Positions 1-64,000 of a stretch of 64,000 nucleotides of DNA are shown in pieces. The DNA comes from Streptomyces angustmyceticus (GTDB taxonomy: Bacteria; Actinomycetota; Actinomycetes; Streptomycetales; Streptomycetaceae), in assembly GCF_019933235.1 (NCBI RefSeq), contig NZ_CP082945.1, forward strand, positions 7,911,501 to 7,975,500, read 5' to 3'. Within the stretch, counting starts at the first letter, position 1, and every line of letters begins with the position of its first letter. Under the pieces are notes generated by a model that did not search any database, had not been told where the DNA came from, and worked only from the letters and a program-made list of their open reading frames with translations. The position numbers were made by a program, and so were the translations under genes.

Positions 1-492
1 GATAGCGGATCTGGCGACTACGGCCTCACGGACCAGCAGGCCGCCCGCGCTGGACCAGGGCAAATGTGGCGGCGTTCGGTGGGGCCACGACGAACGTCAC
101 CGCGGGCGGCCTATCGTCCGACGGCCTGAGCGTCTGCGCCCACCTCGTGGCCCCCGGGTCGCGTAGGCTCTTCGCGCGCCCTGGTCCACAGCGCCCCCCT
201 GCGGCCTGGCCTCCCGCCCCGTCGCCGAGGCCGAGCCGGCCGGCACGGTGTCCGCCACCGGCGTAGGCTCCGCCGGCGCCGTCGTGGCCTGCCTGCGCGG
301 CAGTCGGCTGCCGACCTGCTGAAGGCCGCCCACGGCCCGCGCAGCCCCCTGGTAGCAGGTGTCCGGCACGCCCACCCCTGCCCACGCCCCGGCGCTTCAC
401 GCCAACGTGCCCGTACTGGCCGGCAGCTCGCTCGACGAGGGGACCATCGGCGTCGCTGCCGTCATGCGCTGCGACCTCCGCCGCTTCCCTGC
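1..492. other. No supportable gene at left edge
   Basis: I see no open frame here with believable codon use, start signal or recognisable motif. The possible frames on both strands are Arg/Pro/Gly-rich translations typical of non-coding GC-rich DNA. The stretch may belong to the decayed gene whose recognisable part starts at about 493. Confidence 0.4.
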
Positions 493-600
493 CTGATCGA
501 TCTCACCGCCCGCTACGCCCTGGACAACGGCTTCCACGTCGTTGTGGAAGGCGTCCTGTACGCCGACAGCTACGGCACGATGCTCCAGGACCTGGTGCAG
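493..600 (+). pseudogene. Remnant of an ATP-binding kinase-like protein
   Basis: A 36-residue piece reads LIDLTARYALDNG followed by FHVVVEGVLYADSYG. This is the kind of segment found in the middle of small P-loop kinases of actinomycetes (AAA_33-like), where a helix and the strand VVVEGxLYAD lie downstream of the phosphate-binding loop. No P-loop is left upstream, a stop lies a few codons before the segment, and the frame loses similarity after about 610. I read it as the decayed core of a kinase gene. The family assignment rests on memory of the motif only. Confidence 0.45.
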
Positions 601-818
601 CGCCCACCGTGGCGTCTCGCGCTGCTCTACTCGGCGCCCGCAGCACGAGGTTGTACCTGCTCACCTTCGCCGGCGGGGAATTCCGGTAAGGTGAGTCTCC
701 CTACGGAGTAATTCGCCTGGGCCAGGGCAGAGTTGAGCTGCTTTTGCCGCCCGGCCGAGGGGCTATTACGATCGTCATGTGCGCAGATAATTGGGGGGAG
801 GGCGATGAGGAGGCATCA

Positions 819-1919
819 ATGCTTTTTCCCGACCCCTTGCCAGATCTTTTGACGCCAGACCTGGGGATGAGTGCGGCGCTGACAGCAGCACAGGCGCAGA
901 CTGGCCTGACGTTTCCCGCCTTGGGTGTACACCTGAAATGCCCCATCTCGGTGGCGGCGGTCCGGAACCCGACCAGCACCTCCCCGTCCTTCGCCTATGC
1001 CGGTTTCCGTGACAGGGAGATGCATTTCTCGGGCAGCTTGCTGAAGGTCGCGGCCATGCTCGCCGCCTTTGAGTTGCGGCAGAGCGCTTCCGATTTTGCC
1101 GTCACCGAAGGCGACTGCTCGGCGAACGTGGTGTTCAACGACTTGAAGTCGGCCTTCAATGCAGCCATCCAGAAAGCCGCACCGCGTTTCCTGAGCGAAC
1201 CGGGCATCACCGAGCAGATGCGCGTGCCCAAGTACCCCAGGATCTTCGATTCGCCGCAGGGCCTCGCGAGTGGCGGATGCCTGATGTCGTTCAGCCCCGA
1301 TTTTGCGGCACACGTGCTGGGCATGATCGTACCCAGCAACAACGGCGAAGCCGCTGCCACGATCAAAGCGCTCGGGTACAGCTGGATCAATGGACTGCTG
1401 GCAAATGCCGGCCTCTTCGACCAGACCGCGAATCGGGGCATCTGGCTGGCCGGGACGTTCAAGCCCGGTCCTCCCGATCCCTTCCCTGCCGTGCGGGTGC
1501 CCTCCATGAATGACGGCGACTCGGCGCAGGCGACCACGACCATCGATATGGCGAGGTTCCTCGCACTGCTCATCGAAGGCGCAACACTGGACTCGCGCAG
1601 CGTTGACGGTATTGCCTCCGAAATGCGTGACCTCCTGGCCGGCGCTCAGTCTGTCGGTGACCGCTCTTTCATGACCACGGGAGCCCGGCCGGGCCTCAAT
1701 GGCCTCGGCGCAGGTTTCACGATCACTCATTCGAAGATTGGACTGGGGCCCCTCAACGCCGGGGGAGTAGTCGCTTCCGAGGCGACCATCCTCTCCCACA
1801 ACGACACCGGCCAGCAATTCCTCGTCGTTTGGCAGAACCTGCTGAACCTGAACGACCGCCACAACGCGATGTCGTTCATGGTGCGCCGGACCCTCCTCAA
1901 TTTCCTTGGCATTCCTTGA
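819..1919 (+). CDS. Beta-lactamase-like serine hydrolase
   Basis: A 366-residue protein when read from the ATG at 819, chosen because a GAGGAGG ribosome site lies 6 bases upstream; in-frame ATG codons at 744 and 777 lack one. Residues 71-80 read SGSLLKVAAM, an SxxK active-site motif (Ser73, Lys76) at the head of a helix, as in class A beta-lactamases and penicillin-binding-protein-like hydrolases. The segment around ATTTIDMARFLALL matches the helical region that follows the second catalytic motif in that fold. There is no clear signal peptide, so the protein may be cytoplasmic or unconventional. Third-position G/C is lower than in neighbouring genes, suggesting later arrival. It lies 161 bp upstream of the giant gene pair on the same strand. 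True beta-lactam hydrolysis is not implied; esterase or transpeptidase-like activity is equally possible. Confidence 0.7.
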   Translation: MLFPDPLPDLLTPDLGMSAALTAAQAQTGLTFPALGVHLKCPISVAAVRNPTSTSPSFAYAGFRDREMHFSGSLLKVAAMLAAFELRQSASDFAVTEGDCSANVVFNDLKSAFNAAIQKAAPRFLSEPGITEQMRVPKYPRIFDSPQGLASGGCLMSFSPDFAAHVLGMIVPSNNGEAAATIKALGYSWINGLLANAGLFDQTANRGIWLAGTFKPGPPDPFPAVRVPSMNDGDSAQATTTIDMARFLALLIEGATLDSRSVDGIASEMRDLLAGAQSVGDRSFMTTGARPGLNGLGAGFTITHSKIGLGPLNAGGVVASEATILSHNDTGQQFLVVWQNLLNLNDRHNAMSFMVRRTLLNFLGIP

Positions 1920-2080
1920 CCCGTAGCGGAAGCTCCGGTATCGGGAGCTGCCCGTTCCGCCCCCAGTGGCGGGCATCCGTCACCGGAGTGAGCATGGAAG
2001 AGAGGTGAAGGTGCCTACGGCGCACCTCGCCCCTCGTATGACCCTTCACCAGTTTCATGAGCTCGGGTGAGGCGTTCCTC

Positions 2081-5000
2081 ATGTCCTTCCGTATCCGCCG
2101 TCCTGTTTCTCTGAGGCTCGGGGAAGAGCTGCGCGACCATCCCGGTGATGGCCAGCACGATGACCACGGCGACCGCGGCGGCGATCGCGCCGGCGGCGGT
2201 GGTGGCTTCCGGGGCGATGGTTTCGGCGAGGGGCCCGGCGGTGGCGGCTTCGGGGGATTCGGCGGCCCGCCTCACGGCCCGCCTCACGGTCCTGGTCCGC
2301 ATCCAGGCCCGGGGCCTTTTCCCGGCCCCGACCGGCCCCCGGAGCCTGAGCCGCCGCACGAGGTGGACGTTGCGGAGGGGCCGTTCCGGGTGGTGCGGCC
2401 GGCGGACATGCTCGTCGTCGACATCGCCCTGGTCAACCTGCGCTTCGACGGCCGCCGCCTGGTGCGCAAGAACCGGGCGCAGCCCGCGTTCGTCCTCGCG
2501 GGGCTGCCGCCGCAGCATGTGCTGGAAGAGGTCCCCCTGAATCTGAAGGTCACTGCTTCCATGAAGGCAGTCACCGCCGGCTCGACCCGTCTGGCTTTCT
2601 CGGTGCCGGACAACATCGACAGCTTGGAGCTGTCGCTGGACGCGCTGCTCGGCTGGGCGCGCCTGGTGCCCATGACGGTGCCCGTCGTTGGCCCACAGAG
2701 CCCGGACACGCCGGGAACGACGGTCTTCCAGGGCCTTCCCCGAAGCGTCATCGAGTTCCCCACCCGACTGTTCCTCACCTACGACGACCCCGTGGACTGG
2801 GTCGTCCGCCCCCAAGCCCAACAGGCCGACGGCCGGACCGCGTTGTGGCACGCCCGGTTGCAGTTGCACGGTGAACGGGACGGCGACGTGCGGCTGCGGG
2901 CCTTTGCGACGGCCGGGGACCGGGGGGCACCGCCGGGGAACAGTCCGATCACTGCCGACAACATGGCGGACCTCGTCACCCTCAGCAGCCGGGCCGAGTT
3001 GGTCCCGCCTGGCGACGTGCCGATCGATGTACCCAGCGCGCCGTTGCATGCCGAGCAGTTCATCGTCACGCCTCAGGGCTCCTCGGTCCACCTGCACGGC
3101 CTATGGGAGAGTCCGCCGAATACCCCCGAGGAGCGGGAACGGTACAGGAAGGTCGGGCGTCATTTCCCCAATGTGGTGGCGTACGACCACATCACGGGGC
3201 TGGGGCGTGACCAGTACGTCCGCGTCGTGATACACGGCAGCTTGTCGACCGGTCACGAGTCCCTCCTCGTGACGGAAACCAGGCGGTGGTTCATCGCGAG
3301 CGCGGACGACGGAATCGTCGCGTACCTGCACAAGGAGCAGTACATCGTCGTCAAGCAGCCGGAGGTCGAGTATGGAGCTCATACCGGCTTCCAGCACGCA
3401 GGACGCGAAATGCCGTTCCGCACGCTGCGCATCACGGACCGGGTCACTCCACTGATCCAGACTCGGACGGAAAACCCGCAAAACGTGGCTTTCTGGGTGA
3501 ACCTTCAGGACTCCGGTAAGGACTTCGATTTCACCCTGATCGGCACAGACACGGAGGGGCGCAAGGTCAGCTTCACCATGCCTCTGGTGTTCGTGCCCGA
3601 CGGACTGACCGATGAACAGGAGCAGTTGACGAGGCTGTACAACCCGGCGACGCCAACAGAAGAAATGAAGGCAATGATGGAGAAGCGCCTGAGGCGGGAG
3701 ATGCATGGTCAAGTGATGGCCATGGCGGAGCCGCCCGCCGACGCTTTCGGCAGCACCAGCCATGCGGTCGGGACCCTCACCTTCGGGCTCGGCACCTTCG
3801 CGCTCGGCACCCAGGATGGCACCCCTGTGGTGGGCCAGCCCCACGTTTCCGCCGCGGCGGTACGCGTCCCCGCCGTCGAGCAGTTCACCCCGAACGCCGG
3901 TGATCTCGAGGTCAAGTTCAACGCCACCTATCTCCAGCAGACGATGCAGGGACATCCGGCGGGTGCGTACCTGGATCTGCAAAGGCCGCTCAGCCTCACC
4001 TTCGGGGCCGAGCAAGCCGGTGGACTCTCCAGCCCGAATTCCGCGGTGAAGACGATCACCAGCCGGGCAGGCGTCATCCCGGACGTCATCAAGACGGACC
4101 CCACCACCGGCGCAGTCCTCGACGCGGCACCCATCAAAACCATCAGGGATGCCTTCGGCGGGGCCCAACTGCTCGGTATCGACCTCAGCACATACCTGAA
4201 GGGCCTCGTCAAGGATCAACTCGGCGCACTGCAGCAGCTCGACGACAACCAGATCAAGGATATTCTGGACAACCCCCAAAGGCAGCTGCCCGCGCCCGTG
4301 CTGCGCATACGCGACCTGGTGGACGGACAACAGGGCAAGGAACTGCGGTATGTGTGGAAGCCGCCGCTGGAACGGCCGACGACGGCAGGCGGTGGGGTGG
4401 ACCCGACCGCCCTCCTCGACGTGTCCAAGGCCTCGCTGATCCTGGATGCCCGGACCGTCCGCTCGACGGAAGCCGTCGAGAAGTCCACGGTGCAGGGCAG
4501 CCTGAGCCACTTCGCGCTGGACTTCTTTGACATCGCCCGAGTGGAATTCGACGAGCTGAAGTTCAAGACCAGCCCAGGGCAGAAGCCCGATGTGACGGCC
4601 TCCGGTGTGGAGCTGAAGTTCAGCAGTGCGCTGGAGTTCATCAATTCCCTCCGCAGCGCGCTGCCCGCTGATGTCTTCGGTCCCGGCGCGTTCATCGATG
4701 TCCAGACCACCGGCCTCCGTGCCGGCTACAAACTCGCCCTTCCGGCCATCGGCGTCGGCGTCTTCACCCTGTCGAACGTCACCCTGTCGGCCGAGCTGGT
4801 GATCCCCTTCGACGGCAAGCCGGTCGCGTTCCGCTTCTCGGTCTCCGAGCAGAAGCACCCCTTCAACGTCACGGTCTCCCTGTTCGGTGGCGGCGGCTAC
4901 TTCTCCATGCTGGTGGACGCCAGCGGTGTACAGGAGATCGAGGGATCCATCGAGTTCGGTGGCGCAGCGGCGCTGAATCTCGGCGTCGCGAGCGGCGGGG

Positions 5001-5338
5001 TGTCGATCATGGCGGGCATCCGCTTCCAGCTCGACAATAACGCGGTCTCCCTCAGCGGCTACCTGCGGTGCAACGGCTTCCTGACGGTGCTTGGCATCGT
5101 GACAGTGTCCGTCGAGTTCTATCTGGAGCTCACCTACGAGAAGAACAAAGAGACCCACCAGTCGGTGGTCCGCGGCAGGGGCACCCTCACGGTCAGCGTA
5201 CGGATCGCCTTCTTCAGCAAGTCCGTCCAACTCGAAATGGAGCGGAGTTTCGCCGGCGCACCGGGCGACCCGACGTTCGCCCAATGCTTCTCGAAGGATC
5301 AGGACTGGCCGGAGTACTGCGCGGCGTACGCCGCGTGA
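2081..5338 (+). CDS. Giant protein A of unknown function
   Basis: About 1085 residues. I prefer the ATG at 2081 over the one at 2057 because GGGTGAGG lies 8 bases before it. Residues 20-100 are extremely rich in Gly, His, Asp and Pro (runs of GGGG, GPPHGPPHG). The rest is predicted mostly beta: alternating hydrophobic strands dominate, and the last 250 residues are a series of short amphipathic strands (for example FNVTVSLFGGGGYFSMLV) resembling a beta-sheet stack or barrel. I see no signal peptide, no membrane helix and no nucleotide-binding motif. The stop is only 21 bases before the next giant gene, so the two are surely co-transcribed and probably make one complex. I do not recognise the family. 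A structural or surface-assembly role is only a guess. Confidence 0.8.
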   Translation: MSFRIRRPVSLRLGEELRDHPGDGQHDDHGDRGGDRAGGGGGFRGDGFGEGPGGGGFGGFGGPPHGPPHGPGPHPGPGPFPGPDRPPEPEPPHEVDVAEGPFRVVRPADMLVVDIALVNLRFDGRRLVRKNRAQPAFVLAGLPPQHVLEEVPLNLKVTASMKAVTAGSTRLAFSVPDNIDSLELSLDALLGWARLVPMTVPVVGPQSPDTPGTTVFQGLPRSVIEFPTRLFLTYDDPVDWVVRPQAQQADGRTALWHARLQLHGERDGDVRLRAFATAGDRGAPPGNSPITADNMADLVTLSSRAELVPPGDVPIDVPSAPLHAEQFIVTPQGSSVHLHGLWESPPNTPEERERYRKVGRHFPNVVAYDHITGLGRDQYVRVVIHGSLSTGHESLLVTETRRWFIASADDGIVAYLHKEQYIVVKQPEVEYGAHTGFQHAGREMPFRTLRITDRVTPLIQTRTENPQNVAFWVNLQDSGKDFDFTLIGTDTEGRKVSFTMPLVFVPDGLTDEQEQLTRLYNPATPTEEMKAMMEKRLRREMHGQVMAMAEPPADAFGSTSHAVGTLTFGLGTFALGTQDGTPVVGQPHVSAAAVRVPAVEQFTPNAGDLEVKFNATYLQQTMQGHPAGAYLDLQRPLSLTFGAEQAGGLSSPNSAVKTITSRAGVIPDVIKTDPTTGAVLDAAPIKTIRDAFGGAQLLGIDLSTYLKGLVKDQLGALQQLDDNQIKDILDNPQRQLPAPVLRIRDLVDGQQGKELRYVWKPPLERPTTAGGGVDPTALLDVSKASLILDARTVRSTEAVEKSTVQGSLSHFALDFFDIARVEFDELKFKTSPGQKPDVTASGVELKFSSALEFINSLRSALPADVFGPGAFIDVQTTGLRAGYKLALPAIGVGVFTLSNVTLSAELVIPFDGKPVAFRFSVSEQKHPFNVTVSLFGGGGYFSMLVDASGVQEIEGSIEFGGAAALNLGVASGGVSIMAGIRFQLDNNAVSLSGYLRCNGFLTVLGIVTVSVEFYLELTYEKNKETHQSVVRGRGTLTVSVRIAFFSKSVQLEMERSFAGAPGDPTFAQCFSKDQDWPEYCAAYAA

Positions 5339-5359
5339 GCGAGCCGCGTGGAGACCACC

Positions 5360-8300
5360 ATGGACTTCGAACAGCAGATCAACTGGACCGTTCTCCCGGC
5401 CGGACTGTCGGACGACGGCAGGCACGTCAAGGTGTCGGTGTTCATCGCCCCGCGGCTGATGGGGCCGGCCCCGTCCGACGACCAGACGAAGCGCGCCACG
5501 CTGGCCCCCCACTTCCCCGATTTCGTCCACTGGCCGGACAAGATCACGCCCGCCACTTTTGATTTTGCCACCGGAGAGGGCACCTCCGAGCCCCCCACGA
5601 CCGACGAAGTCTCCGAGACCTCCGACACGCCTGCCCCTTCGACGCCCTTCGTCACCGCGCTGAAGCCGCAAGCCCCGCTCCCTGATGTGAACTTGTGGAA
5701 GAGCCTCTTCAGTGTGGACACGCCGCTCGATCCCTACGTCTTCGAACGGCATACGGACCAGGCGTGCGAGACCTACTCCACCCAGCAGGTCAGCGGCTTC
5801 ACCAAGGGCAAGTACGCCGAAGCGGCCATGAATTCACCCGAGACACCGCCCCGCACCAGGGACCTGATGCGCCCATCGAGCGACGGGTCGACCGGCGACC
5901 CCAGAACGGGCGAAGCCCCAAGAGCCACCGGGGGCACGGGGCCCGGGGACGTGCCCCCGGCGTCCCCCACGGAGGACGAAATGCCGATGCCTCCTGAGCT
6001 CGCGGACCTGCACAGCTTCCATACGATCGAGCTCAACAGGCCGCCCACCGTTGACGGTGAAGAGCCGCCCCCGTCGCCGCCACCGAAGAAGCACGATCCC
6101 GACTTCCACGAGATGCTCACCTGGCTCGGCGATCACCCCACGCTGCTGAGGCGACTCGGACTCGTTCTGGACTTCCTCCTGCCGGCCGACCTGATCCCCG
6201 TCTCTTCAGGCGAGCGGTTCCTGAAGGTGACTCCCCACTGGACGCCGGAACTGGGCAAGGGCACGAAGGGGTCGCACAACGTGTCCCCTCGCACGCGCTA
6301 TGTCTTCCTCCCGGACCGCCGCGCCTTCGTCTCCCGGGCCTCGACCGTCACCAACGGCCCGCTGACGTCACCGTCCCTCGGCCTGGTGGAGCTGAAGGGA
6401 AAATTCACCGTTGAGCCGGCTGACATCGACGCCGCCGCAGGCAAGATGATCGCGCCCGCCAAGGACGCCACCGGACTCGCCCCGGTACGGACCCATGGGC
6501 TCTGCCTGGTCAGGAACGACCGGCTGGGCACCCTCAAGCAGGATTTCGCGCGGGCAGCCGAGCACGACGCGGCCTTCACCCGCGTGGTCGATCAGCAGAG
6601 AGCACAAGGTTCGACGCCCGCCCCGCAGATTCCGGGAGCCGCCGCCCCGCACGCCGCCGAGGATGAGGTGCCCGCCCCCGAGCTGTTCGCCCAGAACCTG
6701 ATCCGGGGCCACCGGCTCGACATCTGGGACGAGACACGACGTCAGTGGTTCTCGCTGCACGAGCGCGAGGTGGAGTACCGGCAGGCGCGCGGCGGACCGG
6801 TCCTGCTCACGGCCTCGGACGAGGGTTTCTTCCAGGCCCACCTGGCCACACCACCCCGCGACGCCGTGAACCCCGACCACCTCTACGTACCCGAGCAGCT
6901 GGTCACCTGGGACGGATGGTCGCTCTCCGCGCCCCGGCCGGGCCTGGTGCTGGACACCGACGACGGTTCGGCCGAGGACAGCCGGCCCCCCAACAAGCCG
7001 GTGCCGCTCAAGAACCAGGCGGAGACGAAACTGCCCCTGGAAATCACGCCCAAGGTGCGGCCCGGCAGCCTGCCCAAGCTACGGTTCGGCCACGAGTACC
7101 GGGTACGGCTGCGTACCGTGGACCTCGCGGGAAACGGCCTGGACATGACGGAGGCCGACGCCCTGGTCGACCTGGCCGGCAGCGGCACGGACGGAGCGGC
7201 CCCCGATGGCCTGAAGGACAGGAAAGCCCTGATGCTCCCCGACGAAGCCGGGCTGCTGACCTTCCAGAGGTTCGAGTCCGTCCTGGCGCCCGCCGTGGTG
7301 CCCAGATTCCCGTTCGGGGAAGGCGCCTCGCCCTTCCGGATGGTCATCCGGAGCAGCCCGGGGGCCGGCCCACCCCCGGCCGGAGCCCGAACACAAGTCA
7401 CGGTCCACCTGGCCAATGTCCAGTTCGGCAAGACCAACGACGAGGTGCGCATCGTCCAGCAGGCCCTCCTGGACAACGGCCGCTCCCTTCCCCACGGCGC
7501 GGACGGAATCTTCCGCAACGAGACCAAGACCGCCTACGCGGAGGAGCAACGTGCCCAGGGCTTCACGGGCAGCGATGCTGATGGCATCCCCGGCTGCACA
7601 TCTCTCACCAAACTCGGCCGCAACAGAGGCTTCGCCGTCGACTGCGGCATCGGTACCGGCACTGGGACCGGGACCGTGGCGAGTACCGGAGCCGGCCGGA
7701 CGGCTGAGCAGTACGCCGCGGACTTCAACCGGTCGTCACTGGTCACCGCGGAAGGACACCTCCCGTACCGAGGCACGGACGAACGCCATGTGGTGGCACC
7801 GAAGGCGTCACTGCGGTGCATCGAGTGGCACGGCCTCCTGGACGATGCCATCGGCTCCACGGACCGCAACGTCCAGAACGCGGTCTACGACCTGGCCGTA
7901 CGGGAGAGCGGCTCGCTGAGCGACACCTCCCCGTCCCAGCCGGACCTCCAGGTCGAGACGATCAAGTCGCCGGCGGCGGACCCCAAGAACCCGGCGAACA
8001 CCGTTCTGCACACGGGCGAGCAGGTCGAACTTCCCTACCTCCCCGATCCGTTGTCCACGGGAGCCGTGTTCCTGGACCTGCCGGGGATGCCCGCCGGGGA
8101 GCCCTTCCCGGTCCCCTGGGACGGCGAGATCTGGCACCGGCCGCAATCCCTGAGGCTGCGGCTGGCCGAAGGCACCGCGCCGCCGCGCTTCGACGAGGCG
8201 TCCCGCGTGCTGACCGTCTCCCTGCCGAAGGGCGCCGTGGCGACCGTCCGGGTGTGCTCCAGGATCGACTTCGACGAGAAAGTCATGGGCATGGCCGGGT

Positions 8301-10117
8301 GGTGCCGGGAGCAGCAGGAGTCGGCACCGAGGCTCGCGTCGGAGATGGAGGGGGACGCGGCGGCGAGAAGAGCGGCGGAGGCACGGAGAACCGACGACAC
8401 GCTGGCGCTGGCCGCAGCCAGCCGGCACTGGATGTTCACCCCCTGGCAAGAACTGAGACTCGTCCACGCGGTCCAACAGCCACTGAATTCACCGGTGTTG
8501 ACGCTGGCGACCCCGGCGACCCCGCGTGCACGCGGGGCGACCGCCGAGCATCTCGCCGGTTCCGTCGCGCTGGACGAGGACAGCACGGACCGGATCGACC
8601 TGATCGCCGAGTGGACCGAGGTGACGGACGGCGCCGGGGGCCGCGAGACCCGTGAGATGACCGCCCCGGTCTTCGACCTGCTGACGGCGAGGGCGAGCCT
8701 GAACGGCGTCCCGGGCACCGAACCCTACCTCCTCCAGAACGGCGTCCTGAGCTTCAGCACCCAGGCGGCCGAGGACAAGGCGAAAGCGGAGGCCGCGGCC
8801 GCGGCGGCACACCCAGGCAACCCCCCGACCCCGGACAACCCTCAGGGCAACCAGGGCAACAAGCCACACCCGCTCCCGCCCGTCCCCGCGAAGCACGAGT
8901 TCGGCGACACCAAACACCGGACGGTGCGCTACCACCCAGTGGCCGGCAGCAAGTTCGCCGACTACTTCCCGCCACAGTTCGCCACGCCCGGCAAGAACGT
9001 GCTGACCGTGGAGGGAGAGGCGCAGGAATACTCGGTGCCGAGCAGCGAGTGCCCGATGGCTCCCCGACTGCTGTACTGCGTGCCCACGCTCACCCTGGAG
9101 CACGTCGGCGGGCCGCCCGGTCCCATCGTCCACCAGCGGCGCGGTCGCGGAATCCGGGTGTACGTGGACCGCCCCTGGTTCTCGTCCGGAGACGGCGAAC
9201 TGCTCGGCGTCGTCATCGGCGAACCGCCGGGAGGCGACCCCAAGTCCGCACGGGACTCCCTGGTCACCCTGATGGGCCGCGACCCCATCCACCGTTCCGC
9301 GCCGGTCTTCGCCCCGACCCCGGAGATGTTCACCAACGCGGTGCGTCGGTCCGGCCCGCTCCTCCTCCCCACGCCGTCGGGAACCATCCTCCCGGTCACG
9401 GTCGTCGGCTTCAGCCCGCAGTTCGAAACTGACACTCCGAAGCCCGGCAAGGAAGAGAACGAGGACGAGAACAAGGCCGGCCGCTGGTTCTTCGACCTGG
9501 ACCTGGATACCGGGGACGCCTGCCTGCCCTTCGTCCGGCTCGCTCTGGTCCGCTACCAGCCGGATTCCATCCCCGGAGCGGAGATCTCCAAGGAGGTCGT
9601 TCTCGCCGACCTGGTGCGCACCCTGCCCGACCGCGAACTGAGGGTCACGCCCGGCGATCCGCTGTCGGTCAGCGTCACCGGGCCCTCCTGGGACCCTTCC
9701 GGCTCCCCGCCGCCGCGGATCACCGCCACGCTGCAACGCCGGAACAGCCTGGTCGACGACGATGACCTCGGCTGGGTGACCCTCGAAGACACCACCGTCC
9801 AACTCACCTCCGTCGACGCGGAGTCCTCCCGAACCCCCTTCTACACGGGCCAGCTCCCGATACCGCGCGGGCGTCGCGGCCCGTTGCGCCTGATGGTCCT
9901 CGAAACCGAGGGCATCCCTCCCGACGGCTCCACCCCGCCCACCACACCCGGGCCGGTGATCTACTGCGACACGGTCACCTTCGCACGGAGGCCGGGCGGC
10001 CCGGGTGGCCCGGGCGGCGACCATGACGGGGATGGCGACCACGACGGCCACGACCACCATGGGCCGGGCGACCACGGTGGCGGGTTCGGTGGGTTCCCTC
10101 ACACTGACCCGCGCTGA
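5360..10117 (+). CDS. Giant protein B with internal peptidoglycan-binding-like segment
   Basis: About 1585 residues from the ATG at 5360 (GGAG upstream; a GTG at 5348 would add four residues). Residues 1-40 (QQINWTVLPAGL then VKVSVFIAPRL) look like the conserved entry of a family I cannot name. Residues roughly 688-760 (NDEVRIVQQALLDNG, ADGIFRNETKTAY, DGIPGCTSLTKLG) have the layout of a PG_binding_1 three-helix domain, including the DGxFGxxT-like turn, but inserted inside a larger protein. Two low-complexity stretches (Pro/Ala/Glu-rich, near residues 170-240 and 1130-1180) look like linkers. The last 40 residues are Gly/His/Asp-rich, matching the composition of the N-terminus of protein A. 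No signal peptide or membrane helix is visible. Function unknown; co-operonic with giant A. Confidence 0.8.
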   Translation: MDFEQQINWTVLPAGLSDDGRHVKVSVFIAPRLMGPAPSDDQTKRATLAPHFPDFVHWPDKITPATFDFATGEGTSEPPTTDEVSETSDTPAPSTPFVTALKPQAPLPDVNLWKSLFSVDTPLDPYVFERHTDQACETYSTQQVSGFTKGKYAEAAMNSPETPPRTRDLMRPSSDGSTGDPRTGEAPRATGGTGPGDVPPASPTEDEMPMPPELADLHSFHTIELNRPPTVDGEEPPPSPPPKKHDPDFHEMLTWLGDHPTLLRRLGLVLDFLLPADLIPVSSGERFLKVTPHWTPELGKGTKGSHNVSPRTRYVFLPDRRAFVSRASTVTNGPLTSPSLGLVELKGKFTVEPADIDAAAGKMIAPAKDATGLAPVRTHGLCLVRNDRLGTLKQDFARAAEHDAAFTRVVDQQRAQGSTPAPQIPGAAAPHAAEDEVPAPELFAQNLIRGHRLDIWDETRRQWFSLHEREVEYRQARGGPVLLTASDEGFFQAHLATPPRDAVNPDHLYVPEQLVTWDGWSLSAPRPGLVLDTDDGSAEDSRPPNKPVPLKNQAETKLPLEITPKVRPGSLPKLRFGHEYRVRLRTVDLAGNGLDMTEADALVDLAGSGTDGAAPDGLKDRKALMLPDEAGLLTFQRFESVLAPAVVPRFPFGEGASPFRMVIRSSPGAGPPPAGARTQVTVHLANVQFGKTNDEVRIVQQALLDNGRSLPHGADGIFRNETKTAYAEEQRAQGFTGSDADGIPGCTSLTKLGRNRGFAVDCGIGTGTGTGTVASTGAGRTAEQYAADFNRSSLVTAEGHLPYRGTDERHVVAPKASLRCIEWHGLLDDAIGSTDRNVQNAVYDLAVRESGSLSDTSPSQPDLQVETIKSPAADPKNPANTVLHTGEQVELPYLPDPLSTGAVFLDLPGMPAGEPFPVPWDGEIWHRPQSLRLRLAEGTAPPRFDEASRVLTVSLPKGAVATVRVCSRIDFDEKVMGMAGWCREQQESAPRLASEMEGDAAARRAAEARRTDDTLALAAASRHWMFTPWQELRLVHAVQQPLNSPVLTLATPATPRARGATAEHLAGSVALDEDSTDRIDLIAEWTEVTDGAGGRETREMTAPVFDLLTARASLNGVPGTEPYLLQNGVLSFSTQAAEDKAKAEAAAAAAHPGNPPTPDNPQGNQGNKPHPLPPVPAKHEFGDTKHRTVRYHPVAGSKFADYFPPQFATPGKNVLTVEGEAQEYSVPSSECPMAPRLLYCVPTLTLEHVGGPPGPIVHQRRGRGIRVYVDRPWFSSGDGELLGVVIGEPPGGDPKSARDSLVTLMGRDPIHRSAPVFAPTPEMFTNAVRRSGPLLLPTPSGTILPVTVVGFSPQFETDTPKPGKEENEDENKAGRWFFDLDLDTGDACLPFVRLALVRYQPDSIPGAEISKEVVLADLVRTLPDRELRVTPGDPLSVSVTGPSWDPSGSPPPRITATLQRRNSLVDDDDLGWVTLEDTTVQLTSVDAESSRTPFYTGQLPIPRGRRGPLRLMVLETEGIPPDGSTPPTTPGPVIYCDTVTFARRPGGPGGPGGDHDGDGDHDGHDHHGPGDHGGGFGGFPHTDPR

Positions 10118-10471
10118 CATGCCAAAACCCGGTTAGCGGATCCAGGACCGGCGTACGCCCGCGCGAGCGAGGATCTCAAGCACTGGTGGGCGGAGAATCC
10201 GCGCACTATGCGTGCCGAGTACACCGAGCGGATCACCGGTATCGGTCGGAGGCCGCGGACGCCGCCCGCAAGAGCCGTACCGACCGCGACAACCGCCTGT
10301 GAGCGAAGGGGGGCAACGCATGACAGAGCGCGAGCAGGTCGTGCGTGCCCCCTGAACGAGGGCAATGAGGCCGGCCGCGCCGGTACCCCGCGCCACGGGC
10401 GCCCCGCGTGACCGACGACCTGTTGCATACCGCGTGGGTTCGCGGCTGCAACAAGGCGGACCCGTTCCCCA
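10118..10471. other. Gap downstream of giant gene pair
   Basis: No believable gene. A short plus-strand piece near 10150-10260 reads EDLKHWWAENPRTM, a helix-like fragment that could be a relic of a transposon protein, but it is too short and interrupted to name. Confidence 0.3.
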
Positions 10472-10648
10472 TCAGCGCCGAGGGCTGACCTCGACAGAAA
10501 AGCCCTGCGCCCCGGGCCACTGAGTGGCCACGGTCTTGCTGGTGGCCCCATGAGACTCAGTCGCCGCCTGCCGGGTCAGGCCGAGCACCGACAACGAAAG
10601 TACTGCTGAAACAGCAACAGCAGCCAGCTTCTTCTTACCGTTGTTCAT
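10472..10648 (-). CDS. Small secreted peptide (58 aa)
   Basis: A 58-residue frame with a textbook start: GAGGGGAAG lies 2-8 bases before the ATG at 10648. The N-terminus MNNGKKKLAAVAVSAVLSLS is a classical Sec signal (three lysines, then a 16-residue hydrophobic core), with likely cleavage around residues 28-30 after RQAA. The mature part is about 29 residues, with Ser/Thr/Gln and no cysteine. The upstream region (10650-10770) is the most AT-rich of the neighbourhood, as expected of a promoter. I do not recognise the mature peptide; a secreted signal or wall-associated peptide is possible. The gene is an intact island in otherwise decayed DNA. Confidence 0.6.
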   Translation of the reverse strand: MNNGKKKLAAVAVSAVLSLSVLGLTRQAATESHGATSKTVATQWPGAQGFSVEVSPRR

Positions 10649-11139
10649 ATCTTCCCCTCAGCGCCTCATCCAGCCGACAGGAGCCACTAGAAGCCAACTC
10701 TCCGCTGGTCAGGCGGTCGGTCATGCGATGATGCGGCAGATTAGCATGGCATGCGCATGCATCTTGTGACCTGTGCCATCACCTACCGGTGATCGCGCCG
10801 GCGTCCGCCCCGCTTCGGTGCACGAGCGGGAAGCAACGGTTCGATCAGCGGTGGCCTGCAGGCAGAAGGACGGCGGCGCCGGGCAGGGAGGCCCTCACCA
10901 GAACCAGGAACCCGCCAAGGAGCCGGTGCGGTTCCTCGCTTACGAGGAGGGCACCGTCTAAGTCATCATCTTCATCAATGCGAGTACCTCGCCGAGAAGG
11001 TGCAGAAGGTTGGTCAGCGAGCTGACCGACCGGATCAAGATGTGCGCCGGCAACAAGTTCCATAACCTCTTCGCCAAGCTGCCTCTGAGTTCCGGCTTAC
11101 CGAGCCAGTGGAGAAGTTCGGCTAGCTCTTCCCTGAGTC
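10649..11139. other. Gap with AT-rich promoter-like stretch and decayed DNA
   Basis: Positions 10660-10770 are AT-rich and include the alternating GCATGCGCATGC-type sequence near 10750; they probably drive the small secreted peptide on the minus strand. From 10773 to 11139 both strands show only interrupted frames. Confidence 0.35.
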
Positions 11140-11210
11140 GAACGGGGACGCCGGGGAGACCGGCGTCGGTGACGGTGTGCCGGCGCGGGTGCAGGGGGCG
11201 GAAGCGAAGT
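11140..11210 (-). pseudogene. Tyrosine recombinase fragment (short relic)
   Basis: On the minus strand this reads RFRPLHPRRHTVTDAG, which matches the segment RALHPRWHTIMDAG of the larger recombinase relic at 18.5-19.2 kb, and the DNA is also visibly similar (shared GTGTGCC.GCGCGGGTGCAGGG.GCGGAAG). No other part of the gene is left. It shows that two copies of this recombinase family once stood about 7 kb apart. Confidence 0.5.
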
Positions 11211-11314
11211 CCGGGTGGAGGGCCACCGGCCTGGGACCTACACGCTCCCCGTCGTGGGCGCCCCCGCAAAACGCCCGTGCCACAAGCACCCCCTAACCAC
11301 AGTAAGAACGCTTC

Positions 11315-11336
11315 GCCCCCGGCCACGGTCGGGGGC
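11315..11336. terminator. Orphan hairpin terminator
   Basis: GCCCCCG and CGGGGGC form a 7-bp perfect stem around an 8-base loop, followed by TTTC. No intact gene ends here, so it probably belonged to a gene now lost. Confidence 0.45.
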
Positions 11337-11399
11337 TTTCGCATGCCCGCACGCTTTGGGCCGCTGTGACACCGACGTCCTAGATGGGGAGTGCAGCCC

Positions 11400-11940
11400 C
11401 ACGCCGCCTCCGGGCGCCGGAGAACCGCGACTTGCGCTGCGGCTGATCTACGCGGGCCGGCTGACCCCGGAGAAGGGAGGCCAGGCCCTGACCCGTGCCC
11501 TGGCCGGCGCCCCGGGCATCGAGCTGAGCATCGCCGCGCCCAGGGCCCAGATCCACGCTCTCGCCCCGCTGTTGCGAAGGCAGGTATCGGGGCTCGCTAC
11601 CTGGGGTGGCTGAGCCGCCCGCAGTTGTGGAGAGCCTTCGCCGAGCACGACGCGCTCGTCATGCCCTCGACCACGCTGGAGGCGATGGGCCTGGTCGCCC
11701 TCGAAGCCCAGGCATGCGGGCTGCCCGTGCTCTACCAGCCCGTCCCCGGCCTGCGTGATGTTCTCGGTGGCCACCGCGGCCCACCGACTTCACCCAGCCC
11801 GCCACCGTGTCCCGGGACCTTGAGCGGCTGCGGACCTCCCCGAGCGTGCTGCCCGAACTGCGGGAGGCGGGGTATGCCAATGCTGCCCGCTACCCGCTCT
11901 CGGCCACCGTCAGGGCCCTGCACACGGCCGGGCGTGGGCC
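11400..11940 (+). pseudogene. Glycosyltransferase family 1 pseudogene
   Basis: Three consecutive pieces in three different frames make up the C-terminal Rossmann domain of a GT4-type glycosyltransferase. They are LRLIYAGRLTPEKGGQAL (about 11430-11580), YLGWLSRPQLWRAFAEHDAL with AMGLVALEAQACGLPVL (about 11600-11780), and the terminal helices (DLERLRTSPSVLPELREAG, about 11785-11930). The donor-binding EAMGLVALEAQACG motif with the EX7E-like spacing is clear. Two frameshifts and a missing N-terminal acceptor domain show that the gene is dead. Confidence 0.65.
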
Positions 11941-11989
11941 GCAACCGGGCGACGGCGCTGCGCAGTCTGACGAGCGACCCCTCGCTCCG

Positions 11990-12268
11990 GCTGACCGAAC
12001 CGGGGCGTGCGCTGGTGCGAGGGAGGCGCCGGAGCGCCAGGGTCGGGCGCAGCGCTTCGTGGAACTGCGCCAGGGCCCGGGTGATCCGCTCCTCGTCCGC
12101 GTAGCTCTCGCTGATCGCCGTGAACACCTCTTCGACGGCCGTCGCGAGCCCCGGCTCTTGGCGTTTCATCAGCGGCGCGACGGCCTACCCCAGACGGCCA
12201 AGGGGCGCCGCCAGCGCCGCCGCCGACGCCGCGCTTCCCTGATCCCACTGGCCGATCACGGTGGCCAT
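11990..12268 (-). pseudogene. Remnant of an unidentified helical protein with one in-frame stop
   Basis: On the minus strand a single frame starting at ATG 12268 reads MATVIGQWDQGSAASAAALA, then meets a TAG at 12185-12187 where a CAG would restore the frame. It continues through PLMKRQEPGLATAVEEVF and ERITRALAQFHEALRPTL. The pattern of amphipathic helices and the continuity of the frame on both sides of the stop argue for a recently inactivated gene. I cannot name the family. The frame fades near 11990. Confidence 0.4.
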
Positions 12269-12357
12269 GACCTGGTGGGAGCACTGCGCATCCGTCAGAT
12301 CTCCACGTGCCAGAGAATCAGATCATCCCACCTCAAGATCCACTTCCGATACACGCC

Positions 12358-12708
12358 CTAGTCCGTTGTGGACTCTTGGAATCCCACCACGGTCGCGCCG
12401 TGCTCGTGAGCCCACTCAGTCAGCACGGCGATCGGCTTCACCAGCGTCCGGCCCAAGTCTGTCAGTACGTACTCGGCCTTCCCTGCCTCGGCGTGGCGGT
12501 CGACCAGCCCGTACCCCTGCAACCGCCGCAGCGTCTGGGTCAGCACTTTCCGCGAGATTCCACCGATCAGGCCGACCAACTCGCCGTGCCTGCACGGTTC
12601 GCGGCTCAACGCGAACAGCACGACCACCGCCCATTTGTCGGCGATGATCTCGATCGCCAGCCGAGCCGGGCAGTCGGCGAGGAAGACGCTGCCGGAGTAC
12701 TCACGCAT
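12358..12708 (-). CDS. HxlR-family winged-helix regulator
   Basis: A 116-residue protein from the ATG at 12708. The start was chosen because MREYSGSVFLADCPARLAIE is the normal entry of the family, with the conserved Cys before the first helix. Residues 25-100 show the DKWAVVVLFALSREPCRHGE and ISRKVLTQTLRRLQGYGLVD segments of the MarR-like winged helix, followed by YVLTDLGRTL. HxlR regulators are dimeric DNA-binding proteins that often sense aldehydes or redox-active electrophiles through the N-terminal cysteine. It is divergent from the deacetylase/NmrA pair with an 88-bp intergenic space, so it most likely regulates them and itself. Confidence 0.85.
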   Translation of the reverse strand: MREYSGSVFLADCPARLAIEIIADKWAVVVLFALSREPCRHGELVGLIGGISRKVLTQTLRRLQGYGLVDRHAEAGKAEYVLTDLGRTLVKPIAVLTEWAHEHGATVVGFQESTTD

Positions 12709-12796
12709 GCCCCGACGGTAGCCCACTGCCAGGAACCTGGAGGTACCTGCCGCCTCAGTAGCGTCCACGGCGGAAGCCAACGAGCAGGGGAACCGA

Positions 12797-13618
12797 ATGA
12801 GAGCAGTAACCGGCAGGCCGGGCGGGCGGAAGGTCGTCGCGCTGGTCACCGTAGCGTTGGAACTGTGGTCACCAGGGCACTGGCCCGCCTACGCGCCGAT
12901 GGCCGCGGCGTGGCCGCTGTCCGGCATCGACGACACACACAGCACCTCCTGGGCGGACTACGGCGTCACCACCGGCATCTGGCGGCTGCTCGATGTCCTC
13001 GGTGACCTGCCCGCCACCGTCGGCGTCAATGGACTGGTCGCCGAGCGGTACCCCGAGACCGTCATGGCCGTGCACGAGGCGGGTCACGAGATCGCCGCAC
13101 ACTCCTGGGCCCAGGACGTGGTGCCCGCGCTCCTCGATGTCGATGCCGAACGGACCAATATCCGTCGCTGCACCGACATCCTCGGCCAAGTCACCGGAGT
13201 TCGCCCGACGGGGTGGATGAGCCCGCGCGCCACCGGTTCGAGGCACACTGACGACCTGCTCGCCGAGGCCGGCTACCGCTGGACCGGCGACCACGGCGAC
13301 CATGACCTCCCGCAGCTCCTGTCCACCGCTCACGGTCCTCTGGTCTCCCTCATGCACAGCGACCACTCCGACGTCCGCGACGCTGCGGCCGGCCCGTACG
13401 CCTACCGCGACCTGCACCGTGAGCTACTGAACCAGATGCTCGCCGAGGCCGGCCCAGGCGCCTTCCGCCTGACCATCCATGCCCACGTCGCAGGCCGACC
13501 GCTCCTCGCGGGCATGGTCGGCCAGATCCTCGACCACATCCGCGAGTCCGGCGACGTCTGGGTTGCCACCCACGCCCAGGTGGCCGAACACCTCCTGACA
13601 CAGGGAAGAACGCCATGA
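12797..13618 (+). CDS. PuuE-like polysaccharide deacetylase family protein
   Basis: A 273-residue protein with AGGGGA five bases before the ATG. The segment ADYGVTTGIWRLLDVLGD resembles the region of PuuE-type allantoinases that follows the first metal ligand. AVHEAGHEIAAHSW carries the NodB-type motif 2 (His-Ser on the metal site), and MSPRATGSRHTDDLLAEAGY matches motif 3. The family hydrolyses C-N bonds in small cyclic or acylated substrates rather than polymer chitin, and there is no signal peptide, so it should act in the cytoplasm. Its stop overlaps the start of the next gene (ATGA), implying translational coupling with the NmrA-like protein. Substrate unknown. Confidence 0.8.
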   Translation: MRAVTGRPGGRKVVALVTVALELWSPGHWPAYAPMAAAWPLSGIDDTHSTSWADYGVTTGIWRLLDVLGDLPATVGVNGLVAERYPETVMAVHEAGHEIAAHSWAQDVVPALLDVDAERTNIRRCTDILGQVTGVRPTGWMSPRATGSRHTDDLLAEAGYRWTGDHGDHDLPQLLSTAHGPLVSLMHSDHSDVRDAAAGPYAYRDLHRELLNQMLAEAGPGAFRLTIHAHVAGRPLLAGMVGQILDHIRESGDVWVATHAQVAEHLLTQGRTP

Positions 13619-14543
13619 CCCACGTCCTCGTCGTCGGCGGCACCGGGGCCATGGGCAGCCACGTGATCCAACACCTGTTGGCCCCACCACCGACGCCACC
13701 GTCACCGTCCCCAGCCGCCACCCAAAGTCCGCTCACGCCACCGAACTCGCTGCCATCGCGCCCGACCGCGTGCGACTGGTCCGTTCCGACTCGGCTGCCC
13801 TCGAGGTCCTGATCGGGCAGGCCGACCGCGTGTTCGCCAACACCGACTTCTTCGCGACGGGCAGCGCCGTGGGGGAGTATCAACAAGGGCTGCACTTGCT
13901 GGCCGCTGCGGAGCGGGCCGGCGTGGAGCGATTCATCTGGTCCTCGTTGGACAGCGCGGTATCCCTGACCGGCCACCCCGTCCCGCACTTCGACAGCAAA
14001 GCCGCGGTCGCAGCCCACATCGGCCTGATGCGGTCGGAGGAAATGCTCCGCAAGGAGACCGACGGCTGGTACACGGACCACGTCTCGGTGCTGACCACGG
14101 CGCCGTACTTCGAGAACCTGCGGGACCGACTCACCCCCCGACCGGACGGCCGGGGCGGCCTGACCTTCCATTTCCCCCTCGGCGCCGCCCACTACCCCCT
14201 CGTTGCCCTCGATGACATTGCCTGGTTCGCCTGCCACATGTTTGACAACTGGCAGTCCTGGGGTGCCCGCGACCTCGCGGTGATCGGCGACAGCCTCACC
14301 GGCGACGAGATAGCCGCTGCCTTCGCTCAGGTCACGGGCACCCCCAGCACCTACATCCCGATGCCGCACGACGAACTGCACGCCACCATGCCCGACTTCA
14401 GCCACGACTACGCAGCAATGTTCCAGTTCTTCGCCAACCGTGATCTCTACGCCCGAGACCGGGACATCAACCTCCTGCGCCGTCTGCACCCCGGCCTGAT
14501 GACCTTCAAGGACTGGCTGCACCACACCGGATGGACGGCATGA
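13615..14543 (+). pseudogene. NmrA-like NAD(P)-binding protein with a frameshift
   Basis: The first 23 residues (MTHVLVVGGTGAMGSHVIQH) give a Rossmann GGTGxMG motif. The frame then breaks at the C-run at 13681-13684. One extra C there would continue as HLLAPTTDATVTVPSRHPKS and run unbroken to 14543 through FIWSSLDSAVSLTGHPVPHF and a full C-terminal half with HMFDNWQSWGARDLAVIGD. Restored length would be about 309 residues, normal for NmrA/HSCARG-type redox sensors. Because only one homopolymer base is at fault, this may be a sequencing error or a very recent mutation. It overlaps the upstream deacetylase by 4 bases and probably works with it under HxlR control. Confidence 0.75.
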
Positions 14544-14849
14544 CCACCCACCACGTCAACTCCGCACGCCGGCACGCGGAACAGGGCTCGCCGCTCCGGA
14601 CCGGGATCGACGCCGGCCTGAGGCGCGCAAACCCGCCGTGACACCCACCAAGGGTCCATCCGAGGAAGATGCCACGAGTTCGAGACCGATCACGACGGCA
14701 TCGCCGTGGACAACGATGAAAAGCCCGGGTCGCGCAAGATCGACATGCCAGGCGCGGCGGACCCTGCGTGAATGATGACGGTTCAGCTGGCCGGCAGTGG
14801 CACCGGATCCTCACTCACCTGCAGTCCCTGGCCGACGCGGAGGGTGCGA

Positions 14850-14976
14850 TCACGATCGCGTGCGGGCCGAAGGCGTATACCTCTCGCAAGGACCGCGCCT
14901 ACCTGTGCGCCGCCGTGGGATCCGCTGCACCATCATGGAGAAGGCCGACCAGGACCTAGCCCCTGCGAAGTTCTGA
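14850..14976 (+). pseudogene. IS5-family transposase remnant
   Basis: Two frame-shifted pieces, AYTSRKDRAYL and RRRGIRCTIMEKADQD, match the part of IS5-type DDE transposases with the usual text SRxNRAYLRRRGIRCTIPEKADQ. Everything upstream, including the DDE aspartates, is missing. Confidence 0.5.
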
Positions 14977-15218
14977 GGAAAGCGGTATCGGTCCGGACGA
15001 CGTTAGTCCAGGTCAGAGCGCTCCGGCAAGGAACTGGCAGGGAGCTGCACTCCTCGGCAAGCCACCACAGCAGGTTCTTCGTCTGCTGGTGGTACGGAGC
15101 TCCCATTGGCGCTGACCTGATGGAAAGCAACGGTGACTGCCGTCGGCAGAGCGTTGGTCCGTGCATGGTCCGGATCTTGGCGTCAGCAGTCGCAGGTCGG
15201 CCCATTAGGGTCGGTGGC

Positions 15219-15878
15219 ATGACGACGCCCCTTGCCAGCAGTGCCTTCGACTCGCTCCGCCTCGACGCCGTGCCCGATCAGGACGCGTTACGCCGGGTCT
15301 ACGAGCTGCCCAAGGACACGGCCATACGCAAGCAGATGACCGAACTAACCGAGCAGACACGGCGGTTGATCGGCTGCTCCTCGCTGGTCCTGGTCGCCAG
15401 CGCGGACGCCGAGGGCAACTGTGACGTCTCCCCGCGCGGCGGCCCCGCCGGGTTCGTCGCCGTCCTGGACGCACGGACGGTGGCGATACCGGACGCGACC
15501 GGCAACAAGCGTCTGGACACCCTGCAGAACGTTATCGCCACCGGACGGGCCGGGCTGCTGTTCGTCATCCCGGGGCGTACCACGACGCTCAGGGTGAACG
15601 GCCGGGCCTGCGTCTCCACCCGCCCCGAGCTGCTGTCGCAGCTGACCGCCGTGGGCAAGCCGCCGGCCAGCGCGCTGGTGCTGGGGATCGAGGAGGTCTA
15701 CCCGCACTGCCCCAAGTCGTTCCTGCGCAGCGGGGCCTGGAAGCCGGAGCAGTGGCTGCCGACGGACGCCCAGCCGACCTCGGCCGAGGTGACGCTGGGC
15801 CAACTGCGGATGCCGGAGTTGACGATCGCTGACGTCGAGCAGGCGGAGGCGGATTCGCTGAAGTACCGGTACGAGTAA
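15219..15878 (+). CDS. PPOX-class FMN-dependent flavoprotein
   Basis: A 219-residue protein of the pyridoxamine-5'-phosphate-oxidase fold, nearest to the MSMEG_1061-type group. Residues 45-120 contain SSLVLVASADAEGNCDVSPR and GGPAGFVAVLDARTVAIPD (split-barrel strands with the FMN phosphate region GNKRLDTLQNV). IPGRTTTLRVNGRACVST is the second FMN-binding strand pair. The last 70 residues carry EVYPHCPKSFLRSGAW, typical of this group. The start at 15219 has no clear Shine-Dalgarno; a TATTAG-like hexamer a few bases upstream hints at a leaderless message. Likely reduces or oxidises small molecules with F420 or FMN; substrate unknown. Confidence 0.85.
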   Translation: MTTPLASSAFDSLRLDAVPDQDALRRVYELPKDTAIRKQMTELTEQTRRLIGCSSLVLVASADAEGNCDVSPRGGPAGFVAVLDARTVAIPDATGNKRLDTLQNVIATGRAGLLFVIPGRTTTLRVNGRACVSTRPELLSQLTAVGKPPASALVLGIEEVYPHCPKSFLRSGAWKPEQWLPTDAQPTSAEVTLGQLRMPELTIADVEQAEADSLKYRYE

Positions 15879-15992
15879 CGGGCCGACCTGCGTTAACTGA
15901 ACCACCAGCCCGTCGAATCCCCGGACCAGTACGCCCCAAGATCAATCGCGGGGCGCCGGAAACAGGGGCGGCTGTGCCCGGCAACTCGTAGA

Positions 15993-16162
15993 GGCTGAGC
16001 TTCCAAACGTACCTGCTGACCACGGCCGAGGGCATGCCGGTGTCCTGGTGCCTGGCGAACCCGAAGCTCGACGAACGGGAGGTGATGACCGCGCTGCTGG
16101 AACGCGACCATCACCTCGTCCGGGCCGGGCAGGTGATCCTTGCGGACAAGGGCTTTGTCGGA
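15993..16162 (+). pseudogene. IS982-like transposase fragment
   Basis: The frame reading TTAEGMPVSWCLANPKLDER then EVMTALLERDHHLVRAGQ and VILADKGFVG is the central part of a transposase of the IS982/IS4-like kind (W-C-L-A-x-P-K-x-x-E-R-E and L-A-D-K-G-F). Both ends are missing. It stops within a few bases of the DUF317 relic that follows, marking a recombination junction at about 16162. Confidence 0.55.
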
Positions 16163-16164
16163 CC

Positions 16165-16853
16165 CCACATACTGGGTCACTCCGCGCCACCTGGCCGGCG
16201 ATGACGACGCCCTCGCCGAGCGGATCGGCGACACCTTCACCGGGCTCGGCTGGCGTATGTGGCCGACCTCCCGCAACACCCTGCTCTATGTGAGCCCGGA
16301 CGGGCTGCGCGGCGCCGAGTGGATCCTCGCCGCCTGCTCGTTCGAGCTGGGCGGACTCCCGGTGGCCTGGCAGCTGTCGGCGCGCCCCACCCCGCCTCGG
16401 CCATGACCGAGTGGAACGCCCACTTCACCGCAGGCGTCCCCCACGAGGCGCTCGCCGACCTCCTGCTCGCGCTCGACGCCCACCAGGCACCCGACACCGG
16501 GTTCGAGGGAGCGGAGGCGGTGCTCACCGCGCTCACCGCGCGAGGCTGGCTGCGCGATCTGGACCGACCGCGCACCACTGCCACGGACCCCCGGCTTCTG
16601 TGCCAGCGTCTCCTTGGAGACGCTGCCGTCGCTCGTCCACGACGTCGACCCGCGCGATGACCTCCTGGGGTGGCAGGCGTGGGCGGAGCCCGTGCTCGGA
16701 GCGCCGTACCTGTGGTGCGCTGGCTTCAGCGCGAGCGTCCCGCACGAACTGCTTGCGGCCTTCGCCTCCTCGCTCGCTGCACCCGGTCCGGTACCGCGCC
16801 ACACGCTGCCGCAGGGCGCGAAGGACCGTCTCACCGTTGTCCGCCGCGGCTGA
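16165..16853 (+). pseudogene. DUF317-domain protein pseudogene
   Basis: Three frames in turn give a near-complete second DUF317 repeat. They are YWVTPRHLAGDDDALAERIG to GGLPVAWQLSARP (16170-16385), SAMTEWNAHFTAGVPHEALA to DRPRTTATDP (16400-16590), and SLETLPSLVHDVDPRDDLLG to GAKDRLTVVRRG (16605-16853). DUF317 proteins are Streptomyces proteins often found near integrative plasmids. Two frameshifts and a missing first half show decay. The 5' end is cut by the IS982-like fragment. A strong terminator follows. Confidence 0.75.
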
Positions 16854-16912
16854 CGGCCTGCTCATAGCTGCTGACCGAGTCGGAGATCGACGGCGGTGAT
16901 GCCCCTTCAGTC

Positions 16913-16959
16913 AGGCCCGGTGGTGCCGTTCCCTTCACCGGAGCGGCACCACCGGGCCT
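16913..16959. terminator. Strong hairpin terminator after DUF317 relic
   Basis: AGGCCCGGTGGTGCCG at 16913-16928 pairs perfectly with 16944-16959 (16-bp stem, 15-base loop). It follows the DUF317 pseudogene by 60 bases and is its original terminator. Confidence 0.7.
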
Positions 16960-17263
16960 TCGCCGTACCCCGCCGTCAGCAAACCCGACGGCACCCTGGA
17001 ACCAAGATCGAGGCCGTACATGGGATCGCCGTCGTGGCAGACAAAGTGATCGGCAAAGGACCCTTGCGCGGCTACCTCCTGGACAGGGCTTCGGCGTGGT
17101 CGGCGGGCGTCCGTTTCGTGACCACTTGCAGTGAAGGGAGTGCGAGCTCTTGGTCAGGCGGGCTGTCTCGCGAGGTCATCGAGTGGAACGGCGCTTCGGC
17201 GTTCGTGAGTTATTTTCCGACGGCTCCCTGGGCCGCTCAGGGGTCGACCGGGTCCGGCGCATG
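16960..17263. other. Gap, no gene supported
   Basis: No frame on either strand has a believable start or motif. It lies between two terminators that face each other, as expected between convergent transcription units. Confidence 0.4.
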
Positions 17264-17293
17264 CGTTCTCGGCGTTCTCTCAGGCCGAGAACG
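17264..17293. terminator. Hairpin terminator of the 17.3-17.9 kb gene
   Basis: CGTTCTCGGC and GCCGAGAACG form a perfect 10-bp stem with a 10-base loop, 16 bases beyond the stop of the minus-strand gene ending at 17309. Confidence 0.6.
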
Positions 17294-17308
17294 AGAGGTA
17301 ACGCCGCC

Positions 17309-17938
17309 TTATATGGTCGGGGTGTCGTCAACAATCGGCCTGTGAATCTCAACGACCGGCTTCCACCCCGCGGAGAACTCGATGAAGTCCGCACGGGTGG
17401 GGTAGGTGTCGACCGCGCGACGGTCACGCTTGGGGCGGTCACTCCCCTTGCGCCCCCGGGGAATCTGCTCCTCGAAGATGTCGACCTTCACGTCGGGAAC
17501 CTCCTTGAGGCCCTGGCGCCAGATCTGCACGACGTCGGCGCCGAAGGCCTGCCGGGCCGCAGCGTAAAGGGCCGTGAGGGCTCCCTTGTCCCCACCAGGG
17601 ACGAAAAGTGCCAGGTCCAGCACGACACCGGCGGGCTGGAGGACCTCGATGGTCACCGAGCCGTTCTCGTCGGCCAAGTAGATTCCGGCTTCATTCTCGT
17701 CGTCGGGAAGGCAGGAGACCTCTTCCTGGAATACGGTTCTCGCCGTGATCGAGCCGCCCTCGAAATCCTCACCGGATTTGGTCAGAAAAGCAGGGACGTA
17801 GCAGTCGGGAAGCTTGAGTTCTGCCGTGTCGGCGGAAATGAAGAGCCTATCTTTCACGCCGAGCTTCGTCACCTCTTCCAGCGAGAGGCGGCGAGCGGCG
17901 ATCTTCTCCGTGTTCACGATTTCCCTTTCAGGTTGCAT
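17309..17938 (-). CDS. Unknown protein, 209 aa
   Basis: The ATG at 17938 is preceded by GGAGGGACA, a strong ribosome site, so I take MQPEREIVNTEKIAARRLSL as the start. The protein is acidic and mixed alpha/beta, with Leu/Val-rich strands in the middle (VTIEVLQPAGVVLDLALFVP) and a basic patch near residue 175 (PRGRKGSDRPKRDRR). No signal peptide, membrane helix or known catalytic motif is visible. It has its own promoter space upstream and terminator downstream, and its base composition is less GC-biased than its neighbours, consistent with acquisition. I do not recognise the family. Confidence 0.65.
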   Translation of the reverse strand: MQPEREIVNTEKIAARRLSLEEVTKLGVKDRLFISADTAELKLPDCYVPAFLTKSGEDFEGGSITARTVFQEEVSCLPDDENEAGIYLADENGSVTIEVLQPAGVVLDLALFVPGGDKGALTALYAAARQAFGADVVQIWRQGLKEVPDVKVDIFEEQIPRGRKGSDRPKRDRRAVDTYPTRADFIEFSAGWKPVVEIHRPIVDDTPTI

Positions 17939-18489
17939 TGTCCCTCCGAACAAGGACGCTACCACGAAACCATGAGGTCAACTGCCCAGTAATCTTTGGG
18001 TAGATGGCCTCCGATGACCTGCACGGGAGGATGTCGGAGCGAGTGTCACTCGGCCGGGAACGCGCATCCGCCAGGTAGTGTCCCTCGTCATGCTGTTGGA
18101 GATCAACTGGCGGTTGCATTGCGGTGCGTTGGGTGGCACGGAGGAACTAAAAGAGAGTTACGGCATATATCGCCCATATCCTCTTCGGGGAGGTGGCGGC
18201 GCGGTAAGGCGATCTATTCGTCATGCATCTCGAAGAGCGCAGCGGAAGTCAACCGGATGGTCCGACAACGCAACAGCGGAGACCCCAACCGGCAACATCT
18301 GGATGAAGCGCGAACCGGAAGTCGCGCACTGCCGCGCCCTCTCCGGTCAGGACTTCGGCGTAGTCGGCTGACGCCCGGTTGCTGACGTCTCGTCATGTTG
18401 ACCGGGTTCGGTACACCGCAGGCACGGGCGTCCGCGATCACGGAGTTCTCTACGCTCTGTGACCTTGGACTGCCCGTGCCTGCCGACGC
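17939..18489. other. Gap with decayed sequence
   Basis: The first 150 bases should hold the promoter of the minus-strand gene. The remainder appears to be the lost 3' end of the recombinase relic and shows no intact frame. Confidence 0.4.
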
Positions 18490-19160
18490 ATCATCTCTGA
18501 TCTCCCCTGCCTTTGAACAGCTCAGAGGGGAGTGGCCGGTGTGCCGGACCGGCAGGTCGGCGCGGGCGGTGAGCCGGGTGGTGACGTCGCCGACGGCTTC
18601 GGGGGAGGGGCCGGCGTCCATGATGGTGTGCCAGCGCGGGTGCAGGGCGCGGAAGGCGTAGCCGTCGGGGTCGCTCAGGCTGGCGGCTTCGGTCCAGGCG
18701 CGCCAGGCGCGGACGGGGCAGGTGGAGGGGCGGGAGCCGAAGGGCACCTTCACCTTGCGGGGGCTGGCCTTGGAGACGCGGACGTCGATGGTGATCTTGT
18801 ACTCGGTGCGGCCGGTGACAACCACGCCGGACAGGCGGCGGTCGATGGTCGACGGTGAGGTGAAGGTGCCGGCCTTCCAGCCGGGCTGGACCCACAGCCA
18901 CTCGACGAACGCGGTCAGGGCCCCGGGGGCGGCGGTGGTCGGCAGGCCGAGCAGCGCGCAGAAGGTCTCCCACTGCTTCCAGTCCGCGGCGTAGCCCTCG
19001 ACGGTGTTCTGCGGCCGGAGGTCGATCTCGTGCTGGGCGGAGCGCTTCTCCCGCTCGGCGAGCTTGGCCAGGACCTCGTCGTCGAAGCCGGTGCCGGCCG
19101 GGGCGAGGTCGATGGGGCGGGCAGGTGCGCCTCGGTGATGCGGCACGGCTTCCGTTCCCT
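18490..19160 (-). pseudogene. Tyrosine recombinase / integrase pseudogene
   Basis: The minus-strand frame has a core-binding (SAM-like) domain: LRPQNTVEGYAADWKQWETF and APGALTAFVEWLWVQPGW, then STIDRRLSGVVVTGRTEYKI. It then jumps straight to DVRVSKASPRKVKVPFGSRP and CPVRAWRAWTEAASLSDPDG, then RADLPVRHTGHSP. The stretch that should hold the first catalytic Arg is missing, and the C-terminal box with the H-x-x-R and the nucleophilic Tyr is also lost. The protein family is the actinomycete site-specific recombinase type that normally has about 350-400 residues. Only a non-functional core remains. Confidence 0.65.
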
Positions 19161-19212
19161 CGGATTTGGTTGGACCTTCCCCCTTGCCTGTTGCTGGTGG
19201 GATCCTCCCCGC

Positions 19213-19419
19213 ATGTGACGTACTCGTGGGTTGGGGGCCGTCGCGGTCGCGGCAGCAGGATTGCTGCTGGTGACGGGGTGTGGGAATGACGGCGGGAAGA
19301 GGGACGGGAAAGTCGTCGCGGTCGCCGCAGGCAGAATCGTGCCAGCGTGTCGTGCCCACCGCATATCGATGACGAACCCCTTCGCGGCAGCCCTGGCTGG
19401 ATTGTGGCTGGACAGTTGA
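19213..19419 (+). pseudogene. Lipoprotein 5' remnant with nonsense at codon 2
   Basis: From 19219 the frame reads RTRGLGAVAVAAAGLLLVTG then CGNDGG, a clear lipoprotein signal with lipobox LVTGC. The only in-frame ATG (19213) is followed directly by TGA at 19216-19218; AGA there would give a perfect MRRTRGLGAVA start. A TTG at 19231 is the sole remaining start. The mature part degenerates within 45 residues. I read this as a dead lipoprotein gene. Confidence 0.4.
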
Positions 19420-19621
19420 TATGGGCCGCCGGACCATGGCGCACAGGCGCGAGGCCGTTCAGGGGAGGACCGTCGGCGTGGGCTTGAACGATGGAGAAGA
19501 GCCAGGCGGACAGCGGCCCTGGCAGCGGTCGCGCGCTAGCGGTAACCCAGGGGCGGCTGGGTCTGGAGGCCCCAGTGGGCCCGGGGCACTAAGCCAGGGG
19601 CGGATCCCCTCAGGGGCGCAG

Positions 19622-20047
19622 ATGCCACAGCCGGTAAAGAGCCTTCGCGTCTTGATGATGATCCTGGGCGGTATGCAGGCCCTCCTCGGACTTGCTCTGC
19701 TGACCAACAGCGTGGCTATCGCCACAGCCATCTGGGGCGAGGGCGACGCCTCGACCCCGTGCTGCACCACGCCAGGTGAGGCTCACTCCGGGAACATCGT
19801 ATTCGCCGGAGTGCTCGTGCTTGCGGTTGCTGCATGGGGCATCACTACCGCTTTGAAGTTCCCCACGCGCCACCCTAATCTGCGCGTCTCCGCCTTCGCC
19901 TACGGTTGGACGGCGCTGCCCTTCACCCTGGCATTCTTCGAGGTAGCGCCCATTCTGGGTCTGATCTGGCTCGTGCCGGCCATCCTGGCAATCGTCCGCC
20001 CTAACCAGCCGGAAAGCCGTGCTTGGTTCGGTCATCAGCCCCTCTGA
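19622..20047 (+). CDS. Small four-helix membrane protein
   Basis: A 141-residue protein from ATG 19622. Hydrophobic segments at about residues 8-32 (LMMILGGMQALLGLALL), 58-80 (IVFAGVLVLAVAAWGITTAL), 95-112 and 114-132 (LGLIWLVPAILAIV) suggest four transmembrane helices. The loop after helix 1 contains CCTTP, which could bind metal or form a disulfide. No Shine-Dalgarno is obvious, and longer in-frame starts upstream have unnatural composition. I do not recognise a specific family. Confidence 0.6.
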   Translation: MPQPVKSLRVLMMILGGMQALLGLALLTNSVAIATAIWGEGDASTPCCTTPGEAHSGNIVFAGVLVLAVAAWGITTALKFPTRHPNLRVSAFAYGWTALPFTLAFFEVAPILGLIWLVPAILAIVRPNQPESRAWFGHQPL

Positions 20048-20187
20048 GGCGGGACCAGCGCAGCTGAACCTGGGCACCTGTTACGCGGCCTAAGAGCGGC
20101 TAGCACAGTGAGGTGTATCGCTCCTGATGGCCGTGCTGGACAGGCCAGTTGGACATTGTCCGGGCCATGGGTACTTCGCCGTGAATC

Positions 20188-20510
20188 GTGTCGGATGACC
20201 TGTGGGACCGGATCGAGCCACTGCTGCCGAGGAAACAGCGGCGGTTCCGATACCCCGGGCGTCTGCCGATCCCCGACCGTCAGGTGCTGTGCGGGATCCT
20301 GTACGTGCTGCACACCGATATCCAGTGGGAACACCTTCCCCAGGAGCTCGGCTTCGGCCCCGGAATGACGTGCTGGCGCCGACTACGGGACTGGAACAAA
20401 GCCGGCGTCCGGCAACGACTCCACGAGGTCCTACTGGCCGAACTGAACGCCGCAGCAAGGCTCGACCGGTCCCGCTGCGTAGTCGACCCCTCCCACGTCG
20501 CCTGGGCGCG
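20188..20510 (+). pseudogene. IS5-family transposase, N-terminal half
   Basis: Begins at GTG 20188 as VSDDLWDRIEPLLPRKQRRF and carries the complete N-terminal DUF4096-type domain (LCGILYVLHTDIQWEHLPQE, MTCWRRLRDWNKAGV), ending at RSRCVVDPSHV. The first catalytic Asp (VVDPSHV) is still there. At about 20505-20512 the sequence jumps into the 3' part of an IS481 element on the other strand, so the DDE domain is gone. Confidence 0.75.
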
Positions 20511-21120
20511 TGCCCAGAAGGCGGTGGCGGTCTCTTTCTTCTCATCTGCGTGGATCTCGCTGTAGGCGAGGCGGGAGTGGTCGTCAACGGCGGTGTGGAT
20601 GTAGCTGTAGCCGGCGCCGGCGCGGGTCTTTCGGCCTGCTTGGGCGGCCGGGGGCCTGGTGGCCGCCGCCGTCGGGGATGTTGCCGAGTTTCTTGATGTC
20701 CACGTGGACCAGTTCGCCTGGCCGGTCGCGTTCGTAGCGGCGTATGGGCCGGCCGGTGGCCCGGTCCAGGTGGGTGAGGCGGGCCAGGCCGAAGCGAGCC
20801 AGCACGCGGTGCACGGTCGAGGGCACCAGGCCCAGCAGGTGTGCGATGCGGGCAGGGCCCCACCGGCGCAGGAGTCGGACCTTGATGATCCGCCGTTCGG
20901 TGCGCGTCGGGGTGCGGCGCGGGCTCGTGTGAGGGCGGCTTGAACGGTCCGCCATGCCGGCCTCACCCAACAGCCGGTAGCGCTCAGCCCATCGCTGTGC
21001 CGTCGTCGGCGAGACCTGGAAACGCTCGGCCGCCCGACGCAGCGGCCAGCCGTCCTCGACCACGCAGCGGGCCAGGCGCAGCCGTCCGGTCTCGGTCAGG
21101 GGTGCATTACGGTGGGGCAC
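20511..21120 (-). pseudogene. IS481-family transposase, truncated and frameshifted
   Basis: Starts at GTG 21120 (PHRNAPLTETGRLRLARCVV), then HTH (RRAAERFQVSPTTAQRWAER), linker, and the first part of the rve integrase core (RPGELVHVDIKKLGNIPDGG, with the catalytic Asp in HVDIKK). A frameshift near 20655 leads into GYSYIHTAVDDHSRLAYSEI with the second aspartate region. The gene ends at FWARAQ, where it joins the IS5 relic; the final Glu of the DDE triad is lost. The element's outer end lies near 21242, next to the FAD-monooxygenase relic. Confidence 0.75.
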
Positions 21121-21242
21121 GAGGGCCTTTCTGTTGGTGTAGACATCGCAATCCACACCGAACCGAAAGGCCCTCACCTGTTCAAGATCCCTCAGTCGAG
21201 ACCTGGCTCACCCGTCCACAACCTCCCCGGACAGAACAACTA

Positions 21243-21433
21243 GGGCTCGTTGCGAACAGGGAGAGCACGCTGTCCAGATCGGCTGTGCCCCGAAGGGACT
21301 TGGCGAGGACGACGGCGTCCTACAGTGTTATCGAGGCCCCTTGCTCGGTCGCTGGTGAGGCCGCCTGCGCCGCATCACCGATGAGCAGCGTGCGCCCGGT
21401 GCGCCAAGGGCTGCCGGGCGGGACCTCGGTCGC
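21243..21433 (-). pseudogene. FAD-dependent monooxygenase C-terminal fragment
   Basis: On the minus strand the frame reads WRTGRTLLIGDAAQAASPAT then EQGASITL, a stop, and DAVVLAKSLRGTADLDSVL. GDAAQAASPATEQGAS with EDAVVLAK is the second FAD-binding motif of PheA/UbiH-type monooxygenases. The TAG replaces the Glu/Asp codon of the usual ALEDA. The remainder of the gene is missing, cut by the IS481 element. Confidence 0.6.
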
Positions 21434-21440
21434 ACCGTTC

Positions 21441-21650
21441 CTAGTCACGACCGCTGTTGTTGGTCGGCGTCATGCTCAGGCGCTGGCGTCGGCGTCGGCG
21501 CTTCTCGGAGCGATGCACCAGCTCGCTCACGGCGAGCGTCACGGTCGCCACGCGGCGGGCCCAGCGGGGTCCGCCGCGCTCCGCCCACACCACACATGCA
21601 CACCCGCCGACGGCGAGCACCACGACGCCGAGCAGCATCAGATTGATCAT
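21441..21650 (-). CDS. Small single-span membrane protein, 69 aa
   Basis: ATG at 21650 with AGGGG about 9 bases upstream. Residues 2-22 (INLMLLGVVVLAVGGCACVV) form one hydrophobic span; the following part is basic with an RRRRR run, so the C-terminus should stay inside (positive-inside rule). No partner is obvious in this decayed neighbourhood. It lies directly beside the FAD-monooxygenase relic, whose distal end it nearly abuts. Function unknown. Confidence 0.5.
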   Translation of the reverse strand: MINLMLLGVVVLAVGGCACVVWAERGGPRWARRVATVTLAVSELVHRSEKRRRRRQRLSMTPTNNSGRD

Positions 21651-21838
21651 GTTCTTCACCCCTGCGTTCAGTTGTACGGTCCTGCTGATGGTCTCAGACC
21701 AGAAAGTGCCCCAGCGGGACGTCCGACGGAACGGACAGGCAGTCCGCAGCATGGCCAAGGAAGGCATCCGTAAGGAGTGGTGCGGGCCCTCCGTGTACTC
21801 CAGAAGGTCCTCGTGGGCCACCCCGGGGCACGCACTTC

Positions 21839-22216
21839 TCACCAGATGAGTACGCCCTCGCCCCCAGCTTCCAGAGCCCGGCGGCTCGCCGCGATGAAGT
21901 TGTCCAGCTTGCTCTCCACATTGACGAGGAGCGCGGGGTCAGAGGGTTCCCGCAGGCCGGCAACGAAGGTTTCGCTCTTGTTCCGAAGAGTCATGCACTC
22001 CTCAAGGAAGGCGGCGACTTCATCCGCTTCGACGTAGAGGTCCCCACTGGCCAGCCGGGGCAGGAAGCGAGCCCCCAGAGCGCGCGCGGATTCCGACCCC
22101 CATACGGCCGTGCGCCAGCGTTCCCCTCCGGCGAGGTGTCCCCCATCGGGCGGGTCCTCCGTCAGATCCCAGTCTCCGTCGGCGTTCCTTATGAAGGTGT
22201 GCACCAGAAGGCTCAT
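21839..22216 (-). CDS. Unknown protein, 125 aa
   Basis: The start at 22216 is well supported by AAGGAG six bases upstream. MSLLVHTFIRNADGDWDLTE opens a small alpha/beta protein; the second half (DEVAAFLEECMTLRNKSETF, then PALLVNVESKLDNFIAASRR) is helical and acidic, ending in GGEGVLIW. The pattern resembles small Streptomyces proteins that often stand near secreted-toxin or immunity genes, but no specific family is recognised. It is divergent from the next gene across a 249-bp gap. Confidence 0.6.
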   Translation of the reverse strand: MSLLVHTFIRNADGDWDLTEDPPDGGHLAGGERWRTAVWGSESARALGARFLPRLASGDLYVEADEVAAFLEECMTLRNKSETFVAGLREPSDPALLVNVESKLDNFIAASRRALEAGGEGVLIW

Positions 22217-22465
22217 GCAGAACTCCTTGTCTCTGAGCTGGCGATCTTGGCTTGGGTGGCTCCAACCTGCAGTCGAGATTCTTCGGCTGCTGGGGGTCTC
22301 CCGGGAAGAACTTCGCCGTTCCGTACCGCCCATCCCCGACAACGTGGCTTTGTTCATGAGAACGGGTTCTGGCCCAACTTCTGTGGAGCTCTCACGCTCT
22401 GTAACCTGCCGGGGGTGGGTGGCCCTACGTGACTCGTTGACAGACCTGTTTGGGATCATGCCCAC

Positions 22466-22963
22466 ATGGACTTCGGCCTCGCCCCGCCGACCGGCGTTGG
22501 CCCGTTGCGGATCGGTATGACTCGGCACGTGGCCAACACGGCGCTGGACTCGCTCCGCGATCTCTCTGCGATCTCGGAGTCTGATCGGTCGGGGCAGCAC
22601 GTCTTCCGTCCCAGCGGGCTGATGATCAGCATCCACTGCATGCGAGACATGCTGGAAGCCATCGAGCTGGGGAGGCCGTTGTCCCAGGCGGACCGAGTGT
22701 TGTTCCAGGGTGTGGACGTGTTCGCACTTCCGGCCCGCGAGGTTGTCCAGCGCATGGGCGAGTTCACCTCGATCGAGGAAGATCCTGACGACGCTGCTTC
22801 GTTCATCGCCCCGGACTTGCTGCTGAGCTTCTGGCGTCCGTTGGCAGCCGACGATGAGCCTGAGGAAGAGCAGGGCTACCACTTCAGCTCGGTCCTGCTG
22901 GCACGGCCTGGCTACTACGACACCCCTGCTCAGGCGGCGGAGCGACTCCAGCAGAGCTCGTGA
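22466..22963 (+). CDS. Unknown protein, 165 aa, 3' end abutted by ISL3
   Basis: Starts MDFGLAPPTGVGPLRIGMTR, a pattern (GxGPLRLGMT) found at the start of many small actinomycete proteins built on a repeated beta-strand fold. The middle (SGLMISIHCMRDMLEAIELG) and end (LLSFWRPLAADDEPEEEQG) give no known motif. The stop at 22961-22963 lies only 8 bases from the stop codon of the ISL3 transposase on the other strand, so the last residues may be altered by the insertion. Confidence 0.55.
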   Translation: MDFGLAPPTGVGPLRIGMTRHVANTALDSLRDLSAISESDRSGQHVFRPSGLMISIHCMRDMLEAIELGRPLSQADRVLFQGVDVFALPAREVVQRMGEFTSIEEDPDDAASFIAPDLLLSFWRPLAADDEPEEEQGYHFSSVLLARPGYYDTPAQAAERLQQSS

Positions 22964-22971
22964 CGGGCCCG

Positions 22972-24552
22972 TCAGGACGCCAGCAGGACTCGTTTCCGCA
23001 AGAGGCCGAAGCCGGCCCGGCCGTACATCTGGCGCTTGATCATTTTGATCCGGTTGACGTGGCCTTCGACGACGCCGGAGCTCCACGGCAGTGTGAGGCC
23101 GGCGGTGACGGCTACGAGATCGCGTTCGAGGCCGTTGATGAAGGTGTGGAGGCTGGGCAGGTTGTCGGCGCGGACCGCCTTGATCCATTGCGGGAGCTGG
23201 TCGCCCTGGAGCTGGGTGAGCATCTTCCCGAACGCGCGGACGTGCCCGGTGAGGGCATCCAGTTCGGGGCAGCCGGCGAGGATGGATCTAAGCTTCAGGC
23301 GCTCGCCCTCCGGCAGGGTATCGGGGTGGGTCAGGATCCAGCTGGTGACCGTGCGTGGGGACGGCGGGCGGGCTGCTGGTGAGGTCGGGGTTGTGCGGAA
23401 CGGTTGGAGGTAGGCGCGGACGGCTCCGTAGCCGCCGGTGTAGCCGTGGGCCTTGACCTCTTCCCAGAGGGTCCAGGCGTTCGTGCAGCCTTCGGCCCAT
23501 CGCTCGTGCAGGTAGGGCTTGAAGTCGTCGAGCTTGGTCGGGCGGTTCTGCCACTGCCCCTGAAACAGGTCTTCTGGCCTGGCGGCGTCGGCCAGCCGTT
23601 GGACGGTTCGGTAGGTCATGCCGAGCCGGCGCTGGATCGAGCGTCGACTGTGGCCGGCAACCAGCAGCGCGTGGACGATGGCGTGCTTGGCCCGGGTGCG
23701 ATCGGCGAAACGGTGCCGGCCCCGGCCATCGCGACCCGCTCTCGGCCGGGGCCGGCGCCTTCTCCGGCACCGACTCTACGAAGATCGCACGGAGGCACGG
23801 ACGGGAGACACACCGCTCAGCCGCTTCGCCGAGGTTGCGCCACAGGTGGAACCGGTCGGCGACCCGGACCGCAGTGGGCGCCCCGATCCTGGCCTCCTCG
23901 GCGAAGAACGGAGCACGGTCACGGCAGACGTCCCCGGGCGTACGGCCAGCCAGGCCGCGACAGTGCCCGCCTCACGATCCGGCAGCAGGTCAATCGGCCT
24001 GCGAGTCTCGACGTCGACCAGCACAGTTCCGTAGACGCGGCCCTTTCGCATCGCGTACTCGTCGACGCCGACCACCCGCGGGACCTGTGGCTGAGGTTCC
24101 GGGACGGCTTCGACCAGCCGCAGGACCGTATTCCGGCTGATCCTGGCCCCGAAGACGTCGGCCAGCCTGGCACCGGCACGGCCGGCCAATGCGAGGCCGA
24201 CCTCGGCCAGGACTGACCGCATGCGTTCGGTCCGCTGGCTGTATCGCCGAGTCAGGCCAGCGACCTGCTCGACGAACGTCCGCCGCATACAGGCGACGTC
24301 CTCGCACGTGAAGCGTCGGACACGAAGCCGCAGCACCACCCGCCGTCCCGCCACGGGGAGGTCAGCTGGAAACCGCAGGTAGGAGCCGTGCACCCGCCCC
24401 GACCAGCTCCCACAACCCGGGCGCCGAGCCCCAGCCGTCCGGCATCTGACACCGACCCGAATCACCTCGCCATCGTCCTGCACCGACTCCACCCTGATCC
24501 CCGGATCCGCCAGGAAGAGCAGCTCTTCCAGTCCGGGCAGTACCTCGCGCAC
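22972..24552 (-). pseudogene. ISL3-family transposase, frameshifted
   Basis: Begins at ATG 24552 ([20 protein letters not shown]). The Zn-ribbon-like part is altered (RRPGCGSW), followed by [20 protein letters not shown] and the first DDE strand ([20 protein letters not shown]). The frame breaks near 23900 and again near 23640. The last 215 residues (TKLDDFKPYLHERWAEGCTN, LPWSSGVVEGHVNRIKMIKR, MYGRAGFGLLRKRVLLAS) are intact and hold the catalytic Glu in VVEGHVNR. Intact members are about 520-540 aa, which fits 1.58 kb. Not functional as it stands. Confidence 0.8.
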
Positions 24553-24649
24553 AGCCCGGAACCATCAGCCCGAACGTTGTCGGCACCAGCAGTTTCCAGA
24601 CGATCCCGCGAGATCTACCAGCAAGATCAACAGTTTCAGGGAGTAGGCA

Positions 24650-24682
24650 CACCACAGAAGTTGGACCAGAGCCCGTTCTCGG
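24650..24682. repeat. Probable ISL3 right terminal repeat
   Basis: The sequence containing CACCACAGAAGTTGGACCAG, then AGCCC, resembles the terminal inverted repeats of Streptomyces ISL3 elements (GGCTCTGGTCCAACTTCTGTGGTG on the other strand). It stands about 100 bases before the transposase start. No matching copy is visible at the other end near 22965. Confidence 0.4.
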
Positions 24683-24757
24683 TTCTGGCACAGATCTTGG
24701 GGATTCGTCGCGGAGGGTGACGGTGCCGTTCGATTGAGGGCAAGGGTCCGGGGCCCG

Positions 24758-25039
24758 TCAGCGTTCTCGCATTCTGGTCCACCACCAGCCGAACACCGCC
24801 AACTCAATATTGTTGGGGTCGGGCAGGGTGCGGCGCTCGAATTCCTCATCGATGCGTGTGATCAGTCGGCCCAAGTCCCGTTGTGCTCCGGGAGGAAGGT
24901 GCCGCATCGCCCACTCGAGGTCATCACGGGCATCTCCCACCCCGGGCGATTCGAACTCGGAGGCGTCCAGATAGCGTCCCGGCTGGTTAAAAGCTCGCTC
25001 GAAACACGAGAGCGCATTGGCGACCGCGTTGGGCCACAT
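24758..25039 (-). CDS. Unknown acidic protein, about 93 aa
   Basis: Read from ATG 25039 as MWPNAVANALSCFERAFNQP, then RYLDASEFESPGVGDARDDL and LERRTLPDPNNIE-type text, ending FGWWWTRMRER. It has the composition of a real soluble helical protein (balanced charges, conserved-looking Trp cluster at the C-terminus). The start is uncertain; a longer frame to 25168 has an unnatural Arg-rich leader. It sits between two ISL3 relics and may itself be 5'-truncated. Function unknown. Confidence 0.5.
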   Translation of the reverse strand: MWPNAVANALSCFERAFNQPGRYLDASEFESPGVGDARDDLEWAMRHLPPGAQRDLGRLITRIDEEFERRTLPDPNNIELAVFGWWWTRMRER

Positions 25040-25226
25040 CTTCTGGTCTTCGACCCTGCGGATCGCTGTACGAGTCCGCGCGGAGACACCACGGACTCTC
25101 AGGACCGAACACTGCCATCGTGGCCGCCACCGCTCTGCGCGGACGGCCTTGGGACGCCTACGCGGCATCGCCCTTTCGGATCAACATGAGGCCATCATGC
25201 ACGGGTGGGCGGCTGCTCGCGCAGTG

Positions 25227-25975
25227 TTACTGGAGCAGGATCATCTTGCGGAGAAGTTCAAATCCGGCTCGGCCGTAGAGCTGGCATGTGATCTTCTTGA
25301 CGCGGTTAACGGCGCCCTCGATGTTGCCGGAGCTCCAGTCGAGAGTGAGCCCAGCTATCACGGCGTCAAGGTCCCGCAGAAGGTGGAGCGCGAGCCGGTG
25401 AGACCGGGGAGCTGGCTGTCATCGACTGCGTCGATCCAGGTGGGGAGTGTGGAGCCGAGGCGGTCGGTGAGCATCTCGCCGAAGTCGCGGACGTGTCCGG
25501 CGGCTGTGTCCAGTTCAGGGCAGCGTGCAAGGACATCCTTCAGGCCGGCCCGGTCTTCCTCGCTCAGCGCAGTGGGGTGTCGGGTGAGCCAGCCGGTCAC
25601 CTGACGCACCGTCGGAGTTCGGGGTGGCGTGCCTACGGGAGTCCTGCGGAGGGTGGCGACGTGGGCGCGGACCATCTGGTAGGTGACGGACGCGTTGTCG
25701 GCGACGAGTTCGCTGTGGAGCTGGGTGACGCTGGTGCATCCCGCGGCGAAGCGTCGCTCCAGGTAGAGCTTGTAGGGGTCCAGTCTGCTGGGGCGGGGCC
25801 GGTTTTCGCGGATGGTGTCCTGCCAGTTCGCGGCGTTCGCGTATCTGAGCACGGTGTTGAGACCCCAGCCCAGGTGCCGTGCAAACGCCCGGCGTGAGTG
25901 ACCTTGAGCAAGAAGCTCGTGGACCAGGGCATGTGCTGCCTTCTTCCGCTCGGCCCGCCGACCGACGGGCACCGA
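25227..25975 (-). pseudogene. Second ISL3-type transposase, C-terminal part
   Basis: The minus frame contains the internal HTH region (VHELLAQGHSRRAFARHLGW, LNTVLRYANAANWQDTIREN), then RLDPYKLYLERRFAAGCTSV and a frameshift near 25400. It ends with AGLTLDWSSGNIEGAVNRVK and YGRAGFELLRKMILLQ. The entire N-terminal half with the first two catalytic Asp residues is missing, and the upstream end is fused in place to a large serine recombinase. Its sequence differs clearly from the ISL3 element at 23-24.5 kb, so it is a separate insertion rather than a duplication. Confidence 0.7.
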
Positions 25976-25984
25976 TTCGTCCTG

Positions 25985-26969
25985 CGGCAGACTCGAACTG
26001 GACCTGCGACCAGAGCTTGGGAGCGACGATGGGCTCCCACGTTCCCAGCAACGGGCGCCCCTCGTCGTCGAAGAGAACCAGGGACCAGCCGTCCCCGGCC
26101 GTGGCAGCTTGGAGTCGGTGCTTGCCGGAGTAGGAGACCATGCCTGCATAGCGAGGATTGCGGAGCATCTTTGCGATCATTGTGGACGACCAGGTGCGGG
26201 CGGACGGGGGCTTGATCCCTTCTGCGTTGAAGGCTTTGGCGATGCTGTAGGCCGATTCGCCCGATATGAAGTCCTGGAATATCCGGACGACGACGTCGGT
26301 CTCGTCCGGGACAAGCTGCCCCTTGTGCTCGCCTTTGCGGACCCAGCCGTAGGCGATGCGGCCTTGGGCGATTCCGTTCTGGGCGGCGGAGAGATGCCGG
26401 CGGGCGACGCGGCGTGCGGTGTCTTCGGAGGACTTGAGCGCCATGACGCACATCATGCGGGCCATGTGGCGGTCGCTGTCGTTGATGAGGTTCATGCGGC
26501 CGCCGGTTGCGCCGGTGACCGGCCGCTTCACGTACTCGACGATGTCGATGAGATGTTCAAGGTCCCGGGGTTGACGGACGAGCCGGTCGAGGTCGTAGAA
26601 GATGACTCCGTCGATGACGCCATGGGTGAGGTCAGCGAGCAGCTGGCGGAACTCGGGACGCAGGACCATCCAGTCAATGGCGCCGTCGGGCTTGACGACC
26701 TTCCGTTTTTTGAAGGCCGAGGTGTCGTTCTCCCGGTAGATCTTTGCAAACGGGCCCCAGCGCAGGCGGCTCCTGGAGTCCTCGGCGTCTTCGGGTTGGC
26801 GGTCGACGCCGGCTTCGAGGCCGAAGCGGTCGGAGGAGAGGCGCAGATAGGCTCCCGGTCGTTTGGGGGCGTAGGCGGCCAGGTGGTCGTAGAGGTTGAG
26901 GGTGACCTGGCCCCCACGGGCGTGCGCGGGGACATCGAAGTCCTCCCAGACAGTCACGGCTGTTGTCAT
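25985..26969 (-). pseudogene. Large serine recombinase, C-terminally truncated
   Basis: Starts at ATG 26969 with AGGAG eight bases upstream. The N-terminal resolvase domain has RPGAYLRLSSDRFGLEAGVD, where Ser45 is the likely nucleophile; DGVIFYDLDRLVRQPRDLEH is the conserved D/R-rich helix. GRIAYGWVRKGEHKGQL and GISAYSIAK-like text belong to the recombinase domain, with the Zn-ribbon approached at LRNPRYAGMVSYSGKHRL. After about residue 328 the frame runs into the ISL3 fragment, removing the rest of the zinc ribbon and the coiled-coil C-terminus. Such enzymes integrate phages or ICEs; here only the enzyme's 5' two-thirds survives. Confidence 0.75.
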
Positions 26970-27088
26970 GGCGTCGGCTCCTGGTGCTCGTCGGCTCCGA
27001 TACCGGGCACTTTCCGCCGAACTCAGGGGTTTGGTGGTGCCGTGGATCCGCTGTAGGGTCCGCGGCCGCCTCCTGGATACTGATCACC

Positions 27089-27709
27089 ATGCGTACCGAC
27101 TTTGATCCCGCTGCCATGCCCCGCAACGAGTTCTACAAGCTCCTGACCGCGGTGGTCGTGCCGCGGCCCATCGCCTGGGTCTCGACGATCAGCCCCGATG
27201 GTGCTTCTGCGAACCTGGCCCCCCACTCCTTCTTCACGATCGCGAGTGTCGCGCCGCCCGTGGTGCAGTTCAGCTCCGTCGGCCGCAAGGACACCCTGCG
27301 CAATGTCGAGGCGACCGGGCAGTTCGTGGTCAACCTGGCGCCGGAGGGACTCTTCGGGCAGATCAATGACACGGGCACCGACTTTCCGCACGGGGTGAGC
27401 GAGTTCGAGGCGGCCGGGATCGACACCGAGCCGAGCCTGCGCGTCAAGCCTCCGCGGGTGGCGGCGTCGCCGGTGGCGCTGGAGTGCGAGGTGCACAGCA
27501 CGCTGGGCATCGGGGATTCCACCGTCGTGTTCGGGCGGGTCGTGCATGCGGTCGTCGCGCAGGACGTACTGGTCGACGGGCACCCCGAGATCTCCAGGCT
27601 GAAGCCCCTGTCGCGGCTGGGGAAGGACGAATGGGGCACGGTTGGTGAGGTGCGGGAGATCTCCCGTATTCGGCACGCGGACTGGCGGGGGCCGGCGGGC
27701 GATCGGTAG
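27089..27709 (+). CDS. Flavin reductase family protein
   Basis: A 206-residue split-barrel protein. MPRNEFYKLLTAVVVPRPIA followed by WVSTIS is the family's entry; APHSFFTIASVAPPVVQFSS and KDTLRNVEATGQFVVNLAPE bind the FMN isoalloxazine and phosphate. Such proteins either use FMN as a bound cofactor or supply reduced flavin to a partner oxygenase. No oxygenase lies next to it. The start at 27089 gives the conserved DFDPAAMPRNEFY N-terminus. This is the first clearly intact core-type gene after the transposon-rich stretch. Confidence 0.85.
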   Translation: MRTDFDPAAMPRNEFYKLLTAVVVPRPIAWVSTISPDGASANLAPHSFFTIASVAPPVVQFSSVGRKDTLRNVEATGQFVVNLAPEGLFGQINDTGTDFPHGVSEFEAAGIDTEPSLRVKPPRVAASPVALECEVHSTLGIGDSTVVFGRVVHAVVAQDVLVDGHPEISRLKPLSRLGKDEWGTVGEVREISRIRHADWRGPAGDR

Positions 27710-27916
27710 GAGCGGCCCCTCCGGGGGAAGGCGACTGCGCGCGGTCGGTGCCCGTTTCTGTGCGTGAGCCCCGTGGCCGCACGAGTATCGGCTGGATACG
27801 GTGAGTGAGGCGAGGAGGTGGCGCCGTCCGCCCGCGCGTGGCTCAGCCGCTGATGCAGTCGGCGGCGGTTCGGCCGGTGGGCCGGCCGGCGGCTCGATCC
27901 GTGAACGAGCGGCGAC

Positions 27917-28150
27917 TCAGGGCTGGGAGTGGCGGCGTCCGGCCGGGCCTCGGATCTGGAGGCCGTCGAGGAGTTCCTGGGTCGCGGCTGCCACGGCGTC
28001 GACGGCCTGGTCGAAGACCTCGCGGTTGTGGGCGGCCGGGGCGCGGAAGCCGGAGACCTTGCGGACGTACTGCAAGGCCGCGGCCCGGATGTCCTCGTCG
28101 GTGACCTCGGGGGTGGTGGGCGGGCGGAGGGTCTTGATGCTGCGGCACAT
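27917..28150 (-). CDS. DUF2277 domain protein
   Basis: A 77-residue protein, MCRSIKTLRPPTTPEVTDED, RAAALQYVRKVSGFRAPAAH and NREVFDQAVDAV. The first 70 residues match the conserved actinobacterial DUF2277 pattern, with the invariant MCRSIKTLR start and SGFRxP. It is probably DNA- or partner-binding, but no function is established that I know. It ends 29 bases from the alkB gene start region on the same strand and may be its downstream companion. Confidence 0.85.
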   Translation of the reverse strand: MCRSIKTLRPPTTPEVTDEDIRAAALQYVRKVSGFRAPAAHNREVFDQAVDAVAAATQELLDGLQIRGPAGRRHSQP

Positions 28151-28178
28151 GCGTCCAGTCTGCCTCGGGACGCGGCGG

Positions 28179-28892
28179 TTATCCGTCGAGTCCGGTGACC
28201 CGCATGGTGATGTTGAGGCGCCCGCTGGTCAGGCCGGACGCGGGGTCGCCGGTGCCCGGTCTGACCTTGGGCACGCCGTGGTACGCGAAGCGGGACGGCC
28301 CGCCGAAGACGAAGAGATCGCCGGAGGCCAGGTCGATGTCGGTGTACGGCTTGGTGCGCGTCTCCGTATTGCCGAACCGGAAGACGCAGGTGTCCCCGAT
28401 GCTGAGGGAGATCACCGGCGCGTCGGAGCGCTCCTCCTTGTCCTGGTGCATGCCGAGCTTCGCCTGGCCGTCGTAGAAATTGATCAGTGCGGTGTCCGGC
28501 GTGTAGTCGTCGCCCGCGGCGGCGTCCTGATACGCCTCGACCAGCGCCCGGCGCCCCAACTCGACCATCCAGTCCGGGAATTCGGCCACTCGGGCACCGT
28601 TCACATCATCGGCCGTGCGGGTGTACGCGTACGGCTGCCAGTGCCAGCCGATGCACACGGTCTGCACGGACATCACACCGCCGCGCGGAAGCTTGGTGTG
28701 CCGGATCGGGGCCGGGCCGCGCGCCCAGCCGCGGCAGGCGGTGACGAGCTCGCGCTGCTGGGCCGTGCTCAGCCAGCCGGGGACGTGGACGGCTCCGGGG
28801 GCGATTTCCCGGCGGCCCGCGGTGGAGGGGCGGAAGGGTCCGGGACCCACGGGTTCCCCCAAGCCCTCGAAGCCGGGAAGTGGCGTGCTCAT
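28179..28892 (-). CDS. alkB: AlkB-type alpha-ketoglutarate-dependent dioxygenase
   Basis: A 237-residue protein. The Fe(II) ligands are visible: His and Asp in LGMHQDKEE, and the distal His in SRFAYHGVPKV. RLNITMRVTG carries the Arg residues that hold 2-oxoglutarate. The nucleotide-recognition lid is the region around QTVCIGWHWQPYAY. AlkB removes methyl groups from N1-methyladenine and N3-methylcytosine by oxidation, releasing formaldehyde. It is in the same orientation as the O6-alkylguanine methyltransferase at 29.6-30.1 kb with one unknown gene between, forming an alkylation-repair cluster. Confidence 0.92.
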   Translation of the reverse strand: MSTPLPGFEGLGEPVGPGPFRPSTAGRREIAPGAVHVPGWLSTAQQRELVTACRGWARGPAPIRHTKLPRGGVMSVQTVCIGWHWQPYAYTRTADDVNGARVAEFPDWMVELGRRALVEAYQDAAAGDDYTPDTALINFYDGQAKLGMHQDKEERSDAPVISLSIGDTCVFRFGNTETRTKPYTDIDLASGDLFVFGGPSRFAYHGVPKVRPGTGDPASGLTSGRLNITMRVTGLDG

Positions 28893-28922
28893 GTGCTCCT
28901 GCCTTGCCGCATCGCTCGCTGA

Positions 28923-29546
28923 TTACAGCGTGCCATGGGGGTGGGCCGTCGGCCGAAAGGGCGGTAGGGGGTGAAGGGGCGGTGGGGAGTGGCTGACCCA
29001 GCCGCGATCGACGGTCCAGGTGCCGCCGTCCGCCGTGGCACCGCGCATGCCCTGCAGGGTCGCCGCCCCGGCCAGCGCAGGCACGCGGGAGTCGCCGAGG
29101 GCCGCGAAGCCATAGGTGCGCCCCGGATCCCAGTCGGTGCTGTGCCGCAGCCGGCGGCTCATCTGGGCCCAGCCGAGAGGCGCGGCGGCCACCACCCAGG
29201 CGTCGGGTTCGTCGGCCGTGAAGCGGCGGGCCGCCCGGAGCCAGGACGCGGCGGACTCCGGCCAGTCGATCACGGCGAGCACCGGCGGCCGTCCGAGGCC
29301 ACGCCAGGTCTCGGCGAACGCTGCCGCCGCCGAGCGCGATGCGCTGTCCCGGCTGTGACCGACGACCACCGTGGCGATACGTGTGCCGGGCGCGGTCAAC
29401 AGATGTAACAGGGCGGCGAGTTCGGTCTCGGAGTGCGAGGCGGGGGCGGGGAGGTCTCCGTACGCGGCCGCCTCTGCGGGGGAGATGAGGGGTGAGGAGG
29501 TCATGAGGGCAAGACGGTGAGGGGCGGGTCGTGAGGAGGAGGACAT
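28923..29546 (-). CDS. Unknown protein between alkB and the MGMT gene
   Basis: Read from ATG 29546 (MSSSSRPAPHRLALMTSSPL); an alternative ATG at 29504 would remove 14 residues, and neither has a clear ribosome site. Residues 40-130 alternate strand and helix (TRIATVVVGHSRDSASRSAA, PPVLAVIDWPESAASWLRAA, DAWVVAAAPLGWAQMSRRL), a Rossmann-like order with no P-loop. The last 30 residues are Pro/His-rich. Its placement between two alkylation-repair genes on the same strand suggests a linked role, but no family is recognised. Confidence 0.65.
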   Translation of the reverse strand: MSSSSRPAPHRLALMTSSPLISPAEAAAYGDLPAPASHSETELAALLHLLTAPGTRIATVVVGHSRDSASRSAAAAFAETWRGLGRPPVLAVIDWPESAASWLRAARRFTADEPDAWVVAAAPLGWAQMSRRLRHSTDWDPGRTYGFAALGDSRVPALAGAATLQGMRGATADGGTWTVDRGWVSHSPPPLHPLPPFRPTAHPHGTL

Positions 29547-29572
29547 GGGGAGGGCGCCAGGGAGCGGGGGCT

Positions 29573-30127
29573 TCAGATGAGCGTGGGCTGGAGGGCGCCC
29601 TCGTGGGTGAGCAGCTCCACTTTGCGTGCGACGCCCGCCGCGTAGCCGCGCATCGAGCCGTCCGCGCCGATCACGCGATGGCAGGGGCGCACGATCAGCA
29701 GGGGATTCGCGCCGATCGCGGCTCCCAGAGCACGTACCTCGCTCCCGGGCACGCCCAGGCTCCCGGCGAGCCGGCCGTAGGTGGTCGTGGTGCCGTACGG
29801 GACGGCGTCCAGGGCCCGCCAGACGCGCTCCTGGAAGGCCGTGCCGGTCGTGCGGAGCTCCAGCTCGAAGCGGCATAGCTCCCCGGCGAAGTAGGCGCGG
29901 AGCTGCCGGACGGCCTCGTTGAAGGGGCCGGGGGCGCGATGCCAGTGCGGCTGTACGGTGGCCGCGCCCCGCTGCTGGGGCATGGAGAGGGAGGTCAGGG
30001 CGGTACCGCCGGGCGCGGTGGACGATTCTTCGCCGACGAGCAGCAGCTCGCCCAGGGGGCTGTCGAGGGTGGTGTAGCTGGGTGTGGTGGTGGGAGCGGT
30101 GGTGGTCGCCGCCGTGGGAGAGGTCAT
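29573..30127 (-). CDS. ogt: Methylated-DNA-[protein]-cysteine S-methyltransferase
   Basis: A 184-residue suicide repair protein that transfers the O6-alkyl group of guanine to Cys149. The motif LLIVRPCHRVIGADG is complete, and FQERVWRALDAVPYGTTTTY followed by GRLAG is the helix-turn-helix with the Arg finger region. A Thr-rich 17-residue leader precedes the small N-terminal domain. Family members are 160-180 aa, so the length is normal. It is probably the first gene of the alkylation-repair cluster, with about 580 bp of upstream space for a promoter. Confidence 0.92.
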   Translation of the reverse strand: MTSPTAATTTAPTTTPSYTTLDSPLGELLLVGEESSTAPGGTALTSLSMPQQRGAATVQPHWHRAPGPFNEAVRQLRAYFAGELCRFELELRTTGTAFQERVWRALDAVPYGTTTTYGRLAGSLGVPGSEVRALGAAIGANPLLIVRPCHRVIGADGSMRGYAAGVARKVELLTHEGALQPTLI

Positions 30128-30598
30128 GGCGATGGCACTTCCTCGGTCGTGTGCACTGCTTTCACTTCCCGAGTCTGCGGGGTCGGCCTCGTGTCGGCTG
30201 GCGGAAATCGGACGTCACGATGGCTTGCGGCTTGATCACCCATGGCCAGTTGCCAGTGGCCAGCCCAGTGGTGAGCGGCGAGCGGTCAGTGGGATACCTG
30301 TCGTCGGCCATGGGGCACATCCCACCTTCCGCCGCCACCGGCGTGTCGCTCCTGTCGCACGGGCAGCGGCTGACACGCCGCCCGCCCGCCAGGGGCAGAA
30401 GCGAGAGCCACGGTCCCAACGGGGGGCGGCGTGCCGCTCTGGTGCGCATGGGGACAGGGGTCCTCCAGCGGCAGCGGGGATGACGCGACGCGGGCTCCTG
30501 ACTCCGGGGCGATGGTCCGTCGTCCCCGAGCCGAGAGGCAAGCTTCCTGCCGTGCGGGGCCGGGAGGCCACTGCGCGGAGGTGTGCCCCCACATGCTG
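30128..30598. other. Gap upstream of the MGMT gene
   Basis: No gene supported on either strand. The 120 bases next to 30127 should carry the repair-gene promoter. I see no Ada-box pair I could defend. Confidence 0.4.
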
Positions 30599-30633
30599 CC
30601 GCCGCCGTGGACGGGGGAGGTCCACGGCGGCGG
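30599..30633. terminator. Hairpin terminator downstream of the lipoprotein gene
   Basis: CCGCCGCCGTGGA and TCCACGGCGGCGG form a perfect 13-bp stem with a 9-base loop, 73 bases beyond the stop at 30707 on the minus strand. Confidence 0.65.
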
Positions 30634-30706
30634 GCTGGTCAGAGGTCTCGGTCACGGAGATGAACGGCCCGACTGGTCAGAGCAATTGGCCGCATCGCCT
30701 CGACGC

Positions 30707-31450
30707 TCAGGGGTGGTAGTGCTCGGCGACCTCCGTCGCCACGCCGTCCTCGACGGTGACCCGGACACTGACGGAGTTCGTCCTGGCGGCCTCGTCCAAC
30801 TGCGATTCGGTGCACGGGGTGGTGCCGTAACCGTTGTCGTCCATCGTGACGTTGCCGTCCGGGTCACCGCACATGGCAGCGGCCCCCAGAACCTTGGTAT
30901 CCGGGCCGATGTCAAAGCCCTGCTCTGCGCCGGAGTCCGGGGCCACGGTCATCTTGCCGGGGGCCAGGTACTTCAGGACGCCGTTCCAGGTGCCGCTCAC
31001 ACCGTTGGTGTCGGGCGTCGACCCGGAACCGGCCGTCGCGCCGGCACTTGCGCCGCCCCCGCTCGTGCTGCCACCGCCCTTCCCGCCGCCGCTCTTCCCG
31101 TTGTGGCGATCCGTGGTGCCGTGACCCGTCTTGGCACCGCCACCGCCGTTCTTCTCGGATGCCGTCCGGCTCGGCGCCGGCGTGCCCTTGGCGCTCGGCT
31201 CGTCCGCCACGTCTCCGAGGGCGTCGGCCTCCTTGGCCACATCCGAGGCATCGGGCCGCGACGAGACCTTGGTGCTCGCCTTCGCGTCGTCACCGTCGTT
31301 GCCACAGGCGGTCAGGGAGAAGGCGGCAACGGCGATCAGCGAAGCGGCGGCGATCCGACGTCCTCGGCGTAAGGCGGAGCCGGCGGTGGCGGCGGACGTG
31401 GTCGCGCTGCGGACGTCGGCGTCGACCTCGGAAGCCTTGTTCCAGGACAT
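30707..31450 (-). CDS. Secreted lipoprotein, 247 aa
   Basis: AAAGGGG precedes the ATG at 31450. After a long 30-residue cytoplasmic leader comes RRIAAASLIAVAAFSLTACG with lipobox SLTAC, so Cys50 or so should be lipidated. Residues 60-155 are a low-complexity Ser/Gly/Lys/Thr spacer that would carry the rest away from the membrane. The 95-residue C-terminal domain (SGTWNGVLKYLAPGKMTVAP, two cysteines in AAMCGDPDGNV and TTPCTESQL) is a compact beta-type domain likely stabilised by a disulfide. Function unknown. Confidence 0.8.
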   Translation of the reverse strand: MSWNKASEVDADVRSATTSAATAGSALRRGRRIAAASLIAVAAFSLTACGNDGDDAKASTKVSSRPDASDVAKEADALGDVADEPSAKGTPAPSRTASEKNGGGGAKTGHGTTDRHNGKSGGGKGGGSTSGGGASAGATAGSGSTPDTNGVSGTWNGVLKYLAPGKMTVAPDSGAEQGFDIGPDTKVLGAAAMCGDPDGNVTMDDNGYGTTPCTESQLDEAARTNSVSVRVTVEDGVATEVAEHYHP

Positions 31451-31670
31451 GAATCCCCTTTGCGTGCACTCGGCCGCACAGCGTCTCTGCGGGATCGCGC
31501 CGTTGCTGCGTTGGCGTGTGGAGGTGCGTTGCTCACGGCCATGAGGTGGCGCATGGCGCGCGTACCGCTTCCCGTCAGCGGTACGAGCACCAGGTTGGTG
31601 CCGGCCGCTGCCGATCTACTAACGCATCACTAACGCAGCGTTCGTGCACGACCTACGAGACCTACGAGAC

Positions 31671-31865
31671 CTACGCGGCCTCGACGACCTCCGTGACCTC
31701 CGAGCGCACGGCCAGCGTCCAGATCTCCAACAGCACCGCGTACTCCGCCATGTCCTGAGCCGACCACGCCATCCCGCGTCGAGCGCGGACGAAACGCCGG
31801 ATCGATTCATTGGCTTCGGAAGCAGCAACGGGCGCACCCGTAGGGGCAGAAGGAGTCGGGGACAT
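31671..31865 (-). CDS. Small conserved-type protein, 64 aa
   Basis: From ATG 31865: MSPTPSAPTGAPVAASEANE, then SIRRFVRARRGMAWSAQDMA and EYAVLLEIWTLAVRSEV. The pattern of a short disordered leader, an R-rich helix ending in G and a second helix with AEYxxLLxxW recurs in small actinomycete proteins of unknown role. Codon use is normal. A 6-residue-step repeat of the DNA (GACCTACGA) overlaps its 3' end. Confidence 0.5.
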   Translation of the reverse strand: MSPTPSAPTGAPVAASEANESIRRFVRARRGMAWSAQDMAEYAVLLEIWTLAVRSEVTEVVEAA

Positions 31866-32134
31866 ATGAGCAATGCTAGGGGCAGACACTGACAACGCAG
31901 ACCCGCGCGCAGGCGCCCGACGCTCGCAGCACGCGCCCCGGCCGATCCTCCGACGCCGTTTCAACTTTCTGACCAGCCAAGACAGTCGGCCCGTCGCGCG
32001 CCCCTCACTGCCTGCATGTGTCCATTCCCACACGCTCCGCGATCACTTGGTGTGACGGAGCGGGTCTGCGCGCCCGGCCCCGAAGGTGGTGCGGTGGCCG
32101 GCGGACCCGCGCCCACTCACCAACGGCTCGGCCC

Positions 32135-32512
32135 TCAAGGGAGGAAGAGACAGAACGGGTGCCCCGCCGGATCAATGAGCACCCGCACATCGTCCTGCGG
32201 CTGGATCTCCGCCCGTGACGCACCCGCCGCGACGGCATATGCCTCGGCCTCCGCGAGGTCGTCGACCCGGATGTCGAGATGCAGCATCTTCTGCTGCTCC
32301 TCGCCCTGTTCGGGCCAGATGGGGGGCCGGTATCCCGGCTCGGACTGGAACGAGAGCCCCGTGCCCCCGTCCGGGCACCTGACCAGCACCCAGTCCGGTT
32401 CGCTGGCCTTCACCTCCCAGCCGAGCAGCCGCTGATAGAACCCCGCCAGCGCATGGGCATCCGCGCAATCCAGCACCACCGTCGCAAGCCCGAACCAAGG
32501 CTTCCCCGCCAT
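32135..32512 (-). CDS. VOC-fold (glyoxalase/bleomycin-resistance-like) protein
   Basis: A 125-residue protein from ATG 32512 with GAGGGGAGCGAG upstream. Two beta-alpha-beta-beta-beta modules: FGLATVVLDCADAHALAGFY with QRLLGWEVKASEPDW, and MLHLDIRVDDLAEAEAYAVA with VRVLIDPAGHPFCLFLP. His in LHLDIRV and the terminal GHPFCL are typical of the VOC metal site. These proteins act as glyoxalases, dioxygenases or drug-binding proteins; the substrate cannot be told. Confidence 0.88.
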   Translation of the reverse strand: MAGKPWFGLATVVLDCADAHALAGFYQRLLGWEVKASEPDWVLVRCPDGGTGLSFQSEPGYRPPIWPEQGEEQQKMLHLDIRVDDLAEAEAYAVAAGASRAEIQPQDDVRVLIDPAGHPFCLFLP

Positions 32513-33072
32513 CTCGCTCCCCTCGACGCGCCGGCATCTGCCCGTACGGCCCGGCAGCTGCGCTCGGGACCTTCCCGGACAGGTGGGCGGGCGGGTGGAC
32601 GAGCGTCGCGCCGTGGACATCTGGACGCTACCCCGATCGGGTGAGGCCGGAAGCCCTGGATCGGGCCGATGCCGACGGCCGATCCGCGTGGTCACCGCAT
32701 GTACAAGCGATCACCCGCCCGTCCCTCCCGGGCGGAGGGGCTCGTCCTGTGCGCGCCGTCGAGGTCCGCCGGACCCGCCGTTGTCAGTGGTGCCCCCTAC
32801 GGTGGATCTCGTCACTATCCGAGCTGCTGGCGCTTCTCGGACCCCGCCCCGCTCCCGTGACAGCGCACGGGAGCGGGGCGCACCTCCGCTCGGCGCGACG
32901 GGGACGGCTCGGCGTGCGTCCGCTCGCTGGGAAAACAGGCGTTTCCCTGTCCTCCTCAGGCGCGCCGGACGGCTGTGGGCGACGATGGAAGGGCCGAGGT
33001 GCAACGGCGCCCGTGCAGCGGTGCCGGGGAACGACTCCCGGAGCACCTGCAGAGTCGTATCGGGAGGTCCCG
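32513..33072. other. Divergent intergenic region with a perfect hairpin
   Basis: 560 bases without a supported gene, unusually long for this part of the window. It must hold the promoters of the VOC gene (minus) and of the DUF6296 gene (plus). The hairpin at 32846-32879 is described separately. Confidence 0.45.
32846..32879. terminator. Perfect 14-bp hairpin inside an intergenic region
   Basis: GCCCCGCTCCCGTG and CACGGGAGCGGGGC pair perfectly around the loop ACAGCG. It ends no known gene: the VOC gene runs away from it and DUF6296 starts 193 bases downstream. It could terminate a short leader RNA or act as an attenuator. Confidence 0.55.
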
Positions 33073-33312
33073 ATGGATTACCCGGAATGCTACGAGCTGG
33101 TATTTCAAGCCCCTGCCGTCGAGGACGACGTCGTGACCGTCCACCGTACGGAGCGAGCCGGAGCGGGCGGCTATCCGGTCTACGAGGACGAGTCCGGGAT
33201 CGTGCGCGCGGAGATCAGTGACCGGGGTGAAGTCCGCATGCTGGCCAGCGGAGGGCATCAGATGCTCCAGACACCGCTGCTGGCCCGACCGCTGACTCAT
33301 CGCGACCGCTGA
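33073..33312 (+). CDS. DUF6296 family protein
   Basis: A 79-residue protein with GGGAGG six bases before the ATG. MDYPECYELVFQAPAVEDDV, then VYEDESGIVRAEISDRGEVR and MLASGGHQMLQTP follow the conserved text of this Streptomyces family, a small all-beta domain. No function is established that I know. It is preceded by the long hairpin-containing intergenic region. Confidence 0.85.
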   Translation: MDYPECYELVFQAPAVEDDVVTVHRTERAGAGGYPVYEDESGIVRAEISDRGEVRMLASGGHQMLQTPLLARPLTHRDR

Positions 33313-33649
33313 CTCCGGGAGGGGCGAGGGGGTGAGGGGGCGGTGGGAGGGGCGCATGAGTGAAAACCTTCACGGTGCGTGAGGGTTTCATTGCTTTGGG
33401 TTTTCATCTGTGGATACTCCCGATGAGTGACGACATGCCGTGCGCCGCTCCGTCGAACGGAGAGCAGTCGCAGCCGCAACCACAGCCGTAGCCGCACTCG
33501 CTACCGAATCCGCTATCGCGGCAACCCTCGGTTACTGTCTGCCGTCTGCCGTCTGCCGTCTGCCGTCTGCCGCCTACGGCTCGTCGGCGCGCAAGAGTGG
33601 CTGATGCGAATGCGGGCACGTGGCGGGATCGGCTGCCCCGCTCCGCGGC
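33313..33649. other. Gap with 7-bp tandem repeat
   Basis: No gene supported. Positions 33537-33571 are five exact copies of GTCTGCC; just upstream (33470-33520) is an irregular CGC-rich stretch. Confidence 0.5.
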
Positions 33650-33955
33650 TCAGAGGCCCCGTAGGTGGTTGCGTTTCCGAGGTGTCCGTCGGCCACCGTC
33701 GGGCAGGGCGAGGCGCCGACGGGGCGCGGTGTCCTCGTCGTCCTCGGCGTCTTCGTTCTTGCTTTCGCCGGCCACGCCGAGTCGGCGGACCTCGTCGTTC
33801 CCCGCGGGATCAGGATCGGGCTCGGTCTCGGTGCCGGCCGGTGCTGGGGGGTGGGTCATCTGGCCTTCGAGCACGGCCATGGCGCGTTCGAGCGTCTCAC
33901 CGGTGACCTGTATCCGGATTCTGGCCAGTCGTTCTAACTCGCTACGCGACACCAC
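33650..33955 (-). CDS. Small helical protein, 101 aa, tentative
   Basis: From GTG 33955: VVSRSELERLARIRIQVTGE, then TLERAMAVLEGQMTHPP, a convincing amphipathic helix pair. It is followed by a long acidic, Pro-rich and probably disordered tail (EDAEDDEDTAPRRR) and a basic end. The opposite strand also has an open frame with a hydrophobic run, but it lacks a start signal. I favour the minus strand because residues 1-32 have normal codon use for this genome. Function unknown. Confidence 0.45.
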   Translation of the reverse strand: MVSRSELERLARIRIQVTGETLERAMAVLEGQMTHPPAPAGTETEPDPDPAGNDEVRRLGVAGESKNEDAEDDEDTAPRRRLALPDGGRRTPRKRNHLRGL

Positions 33956-34251
33956 GTCAGCGTACCTGCCGTGAGTTCAAACCCGCGCACGACCCAAGAA
34001 TGCGTGTGGATCGGGTAGTTGGCGGTCCCATTGCGCTCAACCCGGACGGCCCTCGGCGGCTCGGCCCTGGCCCTGTACTGCACGCCCTGGATGTGGGTGG
34101 TGGTGACGGGACGGTGATGACGGTGGCAATGGCAATGGCAATGGCAATGGTGCGGGAGCGCCGTGCATTCCTTGCCGCTGGCCGTAGTGGCGAGCGTCGA
34201 CGGTCGATGCGTCGGTATGGACATGTGCAACGCGCCGCCTCTAACCTGGCG
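33956..34251. other. Gap with GGCAAT repeats
   Basis: No gene supported. 34125-34150 is a run of four exact GGCAAT hexamers plus two bases. Confidence 0.45.
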
Positions 34252-34265
34252 TTGGTCTAGACCGC
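34252..34265. promoter_or_regulatory. DasR/NagR-type operator (dre-like)
   Basis: TTGGTCTAGACCGC contains the perfect palindrome GGTCTAGACC, the core of the DasR binding site (consensus close to ACTGGTCTAGACCACT). It lies about 304 bases upstream of the GH19 chitinase start. DasR is the GntR-family repressor of chitin and N-acetylglucosamine genes in streptomycetes, so this is very likely its operator here. Confidence 0.75.
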
Positions 34266-34568
34266 AGCCCCTCTGGCGGTCGTGGACGCCTCTCTGGTTG
34301 CCGTTGCAGTGGTGCAGTTGCCCGTCGTACGTCACCTGTTCGTGAACCTGGCCGTTTGATCGTCCCGTGCTCCGTCCCTCCGGCGCCCCCACGCCGGGAC
34401 GCGTCAGCTGACGCATCTCGATCGACCACAGCTCAACCAGCCGTTCCGTACGGCGCGTAAGGCCCGTACGGCAACGCACCCCTGCGCAATCCGCCCGTTC
34501 GGTCAGTCCCCCCCCACATGCCGTGGCCCCTCCCGTCCGGAGGGCGGCCGCGCGAAGGAGTCACCGCG

Positions 34569-35330
34569 ATGAGATCACGTATTGCCGCGCTGCTGAGTGC
34601 CGCCGCCGTAGCCGCGAGCCTGGCTGTCGCCGGACCGACGGTGCCAGCGGCCGCCATGGCGGGCTGCTCCGGCTGCGCCGAGGCTCCGGCCGGTGCGGAC
34701 GTCCGGGCTGAGGGATTCGTCGTCAGCGAGGCGCAGTTCCAGCAGATGTTCCCGAACCGGAACGCGTTCTACACCTACAGCGGCCTGACCGCGGCCCTCA
34801 GCGCGTATCCGGAATTCGCGAACACCGGGAGCGACACCGTGAAGCGCCAGGAGGCCGCGGCCTTCCTCGCGAACGTGAGCCATGAGACCGGTGGCCTCGT
34901 TTACGTGGTGGAGCAGAACACCGCGAACTACCCCCACTACTGTGATGCCGCTCAGCCGTACGGGTGCCCGGCGGGCCAGGCCGCGTACTACGGTCGCGGC
35001 CCGATTCAGCTGAGCTGGAACTTCAACTACAAGGCGGCGGGCGATGCGCTCGGCATCGACCTGCTGCACAACCCCTCCCTGGTGGAGCAGGATGCAGCCG
35101 TCGCCTGGAAGACCGCCCTGTGGTACTGGAACACCCAGACCGGGCCGGGCACCATGACCCCGCACCAGGCCATGGTCAGCGGCGCCGGATTCGGCGAGAC
35201 GATCCGCAGCATCAACGGATCGCTGGAGTGCAACGGCGGCAACCCCGGCCAGGTGCAGAGCCGGATCAACAGCTACCAGAGCTTCGTGCAGATCCTGGGC
35301 ACCATCCCCGGCGCCAACCTGAGCTGCTGA
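34569..35330 (+). CDS. Secreted GH19 chitinase
   Basis: A 253-residue enzyme with AAGGAG nine bases before the ATG. Residues 1-30 form a Sec signal (RSRIAALLSAAAVAASLAV), cleaved near VPAAAMA. The catalytic domain begins at VSEAQFQQMFPNRNAFYTY. Glu106 in ANVSHETGGL is the general acid, and YYGRGPIQLSWNFNYKAAG is the substrate-groove signature. Cysteines in CDAAQPYGCPAG and LECNGGN should form disulfides. Lacking a separate chitin-binding domain, it is of the ChiF/ChiG catalytic-only type, with only a short Cys/Gly linker at the N-terminus. It hydrolyses chitin outside the cell and is probably controlled by DasR. Confidence 0.92.
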   Translation: MRSRIAALLSAAAVAASLAVAGPTVPAAAMAGCSGCAEAPAGADVRAEGFVVSEAQFQQMFPNRNAFYTYSGLTAALSAYPEFANTGSDTVKRQEAAAFLANVSHETGGLVYVVEQNTANYPHYCDAAQPYGCPAGQAAYYGRGPIQLSWNFNYKAAGDALGIDLLHNPSLVEQDAAVAWKTALWYWNTQTGPGTMTPHQAMVSGAGFGETIRSINGSLECNGGNPGQVQSRINSYQSFVQILGTIPGANLSC

Positions 35331-35468
35331 CGGGGCGGCAGTCGGCTGACAGCCGGCGGTCGGCGGGCTGACATTCTGCGGCCGGCTGGTCGGCGTTCCG
35401 GTCCCTCGGCGTCCGACCGCCGGTGTCCCGCGGCGTCCCATCGCCGGTGTCCCACCGCGCCACGCTGC

Positions 35469-36362
35469 TCAGCAGCGGGCGTGGGCCGTGATGTCCGCGC
35501 TGAATTCGTCGACCATTTCCGGGGTGACGGTCGGCCGGCACTGGGCGATGGCGGCGAGATAGTCCTCGGTGCTCGCCCCGAGCCGGCCGGGTGCGCCCGC
35601 GCCGGCGCCGACCGCCTCCAGGTCCCGTTCGAAGGACGCCTGGGCGGCCACCCGGGCGGCATGCTCGATGTCGGCCGGGGTGAACAGCTCACTGGCCGCC
35701 ATCAGCGCCGAGACATCCACCTCGGCCCGGCCGTCCGTGTACCGGGACCAGATCGCCGACCGGGCCGCGGCGTCCGGCGTGCCGATCGGGATCAGGTAGT
35801 CGAACCGGCCGGGGCGCAGGAACGCCGGGTCGAGCGAGCGGACGGAGTTGGTCGCGCACACCAGCAGCCGTTCGTCCCGCTCCCGGAAGCCGGGTATGAG
35901 CTTGAGCAGCTCGTTGGTCACGCCGTGCAGCCCTCCCGGCTGCGCCGCCTCGCCCCGGACCGGTGCGATCTCCTCGACCTCGTCGATGAAGACGAGGACC
36001 CGCTCCAGCTCCGCGATCCGGGCGAACGCGCTGCGCAGGGCCGCCGCGAGACGGCTCACCCGCGCGGCGATCAGCCGCCGCTCCAGCTCCACCAGCAGCG
36101 CACTCGCCAGCCCCCGGCCGCGCCAGGCCGCCGAGATGGCGATCCGCATCACCCAGCCCCGCTCACCGGCCACACACGCGAGCGCCGCGCCGATCGGCAC
36201 ACCCTGGTGGACGGCCACCACGGCCGGCTGCCGCGAGGTCAGCGCGCTGATGCACTCGGCGAGCGAGAAGACGGACTCCTGCCCGAGTTCTGCCGTGGAG
36301 TCGATCAGGTGGACCACTTCGGCGAGATCGTGCTCGCGGTAGTCGTGGATGAGCCAGTGCAC
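35469..36362 (-). CDS. GNAT acetyltransferase-AAA ATPase fusion lacking the P-loop
   Basis: A 297-residue protein from GTG 36362 (GAGGGG upstream). Residues 1-102 are the first three-quarters of a GNAT domain, with the acetyl-CoA pyrophosphate motif in AAWRGRGLASALL. At residue 103-106 the sequence jumps to AAALRSAFARIAELERVLVF and continues with IDEVEEIAP (Walker B), CATNSVRSLDP (sensor 1) and AFLRPGRFDYLIP (Arg-finger region), then a helical lid. Walker A, the last GNAT strands and the linker are absent, so ATP binding should be lost. Intact relatives, from memory, carry a complete AAA module between these points. Either an internal in-frame deletion or a degenerate adaptor. Confidence 0.8.
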   Translation of the reverse strand: MHWLIHDYREHDLAEVVHLIDSTAELGQESVFSLAECISALTSRQPAVVAVHQGVPIGAALACVAGERGWVMRIAISAAWRGRGLASALLVELERRLIAARVSRLAAALRSAFARIAELERVLVFIDEVEEIAPVRGEAAQPGGLHGVTNELLKLIPGFRERDERLLVCATNSVRSLDPAFLRPGRFDYLIPIGTPDAAARSAIWSRYTDGRAEVDVSALMAASELFTPADIEHAARVAAQASFERDLEAVGAGAGAPGRLGASTEDYLAAIAQCRPTVTPEMVDEFSADITAHARC

Positions 36363-36666
36363 CGGTACCGCCCCTCATTGGTGATGGTGGTGATGTGGTG
36401 GCAGCGAGGCTAGGGGCGGCGGGGGAGCGGGTCCCGCTCCAACGTGAACAATCCGCGGCGCGCAAACGCTACGGTCCGTACGTAGCCGGATCCGCCGCGG
36501 GCGGGGTCGGCGCTCGGTGCCGGCGCACCCGAGAGATCCGGCCGGCCGATGGTCGACGAGGGCCGGCAGGAGAGCGGCGCGGCGCACCCGCGGCACCGCT
36601 CCCACCTGCGGTGACCGGCCGGAATCCGTTGGCTCGCCGGGCCCGCCCGATGGCATGCTGTGCGGC
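36363..36666. other. Divergent promoter region
   Basis: About 300 bases between divergent genes. Next to the GNAT-AAA start is a short CAC/CAT-type run (36378-36400). No gene is supported. Confidence 0.4.
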
Positions 36667-37395
36667 GTGAACGGTCCTGAGATCCATGTCAGCTTCGCTC
36701 CCGAGCTGCACCTGTTCGTTGCCTCGGAGTACTCCGCCGCCGGCCCCGCGCCCGTGGTGACCGATGGTTCATCGACGCTCGGCCATGTCGTCGAGTCGCT
36801 CGGTGTCCCGCTCACCGAGGTCGGCGGACTCGTCGTGGACGGGACCGAGGTCGCCGTCTCCCACGTCCCGGGGGCGGGCGAGAACATCGAGGTGCGGGCC
36901 GTCGAACGCCCGCAGCGGATCCCCGGCGCGCCGCTGAGGTTCCTGCTCGATGTGCACCTCGGCACCCTGGCGCGCAGGCTCCGGCTGCTCGGCGTCGACG
37001 CGGCCTACACCAACGAGGACCCCGGTGACGCGGCGCTGGCCACGCTCTCCGCCAAGGAGCAGCGGGTGCTGCTCTCCCGGGACCGGGGACTGCTGCGCCG
37101 CCGGGAGATCTGGGCGGGCGCGTTCGTCTACAGCGACCGCCCCGACGACCAACTCCGCGACGTGCTGGGCCGCTTCGCCCCCACGCTCGCCCCCTGGACG
37201 CGCTGCACCGCCTGCAACGGGCGGCTGGCCGACGCCGACAAGAACTCGGTCCGCGAGCACCTGGAGCACGGCACGCAGCGCACGTACGACGTCTTCGCGC
37301 AGTGCACCGCCTGCGGGCGTGTCTACTGGCGAGGGGCACACCACGCGCGGCTGGAGGCCATCGTCGAGAAGGCGCTCCGGGACAGCACGGCTTGA
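36667..37395 (+). CDS. Mut7-C ubiquitin/RNAse domain protein
   Basis: A 242-residue protein from GTG 36667; an ATG 12 bases upstream is also possible. Residues 1-80 form a ThiS/MoaD-like beta-grasp domain (GGLVVDGTEVAVSHVPGAGE). Residues 88-160 are the PIN-like Mut7-C nuclease part (RFLLDVHLGTLARRLRLLGV with the conserved Asp, VLLSRDRGLLRR). The tail has two CxAC zinc-ribbon pairs (TRCTACNGRL, AQCTACGRVYWRG). The domain order is standard for this bacterial family, thought to link RNA cleavage to a ubiquitin-like module. No partner is evident beside it. Confidence 0.9.
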   Translation: MNGPEIHVSFAPELHLFVASEYSAAGPAPVVTDGSSTLGHVVESLGVPLTEVGGLVVDGTEVAVSHVPGAGENIEVRAVERPQRIPGAPLRFLLDVHLGTLARRLRLLGVDAAYTNEDPGDAALATLSAKEQRVLLSRDRGLLRRREIWAGAFVYSDRPDDQLRDVLGRFAPTLAPWTRCTACNGRLADADKNSVREHLEHGTQRTYDVFAQCTACGRVYWRGAHHARLEAIVEKALRDSTA

Positions 37396-38346
37396 GGGGA
37401 GCGGGGCCGGCCGGCCCGCCGTATGCCATGGGACGGAGGCGACGGCCTGTCGGCTCGGCCCGTCGGCCGTACGAATTCCACACTTCGGGTGAGTTCCTTG
37501 GAATGCCCTTGAAGACCGCTTGAGGCACGGTTGGAGGGTCTTTGGAGTGTCCTTGGATTGCCTTTGGAGTGTTCTTGGAGTGCAATGAGCGCCTTTGAGT
37601 GACGGCCCGTGTGCGGCGGTCCCTGCGCGGAGACGGATTCCCTCGTTGTCGTGATCGGCCGCTGGTCGTGCGGCGAGGGCGCTGGTCCGGCTTCTGGGCG
37701 GTGACCCGTGGCGGCGCCGGCTGCGACGCGGCCGCGTCAACTCGCCCTCCGGCCGCGGGACATATCGCCCCGTCGCGTACCCCGGGGTGAGCCGAGCCGC
37801 ACCTTGGTCCCCGCGCCGCCGAAATCGTCCCGCTCGTCACGTAGCGGAGGACCTGGCAGCCCCTCTCTTGCCGAACAACCCACTGAAGAAGGGAAGTTGA
37901 GGGAATCCGGCAAAGATGGTGACGGAGGCGGGTTCCGCGCCGATCCGCCGGCCCCGCTCGTACGGCCGTGCCGCGTCCGGCCTCGAACACCCGTTGCCGT
38001 ACGCCGTCGTGTCGGCGGGTCACGGCGGCCCGCGCGCTCGTCGCGGCCCTCGGCGTGTCGCGGAGAGCCCGGCTCGCTGTGGGGGTTCCGGGCCTGGTCG
38101 TGGCGCCATGGAGGGCCCGCAAAAGCGCCTCTAGCCCACTCGTTGCGCGACACGCCGACGACGCGCGCCATCCAACGGGTGAATCCACCGGCTTCGGCCA
38201 CCCGAAGAGCCCACGGCGTCCCTCGAATGCGACGTTCTCCGGTGGTGCGAGGCCGCGATCCGGCTGACGGTGATCACGTCGCCACTGCGATCCGATGGCC
38301 GGCAAAGAGTCAGCCTTCGCAGTCGCGCCGAAAGGAACATGTCCCC
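37396..38346. other. 950-bp gap upstream of the surface-protein gene
   Basis: No gene supported on either strand. 37495-37605 carries an irregular repeat of about 11-12 bp (variants of CTTTGGAGTG and CTTGGATTG). The last 150 bases before 38347 must contain the promoter of the repeat-rich surface protein. Confidence 0.5.
37495..37605. repeat. Degenerate short tandem repeats
   Basis: Variants of TTTGGAGTG, TTGGATTG and CTTGGAATG recur six or more times in 110 bases with spacing of 10-14 bases. The spacing and sequence are too irregular for a CRISPR array or an iteron set. The run begins 100 bases after the Mut7-C gene. Confidence 0.4.
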
Positions 38347-39321
38347 ATGCGCACTGCTCGCACCCTGTTCGCCTCGGCCGCCATCACGGCGGCGCTCACA
38401 ATCTCCGCCCCCGCTGCGCACGCAATGATCACGGCGGACATTGCCTCGGACAGCACTACTTCCGTCAGCGACGACGACCACGGCAGGAACGGCAACGGCG
38501 ACCGCGATCACGGGCGCGGCGGCGACCGCGACCACGGCCGTGGCGGCGACCGTGACCACGGCCGTGGCGGCGACCGCGACCATGGCCGTGGCGGCTACGG
38601 CGACCGTGACCACGGCCGTGGCGGCTACGGCGACCGCGACCACGGCCGCGGCGGTGGCCGCGACAACTGCCGTGACAACGGCCGTGGCGGCTACGGCGAC
38701 CGTGACCACGGCCGTGGCGGCTACGGCGACCGTGACCACGGGCGCGGCGGTGGCCGCGACAACGGTCGTGACAACGGCCACGGTGGCTACGGCTACGGCG
38801 GCCGTGACAACGGCCGTGGCGGCTGGGGCGGCGACAACTGCGGCGGCGGCGACCGGCGCCCGAGCGGCGGTGTGCACACCGGTGGCGGCGCGCTGGCCAA
38901 GGTCGTCGTGGCCGACTGGGACCAGGGCAGCGGCTACGGTGACGACCACGACAAGCACGGGCGCGGCGACCGCGACCACGGGCGCGATGGTGGCGGCCGC
39001 GACGGTGGCGGCCGTGACAAGGGTGGCTACGGCGGCGGCCGGGACGGTGGCGGCCGCGATGGCGGCGGCTACGGCGGCGGCCGCGATGGCGGCGGCTACG
39101 GCGGCGGCCGGGACGGTGGTGGCTACGGTGGCGGCCGCGATGGTGGCGGCTACGGCGGCGGTGGCGAGCACCGCAGGCCGCACGGTGGCATCCACACCGG
39201 CGGTGGCGGCCTGGCGACCGGTGGCGGCATGGCTGCCGGCTCCGTGCTGATGCTCGGTGGTCTCGGTGCCGGTGCGTACATGCTGCGTCGTCGCAACAGC
39301 TCGGGCGCTGCGGCGGCCTGA
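38347..39321 (+). CDS. Repeat-rich secreted surface protein with C-terminal anchor
   Basis: 324 residues with AAGGAA upstream of the ATG. A Sec signal (ARTLFASAAITAALTISAPA) is cleaved after AHA. Residues 40-175 are about a dozen repeats of DHGRGG(YG)DR with His/Asp/Gly/Arg only; residues 200-275 are GGGRDGGGYG repeats. The motif HTGGGAL occurs after the first repeat block and HTGGGGL just before the end. The C-terminus is GGMAAGSVLMLGGLGAGAYM then LRRRNSSGAAAA: one membrane span plus a basic tail, the layout of a sortase substrate, but there is no LPxTG. The next gene is a class F sortase. It probably forms a charged, metal-binding surface layer. Repeat number will vary between strains. Confidence 0.8.
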   Translation: MRTARTLFASAAITAALTISAPAAHAMITADIASDSTTSVSDDDHGRNGNGDRDHGRGGDRDHGRGGDRDHGRGGDRDHGRGGYGDRDHGRGGYGDRDHGRGGGRDNCRDNGRGGYGDRDHGRGGYGDRDHGRGGGRDNGRDNGHGGYGYGGRDNGRGGWGGDNCGGGDRRPSGGVHTGGGALAKVVVADWDQGSGYGDDHDKHGRGDRDHGRDGGGRDGGGRDKGGYGGGRDGGGRDGGGYGGGRDGGGYGGGRDGGGYGGGRDGGGYGGGGEHRRPHGGIHTGGGGLATGGGMAAGSVLMLGGLGAGAYMLRRRNSSGAAAA

Positions 39322-39354
39322 TCCGGCTGCCCCATACGGGGGCCGCTGCGCTGT

Positions 39355-39387
39355 CGCGGCCACCGTTCCTCGTGGACGGTGGCCGCG
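39355..39387. terminator. Hairpin between surface protein and sortase
   Basis: CGCGGCCACCGT and ACGGTGGCCGCG form a perfect 12-bp stem with a 9-base loop, 34 bases after the surface-protein stop and 61 bases before the sortase start. It may terminate most transcripts and so keep sortase levels below substrate levels. Confidence 0.7.
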
Positions 39388-39447
39388 GCGACTGCATTAC
39401 CGATGGCCCCTACGTCTCGTCGCCCCGTTCATGAAAGGCACCTGCAC

Positions 39448-40146
39448 ATGACCGCCCAGCAGTCGCCCCAGCCGAATGCGAACCCATCCCGGACCGCCAA
39501 CTCGTCGCGCCCCGTCGGCCGCGGCCTGCTGTGGTCCGCGGGAGCGTTTCTGCTGGGCTCCCTCCTTGTCTACAACTCCGTGGACACGTCTGCGGACCCC
39601 AAGCCCCCCTCACGCCCCGCCGTGGCGTCCTCCGTCGCGCCACACACCTCCGCGGACCCGTCAGTGCCCGATCTGGCCCTGTCGCGTTCCGCCCCGAAGC
39701 GGGTGACGATCCCGCAGATCGCCGTGGACGCACCCTTCACCCAGCTGACCATCGGCCCGACCGGGCAGCTCAACGCGCCGCCGGCGGGCAACAGGAACCT
39801 CGTCGGCTGGTACAGGGACGGTGCGGCGCCGGGCGAGCGCGGCTCGGCGATCATCGCCGGGCACGTGGACACCAAGACCGGACCGGCGGTGTTCCTGCAA
39901 CTCGAATCGCTCAAGCCCGGCAACTCGATCAACATCACCCGTGAGGACGGCATCATCGCGACCTTCAGGGTCGACTCCGTCGAGACCTTCAGCAAGGCCC
40001 GGTTCCCCAACGACCGCGTCTACGCCGATGCCCCCACCGCGCAGCTCCGCGTGATCACCTGCGGTGGCGCATACGACAGGAAGGTCAGGGACTACGTCGA
40101 CAACATCGTGGTGTTCGCCCACCTCGCCTCGTACCGACACGTCTGA
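39448..40146 (+). CDS. Class F sortase
   Basis: 232 residues, GAAAGG upstream of the ATG. Residues 20-45 form an N-terminal membrane anchor (GRGLLWSAGAFLLGSLLVYN). The transpeptidase core has His139 in IIAGHVDTKTGPAVFLQLES, Cys205 in LRVITCGGAYDRKVRDYVDN and an Arg a few residues later. The signature AGHVDTKTGP...F and VITCGG are those of the class F group typical of actinobacteria. The enzyme should attach a nearby surface protein to peptidoglycan or release it. The upstream repeat-rich protein is the only candidate substrate in the window. Confidence 0.92.
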   Translation: MTAQQSPQPNANPSRTANSSRPVGRGLLWSAGAFLLGSLLVYNSVDTSADPKPPSRPAVASSVAPHTSADPSVPDLALSRSAPKRVTIPQIAVDAPFTQLTIGPTGQLNAPPAGNRNLVGWYRDGAAPGERGSAIIAGHVDTKTGPAVFLQLESLKPGNSINITREDGIIATFRVDSVETFSKARFPNDRVYADAPTAQLRVITCGGAYDRKVRDYVDNIVVFAHLASYRHV

Positions 40147-40224
40147 GACCGTCGTCCGGGGCGCCCAGCCGGGGAGGACTCTCCTCCTGGGCGTCCCGGG
40201 GTGACAAAGGATCCGTAGGACAAG

Positions 40225-40257
40225 CAGCCCAGGCCGAGAACTCGTCGGCCTGGGCTG
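40225..40257. terminator. Bidirectional terminator
   Basis: CAGCCCAGGCCGA and TCGGCCTGGGCTG form a perfect 13-bp stem with a 7-base loop between the sortase gene and the convergent MDMPI gene. A second, imperfect hairpin lies at 40155-40203. Confidence 0.75.
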
Positions 40258-40356
40258 TGGCGTGGGCGCGGGTGAGGGCGTCGACGAGGGGGTGGTCGGC
40301 TTCACCGCGCCGATTCTGCCGCGGCTGGACGAGACCCCGGCCTTCCAGCGCGGCCT

Positions 40357-41031
40357 TCACCCCTCCCTCCGGGCCTCCTCCTGCACGTTGCCGTACCAGC
40401 GCCATGCGGTGCGGCGGGGGCGCCCCGGCAGCTCGGCGCGCCCCGTGGCCCACAGCAGGGTGGGCCAGGGATCGGCGGCCTCCTGGACGTCGGGGAACAG
40501 CCGGACCAGCACGCGTGCGCACACGTCGGCGGGCGGGTTCCAGGCGAGCCCGAGCCCGGTCGCCAGGTCATGGGTGTGCACCAGGGTCTCCAGGGTGCCC
40601 ATGGCGGCGAAGCCCTCCGGGTCCGACACCCCGAACACATGATGGGCCCGCACCTGCGGCGACGCCGTACGCACCATGGCCACCAGCAGGGCGCCGCTCG
40701 CCTCCAGCACCTGCAGCAGCCCGGCAGGCCCCGCCGCGCGGTCGGCGTGCACGGCGTTCGCGGGACCCCCGGGCCGCCGACTCTGCCATACGAAGGGCAC
40801 ATTGCCCTCCAACGGCGGCCTCCGCGGGCCCAGTTGCACGGCGTAGGCGAAGAGATCGTCACTGAGGTGCTCGACGGTCTCCCAGCAGTCCCACTCCAGC
40901 GAGCCCGCCTTACCGTCCCACCCGGTCGGGGGAGCCGTGTGCAGTACGGCGACCGCGAGCTGCACGGCGCGGTCGAGATCGTCCGCGGCGACGGCGGACG
41001 ACGGGCATGCGGCTGCGGCTGATCGCGACAT
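40357..41031 (-). CDS. Maleylpyruvate isomerase-like (MDMPI/DinB) protein
   Basis: A 224-residue helical protein. [20 protein letters not shown]-type text near residue 50 ([20 protein letters not shown]) holds the first metal-ligand His of the DinB/MDMPI four-helix bundle, and [20 protein letters not shown] holds the others (HTHD). Such proteins use mycothiol as cofactor in actinomycetes for isomerisation or thiol transfer, or have unknown substrates. It is divergent from the hemC paralogue, with starts about 90 bases apart. Confidence 0.8.
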
Positions 41032-41123
41032 GGGTGGACCGTACCTTGAGCACCGGGGGAGCGCGGGCGGAACGGGGCCCGATGGTGTCCGTGACAGGGG
41101 GCCTGACGGTCTATCGTGGGCCC

Positions 41124-42059
41124 ATGTCCGCCCCTGAACTCATCCGTATCGTCTCCCGCGACTCGCCGATGGCCCTGGCCCAGGTGGAGCGCGTCCGCGC
41201 CGAACTCGGCGCCCTCCATCCCGGCATCGCCACCGAGGTCATCCCGGTCAAGACGACCGGTGACCGCTGGATGGGAGCGCTGTCCCAGGTCGAGGGGAAG
41301 GGGGCGTTCACCAAGGAGGTCGACGCCGCCCTCCTGGCCGGCGAGGCGGACCTCGCGGTGCACTGCGTCAAGGACATCCCGGGCGACCGCCCGCTGCCGG
41401 CCGGCACCACCTTCGCCGCCTTCCTCGAACGCGATGACGTCCGGGACGCACTGATCCACCCCGGCGGACTCACCCTCGACGAGCTTCCCGACGGCACCCG
41501 GATCGGCACCTCCTCGGTCCGCCGGATCGCGCAGCTCGCCGCCTCCCATCCGCACCTGCAGTGCGTGCCGATGCGCGGCAACGCCAACCGCCGTATGGAA
41601 AAGCTCGCCGCGGGTGAGGCGGACGCGCTGCTGCTGGCCGTCTCCGGCCTGGAGCGGATCGGCCGTACGGACGTGATCACCCAGATCCTGTCGGTGGACG
41701 AGATGTGCCCGCCCATCGGCGCGGGTGTGCTCGCGCTCCAGTGCCGCGAGGGCGACACCGGCACCATCGACGCCGTCAGCGGCCTCGGCCACCCGCAGAC
41801 CTTCCAGGAGACCACCGCCGAACGCATGCTGCTGCACGTGCTGCAGGGCCACTGCAACAGCCCGATCGCCGGCTACGCCAAGACCGACCGCCGCGGCGAA
41901 CTGTCCCTGCGCGCCTGCGTGTTCACCCCCGACGGCAAAACGGTACTCAACGCCCACGAATGGGCCGGCCCGCTCACCCCGGAGACCCTCGGCACCTCCG
42001 TGGCCGTCGCCCTGCTCCGGCAGGGCGCCCGCGAGCTGATCGACGGGATTGCGCACTGA
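41124..42059 (+). CDS. hemC: Hydroxymethylbilane synthase paralogue
   Basis: 311 residues. [20 protein letters not shown] and [11 protein letters not shown] are the domain 1 signatures. [12 protein letters not shown] replaces the usual HSLKDLP but keeps Lys-Asp (the catalytic Asp), [10 protein letters not shown] keeps the Arg pair, and [11 protein letters not shown] replaces RGNVDTRL. Cys244 in [14 protein letters not shown] would bind the dipyrromethane cofactor, in an altered context. The enzyme polymerises four porphobilinogens. There are no other haem genes nearby, so it is probably the second copy known in several streptomycetes, with a possibly specialised role. Confidence 0.88.
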
Positions 42060-42257
42060 GAACGGCTTTTCTGGCGGGCTGGGCGGCTCCGGTCGACTGC
42101 GGGAGGACCTGGCGGCCGAAGTCGGGGCGGAGGTCTCGGTGACCGGCCGGGGGCGGCCACCGGACCGCCCGTCCACCCCGGCCGCGGCCGAGGAGTTCGC
42201 GGCGCCGGCGGCCCAGAGGTCGTCCGGGCCGCATGCGCCACGCTGTTGAACCCGGCC

Positions 42258-42662
42258 CTACCGCCCCAGGGTTTCCGTCTCCCACGGCACGACGACCACC
42301 TGATCGTCGTCCTCGTAGATGACCCTTCCCGGGTTGGCGGACTCGATCCGCACGCACGGCACGTCGTGCGCGGCGAGCAGTTCCAGGTAGCCGTCCACCC
42401 GCTCGATGAGATGCACGGCCTGGGTCTTGAACCACGCCACCGCTCCCGGGTGGAGATCGCGGTCGTAGACCGTGGGATCGCGGTGTGACGGGTTGGTGTA
42501 GTGGGTGTCGTACCAGTCGTTGCCGGTGCGCCAGAAGCGGTACTGCTCGTCGGTCAACTCGCCCCGCCGGGCGAGGTCGTTGGCCAGGGCGAAGATGCCG
42601 GGGAAGTGCCCTCTCCGGCTGCGCGTCGTCCCCTGAAACCTTACGTATAACGCCCTGTCCAC
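42258..42662 (-). CDS. Conserved unknown protein, 134 aa
   Basis: GGAGGAG stands five bases before the GTG at 42662. The protein reads VDRALYVRFQGTTRSRRGHF, then RTGNDWYDTHYTNPSHRDPT, HPGAVAWFKTQAVHLIERVD and RVIYEDDDQVVVVPWE. It has many conserved-looking aromatics and a HxD/H cluster, so an enzyme or metal-binding protein is possible. I recall similar proteins only as uncharacterised in Streptomyces. No neighbour suggests a role. Confidence 0.7.
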   Translation of the reverse strand: MDRALYVRFQGTTRSRRGHFPGIFALANDLARRGELTDEQYRFWRTGNDWYDTHYTNPSHRDPTVYDRDLHPGAVAWFKTQAVHLIERVDGYLELLAAHDVPCVRIESANPGRVIYEDDDQVVVVPWETETLGR

Positions 42663-43050
42663 GAGATCTCCTCCACTGATGTGTCGAGCACCACTTCACC
42701 CGCTGTCCTCCCCGCGCTCAACTCGACTCAATTCGGCTCAACTCGGCGCGGTGTCGGGTGGCCGTGTCAGGCTGTCGGGGGAGGGGTGTGGGCGTTTGCG
42801 GGAGACCGTTCCGCCGGGTCGGTAGTGCGATTCGGACGTTCCTCCCTCAACGGTCTCGGGCTCTGGGATGATCTTTGCGTGCCTGCCGCGCTCATGACAC
42901 GATGTCCAGCGCCCACGCGGGGGAGCGGCGGTCGAGTGGGGACGGCCTCCCTTGGGTGCACCGAGTATTCCACTGTGGTGCTCCCTGCCTCCCGGAGCGG
43001 CGGGAACCTACCGAGCCGCCGTCACAATCACAAGGGAACCGGACACCGAC
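42663..43050. other. Gap upstream of a small gene
   Basis: 388 bases with no supported gene; frames that are open here have no start signal and odd composition. It contains promoters for the unknown gene on the minus strand and the 52-aa gene on the plus strand. Confidence 0.4.
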
Positions 43051-43209
43051 ATGAGCACCTCCACGCGCACCGCCAGCCCCACCCCCATCTACGAAGAGCT
43101 CGTCGAGGAGCACGGGGACATCCTCGCCGAGGCCCGCGAGGCCGCCGAGCGTTCCCAGCAGACGGCGTCCCAGGCGCTGGACTGGAGCGATCTGCGCCGC
43201 CGGCCGTGA
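43051..43209 (+). CDS. Small protein, 52 aa
   Basis: MSTSTRTASPTPIYEELVEE, then GDILAEAREAAERSQQTAS and LDWSDLRRRP. A disordered Ser/Thr leader, one long amphipathic helix and a short WSDL tail make a believable small helical protein. AAGGGA lies about 12 bases upstream. Related small proteins occur in actinomycetes without known function; binding to a larger partner through the helix is possible. Confidence 0.65.
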   Translation: MSTSTRTASPTPIYEELVEEHGDILAEAREAAERSQQTASQALDWSDLRRRP

Positions 43210-43353
43210 GGTGCGGTGGCTTGCCGACGGCCCTCGCCCCGGCTCGTCTTCCTTGCCCCGTTTCGGCGTCCCTCGACGGAACATGGTGAGTGAGAACGCT
43301 TCGGCCGGGGACGGGCGTCACGCAGCACTGCCCACCGCTCGATCCGTCTCGTC

Positions 43354-43698
43354 TCACCCGGGAAAAGCATCGACGAGTCGTGTCGGAGCTGCTTGTTTCC
43401 AGGAGTCCACGAGGATGTCCCGCAGCTCGTCCATGTCCTCCAGCTCGGCCAGCCGCACCCGCACCCAGGCGGAGGCGGCTTCGTGCGGCGGGACCCAGAA
43501 CTTCGCCGGTTCCGCGGCAATCAACTCCCGCCGCTCGTGAATCGGGCATCGCACGGCGAATGACGTCTCATCGTCGGGGATCGTGATGAACATCTTTCCG
43601 GCGACCCGGAATGTGGGCATGTCCCAGGCCACCTTCTCCACCGTTTCGGGCAGGGAAAGGGCGATACGGCGGACGTCAGCTGAATCGATCACGATCAC
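43354..43698 (-). CDS. MmcQ/YjbR family protein
   Basis: 114 residues from GTG 43698 (an in-frame GTG at 43692 is equally possible). IDSADVRRIALSLPETVEKV, then WDMPTFRVAGKMFITIPDDE, VRCPIHERRELIAAEPAKFW and VRLAELEDMDELRDILVDSW are the hallmarks of this DNA-binding-like (CyaY-fold) family. Molecular role not established. No operon partner: the K+ channel gene ends 137 bases upstream on the same strand. Confidence 0.88.
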   Translation of the reverse strand: MIVIDSADVRRIALSLPETVEKVAWDMPTFRVAGKMFITIPDDETSFAVRCPIHERRELIAAEPAKFWVPPHEAASAWVRVRLAELEDMDELRDILVDSWKQAAPTRLVDAFPG

Positions 43699-43835
43699 CA
43701 GCTTAGACGCGCGAGGACGGCGCCCTTCTGGGTTTCCTCGGCCGCGAGCCACTGTCTCCGGGCAGGGATCGTCACCAGTAACCGGGAAGCAAAGCCCGGC
43801 TCGGCCCGGCCCGGGCCGACGACCTCGTCCCTCGG

Positions 43836-44333
43836 TCAAGAGGGGGAGCGTGACCCCTTGTCCCGGATCAGGTTCTCGACGTGGTCGAAGCGCTCGTGCA
43901 GCGTGTGCAGCTCCGAGCGCAGCGCCTCCGCGTCCTCGCGGGCATGACTTCCCACGGCCTTGCCCATGCGGATCACGTCCTGCTCCGCGCGGCCGACGAA
44001 CCAGGTGGCAAGGGCGGCCGTGATGACCCCGAATGCCGTAATGGCGCTGAGCATCAGGAATGAGGCAATGATGCGGCCCCATAGCGTGACCGGATAGAAG
44101 TCCCCGTAGCCCACTGTGGTCGCCGTCTCGATCGACCACCACAAGGCCCTCGGATAGGACGTGATATTGGCGTGGGGCGCACCGGATTCGGCGACCACGA
44201 CCAGGGCGGCCCCGCCGAGAAGTACCGCGGTCATGACGAGGGTGACCCAGAACGCGGCTTGTGCGTGAAGCCGGCGCCACGATTCATTGCCGAAGAGGCG
44301 GTTCAAGACGGACAAGAGAAACGACGGCACCAC
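43836..44333 (-). CDS. Two-helix potassium channel
   Basis: A 165-residue protein. The first membrane helix is AAFWVTLVMTAVLLGGAALV, the pore helix lies around SYPRALWWSIETATT, the selectivity filter is TVGYGDFYP, and the second helix is IIASFLMLSAITAFGVITAA. A cytosolic helical tail follows (EDAEALRSELHTLHERFDHV), likely a coiled coil. The architecture is KcsA-like with one pore domain per subunit, so a tetramer is expected. No regulatory RCK domain is present. Confidence 0.92.
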   Translation of the reverse strand: MVPSFLLSVLNRLFGNESWRRLHAQAAFWVTLVMTAVLLGGAALVVVAESGAPHANITSYPRALWWSIETATTVGYGDFYPVTLWGRIIASFLMLSAITAFGVITAALATWFVGRAEQDVIRMGKAVGSHAREDAEALRSELHTLHERFDHVENLIRDKGSRSPS

Positions 44334-44499
44334 CGGGCGTCACCTTCCACTGCGGGTCTGGTGGGAAACCAGCCTTGAGCCATCGCTGACATTAACAGGG
44401 CCCAAGCCCATGCTCGGATATGTCGATGAGTGAAGCCGCGGAAGGCGTAGGGGAAGGAGAGGAGAAGGGTGGGCGGATATTTTCTCGACCTGGCCCTGC

Positions 44500-45480
44500 T
44501 CACTTCGATGGCTGAATGGGGTGTGGTGTGGCAGGTGTGTCGCCGCGGACGGCGTGCAGATACAGCGCGAGCGTGTCGGCCGTGAAGTATGAACTGTAGG
44601 AGACGTCGGGGAAATCGCCTCCCGTGTGATATCCCCCGATGACGCCGATCAGGGCGTAACCGGTGAAGTCCCTTACCAGGAAAGGCCCTCCGGAGGTGCC
44701 GCCGATGTAGCCCGCGCAGGCGATCTCCAGGAAGTCGCCGGGCGCGGCCGGGTCGGTGCTGGTGTAGCGGTGCGTGGACGAGGTGCAGTCCAGGGGCTTG
44801 GGGTGGGTGGTGTCGCTGTTGCCGGGGTAGCCGATGAGCCGTACCTTCCGGTGGTCGTAGCCCGGGTACGGGAGCAGGTCGAAGCCGCCGGTCACCTCCT
44901 CCACCTCGGCCCCGTCCTCCCTCGCGGCGAGCCGCACCACGGCGTAGTCCCAGCGGGCCCCCGCGGCCGTACCGAGGTCGTAGTAGCGCTGGTCGAGGTA
45001 GATGCGCTCGACGGGGTAGATGCCGTGGGGCTTCAGGCCGTCGTGGTACTGCGGCACGAACGACAGGTGCCGCTTCGGGTCGGGAGAGCGCAGGCAGTGG
45101 GCGGCGCTGACCACGAGATCGTGGTGTGGGCTGCGGACGACCGTGCCGCCGCAGAACCGGCCGGTGTTGCTGCCGTCCGTCCAGAAGAAGGTCCCCACCT
45201 GGGGGAGGCCGTCGAAGGGGTGGCTCGGCGGAGAGGGTTCGGCCGCCGGGCGCCGGGCCTGCGAACTCCTGGCGGCTACAGCTGGTTTCGCTGCCGCCAT
45301 CCGCTGTGCGGTCCAGTAGGTGTCGGCCGATGCGGCAGGGCGCCCGGGTCCGTCCGGCGGACTTGCGGCGTACGCGCGGGAGCCGGGCGGGAGAGCGAGC
45401 GGCAGGGCGAGCGGCAGTCCGAGAAGCAGGGTGGTGAGCAGGAGGGTGATGCGGCCGCGTGCGGCAATCGGTCTGCTCAT
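44500..45480 (-). CDS. Secreted trypsin-like serine protease
   Basis: From ATG 45480 with GGGGAGGA upstream (326 aa). A long signal (RITLLLTTLLLGLPLALPLA) is followed by a pro-region of about 70 residues. The catalytic triad is visible: His in VVSAAHCLRS, Asp in ARWDYAVVRL, Ser in GYIGGTSGGPFLV. Paired cysteines flank the His (RFCGGTVV, AHCL) and the Ser (LDCTSS, IACAGY), as in chymotrypsin-fold enzymes secreted by Streptomyces. It should be released outside the cell and activated by loss of the pro-region. Confidence 0.92.
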   Translation of the reverse strand: MSRPIAARGRITLLLTTLLLGLPLALPLALPPGSRAYAASPPDGPGRPAASADTYWTAQRMAAAKPAVAARSSQARRPAAEPSPPSHPFDGLPQVGTFFWTDGSNTGRFCGGTVVRSPHHDLVVSAAHCLRSPDPKRHLSFVPQYHDGLKPHGIYPVERIYLDQRYYDLGTAAGARWDYAVVRLAAREDGAEVEEVTGGFDLLPYPGYDHRKVRLIGYPGNSDTTHPKPLDCTSSTHRYTSTDPAAPGDFLEIACAGYIGGTSGGPFLVRDFTGYALIGVIGGYHTGGDFPDVSYSSYFTADTLALYLHAVRGDTPATPHPIQPSK

Positions 45481-45668
45481 GATCCGGGTCCTCCCCAGGT
45501 CGGGCACGGCGTACGGGACGGGGGACTGATACGAGGCGAGCGTGCCATCGTCCTACGGGAGGCGGGCGCGGGGCGAGAGGCCCGGCCGGAATTCCCGCTG
45601 GCGGGTGGGAGAGTTCGCGCCGGTTGCCGGAAGTGGGCCGGCCGCGCGGGCGTGGTGGAGCTGTGGTC

Positions 45669-45702
45669 CCGTTACCGGGCCGGACTCCCGGCCCGGTAAC
45701 GG
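45669..45702. terminator. Long-stem terminator after ridA
   Basis: CCGTTACCGGGCCGG and CCGGCCCGGTAACGG form a perfect 15-bp stem with a 4-base loop, beginning 8 bases beyond the RidA stop on the minus strand. Confidence 0.8.
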
Positions 45703-45709
45703 TGGCCTG

Positions 45710-46129
45710 TCAGGAGACGTCGGGATAGGCGGCGGTGGCCCGGATTTCGACGAGCAGCCCGGGACTGGCCAGTCCGCTGACGCCGATCAGTGACCAGGTC
45801 GGGTAGGGGGGATTGATCAGCTGCGCCTTGGCCTTGGAGAAGCCGGCCAGGTGCTGGTGGATGTCGACGTGGTAGCTGGTCACATCGACGAGCGCGGACA
45901 GGTCGATCCCTTCCAGCCGGAGGATTTCCTCGATGCGCCGGATGGCGATCCCGGTTTGTTCCTCGATGTCGTCGGGGATGGTGCCGTCGGCGCGGCGGCC
46001 GATCGTGCCGGCGATGAAGAGATGCCCGTGCGAGCGAACCGCGGCGGAGTAGCCGAAATTCGCGAAAGCACTGACGGTTTTCCCGAAGACCTCGGAGTCC
46101 TGGGGGATTTCGACGGTGTGGATGGCCAT
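45710..46129 (-). CDS. RidA family protein
   Basis: 139 residues. GYSAAVRSHGHLFIAGTIGR, GIAIRRIEEILRLEGIDLSA and LIGVSGLASPGLLVEIRATA are the three elements of the Rid/YjgF trimer fold; the Arg in VEIRATA is the residue that holds the carboxylate of imine substrates in active members. RidA deaminates reactive enamines/imines. It is 39 bases downstream of the HD-domain gene and in the same orientation, so the two form an operon. Confidence 0.9.
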   Translation of the reverse strand: MAIHTVEIPQDSEVFGKTVSAFANFGYSAAVRSHGHLFIAGTIGRRADGTIPDDIEEQTGIAIRRIEEILRLEGIDLSALVDVTSYHVDIHQHLAGFSKAKAQLINPPYPTWSLIGVSGLASPGLLVEIRATAAYPDVS

Positions 46130-46168
46130 GTGTGGTGTTTCCCTTTCGTTGTGGCCGAATGGTGGGGG

Positions 46169-46855
46169 TCAGTTGCCCCAGCGGGACGAACGGCAGGAGT
46201 GCTCCATCCGGGTCCGGCCGAAGGTCTCGCGTTCGCGGAGGAATTCACCGGGGATCGCGTAGCGGGGCGCGTTCTTCGGGTTTTTCGCGGCGTGCGTGAC
46301 AATCGCGTCGGTGAGCGAACGGGCCATGTCAAGGCGTGGGTACGCGGCGTGCACGGCATCGGCTTGCTCGTCGGTGAGCGCCTCGACGTGGTCGTTTCCC
46401 AGCGGTTCGCCGAAGTCGAGGGTGACGCCTTCGCGGACGAGCAAGCACAGCGTGCCGCGGCGCTCCGCGATACCCGGCGAGGTGTGCAACGCGATCGCCT
46501 GCCACACCTGATCGGCGTCCGAGGTGGACACCCCGCGTCCGACGAGGAACTCGGCTGCGCGATCGGCGCCTTCGACCTCGAACCGCTGACGGTGCGGGCC
46601 GTCCGGCGCGACACCGAGGTCGTGCATCACGCACGCGGAGAACAGCAGGTCGTCGTCGTAGTCGCGGCCCGCGGACAGGTCGAGGCGGCCCGCCACCAGC
46701 CGGGCGAACAGATAGCTGCGGACGCTGTGGTTGAACACCGACGGTGTCTCCACCGAGCGGATCAGACCCACCACGGCCTCGGCGAGCGGTGTACGGGGCA
46801 GTGCGATGAGGTCGGCCGACGCCTCGGTGGCCGCCTCATGAAGAGCTTCGGTCAT
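46169..46855 (-). CDS. HD-domain hydrolase (cyanamide hydratase-like)
   Basis: 228 residues. VFNHSVRSYLFARLVAGRLD contains the first His, LLFSACVMHDLGVAP the central His-Asp pair, and AIALHTSPGI the later His ligand. The arrangement with ETPSVFNHSVRSYLF is that of the small HD proteins that include fungal cyanamide hydratase and isocyanide-like nitrile converters. It is divergent from the GlxA-type regulator and shares its operator region; RidA follows. Substrate not provable from sequence. Confidence 0.85.
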   Translation of the reverse strand: MTEALHEAATEASADLIALPRTPLAEAVVGLIRSVETPSVFNHSVRSYLFARLVAGRLDLSAGRDYDDDLLFSACVMHDLGVAPDGPHRQRFEVEGADRAAEFLVGRGVSTSDADQVWQAIALHTSPGIAERRGTLCLLVREGVTLDFGEPLGNDHVEALTDEQADAVHAAYPRLDMARSLTDAIVTHAAKNPKNAPRYAIPGEFLRERETFGRTRMEHSCRSSRWGN

Positions 46856-46893
46856 GCCTTCAGCGTGCCTGGAACCGCTCTGACCTGGTGATA

Positions 46894-46926
46894 GGCAATA
46901 TTGCCGTACGTCGATAGGATATTGCC
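46894..46926. promoter_or_regulatory. Palindromic operator between HD gene and GlxA regulator
   Basis: GGCAATATTGCC at 46894-46905 is a perfect 12-bp palindrome, and a partial copy GGATATTGCC at 46917-46926 abuts the regulator's ATG. The intergenic space is only 71 bases, so a dimeric activator or repressor bound here would control both directions. The regulator at 46927 is the natural candidate. Confidence 0.6.
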
Positions 46927-47859
46927 ATGACGGCTCATCGGATTGCGATCCTGGCCCTGGACGGGGTCATGCCCCTTGACCTGGCGATCCCCGCGCAGAT
47001 CTTCGCCACTCGGCCGGAGACCCCGTACGAGACGACCGTGTGCACCTCCGCCGCGACGGTGCACACCACCGGGGCCTTCACGGTGCACGCCGAGGGAGAC
47101 CTGGAGCAGGTACGTGCCGCCGACACCGTGATCGTGCCGGGCACCCAGCCACCCCGCCGGCCGCCGGAAGCCGTGCTCGCCGCACTGGCCGAGGCGCACG
47201 AGCGGGGCAAGCGGATGGTGTCGATCTGCACGGGCGCCTTCGCGCTGGCCGCGGCCGGCGTGCTGGACGGTCTGCACGCCACCACCCACTGGCAGTACAT
47301 CGATGATTTCGCACGCGACTTCCCGGCTGTGTCGGTGGATCGCGACGTGCTCTACGTCGACGAGGGAAACGTCCTGACCTCGGCCGGGGTGTGCTGCGGC
47401 ATCGACCTGTGCCTGCACATCGTGCGCCGCGACCTCGGAGCGGTGGTCGCCAACCGGATCGCCCGCGGCCTGGTCGCCGCCCCGCACCGCGAGGGCGGAC
47501 AAGCTCAGTACGTGCCCGCCCCCGTCGCGGTGGCCGGCGACGCGTCGCTGTCCGGCACTCGCGAATGGGCTCTGCAACGCCTCAGCGAGCCGGTCACCCT
47601 GCGCCAACTCGCCCGGCACGCAGGCATCTCACAGCGCACCCTCATGCGCCGATTCACCGAGGAGACCGGCACGACCCCCTTGCAGTGGTTGCTCCACGCC
47701 CGTCTCGGCCGGGCACGAGAACTCCTGGAGACCACCGACCACCCGGTGGACCGCGTCGCACAGGACTGCGGACTCGGCACGGCCGCCAACCTGCGACTGC
47801 ACTTCCGACGCGTCCTGGACACCACCCCCACCGCCTACCGGCGCACCTTCGGGAGCTGA
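46927..47859 (+). CDS. GlxA-family transcriptional regulator (DJ-1 domain + AraC HTH)
   Basis: 310 residues. Residues 1-170 are a DJ-1/PfpI-type sensor (RIAILALDGVMPLDLAIPAQ; KRMVSICTGAFALAAAGVLD with Cys of the nucleophile elbow). Residues 205-305 are the AraC double HTH: LRQLARHAGISQRTLMRRFT and DRVAQDCGLGTAANLRLHFR, ending TPTAYRRTF. Members sense small molecules through the DJ-1 domain, often without catalysis. It is divergent from the HD/RidA operon, which it most likely controls through the palindrome at 46894. Confidence 0.93.
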   Translation: MTAHRIAILALDGVMPLDLAIPAQIFATRPETPYETTVCTSAATVHTTGAFTVHAEGDLEQVRAADTVIVPGTQPPRRPPEAVLAALAEAHERGKRMVSICTGAFALAAAGVLDGLHATTHWQYIDDFARDFPAVSVDRDVLYVDEGNVLTSAGVCCGIDLCLHIVRRDLGAVVANRIARGLVAAPHREGGQAQYVPAPVAVAGDASLSGTREWALQRLSEPVTLRQLARHAGISQRTLMRRFTEETGTTPLQWLLHARLGRARELLETTDHPVDRVAQDCGLGTAANLRLHFRRVLDTTPTAYRRTFGS

Positions 47860-48195
47860 AGCCGCCACGACAGACCCACGCCCGCCACAGCCCCCGCCGG
47901 GCAGCCCGGCCCACTGGGCCCGGCTACCTGCCCATGCGGGATGGCGGTGGTAAGCGCGCGGGCAGTGGCCGGGGCGCTCCGATACCCACCGTGGAAAGTG
48001 GCTACGTACAGTGATGTTCGCCCAGATGTCCGTGGTCTCCAGGTGACCAGGCACTCCGGCCACGTACCGCCCTGTCGCCCCGAGCCCGTCCCGCCCCCGC
48101 GCCCTCCGCCCCCGCCCTGAGGCAACTCGCCGCCCCCGATCTCGCGGAGGTAATCTGAAGCGACTGCTCCCGCAGCCCCGTCCCGGGGAGGTCGT
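47860..48195. other. Gap upstream of the GH15 gene
   Basis: 336 bases without a gene on either strand; GC-rich and without an obvious operator. The 30 bases before 48196 include GGGGAGG, the ribosome site of the GH15 gene. Confidence 0.45.
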
Positions 48196-50031
48196 ATGAC
48201 CGCCGCTGTGAGCCTCCGCCCGAGCAGGGCGGACGCACTCCGCTATACCCCCATCGCCGAGCACGGCCTGATCGGGGACATGCGTACGGCCGCGCTCGTC
48301 GGCACCAACGGCACCATCGACTGGTACTGCTGCACACGATTCGACGCACCCAGCGTCTTCGCGTCGATCCTGGACGCCGACCGGGGCGGCGCCTTCGAAC
48401 TGGCCCCGGACGTCCCGGCCCGGACGAAGCAGTTCTACTTCCCCGACACCAACATCCTCATCACCCGCTTCTTCGCGGACCACGGCGTCGGCGAGGTCCA
48501 GGACTTCATGCCGATCGTCGGTGACTCACGCGAGGCGGACCGCCACCGGCTGATCCGACGGGTGCTCTGCGTACGAGGGGCACTGCCCTTCACCGTCCGG
48601 GTGGCGCCGCGCTTCGACTACGGGCGCAGCACGCACACGGTGCGTACCCGGCAGGGCCAGACCGTCTTCGCCTCCCCGGACCTCTCGCTGGCGCTGACCT
48701 CCAGTGTTCCGGTGGAGATCGACGGGCCGGACGCCATCTCGTCGTTCCTGCTGGGCGAGGGGGAGACCGCGGTCTTCGCGCTGGACCGGATCGGCGACGG
48801 GGTCGAGCCGCGGGCCTGTCCGCTGGCGGAGGCGGAGGACCTGTTCGGTGCCACGGTGCGGTACTGGCGCACCTGGCTGTCGCACTCGCGCTACCGGGGG
48901 CGCTGGCGGGAGATGGTGCACCGCTCCGCGCTCACCCTCAAGCTCCTCACCTACGCCCCCACCGGCGCCATCGTGGCCGCGCCAACGACCAGCCTGCCCG
49001 AACGGGTCGGCGGCGAGCGCAACTGGGACTACCGCTACGCCTGGGTGAGGGACTCCGCGTTCTGCATCTATGCCCTGCTGAGGCTGGGCTTCACGGACGA
49101 GGCGAAGGCCTTTGTGCGCTTCCTGTCCGAGAACCTCTGTCTCCAGGACGGCCCCGACGGACCGCTGCAGATCATGTACGGCATCGACGGCCGCAGCGAA
49201 CTCCCCGAGGAGGAACTCCTCCACCTGGAGGGCCATTTGGGCTCCTCGCCCGTCCGGGCCGGCAACGACGCCGTCAACCAGCTCCAACTCGACATCTACG
49301 GGGCCCTCATCGATTCCCTCTACCTCTACGACAAATGGGGGGAGCCGCTGTCCAGCGATCACTGGGCCACCGTCGGCACCCTGGTCGACTGGGTCTGCGA
49401 GCACTGGGACCAGCCGGACGAGGGCATCTGGGAGACCCGCGGCAAGTCCCAGCGCTTCCTGTACTCACAGCTGATGTGCTGGGTGGCGATCGAGCGCGCG
49501 ATGCGGATCGCCACCCACCGGGGCCTGCCGGCGGACATGCCCCGCTGGGCGCGGGCCCGCGACGCGATCTATCGGCGGATCATGCAGTGCGGCTGGTCGG
49601 AGAGGCGGAAGGCGTTCGTCCAGCACGAGGGCGACGATGTCCTCGACGCGTCCGTCCTGATGATGCCGCTGGCCAAGTTCATCTCGCCCACCGACCCGAA
49701 GTGGCTCTCCACCCTGGACGCGCTGGGCGAGGAGCTGGTGTCCGACTCCCTGGTCTACCGCTACGACCCACGTCGCAGCCCGGACGGACTGCACGGTGAG
49801 GAGGGCACTTTCTCGATCTGCTCCTTCTGGTACGTGGAGGCACTGTCCCGCGCCGGCCGGGTGGACGAGGCGCGGCTCGCCTTCGAGAAGATGCTCACCT
49901 ACGGCAATCACCTCGGGCTGTACGCCGAGGAGATCGGCCACACCGGCGAGCAGATCGGCAACTTCCCCCAGGCCTTCACCCATCTCGGCCTCATCAGCGC
50001 CGCATTCAACCTGGACCGGGCCTTGGGCTGA
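48196..50031 (+). CDS. Glycoside hydrolase family 15 (trehalase/glucoamylase-like)
   Basis: 611 residues, no signal peptide. YTPIAEHGLIGDMRTAALVG then TNGTIDWYC is the conserved N-terminus of the bacterial GH15 group with a beta-sandwich domain (residues 1-230). The (alpha/alpha)6 catalytic domain follows: GGERNWDYRYAWVRDSAFCI with the substrate-binding RYxWxRD motif, the catalytic Glu region in QPDEGIWETRGKSQRFLYS, and HLGLYAEEIGHTGEQIGNFP with the second Glu in AEEI. Actinobacterial members of this group include intracellular trehalases, so trehalose or maltooligosaccharide hydrolysis is likely. It stands alone as a transcription unit. Confidence 0.92.
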   Translation: MTAAVSLRPSRADALRYTPIAEHGLIGDMRTAALVGTNGTIDWYCCTRFDAPSVFASILDADRGGAFELAPDVPARTKQFYFPDTNILITRFFADHGVGEVQDFMPIVGDSREADRHRLIRRVLCVRGALPFTVRVAPRFDYGRSTHTVRTRQGQTVFASPDLSLALTSSVPVEIDGPDAISSFLLGEGETAVFALDRIGDGVEPRACPLAEAEDLFGATVRYWRTWLSHSRYRGRWREMVHRSALTLKLLTYAPTGAIVAAPTTSLPERVGGERNWDYRYAWVRDSAFCIYALLRLGFTDEAKAFVRFLSENLCLQDGPDGPLQIMYGIDGRSELPEEELLHLEGHLGSSPVRAGNDAVNQLQLDIYGALIDSLYLYDKWGEPLSSDHWATVGTLVDWVCEHWDQPDEGIWETRGKSQRFLYSQLMCWVAIERAMRIATHRGLPADMPRWARARDAIYRRIMQCGWSERRKAFVQHEGDDVLDASVLMMPLAKFISPTDPKWLSTLDALGEELVSDSLVYRYDPRRSPDGLHGEEGTFSICSFWYVEALSRAGRVDEARLAFEKMLTYGNHLGLYAEEIGHTGEQIGNFPQAFTHLGLISAAFNLDRALG

Positions 50032-50297
50032 CGGCTCCTGCGCCCCGCCGGCGCGGCTCGCTTCCCTACGCGGTCAGGGGCCCGTCGAGCGTGCCCTTCC
50101 GACGCGCCCGCCCCGCTTCTCCCACCGACATGTACTGAACGCGGGAGCGGGAGGGAGGGCAGGGGGCGGAAGCCGGAAAGAAGTATGAGTAACTACCGCT
50201 AAATGGCGCATAGTTGACAGTTGATCAGCTTCTTCTTTCGGCATTCCCGGCAGAAGTCTTGACGGGTCGTTCACAGGTGATGAACATGCGTCGGGCA
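50032..50297. other. Gap upstream of the beta-helix protein
   Basis: No gene supported. 50180-50260 is relatively AT-rich and should contain the promoter of the downstream gene. Confidence 0.45.
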
Positions 50298-50311
50298 AGA
50301 GAGCGCTCCCA
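50298..50311. promoter_or_regulatory. CebR-like LacI-family operator
   Basis: AGAGAGCGCTCCCA differs at two positions from the CebR box TGGGAGCGCTCCCA known in streptomycetes. It lies 41 bases upstream of the beta-helix protein start, an operator position. CebR represses cellulose and cellobiose genes, so induction by cello- or gluco-oligosaccharide is likely. Confidence 0.55.
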
Positions 50312-50351
50312 TGAACATCACTCGTTCACTTCCTGAATCAGGAGAGCCGCT

Positions 50352-52169
50352 ATGCCCACACCCCCCACGTCCTCGACGGATGACACGGCCTCCGGTACGC
50401 CGAGGCCCTCGCGTCGTGGAGTTCTCGCCGCGATGACGGCCGCGCTCCCGGTCGTCGGTCTTCCGGCGCTCCCCTCCCGGGCGTCCGCCGCGCCGGTCGC
50501 CACCGCGCCGGCCGCCGCCGCGCTGCCGGGCGGTGGCGACCTGGGACCCCATGTGCTGGTCTTCGACCCCGCCACACCCGGCATCCAGGGCAAGCTCGAC
50601 GAGATCTTCCGCCGGCAGGAGAAGGCCCAGTTCGGAGACGGGCGGTACCAACTCCTCTTCAAGCCGGGCACCTACCACGGCCTGAACGCCCAACTCGGCT
50701 TCTACACCTCCATAGCGGGCCTGGGCCTCTCGCCCGACGACACCACCATCAACGGTGATGTGACCGTCGACGCCGGCTGGTTCGACGGCAACGCGACACA
50801 GAACTTCTGGCGCTCGGCCGAGAACCTCGCGCTCCGCCCCGTCAACGGCACCAACCGGTGGGCCGTGGCCCAGGCGGCACCGTTCCGGCGGATGCACGTC
50901 AAGGGCGGGCTCAACCTGGCACCCGACGGCTACGGCTGGGCCAGCGGCGGCTATATCGCCGACAGCCGCATCGACGGCACGGTGGGCCCGTACTCCCAGC
51001 AGCAGTGGTACACCCGGGACAGTGCGGTGGGCGGCTGGAACAACGCCGTCTGGAACATGGTGTTCTCGGGCGTCGAAGGAGCGCCCGCGCAGAGCTTCCC
51101 CCACCCGCCCTACACGACCCTCGACACCACACCGGTCTCCCGCGAGAAGCCCTTCCTGTATCTCGACGGGGCCGACTACCGGGTCTTCCTGCCCGAGAAG
51201 CGCACCCACGCCCGCGGCACCACCTGGGGCAACGGCACGCCCCGCGGCACGTCCCTGCCGCTCGGCGCGTTCTATGTGGCCAAGCCGGGCATCGACGCGG
51301 CGACCCTCAACGCCGCGCTGGCGCAGGGGCTCCACCTGCTGCTCACGCCCGGGGTCTACCACCTCGACCGGGCGATCGAGGTGCGGCGCGCGCACACCGT
51401 GGTCCTGGGGCTGGGCTACGCGACCCTCGTCCCGGACAACGGGGTGACGGCCGTGAAGGTCGCCGACGTCGACGGAGTGCGGCTCGCCGGCTTCCTGATC
51501 GACGCCGGCCCGGTCAACTCCGCCACCCTGCTGGAGGTCGGCCCCGAAGGCGCCTCCGCGGGTCACGCCGAGCATCCGACCACGGTCCAGGACGTCTTCA
51601 TCCGGATCGGCGGGGCGGGCGTCGGCAAGGCGACCACCAGCATGGTGATCAACAGCAACCACACTCTCGTCGACCACACCTGGGTCTGGCGCGCCGACCA
51701 CGGCGACGGCGTGGGCTGGGACATCAACCGGGCCGACTACGGGGTCCGCGTCAACGGTGACGACGTCCTGGCGACCGGGCTGTTCGTCGAGCACTTCAAC
51801 AAGTACGACGTGGAGTGGCGCGGCGAGCGGGGGCGCACCGTCTTCTTCCAGAATGAGAAGGCGTACGACGCCCCCGATCAGGCCGCGGTGCAGAACGGCG
51901 GCACCAAGGGGTACGCCGCGTACAAGGTCGCGGACGGGGTGACCACGCACGAGGGGTGGGGCCTGGGCAGCTACTGCTACTACAACGTGGATCCCACCAT
52001 CCGCCAGGACCACGGTTTCGAGGCGCCGAACGAGCCGGGGGTGACGTTCCACGATCTGCTCGTGGTCTCCCTCGGCGGCAAGGGCCAGTACGAGCACGTG
52101 ATCAACGGCGTCGGCGCCGCGACCTCGGGGACCTCCACGGTGCCGTCGACGGTGGTGTCGTACCCGTGA
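50352..52169 (+). CDS. Tat-exported beta-helix protein (GH55-like)
   Basis: 605 residues. SRRGVLAAMTAALPVVGLPA is a twin-arginine signal (Arg-Arg before a hydrophobic run). The rest is a right-handed beta-helix in two similar halves, recognisable by repeats of short strands with Gly/Asn turns: ADVDGVRLAGFLIDAGPVNS, ATTSMVINSNHTLVDHTWVW, DYGVRVNGDDVLATGLFVEH. The first half starts VLVFDPATPGIQGKLDEIFR and YQLLFKPGTYHGLNAQLGFY. The two-half beta-helix is the fold of GH55 exo-beta-1,3-glucanases; related proteins are often named adenylyl cyclase or coagulation factor 5/8-like in databases, with no basis in sequence. A secreted beta-glucan-active enzyme fits the CebR-like box upstream. Confidence 0.85.
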   Translation: MPTPPTSSTDDTASGTPRPSRRGVLAAMTAALPVVGLPALPSRASAAPVATAPAAAALPGGGDLGPHVLVFDPATPGIQGKLDEIFRRQEKAQFGDGRYQLLFKPGTYHGLNAQLGFYTSIAGLGLSPDDTTINGDVTVDAGWFDGNATQNFWRSAENLALRPVNGTNRWAVAQAAPFRRMHVKGGLNLAPDGYGWASGGYIADSRIDGTVGPYSQQQWYTRDSAVGGWNNAVWNMVFSGVEGAPAQSFPHPPYTTLDTTPVSREKPFLYLDGADYRVFLPEKRTHARGTTWGNGTPRGTSLPLGAFYVAKPGIDAATLNAALAQGLHLLLTPGVYHLDRAIEVRRAHTVVLGLGYATLVPDNGVTAVKVADVDGVRLAGFLIDAGPVNSATLLEVGPEGASAGHAEHPTTVQDVFIRIGGAGVGKATTSMVINSNHTLVDHTWVWRADHGDGVGWDINRADYGVRVNGDDVLATGLFVEHFNKYDVEWRGERGRTVFFQNEKAYDAPDQAAVQNGGTKGYAAYKVADGVTTHEGWGLGSYCYYNVDPTIRQDHGFEAPNEPGVTFHDLLVVSLGGKGQYEHVINGVGAATSGTSTVPSTVVSYP

Positions 52170-52266
52170 GCGGCACCGGCCGGCGGCGCCGTGCCAGGGG
52201 GCCGTGACGGGTTGGCCGTCCACGCGGCCTACCGTAGGGCGGCGCATCTGTTGAGCCTGGAGAGTC

Positions 52267-53685
52267 ATGACCATCGAAGAATCCGCCTTCCGAGGGCGGA
52301 TGCCTGCCCGGACCGGTGACCTGGCGGTCGAGCGGCACGGCATCGAGCCGGTGCCCGAAAACAACCGCTACGGAAAATCTGCCCGCCTTTTCACCGTGTG
52401 GTTCGCCCCCAACCTCACCATGACGGGGGTGTTCTCCGGCACCGTGGGCGTCTCCCTGGGGCTGGACTTCTGGACGGCGCTCACGGCCATGGTGCTCGGC
52501 ACGATCGTCGGCGCGGTGCCCGCCGCGTACCTGGGCACCTGGGGCAGCCAGACCGGGACGGGCCAGCTGCCGCTGTCGCGGCTGGCCTTCGGCCGCGGTG
52601 TGGCGCTGCCCGGCATCATGCAGTGGCTCTCCTCCGTTGCCTGGGACGCGCTCATCGGCCTCTTCGGCGGCGAGGCGCTGGCCCAGCTGCTCGGCTGGCC
52701 GTTCTGGCTGGGCGCGCTGGTCGTCCTGCTGCTCCAGGGGGCCGTCGGCGTCTTCGGCTACGAGGCGCTGCACCAGCTCCAGCGGGTGATGACCTTCGTG
52801 CTCGGCGCCGCGTTCCTGGTCCTGAGCGTCAAGCTGCTGGGCGGGGTGCCGCTCCCCGCATCGGGAACGGCGCACGGTGCCGACCGGCTCGGGGCCTTCG
52901 TCCTGACCAGCACCGTCGCGCTCAGCCTGGCCATCTCGTGGGCCCCGTACGCCTCGGACTTCAGCCGCTACCTGCCCCGTACGACGTCCCGGCCCCGGAT
53001 GTTCTGGTACTCCGTGCTCGGCATGGTGCTCTCGTTCGGCTGGGTCCAGGCGCTGGGGCTGTGGGGAGCCGCGCTGTTCACCGATCAGACCGCCGCGGGC
53101 GTGCACGGCCTGCTGGGCGGCGGGGTCCTCGGCGCCTGCGGTCTGCTGGCCATCGCGGCCGCCGCGGTGTGCAGCAACGCCATGAACGACTACAGCGGCT
53201 CCCTGGCGCTCCAGACGGCCGGCATCCGGGTGCCGCGGCCGCTCGCCGCGGCGGCCGCGGCCGTACTCGGCTTCCTGCTGGTGCTGTGGATGCACGCCGC
53301 GGACACCACGACCCGGTTCCAGAACCTGCTGCTGTTCGTGGGCTACTGGATCCCGGGTTTCGTGGGCATCGTGCTCGTCGACGCGCGGCTGCGCGCCAGG
53401 GCCCGCCGCGGCGCGCCGATCGATGTGGCGGCCGAGTTCGCCCGCCCCCAGCCGTGGTGGCCGGCGTGCCTCGCGTTCGTCGTCGCGTTCGCCGCGGCCG
53501 TGCCCTTCATGGACACGACCGTGTTCATCGGCCCGGTCGCGGCCGCGCTGCACGGTGCCGATCTCGCGTACTACGTCGCGTTCGTGGTTTCCGTGGCCGT
53601 CTATGCCCCTCTGCGGCTCCTGCTGAGTGCCCGTGCGGACCGCGGGGCGGAGCAGGCCGCGGCCACGCCGGGCGCGGGCGGGTAG
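52267..53685 (+). CDS. NCS1 purine/cytosine permease
   Basis: 472 residues with about 12 membrane helices. RYGKSARLFTVWFAPNLTMT is the characteristic first-helix entry of the NCS1 family (the W-F-A-P/xN motif). Further helices include LTAMVLGTIVGAVPAAYLGT, WGSQTGTGQLPLSRLAFGRG on the substrate face, and LSLAISWAPYASDFSRYLPR, typical of purine-cytosine permeases. The protein imports nucleobases with Na+ or H+. No catabolic gene lies next to it and the upstream gene ends 97 bases away, so it is probably transcribed separately or by read-through from the beta-helix gene. Confidence 0.9.
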   Translation: MTIEESAFRGRMPARTGDLAVERHGIEPVPENNRYGKSARLFTVWFAPNLTMTGVFSGTVGVSLGLDFWTALTAMVLGTIVGAVPAAYLGTWGSQTGTGQLPLSRLAFGRGVALPGIMQWLSSVAWDALIGLFGGEALAQLLGWPFWLGALVVLLLQGAVGVFGYEALHQLQRVMTFVLGAAFLVLSVKLLGGVPLPASGTAHGADRLGAFVLTSTVALSLAISWAPYASDFSRYLPRTTSRPRMFWYSVLGMVLSFGWVQALGLWGAALFTDQTAAGVHGLLGGGVLGACGLLAIAAAAVCSNAMNDYSGSLALQTAGIRVPRPLAAAAAAVLGFLLVLWMHAADTTTRFQNLLLFVGYWIPGFVGIVLVDARLRARARRGAPIDVAAEFARPQPWWPACLAFVVAFAAAVPFMDTTVFIGPVAAALHGADLAYYVAFVVSVAVYAPLRLLLSARADRGAEQAAATPGAGG

Positions 53686-54058
53686 GGGCGGCACCAGCAC
53701 GGTGCCGGGCGCGGCGCCGTCCTCCGCCGTGCCGTCATCGGGCTCCTCCGCCGCATCGGGTACGGCGCCTGGGTCGGGGGATGTAGTCCCCGGCCGCGCC
53801 GGCTCATGCCGGAGGAGGGTTTGCCGGTCCGTTCGTGTCGGGCCTGCCGGGACGCGGCTTCATCACCGGTGCCAGGGGCACACGTAGCTCTCGAAAGCTT
53901 GCGGGGTGCGGCGGTCCGGTGCCCGCCCGGGTGCTTCCGGAGCCGGGGCGACGAGTCCCACCGGCCCGGTTCGCTGCGCACGGAGGAATCCGGCGGACGA
54001 CGCGAACGCACACGGACGTACCCGGACGCCCCTCCCGCCGGACGCGAAGGGAGAGCCG
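53686..54058. other. Gap upstream of the CPBP protease
   Basis: 373 bases with no supported gene. Several long open frames cross it on both strands but all are shadows of the neighbouring genes. Confidence 0.45.
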
Positions 54059-55195
54059 ATGACCACGACGCACGGCACGACGCCGGCTCGGGGCTCCGCG
54101 GGGCGGGCCTGGGGGCGAGCGCTGCTCGGCGGCATAGTGATGGCGAGTGCGCTGGGAGCCGGGAACGCGCTGGGCGAAGCCCTCGCCCGGCTGCTCGGTG
54201 CCGACGGCTACGCGCGGCAGCTGCTGCCCGCCGTCCTGGTGAGCGCGCTGGCCGTCCCCGCCGTGCTGGGCCTGCGGGCCGTGCGGTCGGTGCGGCGGCT
54301 TCCGATGGGGCTCGGGCCCCGGACCGCGGCGCCGCTCGGCTTCCTCCGCGGTATGGCCGTCACCGTCTCCTGTGCCGCCGCCGTGCTCGGCGCCGGCACG
54401 GCACTCGGGTGGGTCCGCTGGTCCGGCCTGGACCCGGCCGCCCTCGCCGCCTTCCTGGTGGGCAACGCCCTGGTGGCCGTGCTGCTGGAGGCACTGCCCG
54501 AGGAGGCGACGCTGCGGGGCTACGCCTGGGTCTCCTTGCGCGACCGGCTCGGCGGCGTGGTCTCCGCGCTGGGGACGACCGTGGTCTTCCTGCTGGTGCC
54601 GGGGGTGTCCACGGTGGTGCAGGCCGGGGTGTCCCGGTTGGTGGGCGTGGCGCCCGTGCCGATGGGGCTCAGCCCCGAGGGGCAGGATCCGGTCGCCTAT
54701 CTGGTGCTGCTCACGGTCTTCGGCCTCACGCTGGTGGCCGCGCGGACGGCGCCGGGCGCCGCGCCGCTGTGGACGGCGATCGGCACCCACGTGGCCTTCC
54801 TCAGTGTCAACCGTGTCGTGTTCGAGGGCGTACAGCGCGATGCGGGGTGGTCGGCGAAGGTCGCACCGGCCCACGCCGCGGTCCTCGAACTGGGATATCT
54901 GGCGGCCACGGCGCTGGTCTTCGTCGTGGCACGGCTGGTGTCGTCGCTGGTACGGGCGCGGGCGCGGCGGCTCGGGACCGGGCATCCGTCGGCGGCGACC
55001 GCACACAGCGTCGGCGACTGGACCGCGGTCGGTCCGCTGCCCGTCCCGGCCGAGCGGGACGGGCGGCAGGCCCCGGACATCGAGTGGGCGCGGGCGTCCT
55101 CGGGCGTCGAGCGTGTACGGGCGGCGGGCGCCGGCCGGCAAGGGCTGTCATGTGACCGGCGGGGTGCGCGGGTGTTCCGGCGTAGCGGAGTTTGA
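54059..55195 (+). CDS. CPBP intramembrane glutamic endopeptidase
   Basis: 378 residues, GAAGGGAGAG upstream of the ATG. About eight membrane helices. The active site is LLEALPEEATLRGYAWVSLR (EExxxR near residue 148), with the FxxxH-type helix VVFLLVPGVSTVVQ and the last motif in IGTHVAFLSVNRVVF (His and Asn). Members are the prokaryotic Rce1-like CAAX-type proteases, often used to mature bacteriocins or to inactivate membrane proteins. The C-terminal 70 residues are Ala/Arg-rich and hydrophilic, longer than usual. No peptide substrate gene is seen nearby. Confidence 0.88.
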   Translation: MTTTHGTTPARGSAGRAWGRALLGGIVMASALGAGNALGEALARLLGADGYARQLLPAVLVSALAVPAVLGLRAVRSVRRLPMGLGPRTAAPLGFLRGMAVTVSCAAAVLGAGTALGWVRWSGLDPAALAAFLVGNALVAVLLEALPEEATLRGYAWVSLRDRLGGVVSALGTTVVFLLVPGVSTVVQAGVSRLVGVAPVPMGLSPEGQDPVAYLVLLTVFGLTLVAARTAPGAAPLWTAIGTHVAFLSVNRVVFEGVQRDAGWSAKVAPAHAAVLELGYLAATALVFVVARLVSSLVRARARRLGTGHPSAATAHSVGDWTAVGPLPVPAERDGRQAPDIEWARASSGVERVRAAGAGRQGLSCDRRGARVFRRSGV

Positions 55196-55755
55196 CGGTT
55201 ATGGGGGAATTGTTCGTGTTTATTGGTGTGGGGTGGAAATGAGCGGACGGGTGGTCGCCGGTCCGGCCCGGTAATCGGTGCGGGCGGGACGGCACGAGGG
55301 GCGAGGGGCCGGTGGGCAGCGCCGGAATCCCCTCGCCCCTTGCCGTGCGACGCCGTGAAGGAATCGACTTTTACCCATCGGGTCGAGAAGCAAACAGCCG
55401 TAATTTCCGATTGTTCTCGGCGGATGCGGGCACGCGATTGTCCAGAGGATGATGACGGTGGTTCCGCATCTGCCGGTACCGCCTCTCGCGCTGATCCTTT
55501 CGGCGCGGAGGCGCGGGGCAGGCCGTATGGGTATGCGGTGGTCGCACCAGCAGTCCGGCTGCCGAAGCGGCGTGAGGTGTTCCACAGCACGCCGCTCACC
55601 CTTGTCCGCTAAGGGCGGGCGAGGTGCCGGCCATTCCACCGTCGCGGCGAAACAAAACATTTCGTCCGACCTCGGAGAATTGTGGTTGATAGCCCGGGAA
55701 GAGGGCAAGCTTTCCGGCCTGAAGGCAAGTCCACGCGATTGAGGTGAGCTTTATC
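55196..55755. other. Gap with a hairpin; promoter of the ATPase gene
   Basis: No gene supported. The hairpin at 55297-55340 ends the CPBP transcription unit. Sequence from 55600 to 55740 is less GC-rich (AAACAAAACATTTCG, GAATTGTGGTTGATAG) and is probably the promoter of the ATPase gene. Confidence 0.5.
55297..55340. terminator. Hairpin terminator after the CPBP gene
   Basis: AGGGGCGAGGGG and CCCCTCGCCCCT form a perfect 12-bp stem around a 20-base loop, about 100 bases after the CPBP stop. Confidence 0.6.
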
Positions 55756-56193
55756 ATGAGCACCGCCGAGGCCCCGCGCACCCTGACGGCGTCGCCGGTG
55801 CTGGAGCTTCAACTGGACTGTCGATCCGAAGCCGTCGGGCCCGCACGGCACCTTGCCACCGCCTTTCTGGAACAACTGGAACCCGCCGTGGAGAAGGACG
55901 CCAGGGAAGCCGTGATCCTGGTGGTCTCCGAGCTGGTGACCAATGCGGTACGGCACGCGGGCGGAAGGGCCTGCTCCCTGCGGCTGCGGGCCGGTCCGGA
56001 GTCGGTGGTGGTCGACGTGCACGACTCCAGCCCCGCGCTTCCCCGCCCCCGTACCCCCGACGTCACCGGTGAGGGCGGCGGTTTTGGATGGTCGATGGTC
56101 TGCCGCATTGCGACCGTCGTGAAGATCGATCGGGAATCGGCCGGTAAAACCGTGACCGCGATCATTCCCCGCCTGGGCCACGGTTCTTCCTGA
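55756..56193 (+). CDS. Anti-sigma-type HATPase (RsbW-like)
   Basis: 145 residues from ATG 55756 (GAGGTGAG upstream; a GTG 12 bases earlier is also in frame). The GHKL fold is clear: N-box VSELVTNAVRHAGG, G1 box VVDVHDSSPALPRPR, and G2 GEGGGFGWSMVCRIA. Such short ATPases are anti-sigma-B-type switch kinases, or regulators of anti-sigma antagonists, very numerous in streptomycetes. No sigma factor or antagonist gene lies beside it, so the partner is elsewhere. Confidence 0.9.
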   Translation: MSTAEAPRTLTASPVLELQLDCRSEAVGPARHLATAFLEQLEPAVEKDAREAVILVVSELVTNAVRHAGGRACSLRLRAGPESVVVDVHDSSPALPRPRTPDVTGEGGGFGWSMVCRIATVVKIDRESAGKTVTAIIPRLGHGSS

Positions 56194-56464
56194 CCGGCCA
56201 GGCCGTGGCCGGTGAGCCACGGCCGAGCGCACAACGATCCGCCACGGCGGAGCACCGGGTCGACCGACCGGTCCCCGGATGACGCGAGGAATATCGCCCC
56301 CGCTGGACCGCCCCGATGGCGCTGGGTTGAGAGTGCGTCACCTTTCGGTGAACCCTCGTCAATCTCCCGCCGCGTGAATTCCCGGGCGACAGCACCGAAT
56401 TCGCCGTGACGGCACGACAACCGTCGCGAAAACTCACTCCTTCCGGTCGGCATATTTCTGCGGA

Positions 56465-57673
56465 TCAGGCAGCGGCGTCCGGCCAGGGAACTTGCGTCGC
56501 GGTCGGGGCCGTGTAGTCGATTCCCGGTACCGCGAAACCGTAGAGGCGCTGGACCTCGGCGTGGAACCAGTCGAGATCGGCGAGGCGGGTGATGGTCTCG
56601 GTCGTGGCCGACTCCCAGCGTTCGGTGACGGCGGCCTGGACCGCGCTGTTGAGCTCCCAGCCGTCGAGCCGGACCCGGCCGTCCTCGTCGGTCTCCAGCG
56701 GCCGTACGCCGGTCAGCTGGTCCCACAGGTCGGCCAGCTGGGCGATCGGCGGCACCATCCCCTCGCCGAGCGCCCCGCGCAGCAGGCCGACGTAGAGGGC
56801 GATGCCGGGGATGGCGGTGGAGGACTGGGTGACCGCGGCACCGTTGACGGAGGTCACCGCGCGGCCGCCGACCAGCTTGGCCAGACGCTCGTCGAGCGTG
56901 CGGGCGGTCGCTTCGAGATGGGACTTGGCGGCGCCGATGGTGCCCTGCCGGTAGATCCCGTCCGTCAGAGGGGAACCGATGTACGACAGGGCCGCCGTGC
57001 TGAATCCGTCGGCGAGCAGACCGCGGTCGGCGAGATGGTCGACCCACCGCTCCCAGTCCGCGCCGCCCATCACCGCCACGGTCTGCTCGATGTCGTCGCC
57101 CTCGGCCGGCGCGGTCTCCACCTCCTTGACCTCCGGCGTCCCGTCGCCGTCGAAGACGAGGGTCTTGGTGCGGTACGCCTCGCCGATGGGCTTGAGGGCC
57201 GAGGCGTAGACGGCACCGGTCTCCGGGTCGGTGCGCCGCGGTGCGGCAACCGAGTAGATCAGATGGTCCAGACGGCCGAAGCGCTGCCGCAGGACGTCCG
57301 CGACCTGGTCCTTCATCGCGTCGGAGAACGCGTCGCCGTTGAGGAACACCATCTCGTGGCCGTGCCGGCGGGCGAGTTCGGCGGTGGCGGCGGTGCGGTA
57401 CCAGCCGGCGGTGGCGGTGCGCCGCTCGGTCGGAGCCTTCTCGAAGCAGACGCCGATGCCGCGGATGCCCGTCCGGGCGAGGCCGGCGATCGTCGCGGCC
57501 AGCCCGTAGCCGGCCGAGCAGCCGACGATCAGCGCCACCGGAGCGTCATCCGGGACACGGGCAGGCTCGGGGGCGGCCTCCCACATCTCCTGCACCAAGC
57601 GCTCGCAGCCGGCCGGGTGGGAGTCGAGGAAGAGGAAGCCGCGGCTGCGCGGGCTGATGACTCGTTCGCTCAT
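56465..57673 (-). CDS. fabV: FabV-type enoyl-ACP (trans-2-enoyl-CoA) reductase
   Basis: 402 residues from ATG 57673 with AAGGA nine bases upstream. The entry VISPRSRGFLFLDSHPAGCE is the FabV signature. VALIVGCSAGYGLAATIAGL is the NADH-binding glycine-rich turn, and IYRQGTIGAAK gives the catalytic Tyr-x8-Lys spacing that sets FabV apart from FabI. LDHLIYSVAAPRRTDPETG is also conserved. FabV reduces the double bond in the last step of fatty-acid elongation and is triclosan-insensitive in other bacteria. Divergent from the XRE regulator at 58.1 kb, with 463 bases between. Confidence 0.95.
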   Translation of the reverse strand: MSERVISPRSRGFLFLDSHPAGCERLVQEMWEAAPEPARVPDDAPVALIVGCSAGYGLAATIAGLARTGIRGIGVCFEKAPTERRTATAGWYRTAATAELARRHGHEMVFLNGDAFSDAMKDQVADVLRQRFGRLDHLIYSVAAPRRTDPETGAVYASALKPIGEAYRTKTLVFDGDGTPEVKEVETAPAEGDDIEQTVAVMGGADWERWVDHLADRGLLADGFSTAALSYIGSPLTDGIYRQGTIGAAKSHLEATARTLDERLAKLVGGRAVTSVNGAAVTQSSTAIPGIALYVGLLRGALGEGMVPPIAQLADLWDQLTGVRPLETDEDGRVRLDGWELNSAVQAAVTERWESATTETITRLADLDWFHAEVQRLYGFAVPGIDYTAPTATQVPWPDAAA

Positions 57674-58136
57674 GACGCACGTCCTTCGGTTCGTCGAGTT
57701 CGTCGCGGTGGAGAAGCGGCCGCCACCGGAGTACCTGCCGCCCTGCCAGTCTGCGACGCCGTACCTCCCCATGATCGTCTCGGCGGAGACAGTGTTGGCG
57801 GGGTGGTTTTGGAGGGTTCTCCTCAGTTCGGGCCGTGGGAGGTCTTCCCAGCCCTTCGCGCCTCGAATGTCCGGGGGCGGCCGGCAGGCGGTGGGCTGGG
57901 TGGCGGGGCCCTCCGGAGGTGCATCGGATTCATGATCTCCACGAGTTGCGGAACGGCGGAACGCGGCGAAACGCCGGTGGCGTAAGCGTCCCTTCCTGCG
58001 GAGAAGTGGATTTGCCCGGGACGAAGCGGAGCGTGATGAAACCGATAGCAAGCAATGCGTGAAGAGTATGTGAGAGTCGGTGTGATGCGTGGCACACTCC
58101 CTTCACCGGTCGCGAGCGACGAGGGGGGCGAGCGGG
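57674..58136. other. Divergent promoter region between fabV and the XRE regulator
   Basis: 463 bases with no supported gene. The right 100 bases are less GC-rich (GAAACCGATAGCAAGCAATG) and probably hold the regulator's promoter. Confidence 0.4.
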
Positions 58137-59450
58137 ATGCAGCGGATTCCTGTGTGGTTCGGTGCGGAGTTACGCCGGCGAAGGATCGAAGCGGGGCTGT
58201 CGCTGGGAGAACTGGCGACCCTGATTCGCTTTTCCAAAGGTCACTTGAGCAAGATCGAACGCGGTGTGAAGGCGCCCAGTCATGATCTTGCCCAGTTATG
58301 CGACAGCGCCCTCAACGCCGGCGGGAAACTCAGCGGACTGATATCCGCACCCGAGCGCGGCGCCACCGCGACACCCCTCGCCGAAGCGGATGTCACCACG
58401 CCCTGGACATTACGCATGCACGCCGGCGGCGAGAGCGACTTCGTGGCATGGGACCCGGCGTCGCCCGGTGCCGGGATCATGCCCGCCACCCTGGTGAGTT
58501 GGTCCCTCGCACCCCCTCCCTTCGAAAGCGGGGAGTCGAATGCGGCATTGCCGTACTTCCGCAATGTCTTCGACGAGTTCCGTCGGATGGGGCAGCTCTT
58601 CGGGCCCGCGGTGGTCGCCCAGCTCTGCATCGCCGCCACCAGCGCCCTGCGGGGCATGGCGCACCAGACGCGCCCCGCCGACCGGGACGCCGTCCTCCGG
58701 CTCGCCTCCCGGTTCGCGGAGTACACCGGCTGGATGGCGCAGGAGGCGGGCAGCGACGCGGCGTCGCTGTGGTGGACCGAGCAGGCGGTCCAGCTCGCCG
58801 CGGACAGCGGGGACGACGAACTGGCCGCCTACGCCCTGGTCCGCCGGGCCGAACTCGCCCTGTACGCAGGCGATTCGGTGGCCACCGTCCAACTGGCCCG
58901 GCGGGCCGCCCAGCAGGCCCGCAGTGCGCGCATCCGCGGACTCGCCGCACAGCGCGAGGCACAGGGGCATGCGCTGGTGGGCGACCGTGACGCCTGCCGC
59001 CGGGCCCTCGACCGCGGTGCGGAACTGACCGCCGGCGCGGCCCCACCGGGCGGTGAGGAGCCGGTTCTCGGCAGTATCCACCTGCCGGATCTGACGGCCT
59101 TCGTCGCCGGCTGGTGCATGCACGATCTCGGTTCCCCGGCGGAGGCGGTCACCCTGCTCGGGGACGGTCTGGACGCCATTCCGCCGGAATCCCGGCGGGC
59201 CAGGGCCCGATACGGCGCCCGGCTCGCGCTCGCACTGGCGAACGTCGGCGATATCGAACAGGCCTGTGCGATCGCCGAATTGGTCGCCTCCCATGTCGCC
59301 CTCATCGACTCGGCCACGATCCGCGCCGATCTGCTGCGGCTGAGTCGTGCACTCAATCGTTGGCCAAAGAATCCCACGGTCCGCCGGACCCTTCCACACC
59401 TCGCGATCGGTCTGCACACCCACCGGGCCGGCCCGGAAAATCCGGCCTGA
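58137..59450 (+). CDS. XRE-family regulator with TPR-like C-terminal domain
   Basis: 437 residues from ATG 58137 with GAGGGGGG nine bases upstream. Residues 5-60 form the Cro/C1 HTH: LRRRRIEAGLSLGELATLIR then FSKGHLSKIERGVKAPSHDL. Residues 150-420 are all-helical with repeats of about 34-40 residues (WWTEQAVQLAADSGDDELAA, ALVRRAELALYAGDSVATVQ, LARRAAQQARSARIRGLAAQ), a TPR-like scaffold that may bind a peptide or partner protein. It stands 230 bases upstream of the TIR operon, same strand, making it the likely regulator of that operon. Confidence 0.9.
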   Translation: MQRIPVWFGAELRRRRIEAGLSLGELATLIRFSKGHLSKIERGVKAPSHDLAQLCDSALNAGGKLSGLISAPERGATATPLAEADVTTPWTLRMHAGGESDFVAWDPASPGAGIMPATLVSWSLAPPPFESGESNAALPYFRNVFDEFRRMGQLFGPAVVAQLCIAATSALRGMAHQTRPADRDAVLRLASRFAEYTGWMAQEAGSDAASLWWTEQAVQLAADSGDDELAAYALVRRAELALYAGDSVATVQLARRAAQQARSARIRGLAAQREAQGHALVGDRDACRRALDRGAELTAGAAPPGGEEPVLGSIHLPDLTAFVAGWCMHDLGSPAEAVTLLGDGLDAIPPESRRARARYGARLALALANVGDIEQACAIAELVASHVALIDSATIRADLLRLSRALNRWPKNPTVRRTLPHLAIGLHTHRAGPENPA

Positions 59451-59680
59451 CTTCTCACCCCTCGGCCCGCCCCGCGCGAAGGCCCCCGAAGAACCCCGTC
59501 CCGCCGCATCCGTGGTGTTCCGTTGCCCGGCCAAAAGGCCCGGGGCAACGCGTTGACCGCGCCCCAAACCCCTGTGAATCTCGGCTTCATCCCCCCTGCG
59601 CCCAGCGACAGCCCGAGTGGCCCGTGCAGCACACGGCTGCCGCAATCCACCGCTGTCACCGTGAGGAAAGGCAGAACAAC

Positions 59681-60289
59681 ATGGCCGGCGTTTTCATCAA
59701 CTACCGGACCGGCGAAGGTGCCGAAGCAGCCGTCCTGCTCGACGAGGAATTGAAGGACGTATTCGGTCCGGAGAACGTCTTCCGCGACCGCCGCGCCATT
59801 CCGGCCGGCGCGCACTTTCCGCCCGACCTGTGGCGGGCGCTCGAAAGCTGCGGGGTCCTCCTCGTGCTCATCGGCCCGAACTGGCTCACCCTGCGCGACA
59901 CCGACGGCCGGCGCCGGATCGACGTACCGGGCGACTACGTCCACGACGAGATCCGCTGCGCCCTGGAGTGGCGCAGGACCGTCGTCCCCGTGCTGATCGA
60001 CGCGGCCGCGCTGCCCGCCAAGGAGCAACTGCCCGACGACCTCGCGGGGTTGGCGGAACGACAGGCCATGCACCTGCGCGTGCCGTACGCGCACCTCGAC
60101 CTCCCCGTCATCACCGAGGCCCTGCGCCGCCACGTCCCCGTGAGCGGAACCGCCCGGCAGCCCTCGCCCCCCGCCGACGGGGGGCCGCACGCGGGCCGGG
60201 ACATCACGTACCAGCGCAGCGCCGTCAGCTACGGCGGGCCCGCCACCTACCACGAGGGCCGGGACACGAAGAGCGGAGAGCAGCGGTGA
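59681..60289 (+). CDS. TIR-domain protein with short beta-rich tail
   Basis: 202 residues, AGGAAAGG upstream of the ATG. Residues 1-145 form the TIR domain: AGVFINYRTGEGAEAAVLLD (strand A and BB-loop entry), NVFRDRRAIPAGAHF, SCGVLLVLIGPNWL, and YVHDEIRCALEWRRTVVPVL, where Glu90 is in the position of the NADase catalytic Glu of bacterial TIR enzymes. The tail (residues 160-202) has repeated short strands: AGRDITYQRSAVSYGG and ATYHEGRDTKS. Its stop overlaps the next gene by 4 bases (GTGA). It probably cleaves or cyclises NAD+ when triggered by the downstream NTPase. Confidence 0.9.
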   Translation: MAGVFINYRTGEGAEAAVLLDEELKDVFGPENVFRDRRAIPAGAHFPPDLWRALESCGVLLVLIGPNWLTLRDTDGRRRIDVPGDYVHDEIRCALEWRRTVVPVLIDAAALPAKEQLPDDLAGLAERQAMHLRVPYAHLDLPVITEALRRHVPVSGTARQPSPPADGGPHAGRDITYQRSAVSYGGPATYHEGRDTKSGEQR

Positions 60290-62601
60290 GCGACACCGAA
60301 CAGCCCGGCACGGAAAGCGGCGGGCCGGAGGACGCACCGGGTGCGGACCTCGACGCCGCCACTCCGGACGAGCCGGCGCAGAACGCACCCGAGCCGGCCG
60401 GTACCGACCCCGTCGCACCGGCCGCCGAAGCCGAAGCCGCCGCCACGGCTCCGGCCGCCGAGCAGGCGGCAGCGGACCCGACCGGCGACGCCCGCCCGCC
60501 GGCCCAGGACACCGGCCGGCCCGTCCGCCGACGCGAGACCGCCGACGGCGGCGACTTCACCCGCTACCAGCAGGCCCGGCAGCAGAACGCCCTCAACAAG
60601 CTCAAGCGCAGCGCCGTCGCCCACGGCAGCGGCTCCGCCTTCTACGCCGAGCAGCTGACCATCGGCGCGGACACCGGCGTCGAGATCCAGGTGCTGAACG
60701 TCTCCGCGCTCACCGTCGCCCAGCAACTGGACTCCCATCAGGACGTCGACCAGCAGGCGCAGATGGCGGCCCGGCTCGCGGCCCAGCACATCGTGGTGCT
60801 CGCCGGAAAGCCGGGCAGCGGCCGGCAGTCCACCGCGCTGACGCTGCTCGCCGGCTGCTGCCCCGACGACAGCGTCCGGATCCTGCACAGCGAGGCCCCG
60901 GGCATCCTCCAGGCGCTGTGCCGGCGCGCCGACGAACTGCTCACGCCGGGCGGCTACGTGGTGGACCTCGACGACCAGCCGCTGAAACTGTCGACGCTCG
61001 AAACGCTCGGGCACCTCGCCCGCAAACAGCGCGCCCACCTCGTCGTCATCGGCGAACCGGGCCCGGTGGACCCCGACCGGCTGCGGCCCCACGCCTTCGA
61101 GCACCGGCGCCCCGCCCCCGGGGACGTCCTGGCGGTGCACCTGCGCCGGCTGCTGGCCGGGCACCCCGGCGTCTGCACCCAAGAGGACTGCACCGACGAG
61201 CACACCACGTCCTTCATCACCCGGATGCTGGAGTCGCCGCAGGTGCAGCGCACCCTCGACGGAGCCCCGTCCGTGGGCAGCGTCGTGGAGTTCGCCGAGG
61301 TCCTGGCACAGAGCGTGCACACCGAGGACACCAGCCTCGGCGAAGTCATCAACCAGTGGCGCGACCGGCTGCGCCGGCTGGCCAAACAACTCCTGCACGT
61401 CCCCGCGGAGACCGCGCAGGGACCCGTCCTCGACCCGCACCGCCAGGCGTTCCGTATCGCCTACGCCTTCTTCCACGGCCACCCGCTCTCCGACGTCTTC
61501 GAGGCGGGCGAGGTCCTCAGGGCCACCGTCCTGCCCCGCTACGAGACCCGTGAACCGGCGCCCCTCAACCACGTCTTCGAGCGCGAGCTGGACCAGCTGA
61601 TCCCGCAGGAGATGCGGGCCGCCGCGGACGCCACACCCGGCGCCGCCGACGACAACCCCCGGCGGGCCAGGCTCGTGGACGAGGAGCTGATGCACGCCGT
61701 CATCGAGGTGGTGTGGCACGACTACGACAGCCTGCGCGACCCGCTGCGGGAGTGGCTGACCGCGCTGGTCGCCGGGCCGCTGGAGCGCATCCGGGTGCGA
61801 GCCGCGCAGATCGCGGGGATCCTGCTCAGCCATGACTTCGACAGCGTCTACCGGGACCTGATCCGGCACTGGGCGGGGGATTCCGCGGCCTATCGGCAGT
61901 CCGCCGCGCTGGCCCTGGAGATGGCGGCCCACGACCCCCGGCTGGTGCACCGGGTGCGCGGCCAGATCAGAAGCTGGCTGAGCAGCCCCCGCTGGCAGCT
62001 CCAGGACAGCGCGGCCCGGGCGTACGGAACCCTGGTCGGCGCGCAGGACGTCCCGGACACCCTCTGGGCGCTGCGCGAACTCGGCACCCGTCCCGAACTG
62101 GCGCTCAGCAGCTCGGTGGCCTTCTCGATGTCCTGGCTCTACCTCGCCGGCGCCCCCGGACCGACCGCCGACGCCCTCGACCACTGGATCACCTCCGACA
62201 ACGACCACCTGCACCGCCACGCGATCCGCACCCTGCTGATCCTCAGCCGCTACGGCGCGGGGCCCGACCGCCGCGACCGGCCCGTCCTGGCCGACACCGC
62301 CATGACCGACCAGGAACGCGCCGACGCCCTGGTACGCCTGTGGCGCCACGCGCTGATGGGGAAGGACAGCTCGACCCGCGCCTGGGACCTGCTGCGGCGC
62401 TGGCTGCTCGCGGGCGACGCCGACAAGGAACTCGCCGCCTTCCTGGAGGACCTCGTACCGCGCATCTGCGCCCGGCCGCTCTCCCTGCGCGCCGGGTTCT
62501 ACCTCGGCATATGGGCCGGCCGCCACCCGGACTCGCGCACCATACGCCGGCTCCGCCACCAGCCGGTCCGAGGCGGCGTCGCGACCGGCTCCGCGTCCTG
62601 A
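60286..62601 (+). CDS. P-loop/HEAT-like large protein of a TIR operon
   Basis: 771 residues from GTG 60286, overlapping the TIR gene (GTGA) with GGAGAG upstream. Residues 1-85 are Ala/Pro/Glu-rich and disordered. Residues 110-145 (GSAFYAEQLTIGADTGVEIQ) are beta-rich. A P-loop follows near residue 172 (VVLAGKPGSGRQSTAL), with Arg where Lys is normal, and VVDLDDQPLKL as a Walker B candidate. Residues 470-770 are helical repeats (RVRAAQIAGILLSHDFDSVY, YRQSAALALEMAAHDPRLVH, HAIRTLLILSRYG), HEAT-like. The layout (disordered N-terminus, NTPase, helical sensor) fits STAND-type signal NTPases paired with TIR effectors. Exact NTPase clade uncertain. Confidence 0.85.
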   Translation: MSDTEQPGTESGGPEDAPGADLDAATPDEPAQNAPEPAGTDPVAPAAEAEAAATAPAAEQAAADPTGDARPPAQDTGRPVRRRETADGGDFTRYQQARQQNALNKLKRSAVAHGSGSAFYAEQLTIGADTGVEIQVLNVSALTVAQQLDSHQDVDQQAQMAARLAAQHIVVLAGKPGSGRQSTALTLLAGCCPDDSVRILHSEAPGILQALCRRADELLTPGGYVVDLDDQPLKLSTLETLGHLARKQRAHLVVIGEPGPVDPDRLRPHAFEHRRPAPGDVLAVHLRRLLAGHPGVCTQEDCTDEHTTSFITRMLESPQVQRTLDGAPSVGSVVEFAEVLAQSVHTEDTSLGEVINQWRDRLRRLAKQLLHVPAETAQGPVLDPHRQAFRIAYAFFHGHPLSDVFEAGEVLRATVLPRYETREPAPLNHVFERELDQLIPQEMRAAADATPGAADDNPRRARLVDEELMHAVIEVVWHDYDSLRDPLREWLTALVAGPLERIRVRAAQIAGILLSHDFDSVYRDLIRHWAGDSAAYRQSAALALEMAAHDPRLVHRVRGQIRSWLSSPRWQLQDSAARAYGTLVGAQDVPDTLWALRELGTRPELALSSSVAFSMSWLYLAGAPGPTADALDHWITSDNDHLHRHAIRTLLILSRYGAGPDRRDRPVLADTAMTDQERADALVRLWRHALMGKDSSTRAWDLLRRWLLAGDADKELAAFLEDLVPRICARPLSLRAGFYLGIWAGRHPDSRTIRRLRHQPVRGGVATGSAS

Positions 62602-62631
62602 CCGACGCCCCGTACGAAGAGGAGAACGACC

Positions 62632-63537
62632 ATGTCAGAGCACAAGGGACTGCGCGCCAGGATCCGCGACTGGTGGCGCCGGGCAACGGGCGGGAACGAC
62701 GCCCGGACCGCCGGCGGACCCGAGGCCGCCGACGAGCCGGCGGAGGGCACCGGCAGCACGCCGGCCCACCCGGCGGCACCGGCCGAAGTGGCGGTGGAGC
62801 TGCCGCCGGGCGACGACGTGCTGTCGGTGGCGGCCCGCGGGGACGTGTTCGCCTTCGAGGTCGTCCCGCACTTCCGCTGGAGCAGCCGGGAGATGACGCT
62901 GGAGACCCTGCGCGAGCGCGCGGTGCTCCTGGAGGAGGCCGCCCGGTGCAAGCTGCTGCGCCGCGCCTGGTCCGTCGCCCGCACCTTCGACCCGGGCGAT
63001 CCGGTGGCTGCGGAGAAGGCCGTCAACAAGGAGCTGCGCGGCGGGTGGTGCTACAACGACGAGAAGGGGCTGATCCGCTGCCGGGCGTCGGTGCGGATGC
63101 GCATCGACCCGGGCCTGCGCGAACATGTGCTGCCCTTCCACCTCGCCGAACTGAGGCTGACGGAGGAGCACCGCCTCGGTGAGCTGAAGGCGGGACAGGT
63201 GCAGGCGCGCACCGAGCGCTGGCTGCGGGTGATGAGCGAGCTGGAGCTCCTCGGCACCCTGGGCCCGGCCGAGCGGCGGCTGCTGGTGCCGTTCGCCGCG
63301 GCCCTGGCCGACGAGGACTTCTTCAAGGTCATGCAGGCGCTCAAGAACACCCGCCGCAACGGCGCCCAGGCGCTCGCCGACGTCCTCACCGCCGCGACCA
63401 AGCACCACGAGCAGGTGGGGCTGTTCGAGTACGCCAACGCCTACGACAAGGCGTTGAGCGAGTTCTGCCGACAGATGGGGCTGAGCCCCTTCTCGTGGGT
63501 GGACACCGTGACCGACGTCGAGGAGCTGGCCCCGTGA
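62632..63537 (+). CDS. Unknown protein of the TIR operon, 301 aa
   Basis: ATG 62632 with GAGGAG eight bases upstream, 30 bases after the NTPase stop. A basic amphipathic start (GLRARIRDWWRRATGG) could touch the membrane. After an Ala/Pro/Glu linker comes a beta-strand set (DDVLSVAARGDVFAFEVVPH), then long charged helices (SSREMTLETLRERAVLLEEA, HLAELRLTEEHRLGELKAGQ). The middle part resembles band-7/SPFH-type or coiled assembly proteins only in general pattern. It overlaps the lipoprotein gene by GTGA. It may link the cytoplasmic NTPase to the membrane lipoprotein. Not a recognised family. Confidence 0.75.
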   Translation: MSEHKGLRARIRDWWRRATGGNDARTAGGPEAADEPAEGTGSTPAHPAAPAEVAVELPPGDDVLSVAARGDVFAFEVVPHFRWSSREMTLETLRERAVLLEEAARCKLLRRAWSVARTFDPGDPVAAEKAVNKELRGGWCYNDEKGLIRCRASVRMRIDPGLREHVLPFHLAELRLTEEHRLGELKAGQVQARTERWLRVMSELELLGTLGPAERRLLVPFAAALADEDFFKVMQALKNTRRNGAQALADVLTAATKHHEQVGLFEYANAYDKALSEFCRQMGLSPFSWVDTVTDVEELAP

Positions 63538-64000
63538 ACCGCGTGCCCCCGCTCGCCGGAGCCCTGGGCCTGACGCTGCTGGCCGGCCTCCTCGGCGCAT
63601 GCGGCGACTCCCCGCACCTGGACGCCTGCGCCTGGATGAAGGAACCCGTGGAATCCGCCGGCCGTACGGTGGTCCTCGTCGACGACTCCGCCTCCGTACG
63701 GGGCCGGAGCACCGGACGCGACTACGCCCACAGCATCGGCGCGCTCCTCGCCAAGGTGGTCGCGCGCAAGGACCTGGTCTCGGTGGGCAGCTTCAGCGGC
63801 GACTCGGCGCAGATCACCTGGATCGCCAAGGACCGGTCGGCCGACTGGGCGACGAACAACGACAACGCCATCAACCGGGAGAAGCGTAAGGCGCAGGCCG
63901 TCGGCTGCCTGACCGGCCTGGTCGGCAAGGCCTCGAGCACCGCCCCGCACAGCGGCGGCAGCAATGTCCTCGCGGCCCTCACCGCGGGCGCCTCCTCCCT
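63534..64000 (+). CDS. VWA-like lipoprotein, partial (runs off the window)
   Basis: Starts at GTG 63534 overlapping the previous stop (GTGA). VNRVPPLAGALGLTLLAGLL then GACGDSPHLDACAWMKEP is a lipoprotein signal with Cys23 as the lipidated residue. RTVVLVDDSASVRGRSTGRD holds a DxSxS MIDAS-like motif as in von Willebrand factor A domains, and the following VSVGSFSGDSAQITW would be the next strand. At least 155 residues are present; the 3' end is beyond 64000. It is predicted to sit outside the cell membrane as a metal-dependent binding protein, an unusual companion for a TIR/NTPase pair. Confidence 0.82.
   Translation, partial: MNRVPPLAGALGLTLLAGLLGACGDSPHLDACAWMKEPVESAGRTVVLVDDSASVRGRSTGRDYAHSIGALLAKVVARKDLVSVGSFSGDSAQITWIAKDRSADWATNNDNAINREKRKAQAVGCLTGLVGKASSTAPHSGGSNVLAALTAGASS

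What the first reader, a model, noticed from the sequence alone, without database searches (positions are those of the whole stretch)
2081..10117. Tandem giant genes of unknown function with matching Gly/His/Asp-rich ends
Two genes of about 3.3 and 4.8 kb, 21 bases apart, occupy 8 kb. Neither shows a signal peptide, membrane helix or catalytic motif. Protein A begins and protein B ends with the same kind of Gly/His/Asp/Pro-rich sequence, as if the ends could interact or bind metal. The large, mostly beta composition suggests a structural complex.
Basis: partly seen in the sequence, partly recalled or inferred. Interest (0 to 1): 0.6.

Follow-up and report, generated by a model that had tools for sequence, protein, structure and literature searches.

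The report
Inseparable pair of giant unnamed genes
Two very large neighbouring bacterial genes of no known family form a pair that nearly always travels together between bacteria, and several clues suggest that their proteins work as one complex on the outside of the cell, although what it does is unknown.

Summary
Protein A (2081-5338) and protein B (5360-10117) are real genes under purifying selection, and both Gly/His/Asp/Pro-rich ends exist. Otherwise no family or PDB sequence match covers either core.

The pair is close to obligate. In the window's family A is found in 41 of 394 genomes and B in 42, sharing 41; across the phylum 13 and 12 of 396, sharing 12. A precedes B on one strand in all loci examined. 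Their distance matrices agree (r=0.89). Relatives lie on proteobacterial plasmids.

Export is suggested by Tat signals on A in 9 of 47 loci and on no B, by a TatA gene beside one pair, and by two unrelated wall-binding modules in different B lineages. Against it: most A homologues, the window's included, show no signal peptide.

A's C-terminal 250 residues are strongly amphipathic beta. The matching tails mark mainly one Streptomyces clade, so they are not the pair's core.

Best reading: a wall-attached two-subunit complex, exported folded in some lineages; activity unknown. Structure prediction failed (mean pLDDT 33 and 37), so a known fold cannot be excluded.

The parts
819..1919 (+). serine-hydrolase-like gene upstream of A (ORF open from 744; start 819 matches the start of its L087 homologue); found with A-B in the closest relatives only
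   Evidence: 94% identical in L011 and L012, no match in the other loci given to apart from a chance-level one; a further homologue in L087; Beta-lactamase2 only at E 0.035, below cut-off
2081..5338 (+). gene A (alternative start 2057)
2132..2362 (+). Gly/Pro/His/Asp-rich N-terminal tail of A
4490..5242 (+). conserved amphipathic beta domain at the C-terminus of A (residues 812-1062), also found at the end of the ~3000-aa proteobacterial homologues
5360..10117 (+). gene B (alternative GTG start 5348)
7394..7645 (+). peptidoglycan-binding-like insert in B (residues 683-766 counted from 5348)
8870..9697 (+). most recognisable conserved region of B, with the motif RPWFSSGDGE
9992..10117 (+). Gly/His/Asp-rich C-terminal tail of B

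Best explanation
A and B are two subunits of one extracellular, envelope-attached complex that is inherited as a unit and moves between bacteria. A ends in a conserved amphipathic beta domain, which probably contacts a membrane or another hydrophobic partner. B has no export signal and in two Gram-positive lineages has gained unrelated cell-wall-binding modules. In several lineages A bears a twin-arginine (Tat) signal, so the likeliest route there is export of the folded complex through Tat with B carried along. In the window's clade the peptidoglycan-binding insert would anchor B to the wall, and the Gly/His/Asp tails are a clade-specific addition. Shown: co-inheritance, order, sequence features. 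Inferred: complex formation, export, anchoring, and any function.
For: Co-occurrence 12 of 13 and 41 of 42. A before B, same strand, in 24 of 24 loci and in the 20 loci L084-L103, one of them a repeat of L012. Distances of A and B over 37 loci: r=0.894, Mantel 0.001. Tat-like signals by one rule in 7 of 48 A ORFs (47 loci) and 0 of 47 B ORFs, shuffled controls 0.7% and 0.6%; two more A by eye, L056 and L097. TatA gene 49 bp after B in Sinorhizobium LMB1, the only TatA on that plasmid. PG-binding insert in 13 of 36 B; CW_binding_2 at E 2e-46 in 1 of 14 B. Wall or extracellular domains in several neighbours. Alternating hydropathy in A 812-1062.
Against: 38 of 47 loci, the window's clade included, show no Tat signal on A by rule or eye, and no clear Sec signal was seen. 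TatA was found in only 1 of 9 plasmid records. Complex formation is not shown. No neighbour is constant. Neighbour families were picked after being seen. Structure prediction failed.
Confidence: 0.42

Rival explanations
1. A-B is an intracellular complex, released only when cells lyse, as endolysins are; the wall-binding insert then binds walls of lysed or neighbouring cells.
For: No export signal on A in 38 of 47 loci and on no B; the insert resembles the ends of Streptomyces phage endolysins, 45-54% identity in the 20 of 27 records listed.
Against: Tat signals on A in nine loci, and TatA beside one pair.
Confidence: 0.3
2. A's amphipathic beta domain is a membrane-inserting part and the pair is a weapon against other microbes or invertebrates, carried on mobile elements.
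For: Patchy distribution, plasmid and island locations, alternating hydropathy.
Against: No toxin, pore-former or defence model matches; no immunity-like partner is constant.
Confidence: 0.13
3. One of the two is an enzyme of an unrecognised family.
For: Invariant H, D, R and W residues in B; a serine-hydrolase-like gene lies upstream in the closest relatives.
Against: No enzyme family at a convincing score among the 15 A and 14 B sequences scanned.
Confidence: 0.1

Closest known systems
Tat hitchhiker complexes such as E. coli PaoABC (PMC4273604; only the start of the abstract seen, in the listing)
   Same: One partner bears a Tat signal, the other none, and their genes are adjacent, in nine of 47 loci.
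   Different: Most pairs lack the signal; the proteins are much larger and no cofactor domain was found; co-export is not shown.
Streptomyces phage endolysin C-terminal domain (PHROG 17214, NF038080, PF01471)
   Same: The insert at B 683-766 belongs to this kind by sequence.
   Different: It is one small module inside a 1585-aa protein; no lytic domain was found.
Wall-anchored proteins with CW_binding_2 repeats
   Same: One B homologue, L055 by reading, ends in such repeats.
   Different: 1 of 14 B scanned; the window's B has none.
Matrix metalloproteinases (PG-binding-like, matrixin and hemopexin parts; architecture recalled)
   Same: Genes beside some pairs carry matrixin with PG-binding, or hemopexin repeats.
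   Different: Neither the window's A nor its B matches matrixin or hemopexin.

Membership tests
Tat hitchhiker complex | Tat signal on one partner | tested here: inconclusive
   7 of 48 A ORFs by rule plus two by eye; the window's A has none
Tat hitchhiker complex | No signal on the second partner | tested here: met
   0 of 47 B ORFs by the Tat rule; one B ORF (L054) has a hydrophobic stretch upstream that may lie before its true start
Tat hitchhiker complex | Tat-dependent export of both partners | not testable with these tools
   needs an experiment
Peptidoglycan-binding protein (B) | Recognised wall-binding module | tested here: met
   PHROG 17214 E 9e-13; NF038080 E 2e-6 and PF01471 E 0.001, both below their curated cut-offs
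Peptidoglycan-binding protein (B) | Exposure to the wall | not testable with these tools
   no signal peptide in the window's A or B
Pore-forming or lipid-binding beta protein (A) | Run of amphipathic strands | tested here: met
   lag-1 -0.37, lag-2 +0.37 in A 812-1062, not in four other regions of A
Pore-forming or lipid-binding beta protein (A) | Matching fold | tested here: inconclusive
   models of mean pLDDT 33 and 37; no fold search was run
Known anti-phage defence system | Match to a PADLOC model | tested here: not met
   window A and B, L006 A and one L007 B piece: 0 families

The most novel reading that the evidence does not exclude
A-B is an undescribed class of very large two-subunit envelope complex, exported folded (with its own TatA in one lineage) and used by unrelated bacteria as a surface device: A's amphipathic beta sheet engages membranes or carries lipids, exchangeable wall-binding modules moor B, and in one Streptomyces clade matched Gly/His/Asp-rich tails hold the complexes together.
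Probability: 0.15. Interest if true: 0.75.

Novelty: new variant of a known kind. Interest (0 to 1): 0.52.

Why it matters
About one in ten sampled genomes of the window's family (41 of 394) and plasmids of Rhizobium, Sinorhizobium, Agrobacterium, Ruegeria, Cupriavidus and Diaphorobacter carry this pair, yet no protein family covers its core. If the Tat reading is right, complexes of very roughly 260-570 kDa (from protein lengths at 110 Da per residue) would cross the membrane folded, which would test the capacity of that pathway. The pair is a compact target for deletion in a genus important for antibiotics. The family as such is unnamed; the grade 'new variant' is given because the inferred way of working is of a known kind and the fold could not be tested.

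Tried and rejected
Function by sequence. Pfam, NCBIfam, PHROGs, PADLOC and PDB-sequence searches, by single sequence or profile, gave only the wall-binding modules and weak, scattered hits. The weak hits include Apolipoprotein in one of 15 A homologues (E 5e-5), which I take for an amphipathic helix, and DUF6987, Baculo_PEP_C and HisKA_3 at E 0.015-0.021 in one each.

Structure. All of A (residues 103-1093) and the last 312 residues gave mean pLDDT 32.7 and 36.9, from four rows that amount to two distinct sequences. No fold search was run, since matches would mean nothing.

Tail pairing. Tails at both ends in 12 of 35 loci, A only 2, B only 1, neither 20; Fisher p 1e-6. Ten of the 12 lie in one clade, one is its sister (L091) and the last (L048) is a borderline, His-free call, so that p value is not valid as independent evidence. 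Within-locus likeness was not significant (p 0.09, 0.055, 0.088).

Defence. Some proteobacterial pairs lie near DpdE/DpdF, DNA methylase, AAA/endonuclease or HsdR-like genes, but the four A or B sequences scanned match no defence model. Left as unproven.

Phage origin. A has no match in the phage collection at E 0.01; B matches 27 records, and in the 20 listed only through the insert. One IMG/VR contig (L058/L064) holds A-B beside genes that look like prophage head genes by eye; more likely host DNA next to a prophage.

Weak points of my counts. Matrixin and hemopexin were chosen for counting after they had been seen near A-B; base rates for LGFP, subtilase, PatG, glucosaminidase and PG-binding neighbours were not measured. 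The ten neighbours were hand-picked. dN/dS of the hydrolase could not be computed. No proteobacterial census was possible.

Literature. Seven full-text searches listed no paper that I could recognise as describing this pair; only listings and starts of abstracts were seen. That is not proof of absence.

Full report
What is there. The window is 7,911,501-7,975,500 of an 8.12-Mb, one-contig genome; the genes lie about 0.2 Mb from the contig's end. That it is a Streptomyces is inferred from its closest relatives. Two large ORFs follow each other: A, ATG 2081 (or 2057) to 5338, and B, ATG 5360 (or GTG 5348) to 10117. Start 5360 is preferred because the GTG is not conserved in S. nigrescens. dN/dS against L011, L012 and L010 is 0.25, 0.27, 0.42 for A and 0.27, 0.29, 0.37 for B. 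Neither has a transmembrane-like stretch or a recognisable signal peptide. The tails are 87.5% and 92.5% G/H/D/P in their best 40-residue windows.

B holds an insert at residues 683-766: PHROG 17214 endolysin (E 9e-13), NF038080 (E 2e-6, below its cut-off) and PF01471 (E 0.001, below its cut-off). It is 45-54% identical to Streptomyces phage records, mostly endolysins, in the 20 of 27 records listed. The rest of the window's A and B matches nothing convincing in Pfam, NCBIfam, PHROGs, PADLOC or PDB sequences.

A near-inseparable pair. A profile of A's C-terminus finds 13 of 396 genomes drawn across the phylum; a profile of B finds 12 of the same 396, all among the 13. The thirteenth (G112) has a 1426-aa ORF right after A that resembles B by eye but is not reached by the B profile. 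In the window's family A is found in 41 of 394 genomes and B in 42, sharing 41; the extra B (G695) is marginal, E 8.5e-4 in a 342-aa frame. In one fragmented genome (G609) A and B fall on different contigs. A precedes B on the same strand in 24 of 24 loci that hold both (L057 has no B by profile) and in the 20 loci L084-L103, of which L084 repeats L012's genome. Pairwise distances of A and B correlate at 0.894 over 37 loci (Mantel 0.001). Five loci were dropped before that count as duplicate or incomplete (L084, L052, L048, L050, L094), and L004, L007, L057 and L060-L063 were not part of it. Both genes are also found on plasmids of Rhizobium, Sinorhizobium, Agrobacterium, Ruegeria, Cupriavidus and Diaphorobacter. 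In Sinorhizobium LMB1, Agrobacterium and Ruegeria A is about 3000 aa, with the shared domain near its end.

Mobility. Two other Streptomyces (L011, L012) share window 706/710-10153 at about 95%, with no DNA similarity in the flanks that were fetched. The block holds the serine-hydrolase-like gene, A and B. In S. nigrescens the A-B DNA is 81% identical but the hydrolase was not found in the 27 kb fetched. The pair is accessory and looks mobile.

Where it acts. By one rule, Tat-like signals precede 7 of 48 A ORFs (47 loci) and 0 of 47 B ORFs; shuffled sequences give 0.7% and 0.6%. Two more A, L056 and L097, have Tat signals by eye. In Sinorhizobium LMB1 a TatA gene lies 49 bp after B and is the only TatA on that plasmid; the other eight plasmid records searched have none. 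B has gained two unrelated wall-binding modules: the PG-binding insert in 13 of 36 B ORFs, one a repeat locus, and CW_binding_2 (E 2e-46) in 1 of 14 B scanned, which by reading is L055. Against export: A in 38 of 47 loci, including the window's clade, has no Tat signal by rule or eye, and no clear Sec signal was seen.

Neighbourhood. Apart from A and B no gene is constant. Among ten hand-picked neighbours, nine carry wall-related, extracellular or protease domains: glucosaminidase 37 bp after B in L098, LGFP repeats in L091, LGFP with a partial subtilase in L093, PG-binding in L088, matrixin with PG-binding in L092 and L099, subtilase in L087, PatG domains in L005, hemopexin in L010; L054's neighbour matched nothing. 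L052 has hemopexin repeats 2 kb after B. In 32 of the 52 A-positive genomes matrixin is found in 6; the two strong full-length hits (E 2e-44, 4e-27) lie about 1 kb upstream of A in G568 and G466, the other four are weak and elsewhere. Hemopexin is found in 7 of the same 32; in three (G187, G625, G710) it lies within about 2 kb of the pair, G625 and G710 being close relatives, and in four it lies elsewhere. Both families were chosen after being seen, so the counts only suggest an association.

A's C-terminal domain. In a hydropathy profile averaged over 15 sequences, residues 812-1062 alternate (lag-1 -0.37, lag-2 +0.37); four other regions of A do not (lag-2 -0.12 to 0.08). That is the mark of amphipathic strands.

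The tails. Eleven tested loci with the PG-binding insert form one clade in both trees. Tails at both ends occur in ten of these, in the sister locus L091 and, as a borderline call, in L048; L092 passes for A only, and L103 for A only outside the clade; 20 of 35 loci have neither. So the tails are not part of the pair in general. Within-locus likeness of the two tails is not significant. That the ends interact or bind metal is possible and unproven.

Mechanism. (1) Inheritance as one unit: shown. (2) A complex of A and B: inferred from (1). (3) Export of the folded complex through Tat: inferred, with sequence support in nine loci. (4) Wall attachment through B: inferred from two unrelated modules. 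(5) Contact of A's beta domain with a membrane or hydrophobic partner: inferred from hydropathy alone. The main rival is an intracellular complex released by lysis. Precedent for export of signal-less partners with a signal-bearing subunit is the Tat hitchhiker mechanism (PMC4273604; only the start of the abstract seen).

Verdict. The finding is real and wider than the tails: an unnamed, accessory, co-inherited pair of giant proteins found in two phyla, with clues to an extracellular, wall-attached life and no known activity. The confidence in the main reading is set at 0.42.

Noticed in passing
window 706-10153: A block of hydrolase-like gene, A and B recurs at about 95% identity in two other Streptomyces with no DNA similarity in the fetched flanks, as if moved as a cassette.
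   Followed up: partly
window 18217-19146 (-): Gene that looks like a tyrosine recombinase by eye; a fragmentary homologue (82 aa) lies near the A-B pair in L012/L084 (cluster 7).
   Followed up: no
L006 21296-21463: TatA gene just after the A-B pair on a Sinorhizobium plasmid, the only TatA on that record.
   Followed up: yes
L007, L060, L061, L062: Giant A-B relatives on rhizobial conjugative plasmids lie near genes of DNA-modification or restriction type (DpdE/DpdF, N-6 methylase, AAA ATPase with endonuclease, HsdR-like).
   Followed up: no
L005 19169-20125, L095 13744-14622, L099 6160-6966: Stand-alone PatG-domain proteins beside the A-B pair in three related loci (Pfam tested on the L005 one only).
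   Followed up: no
L057 (G112): A very divergent A-like and B-like pair, with the A side in overlapping frames; it hints at a larger superfamily.
   Followed up: partly
L092 and L099, upstream of A: Divergently placed matrixin metalloproteases with PG-binding domains, the only strong full-length matrixins in 32 genomes searched.
   Followed up: partly
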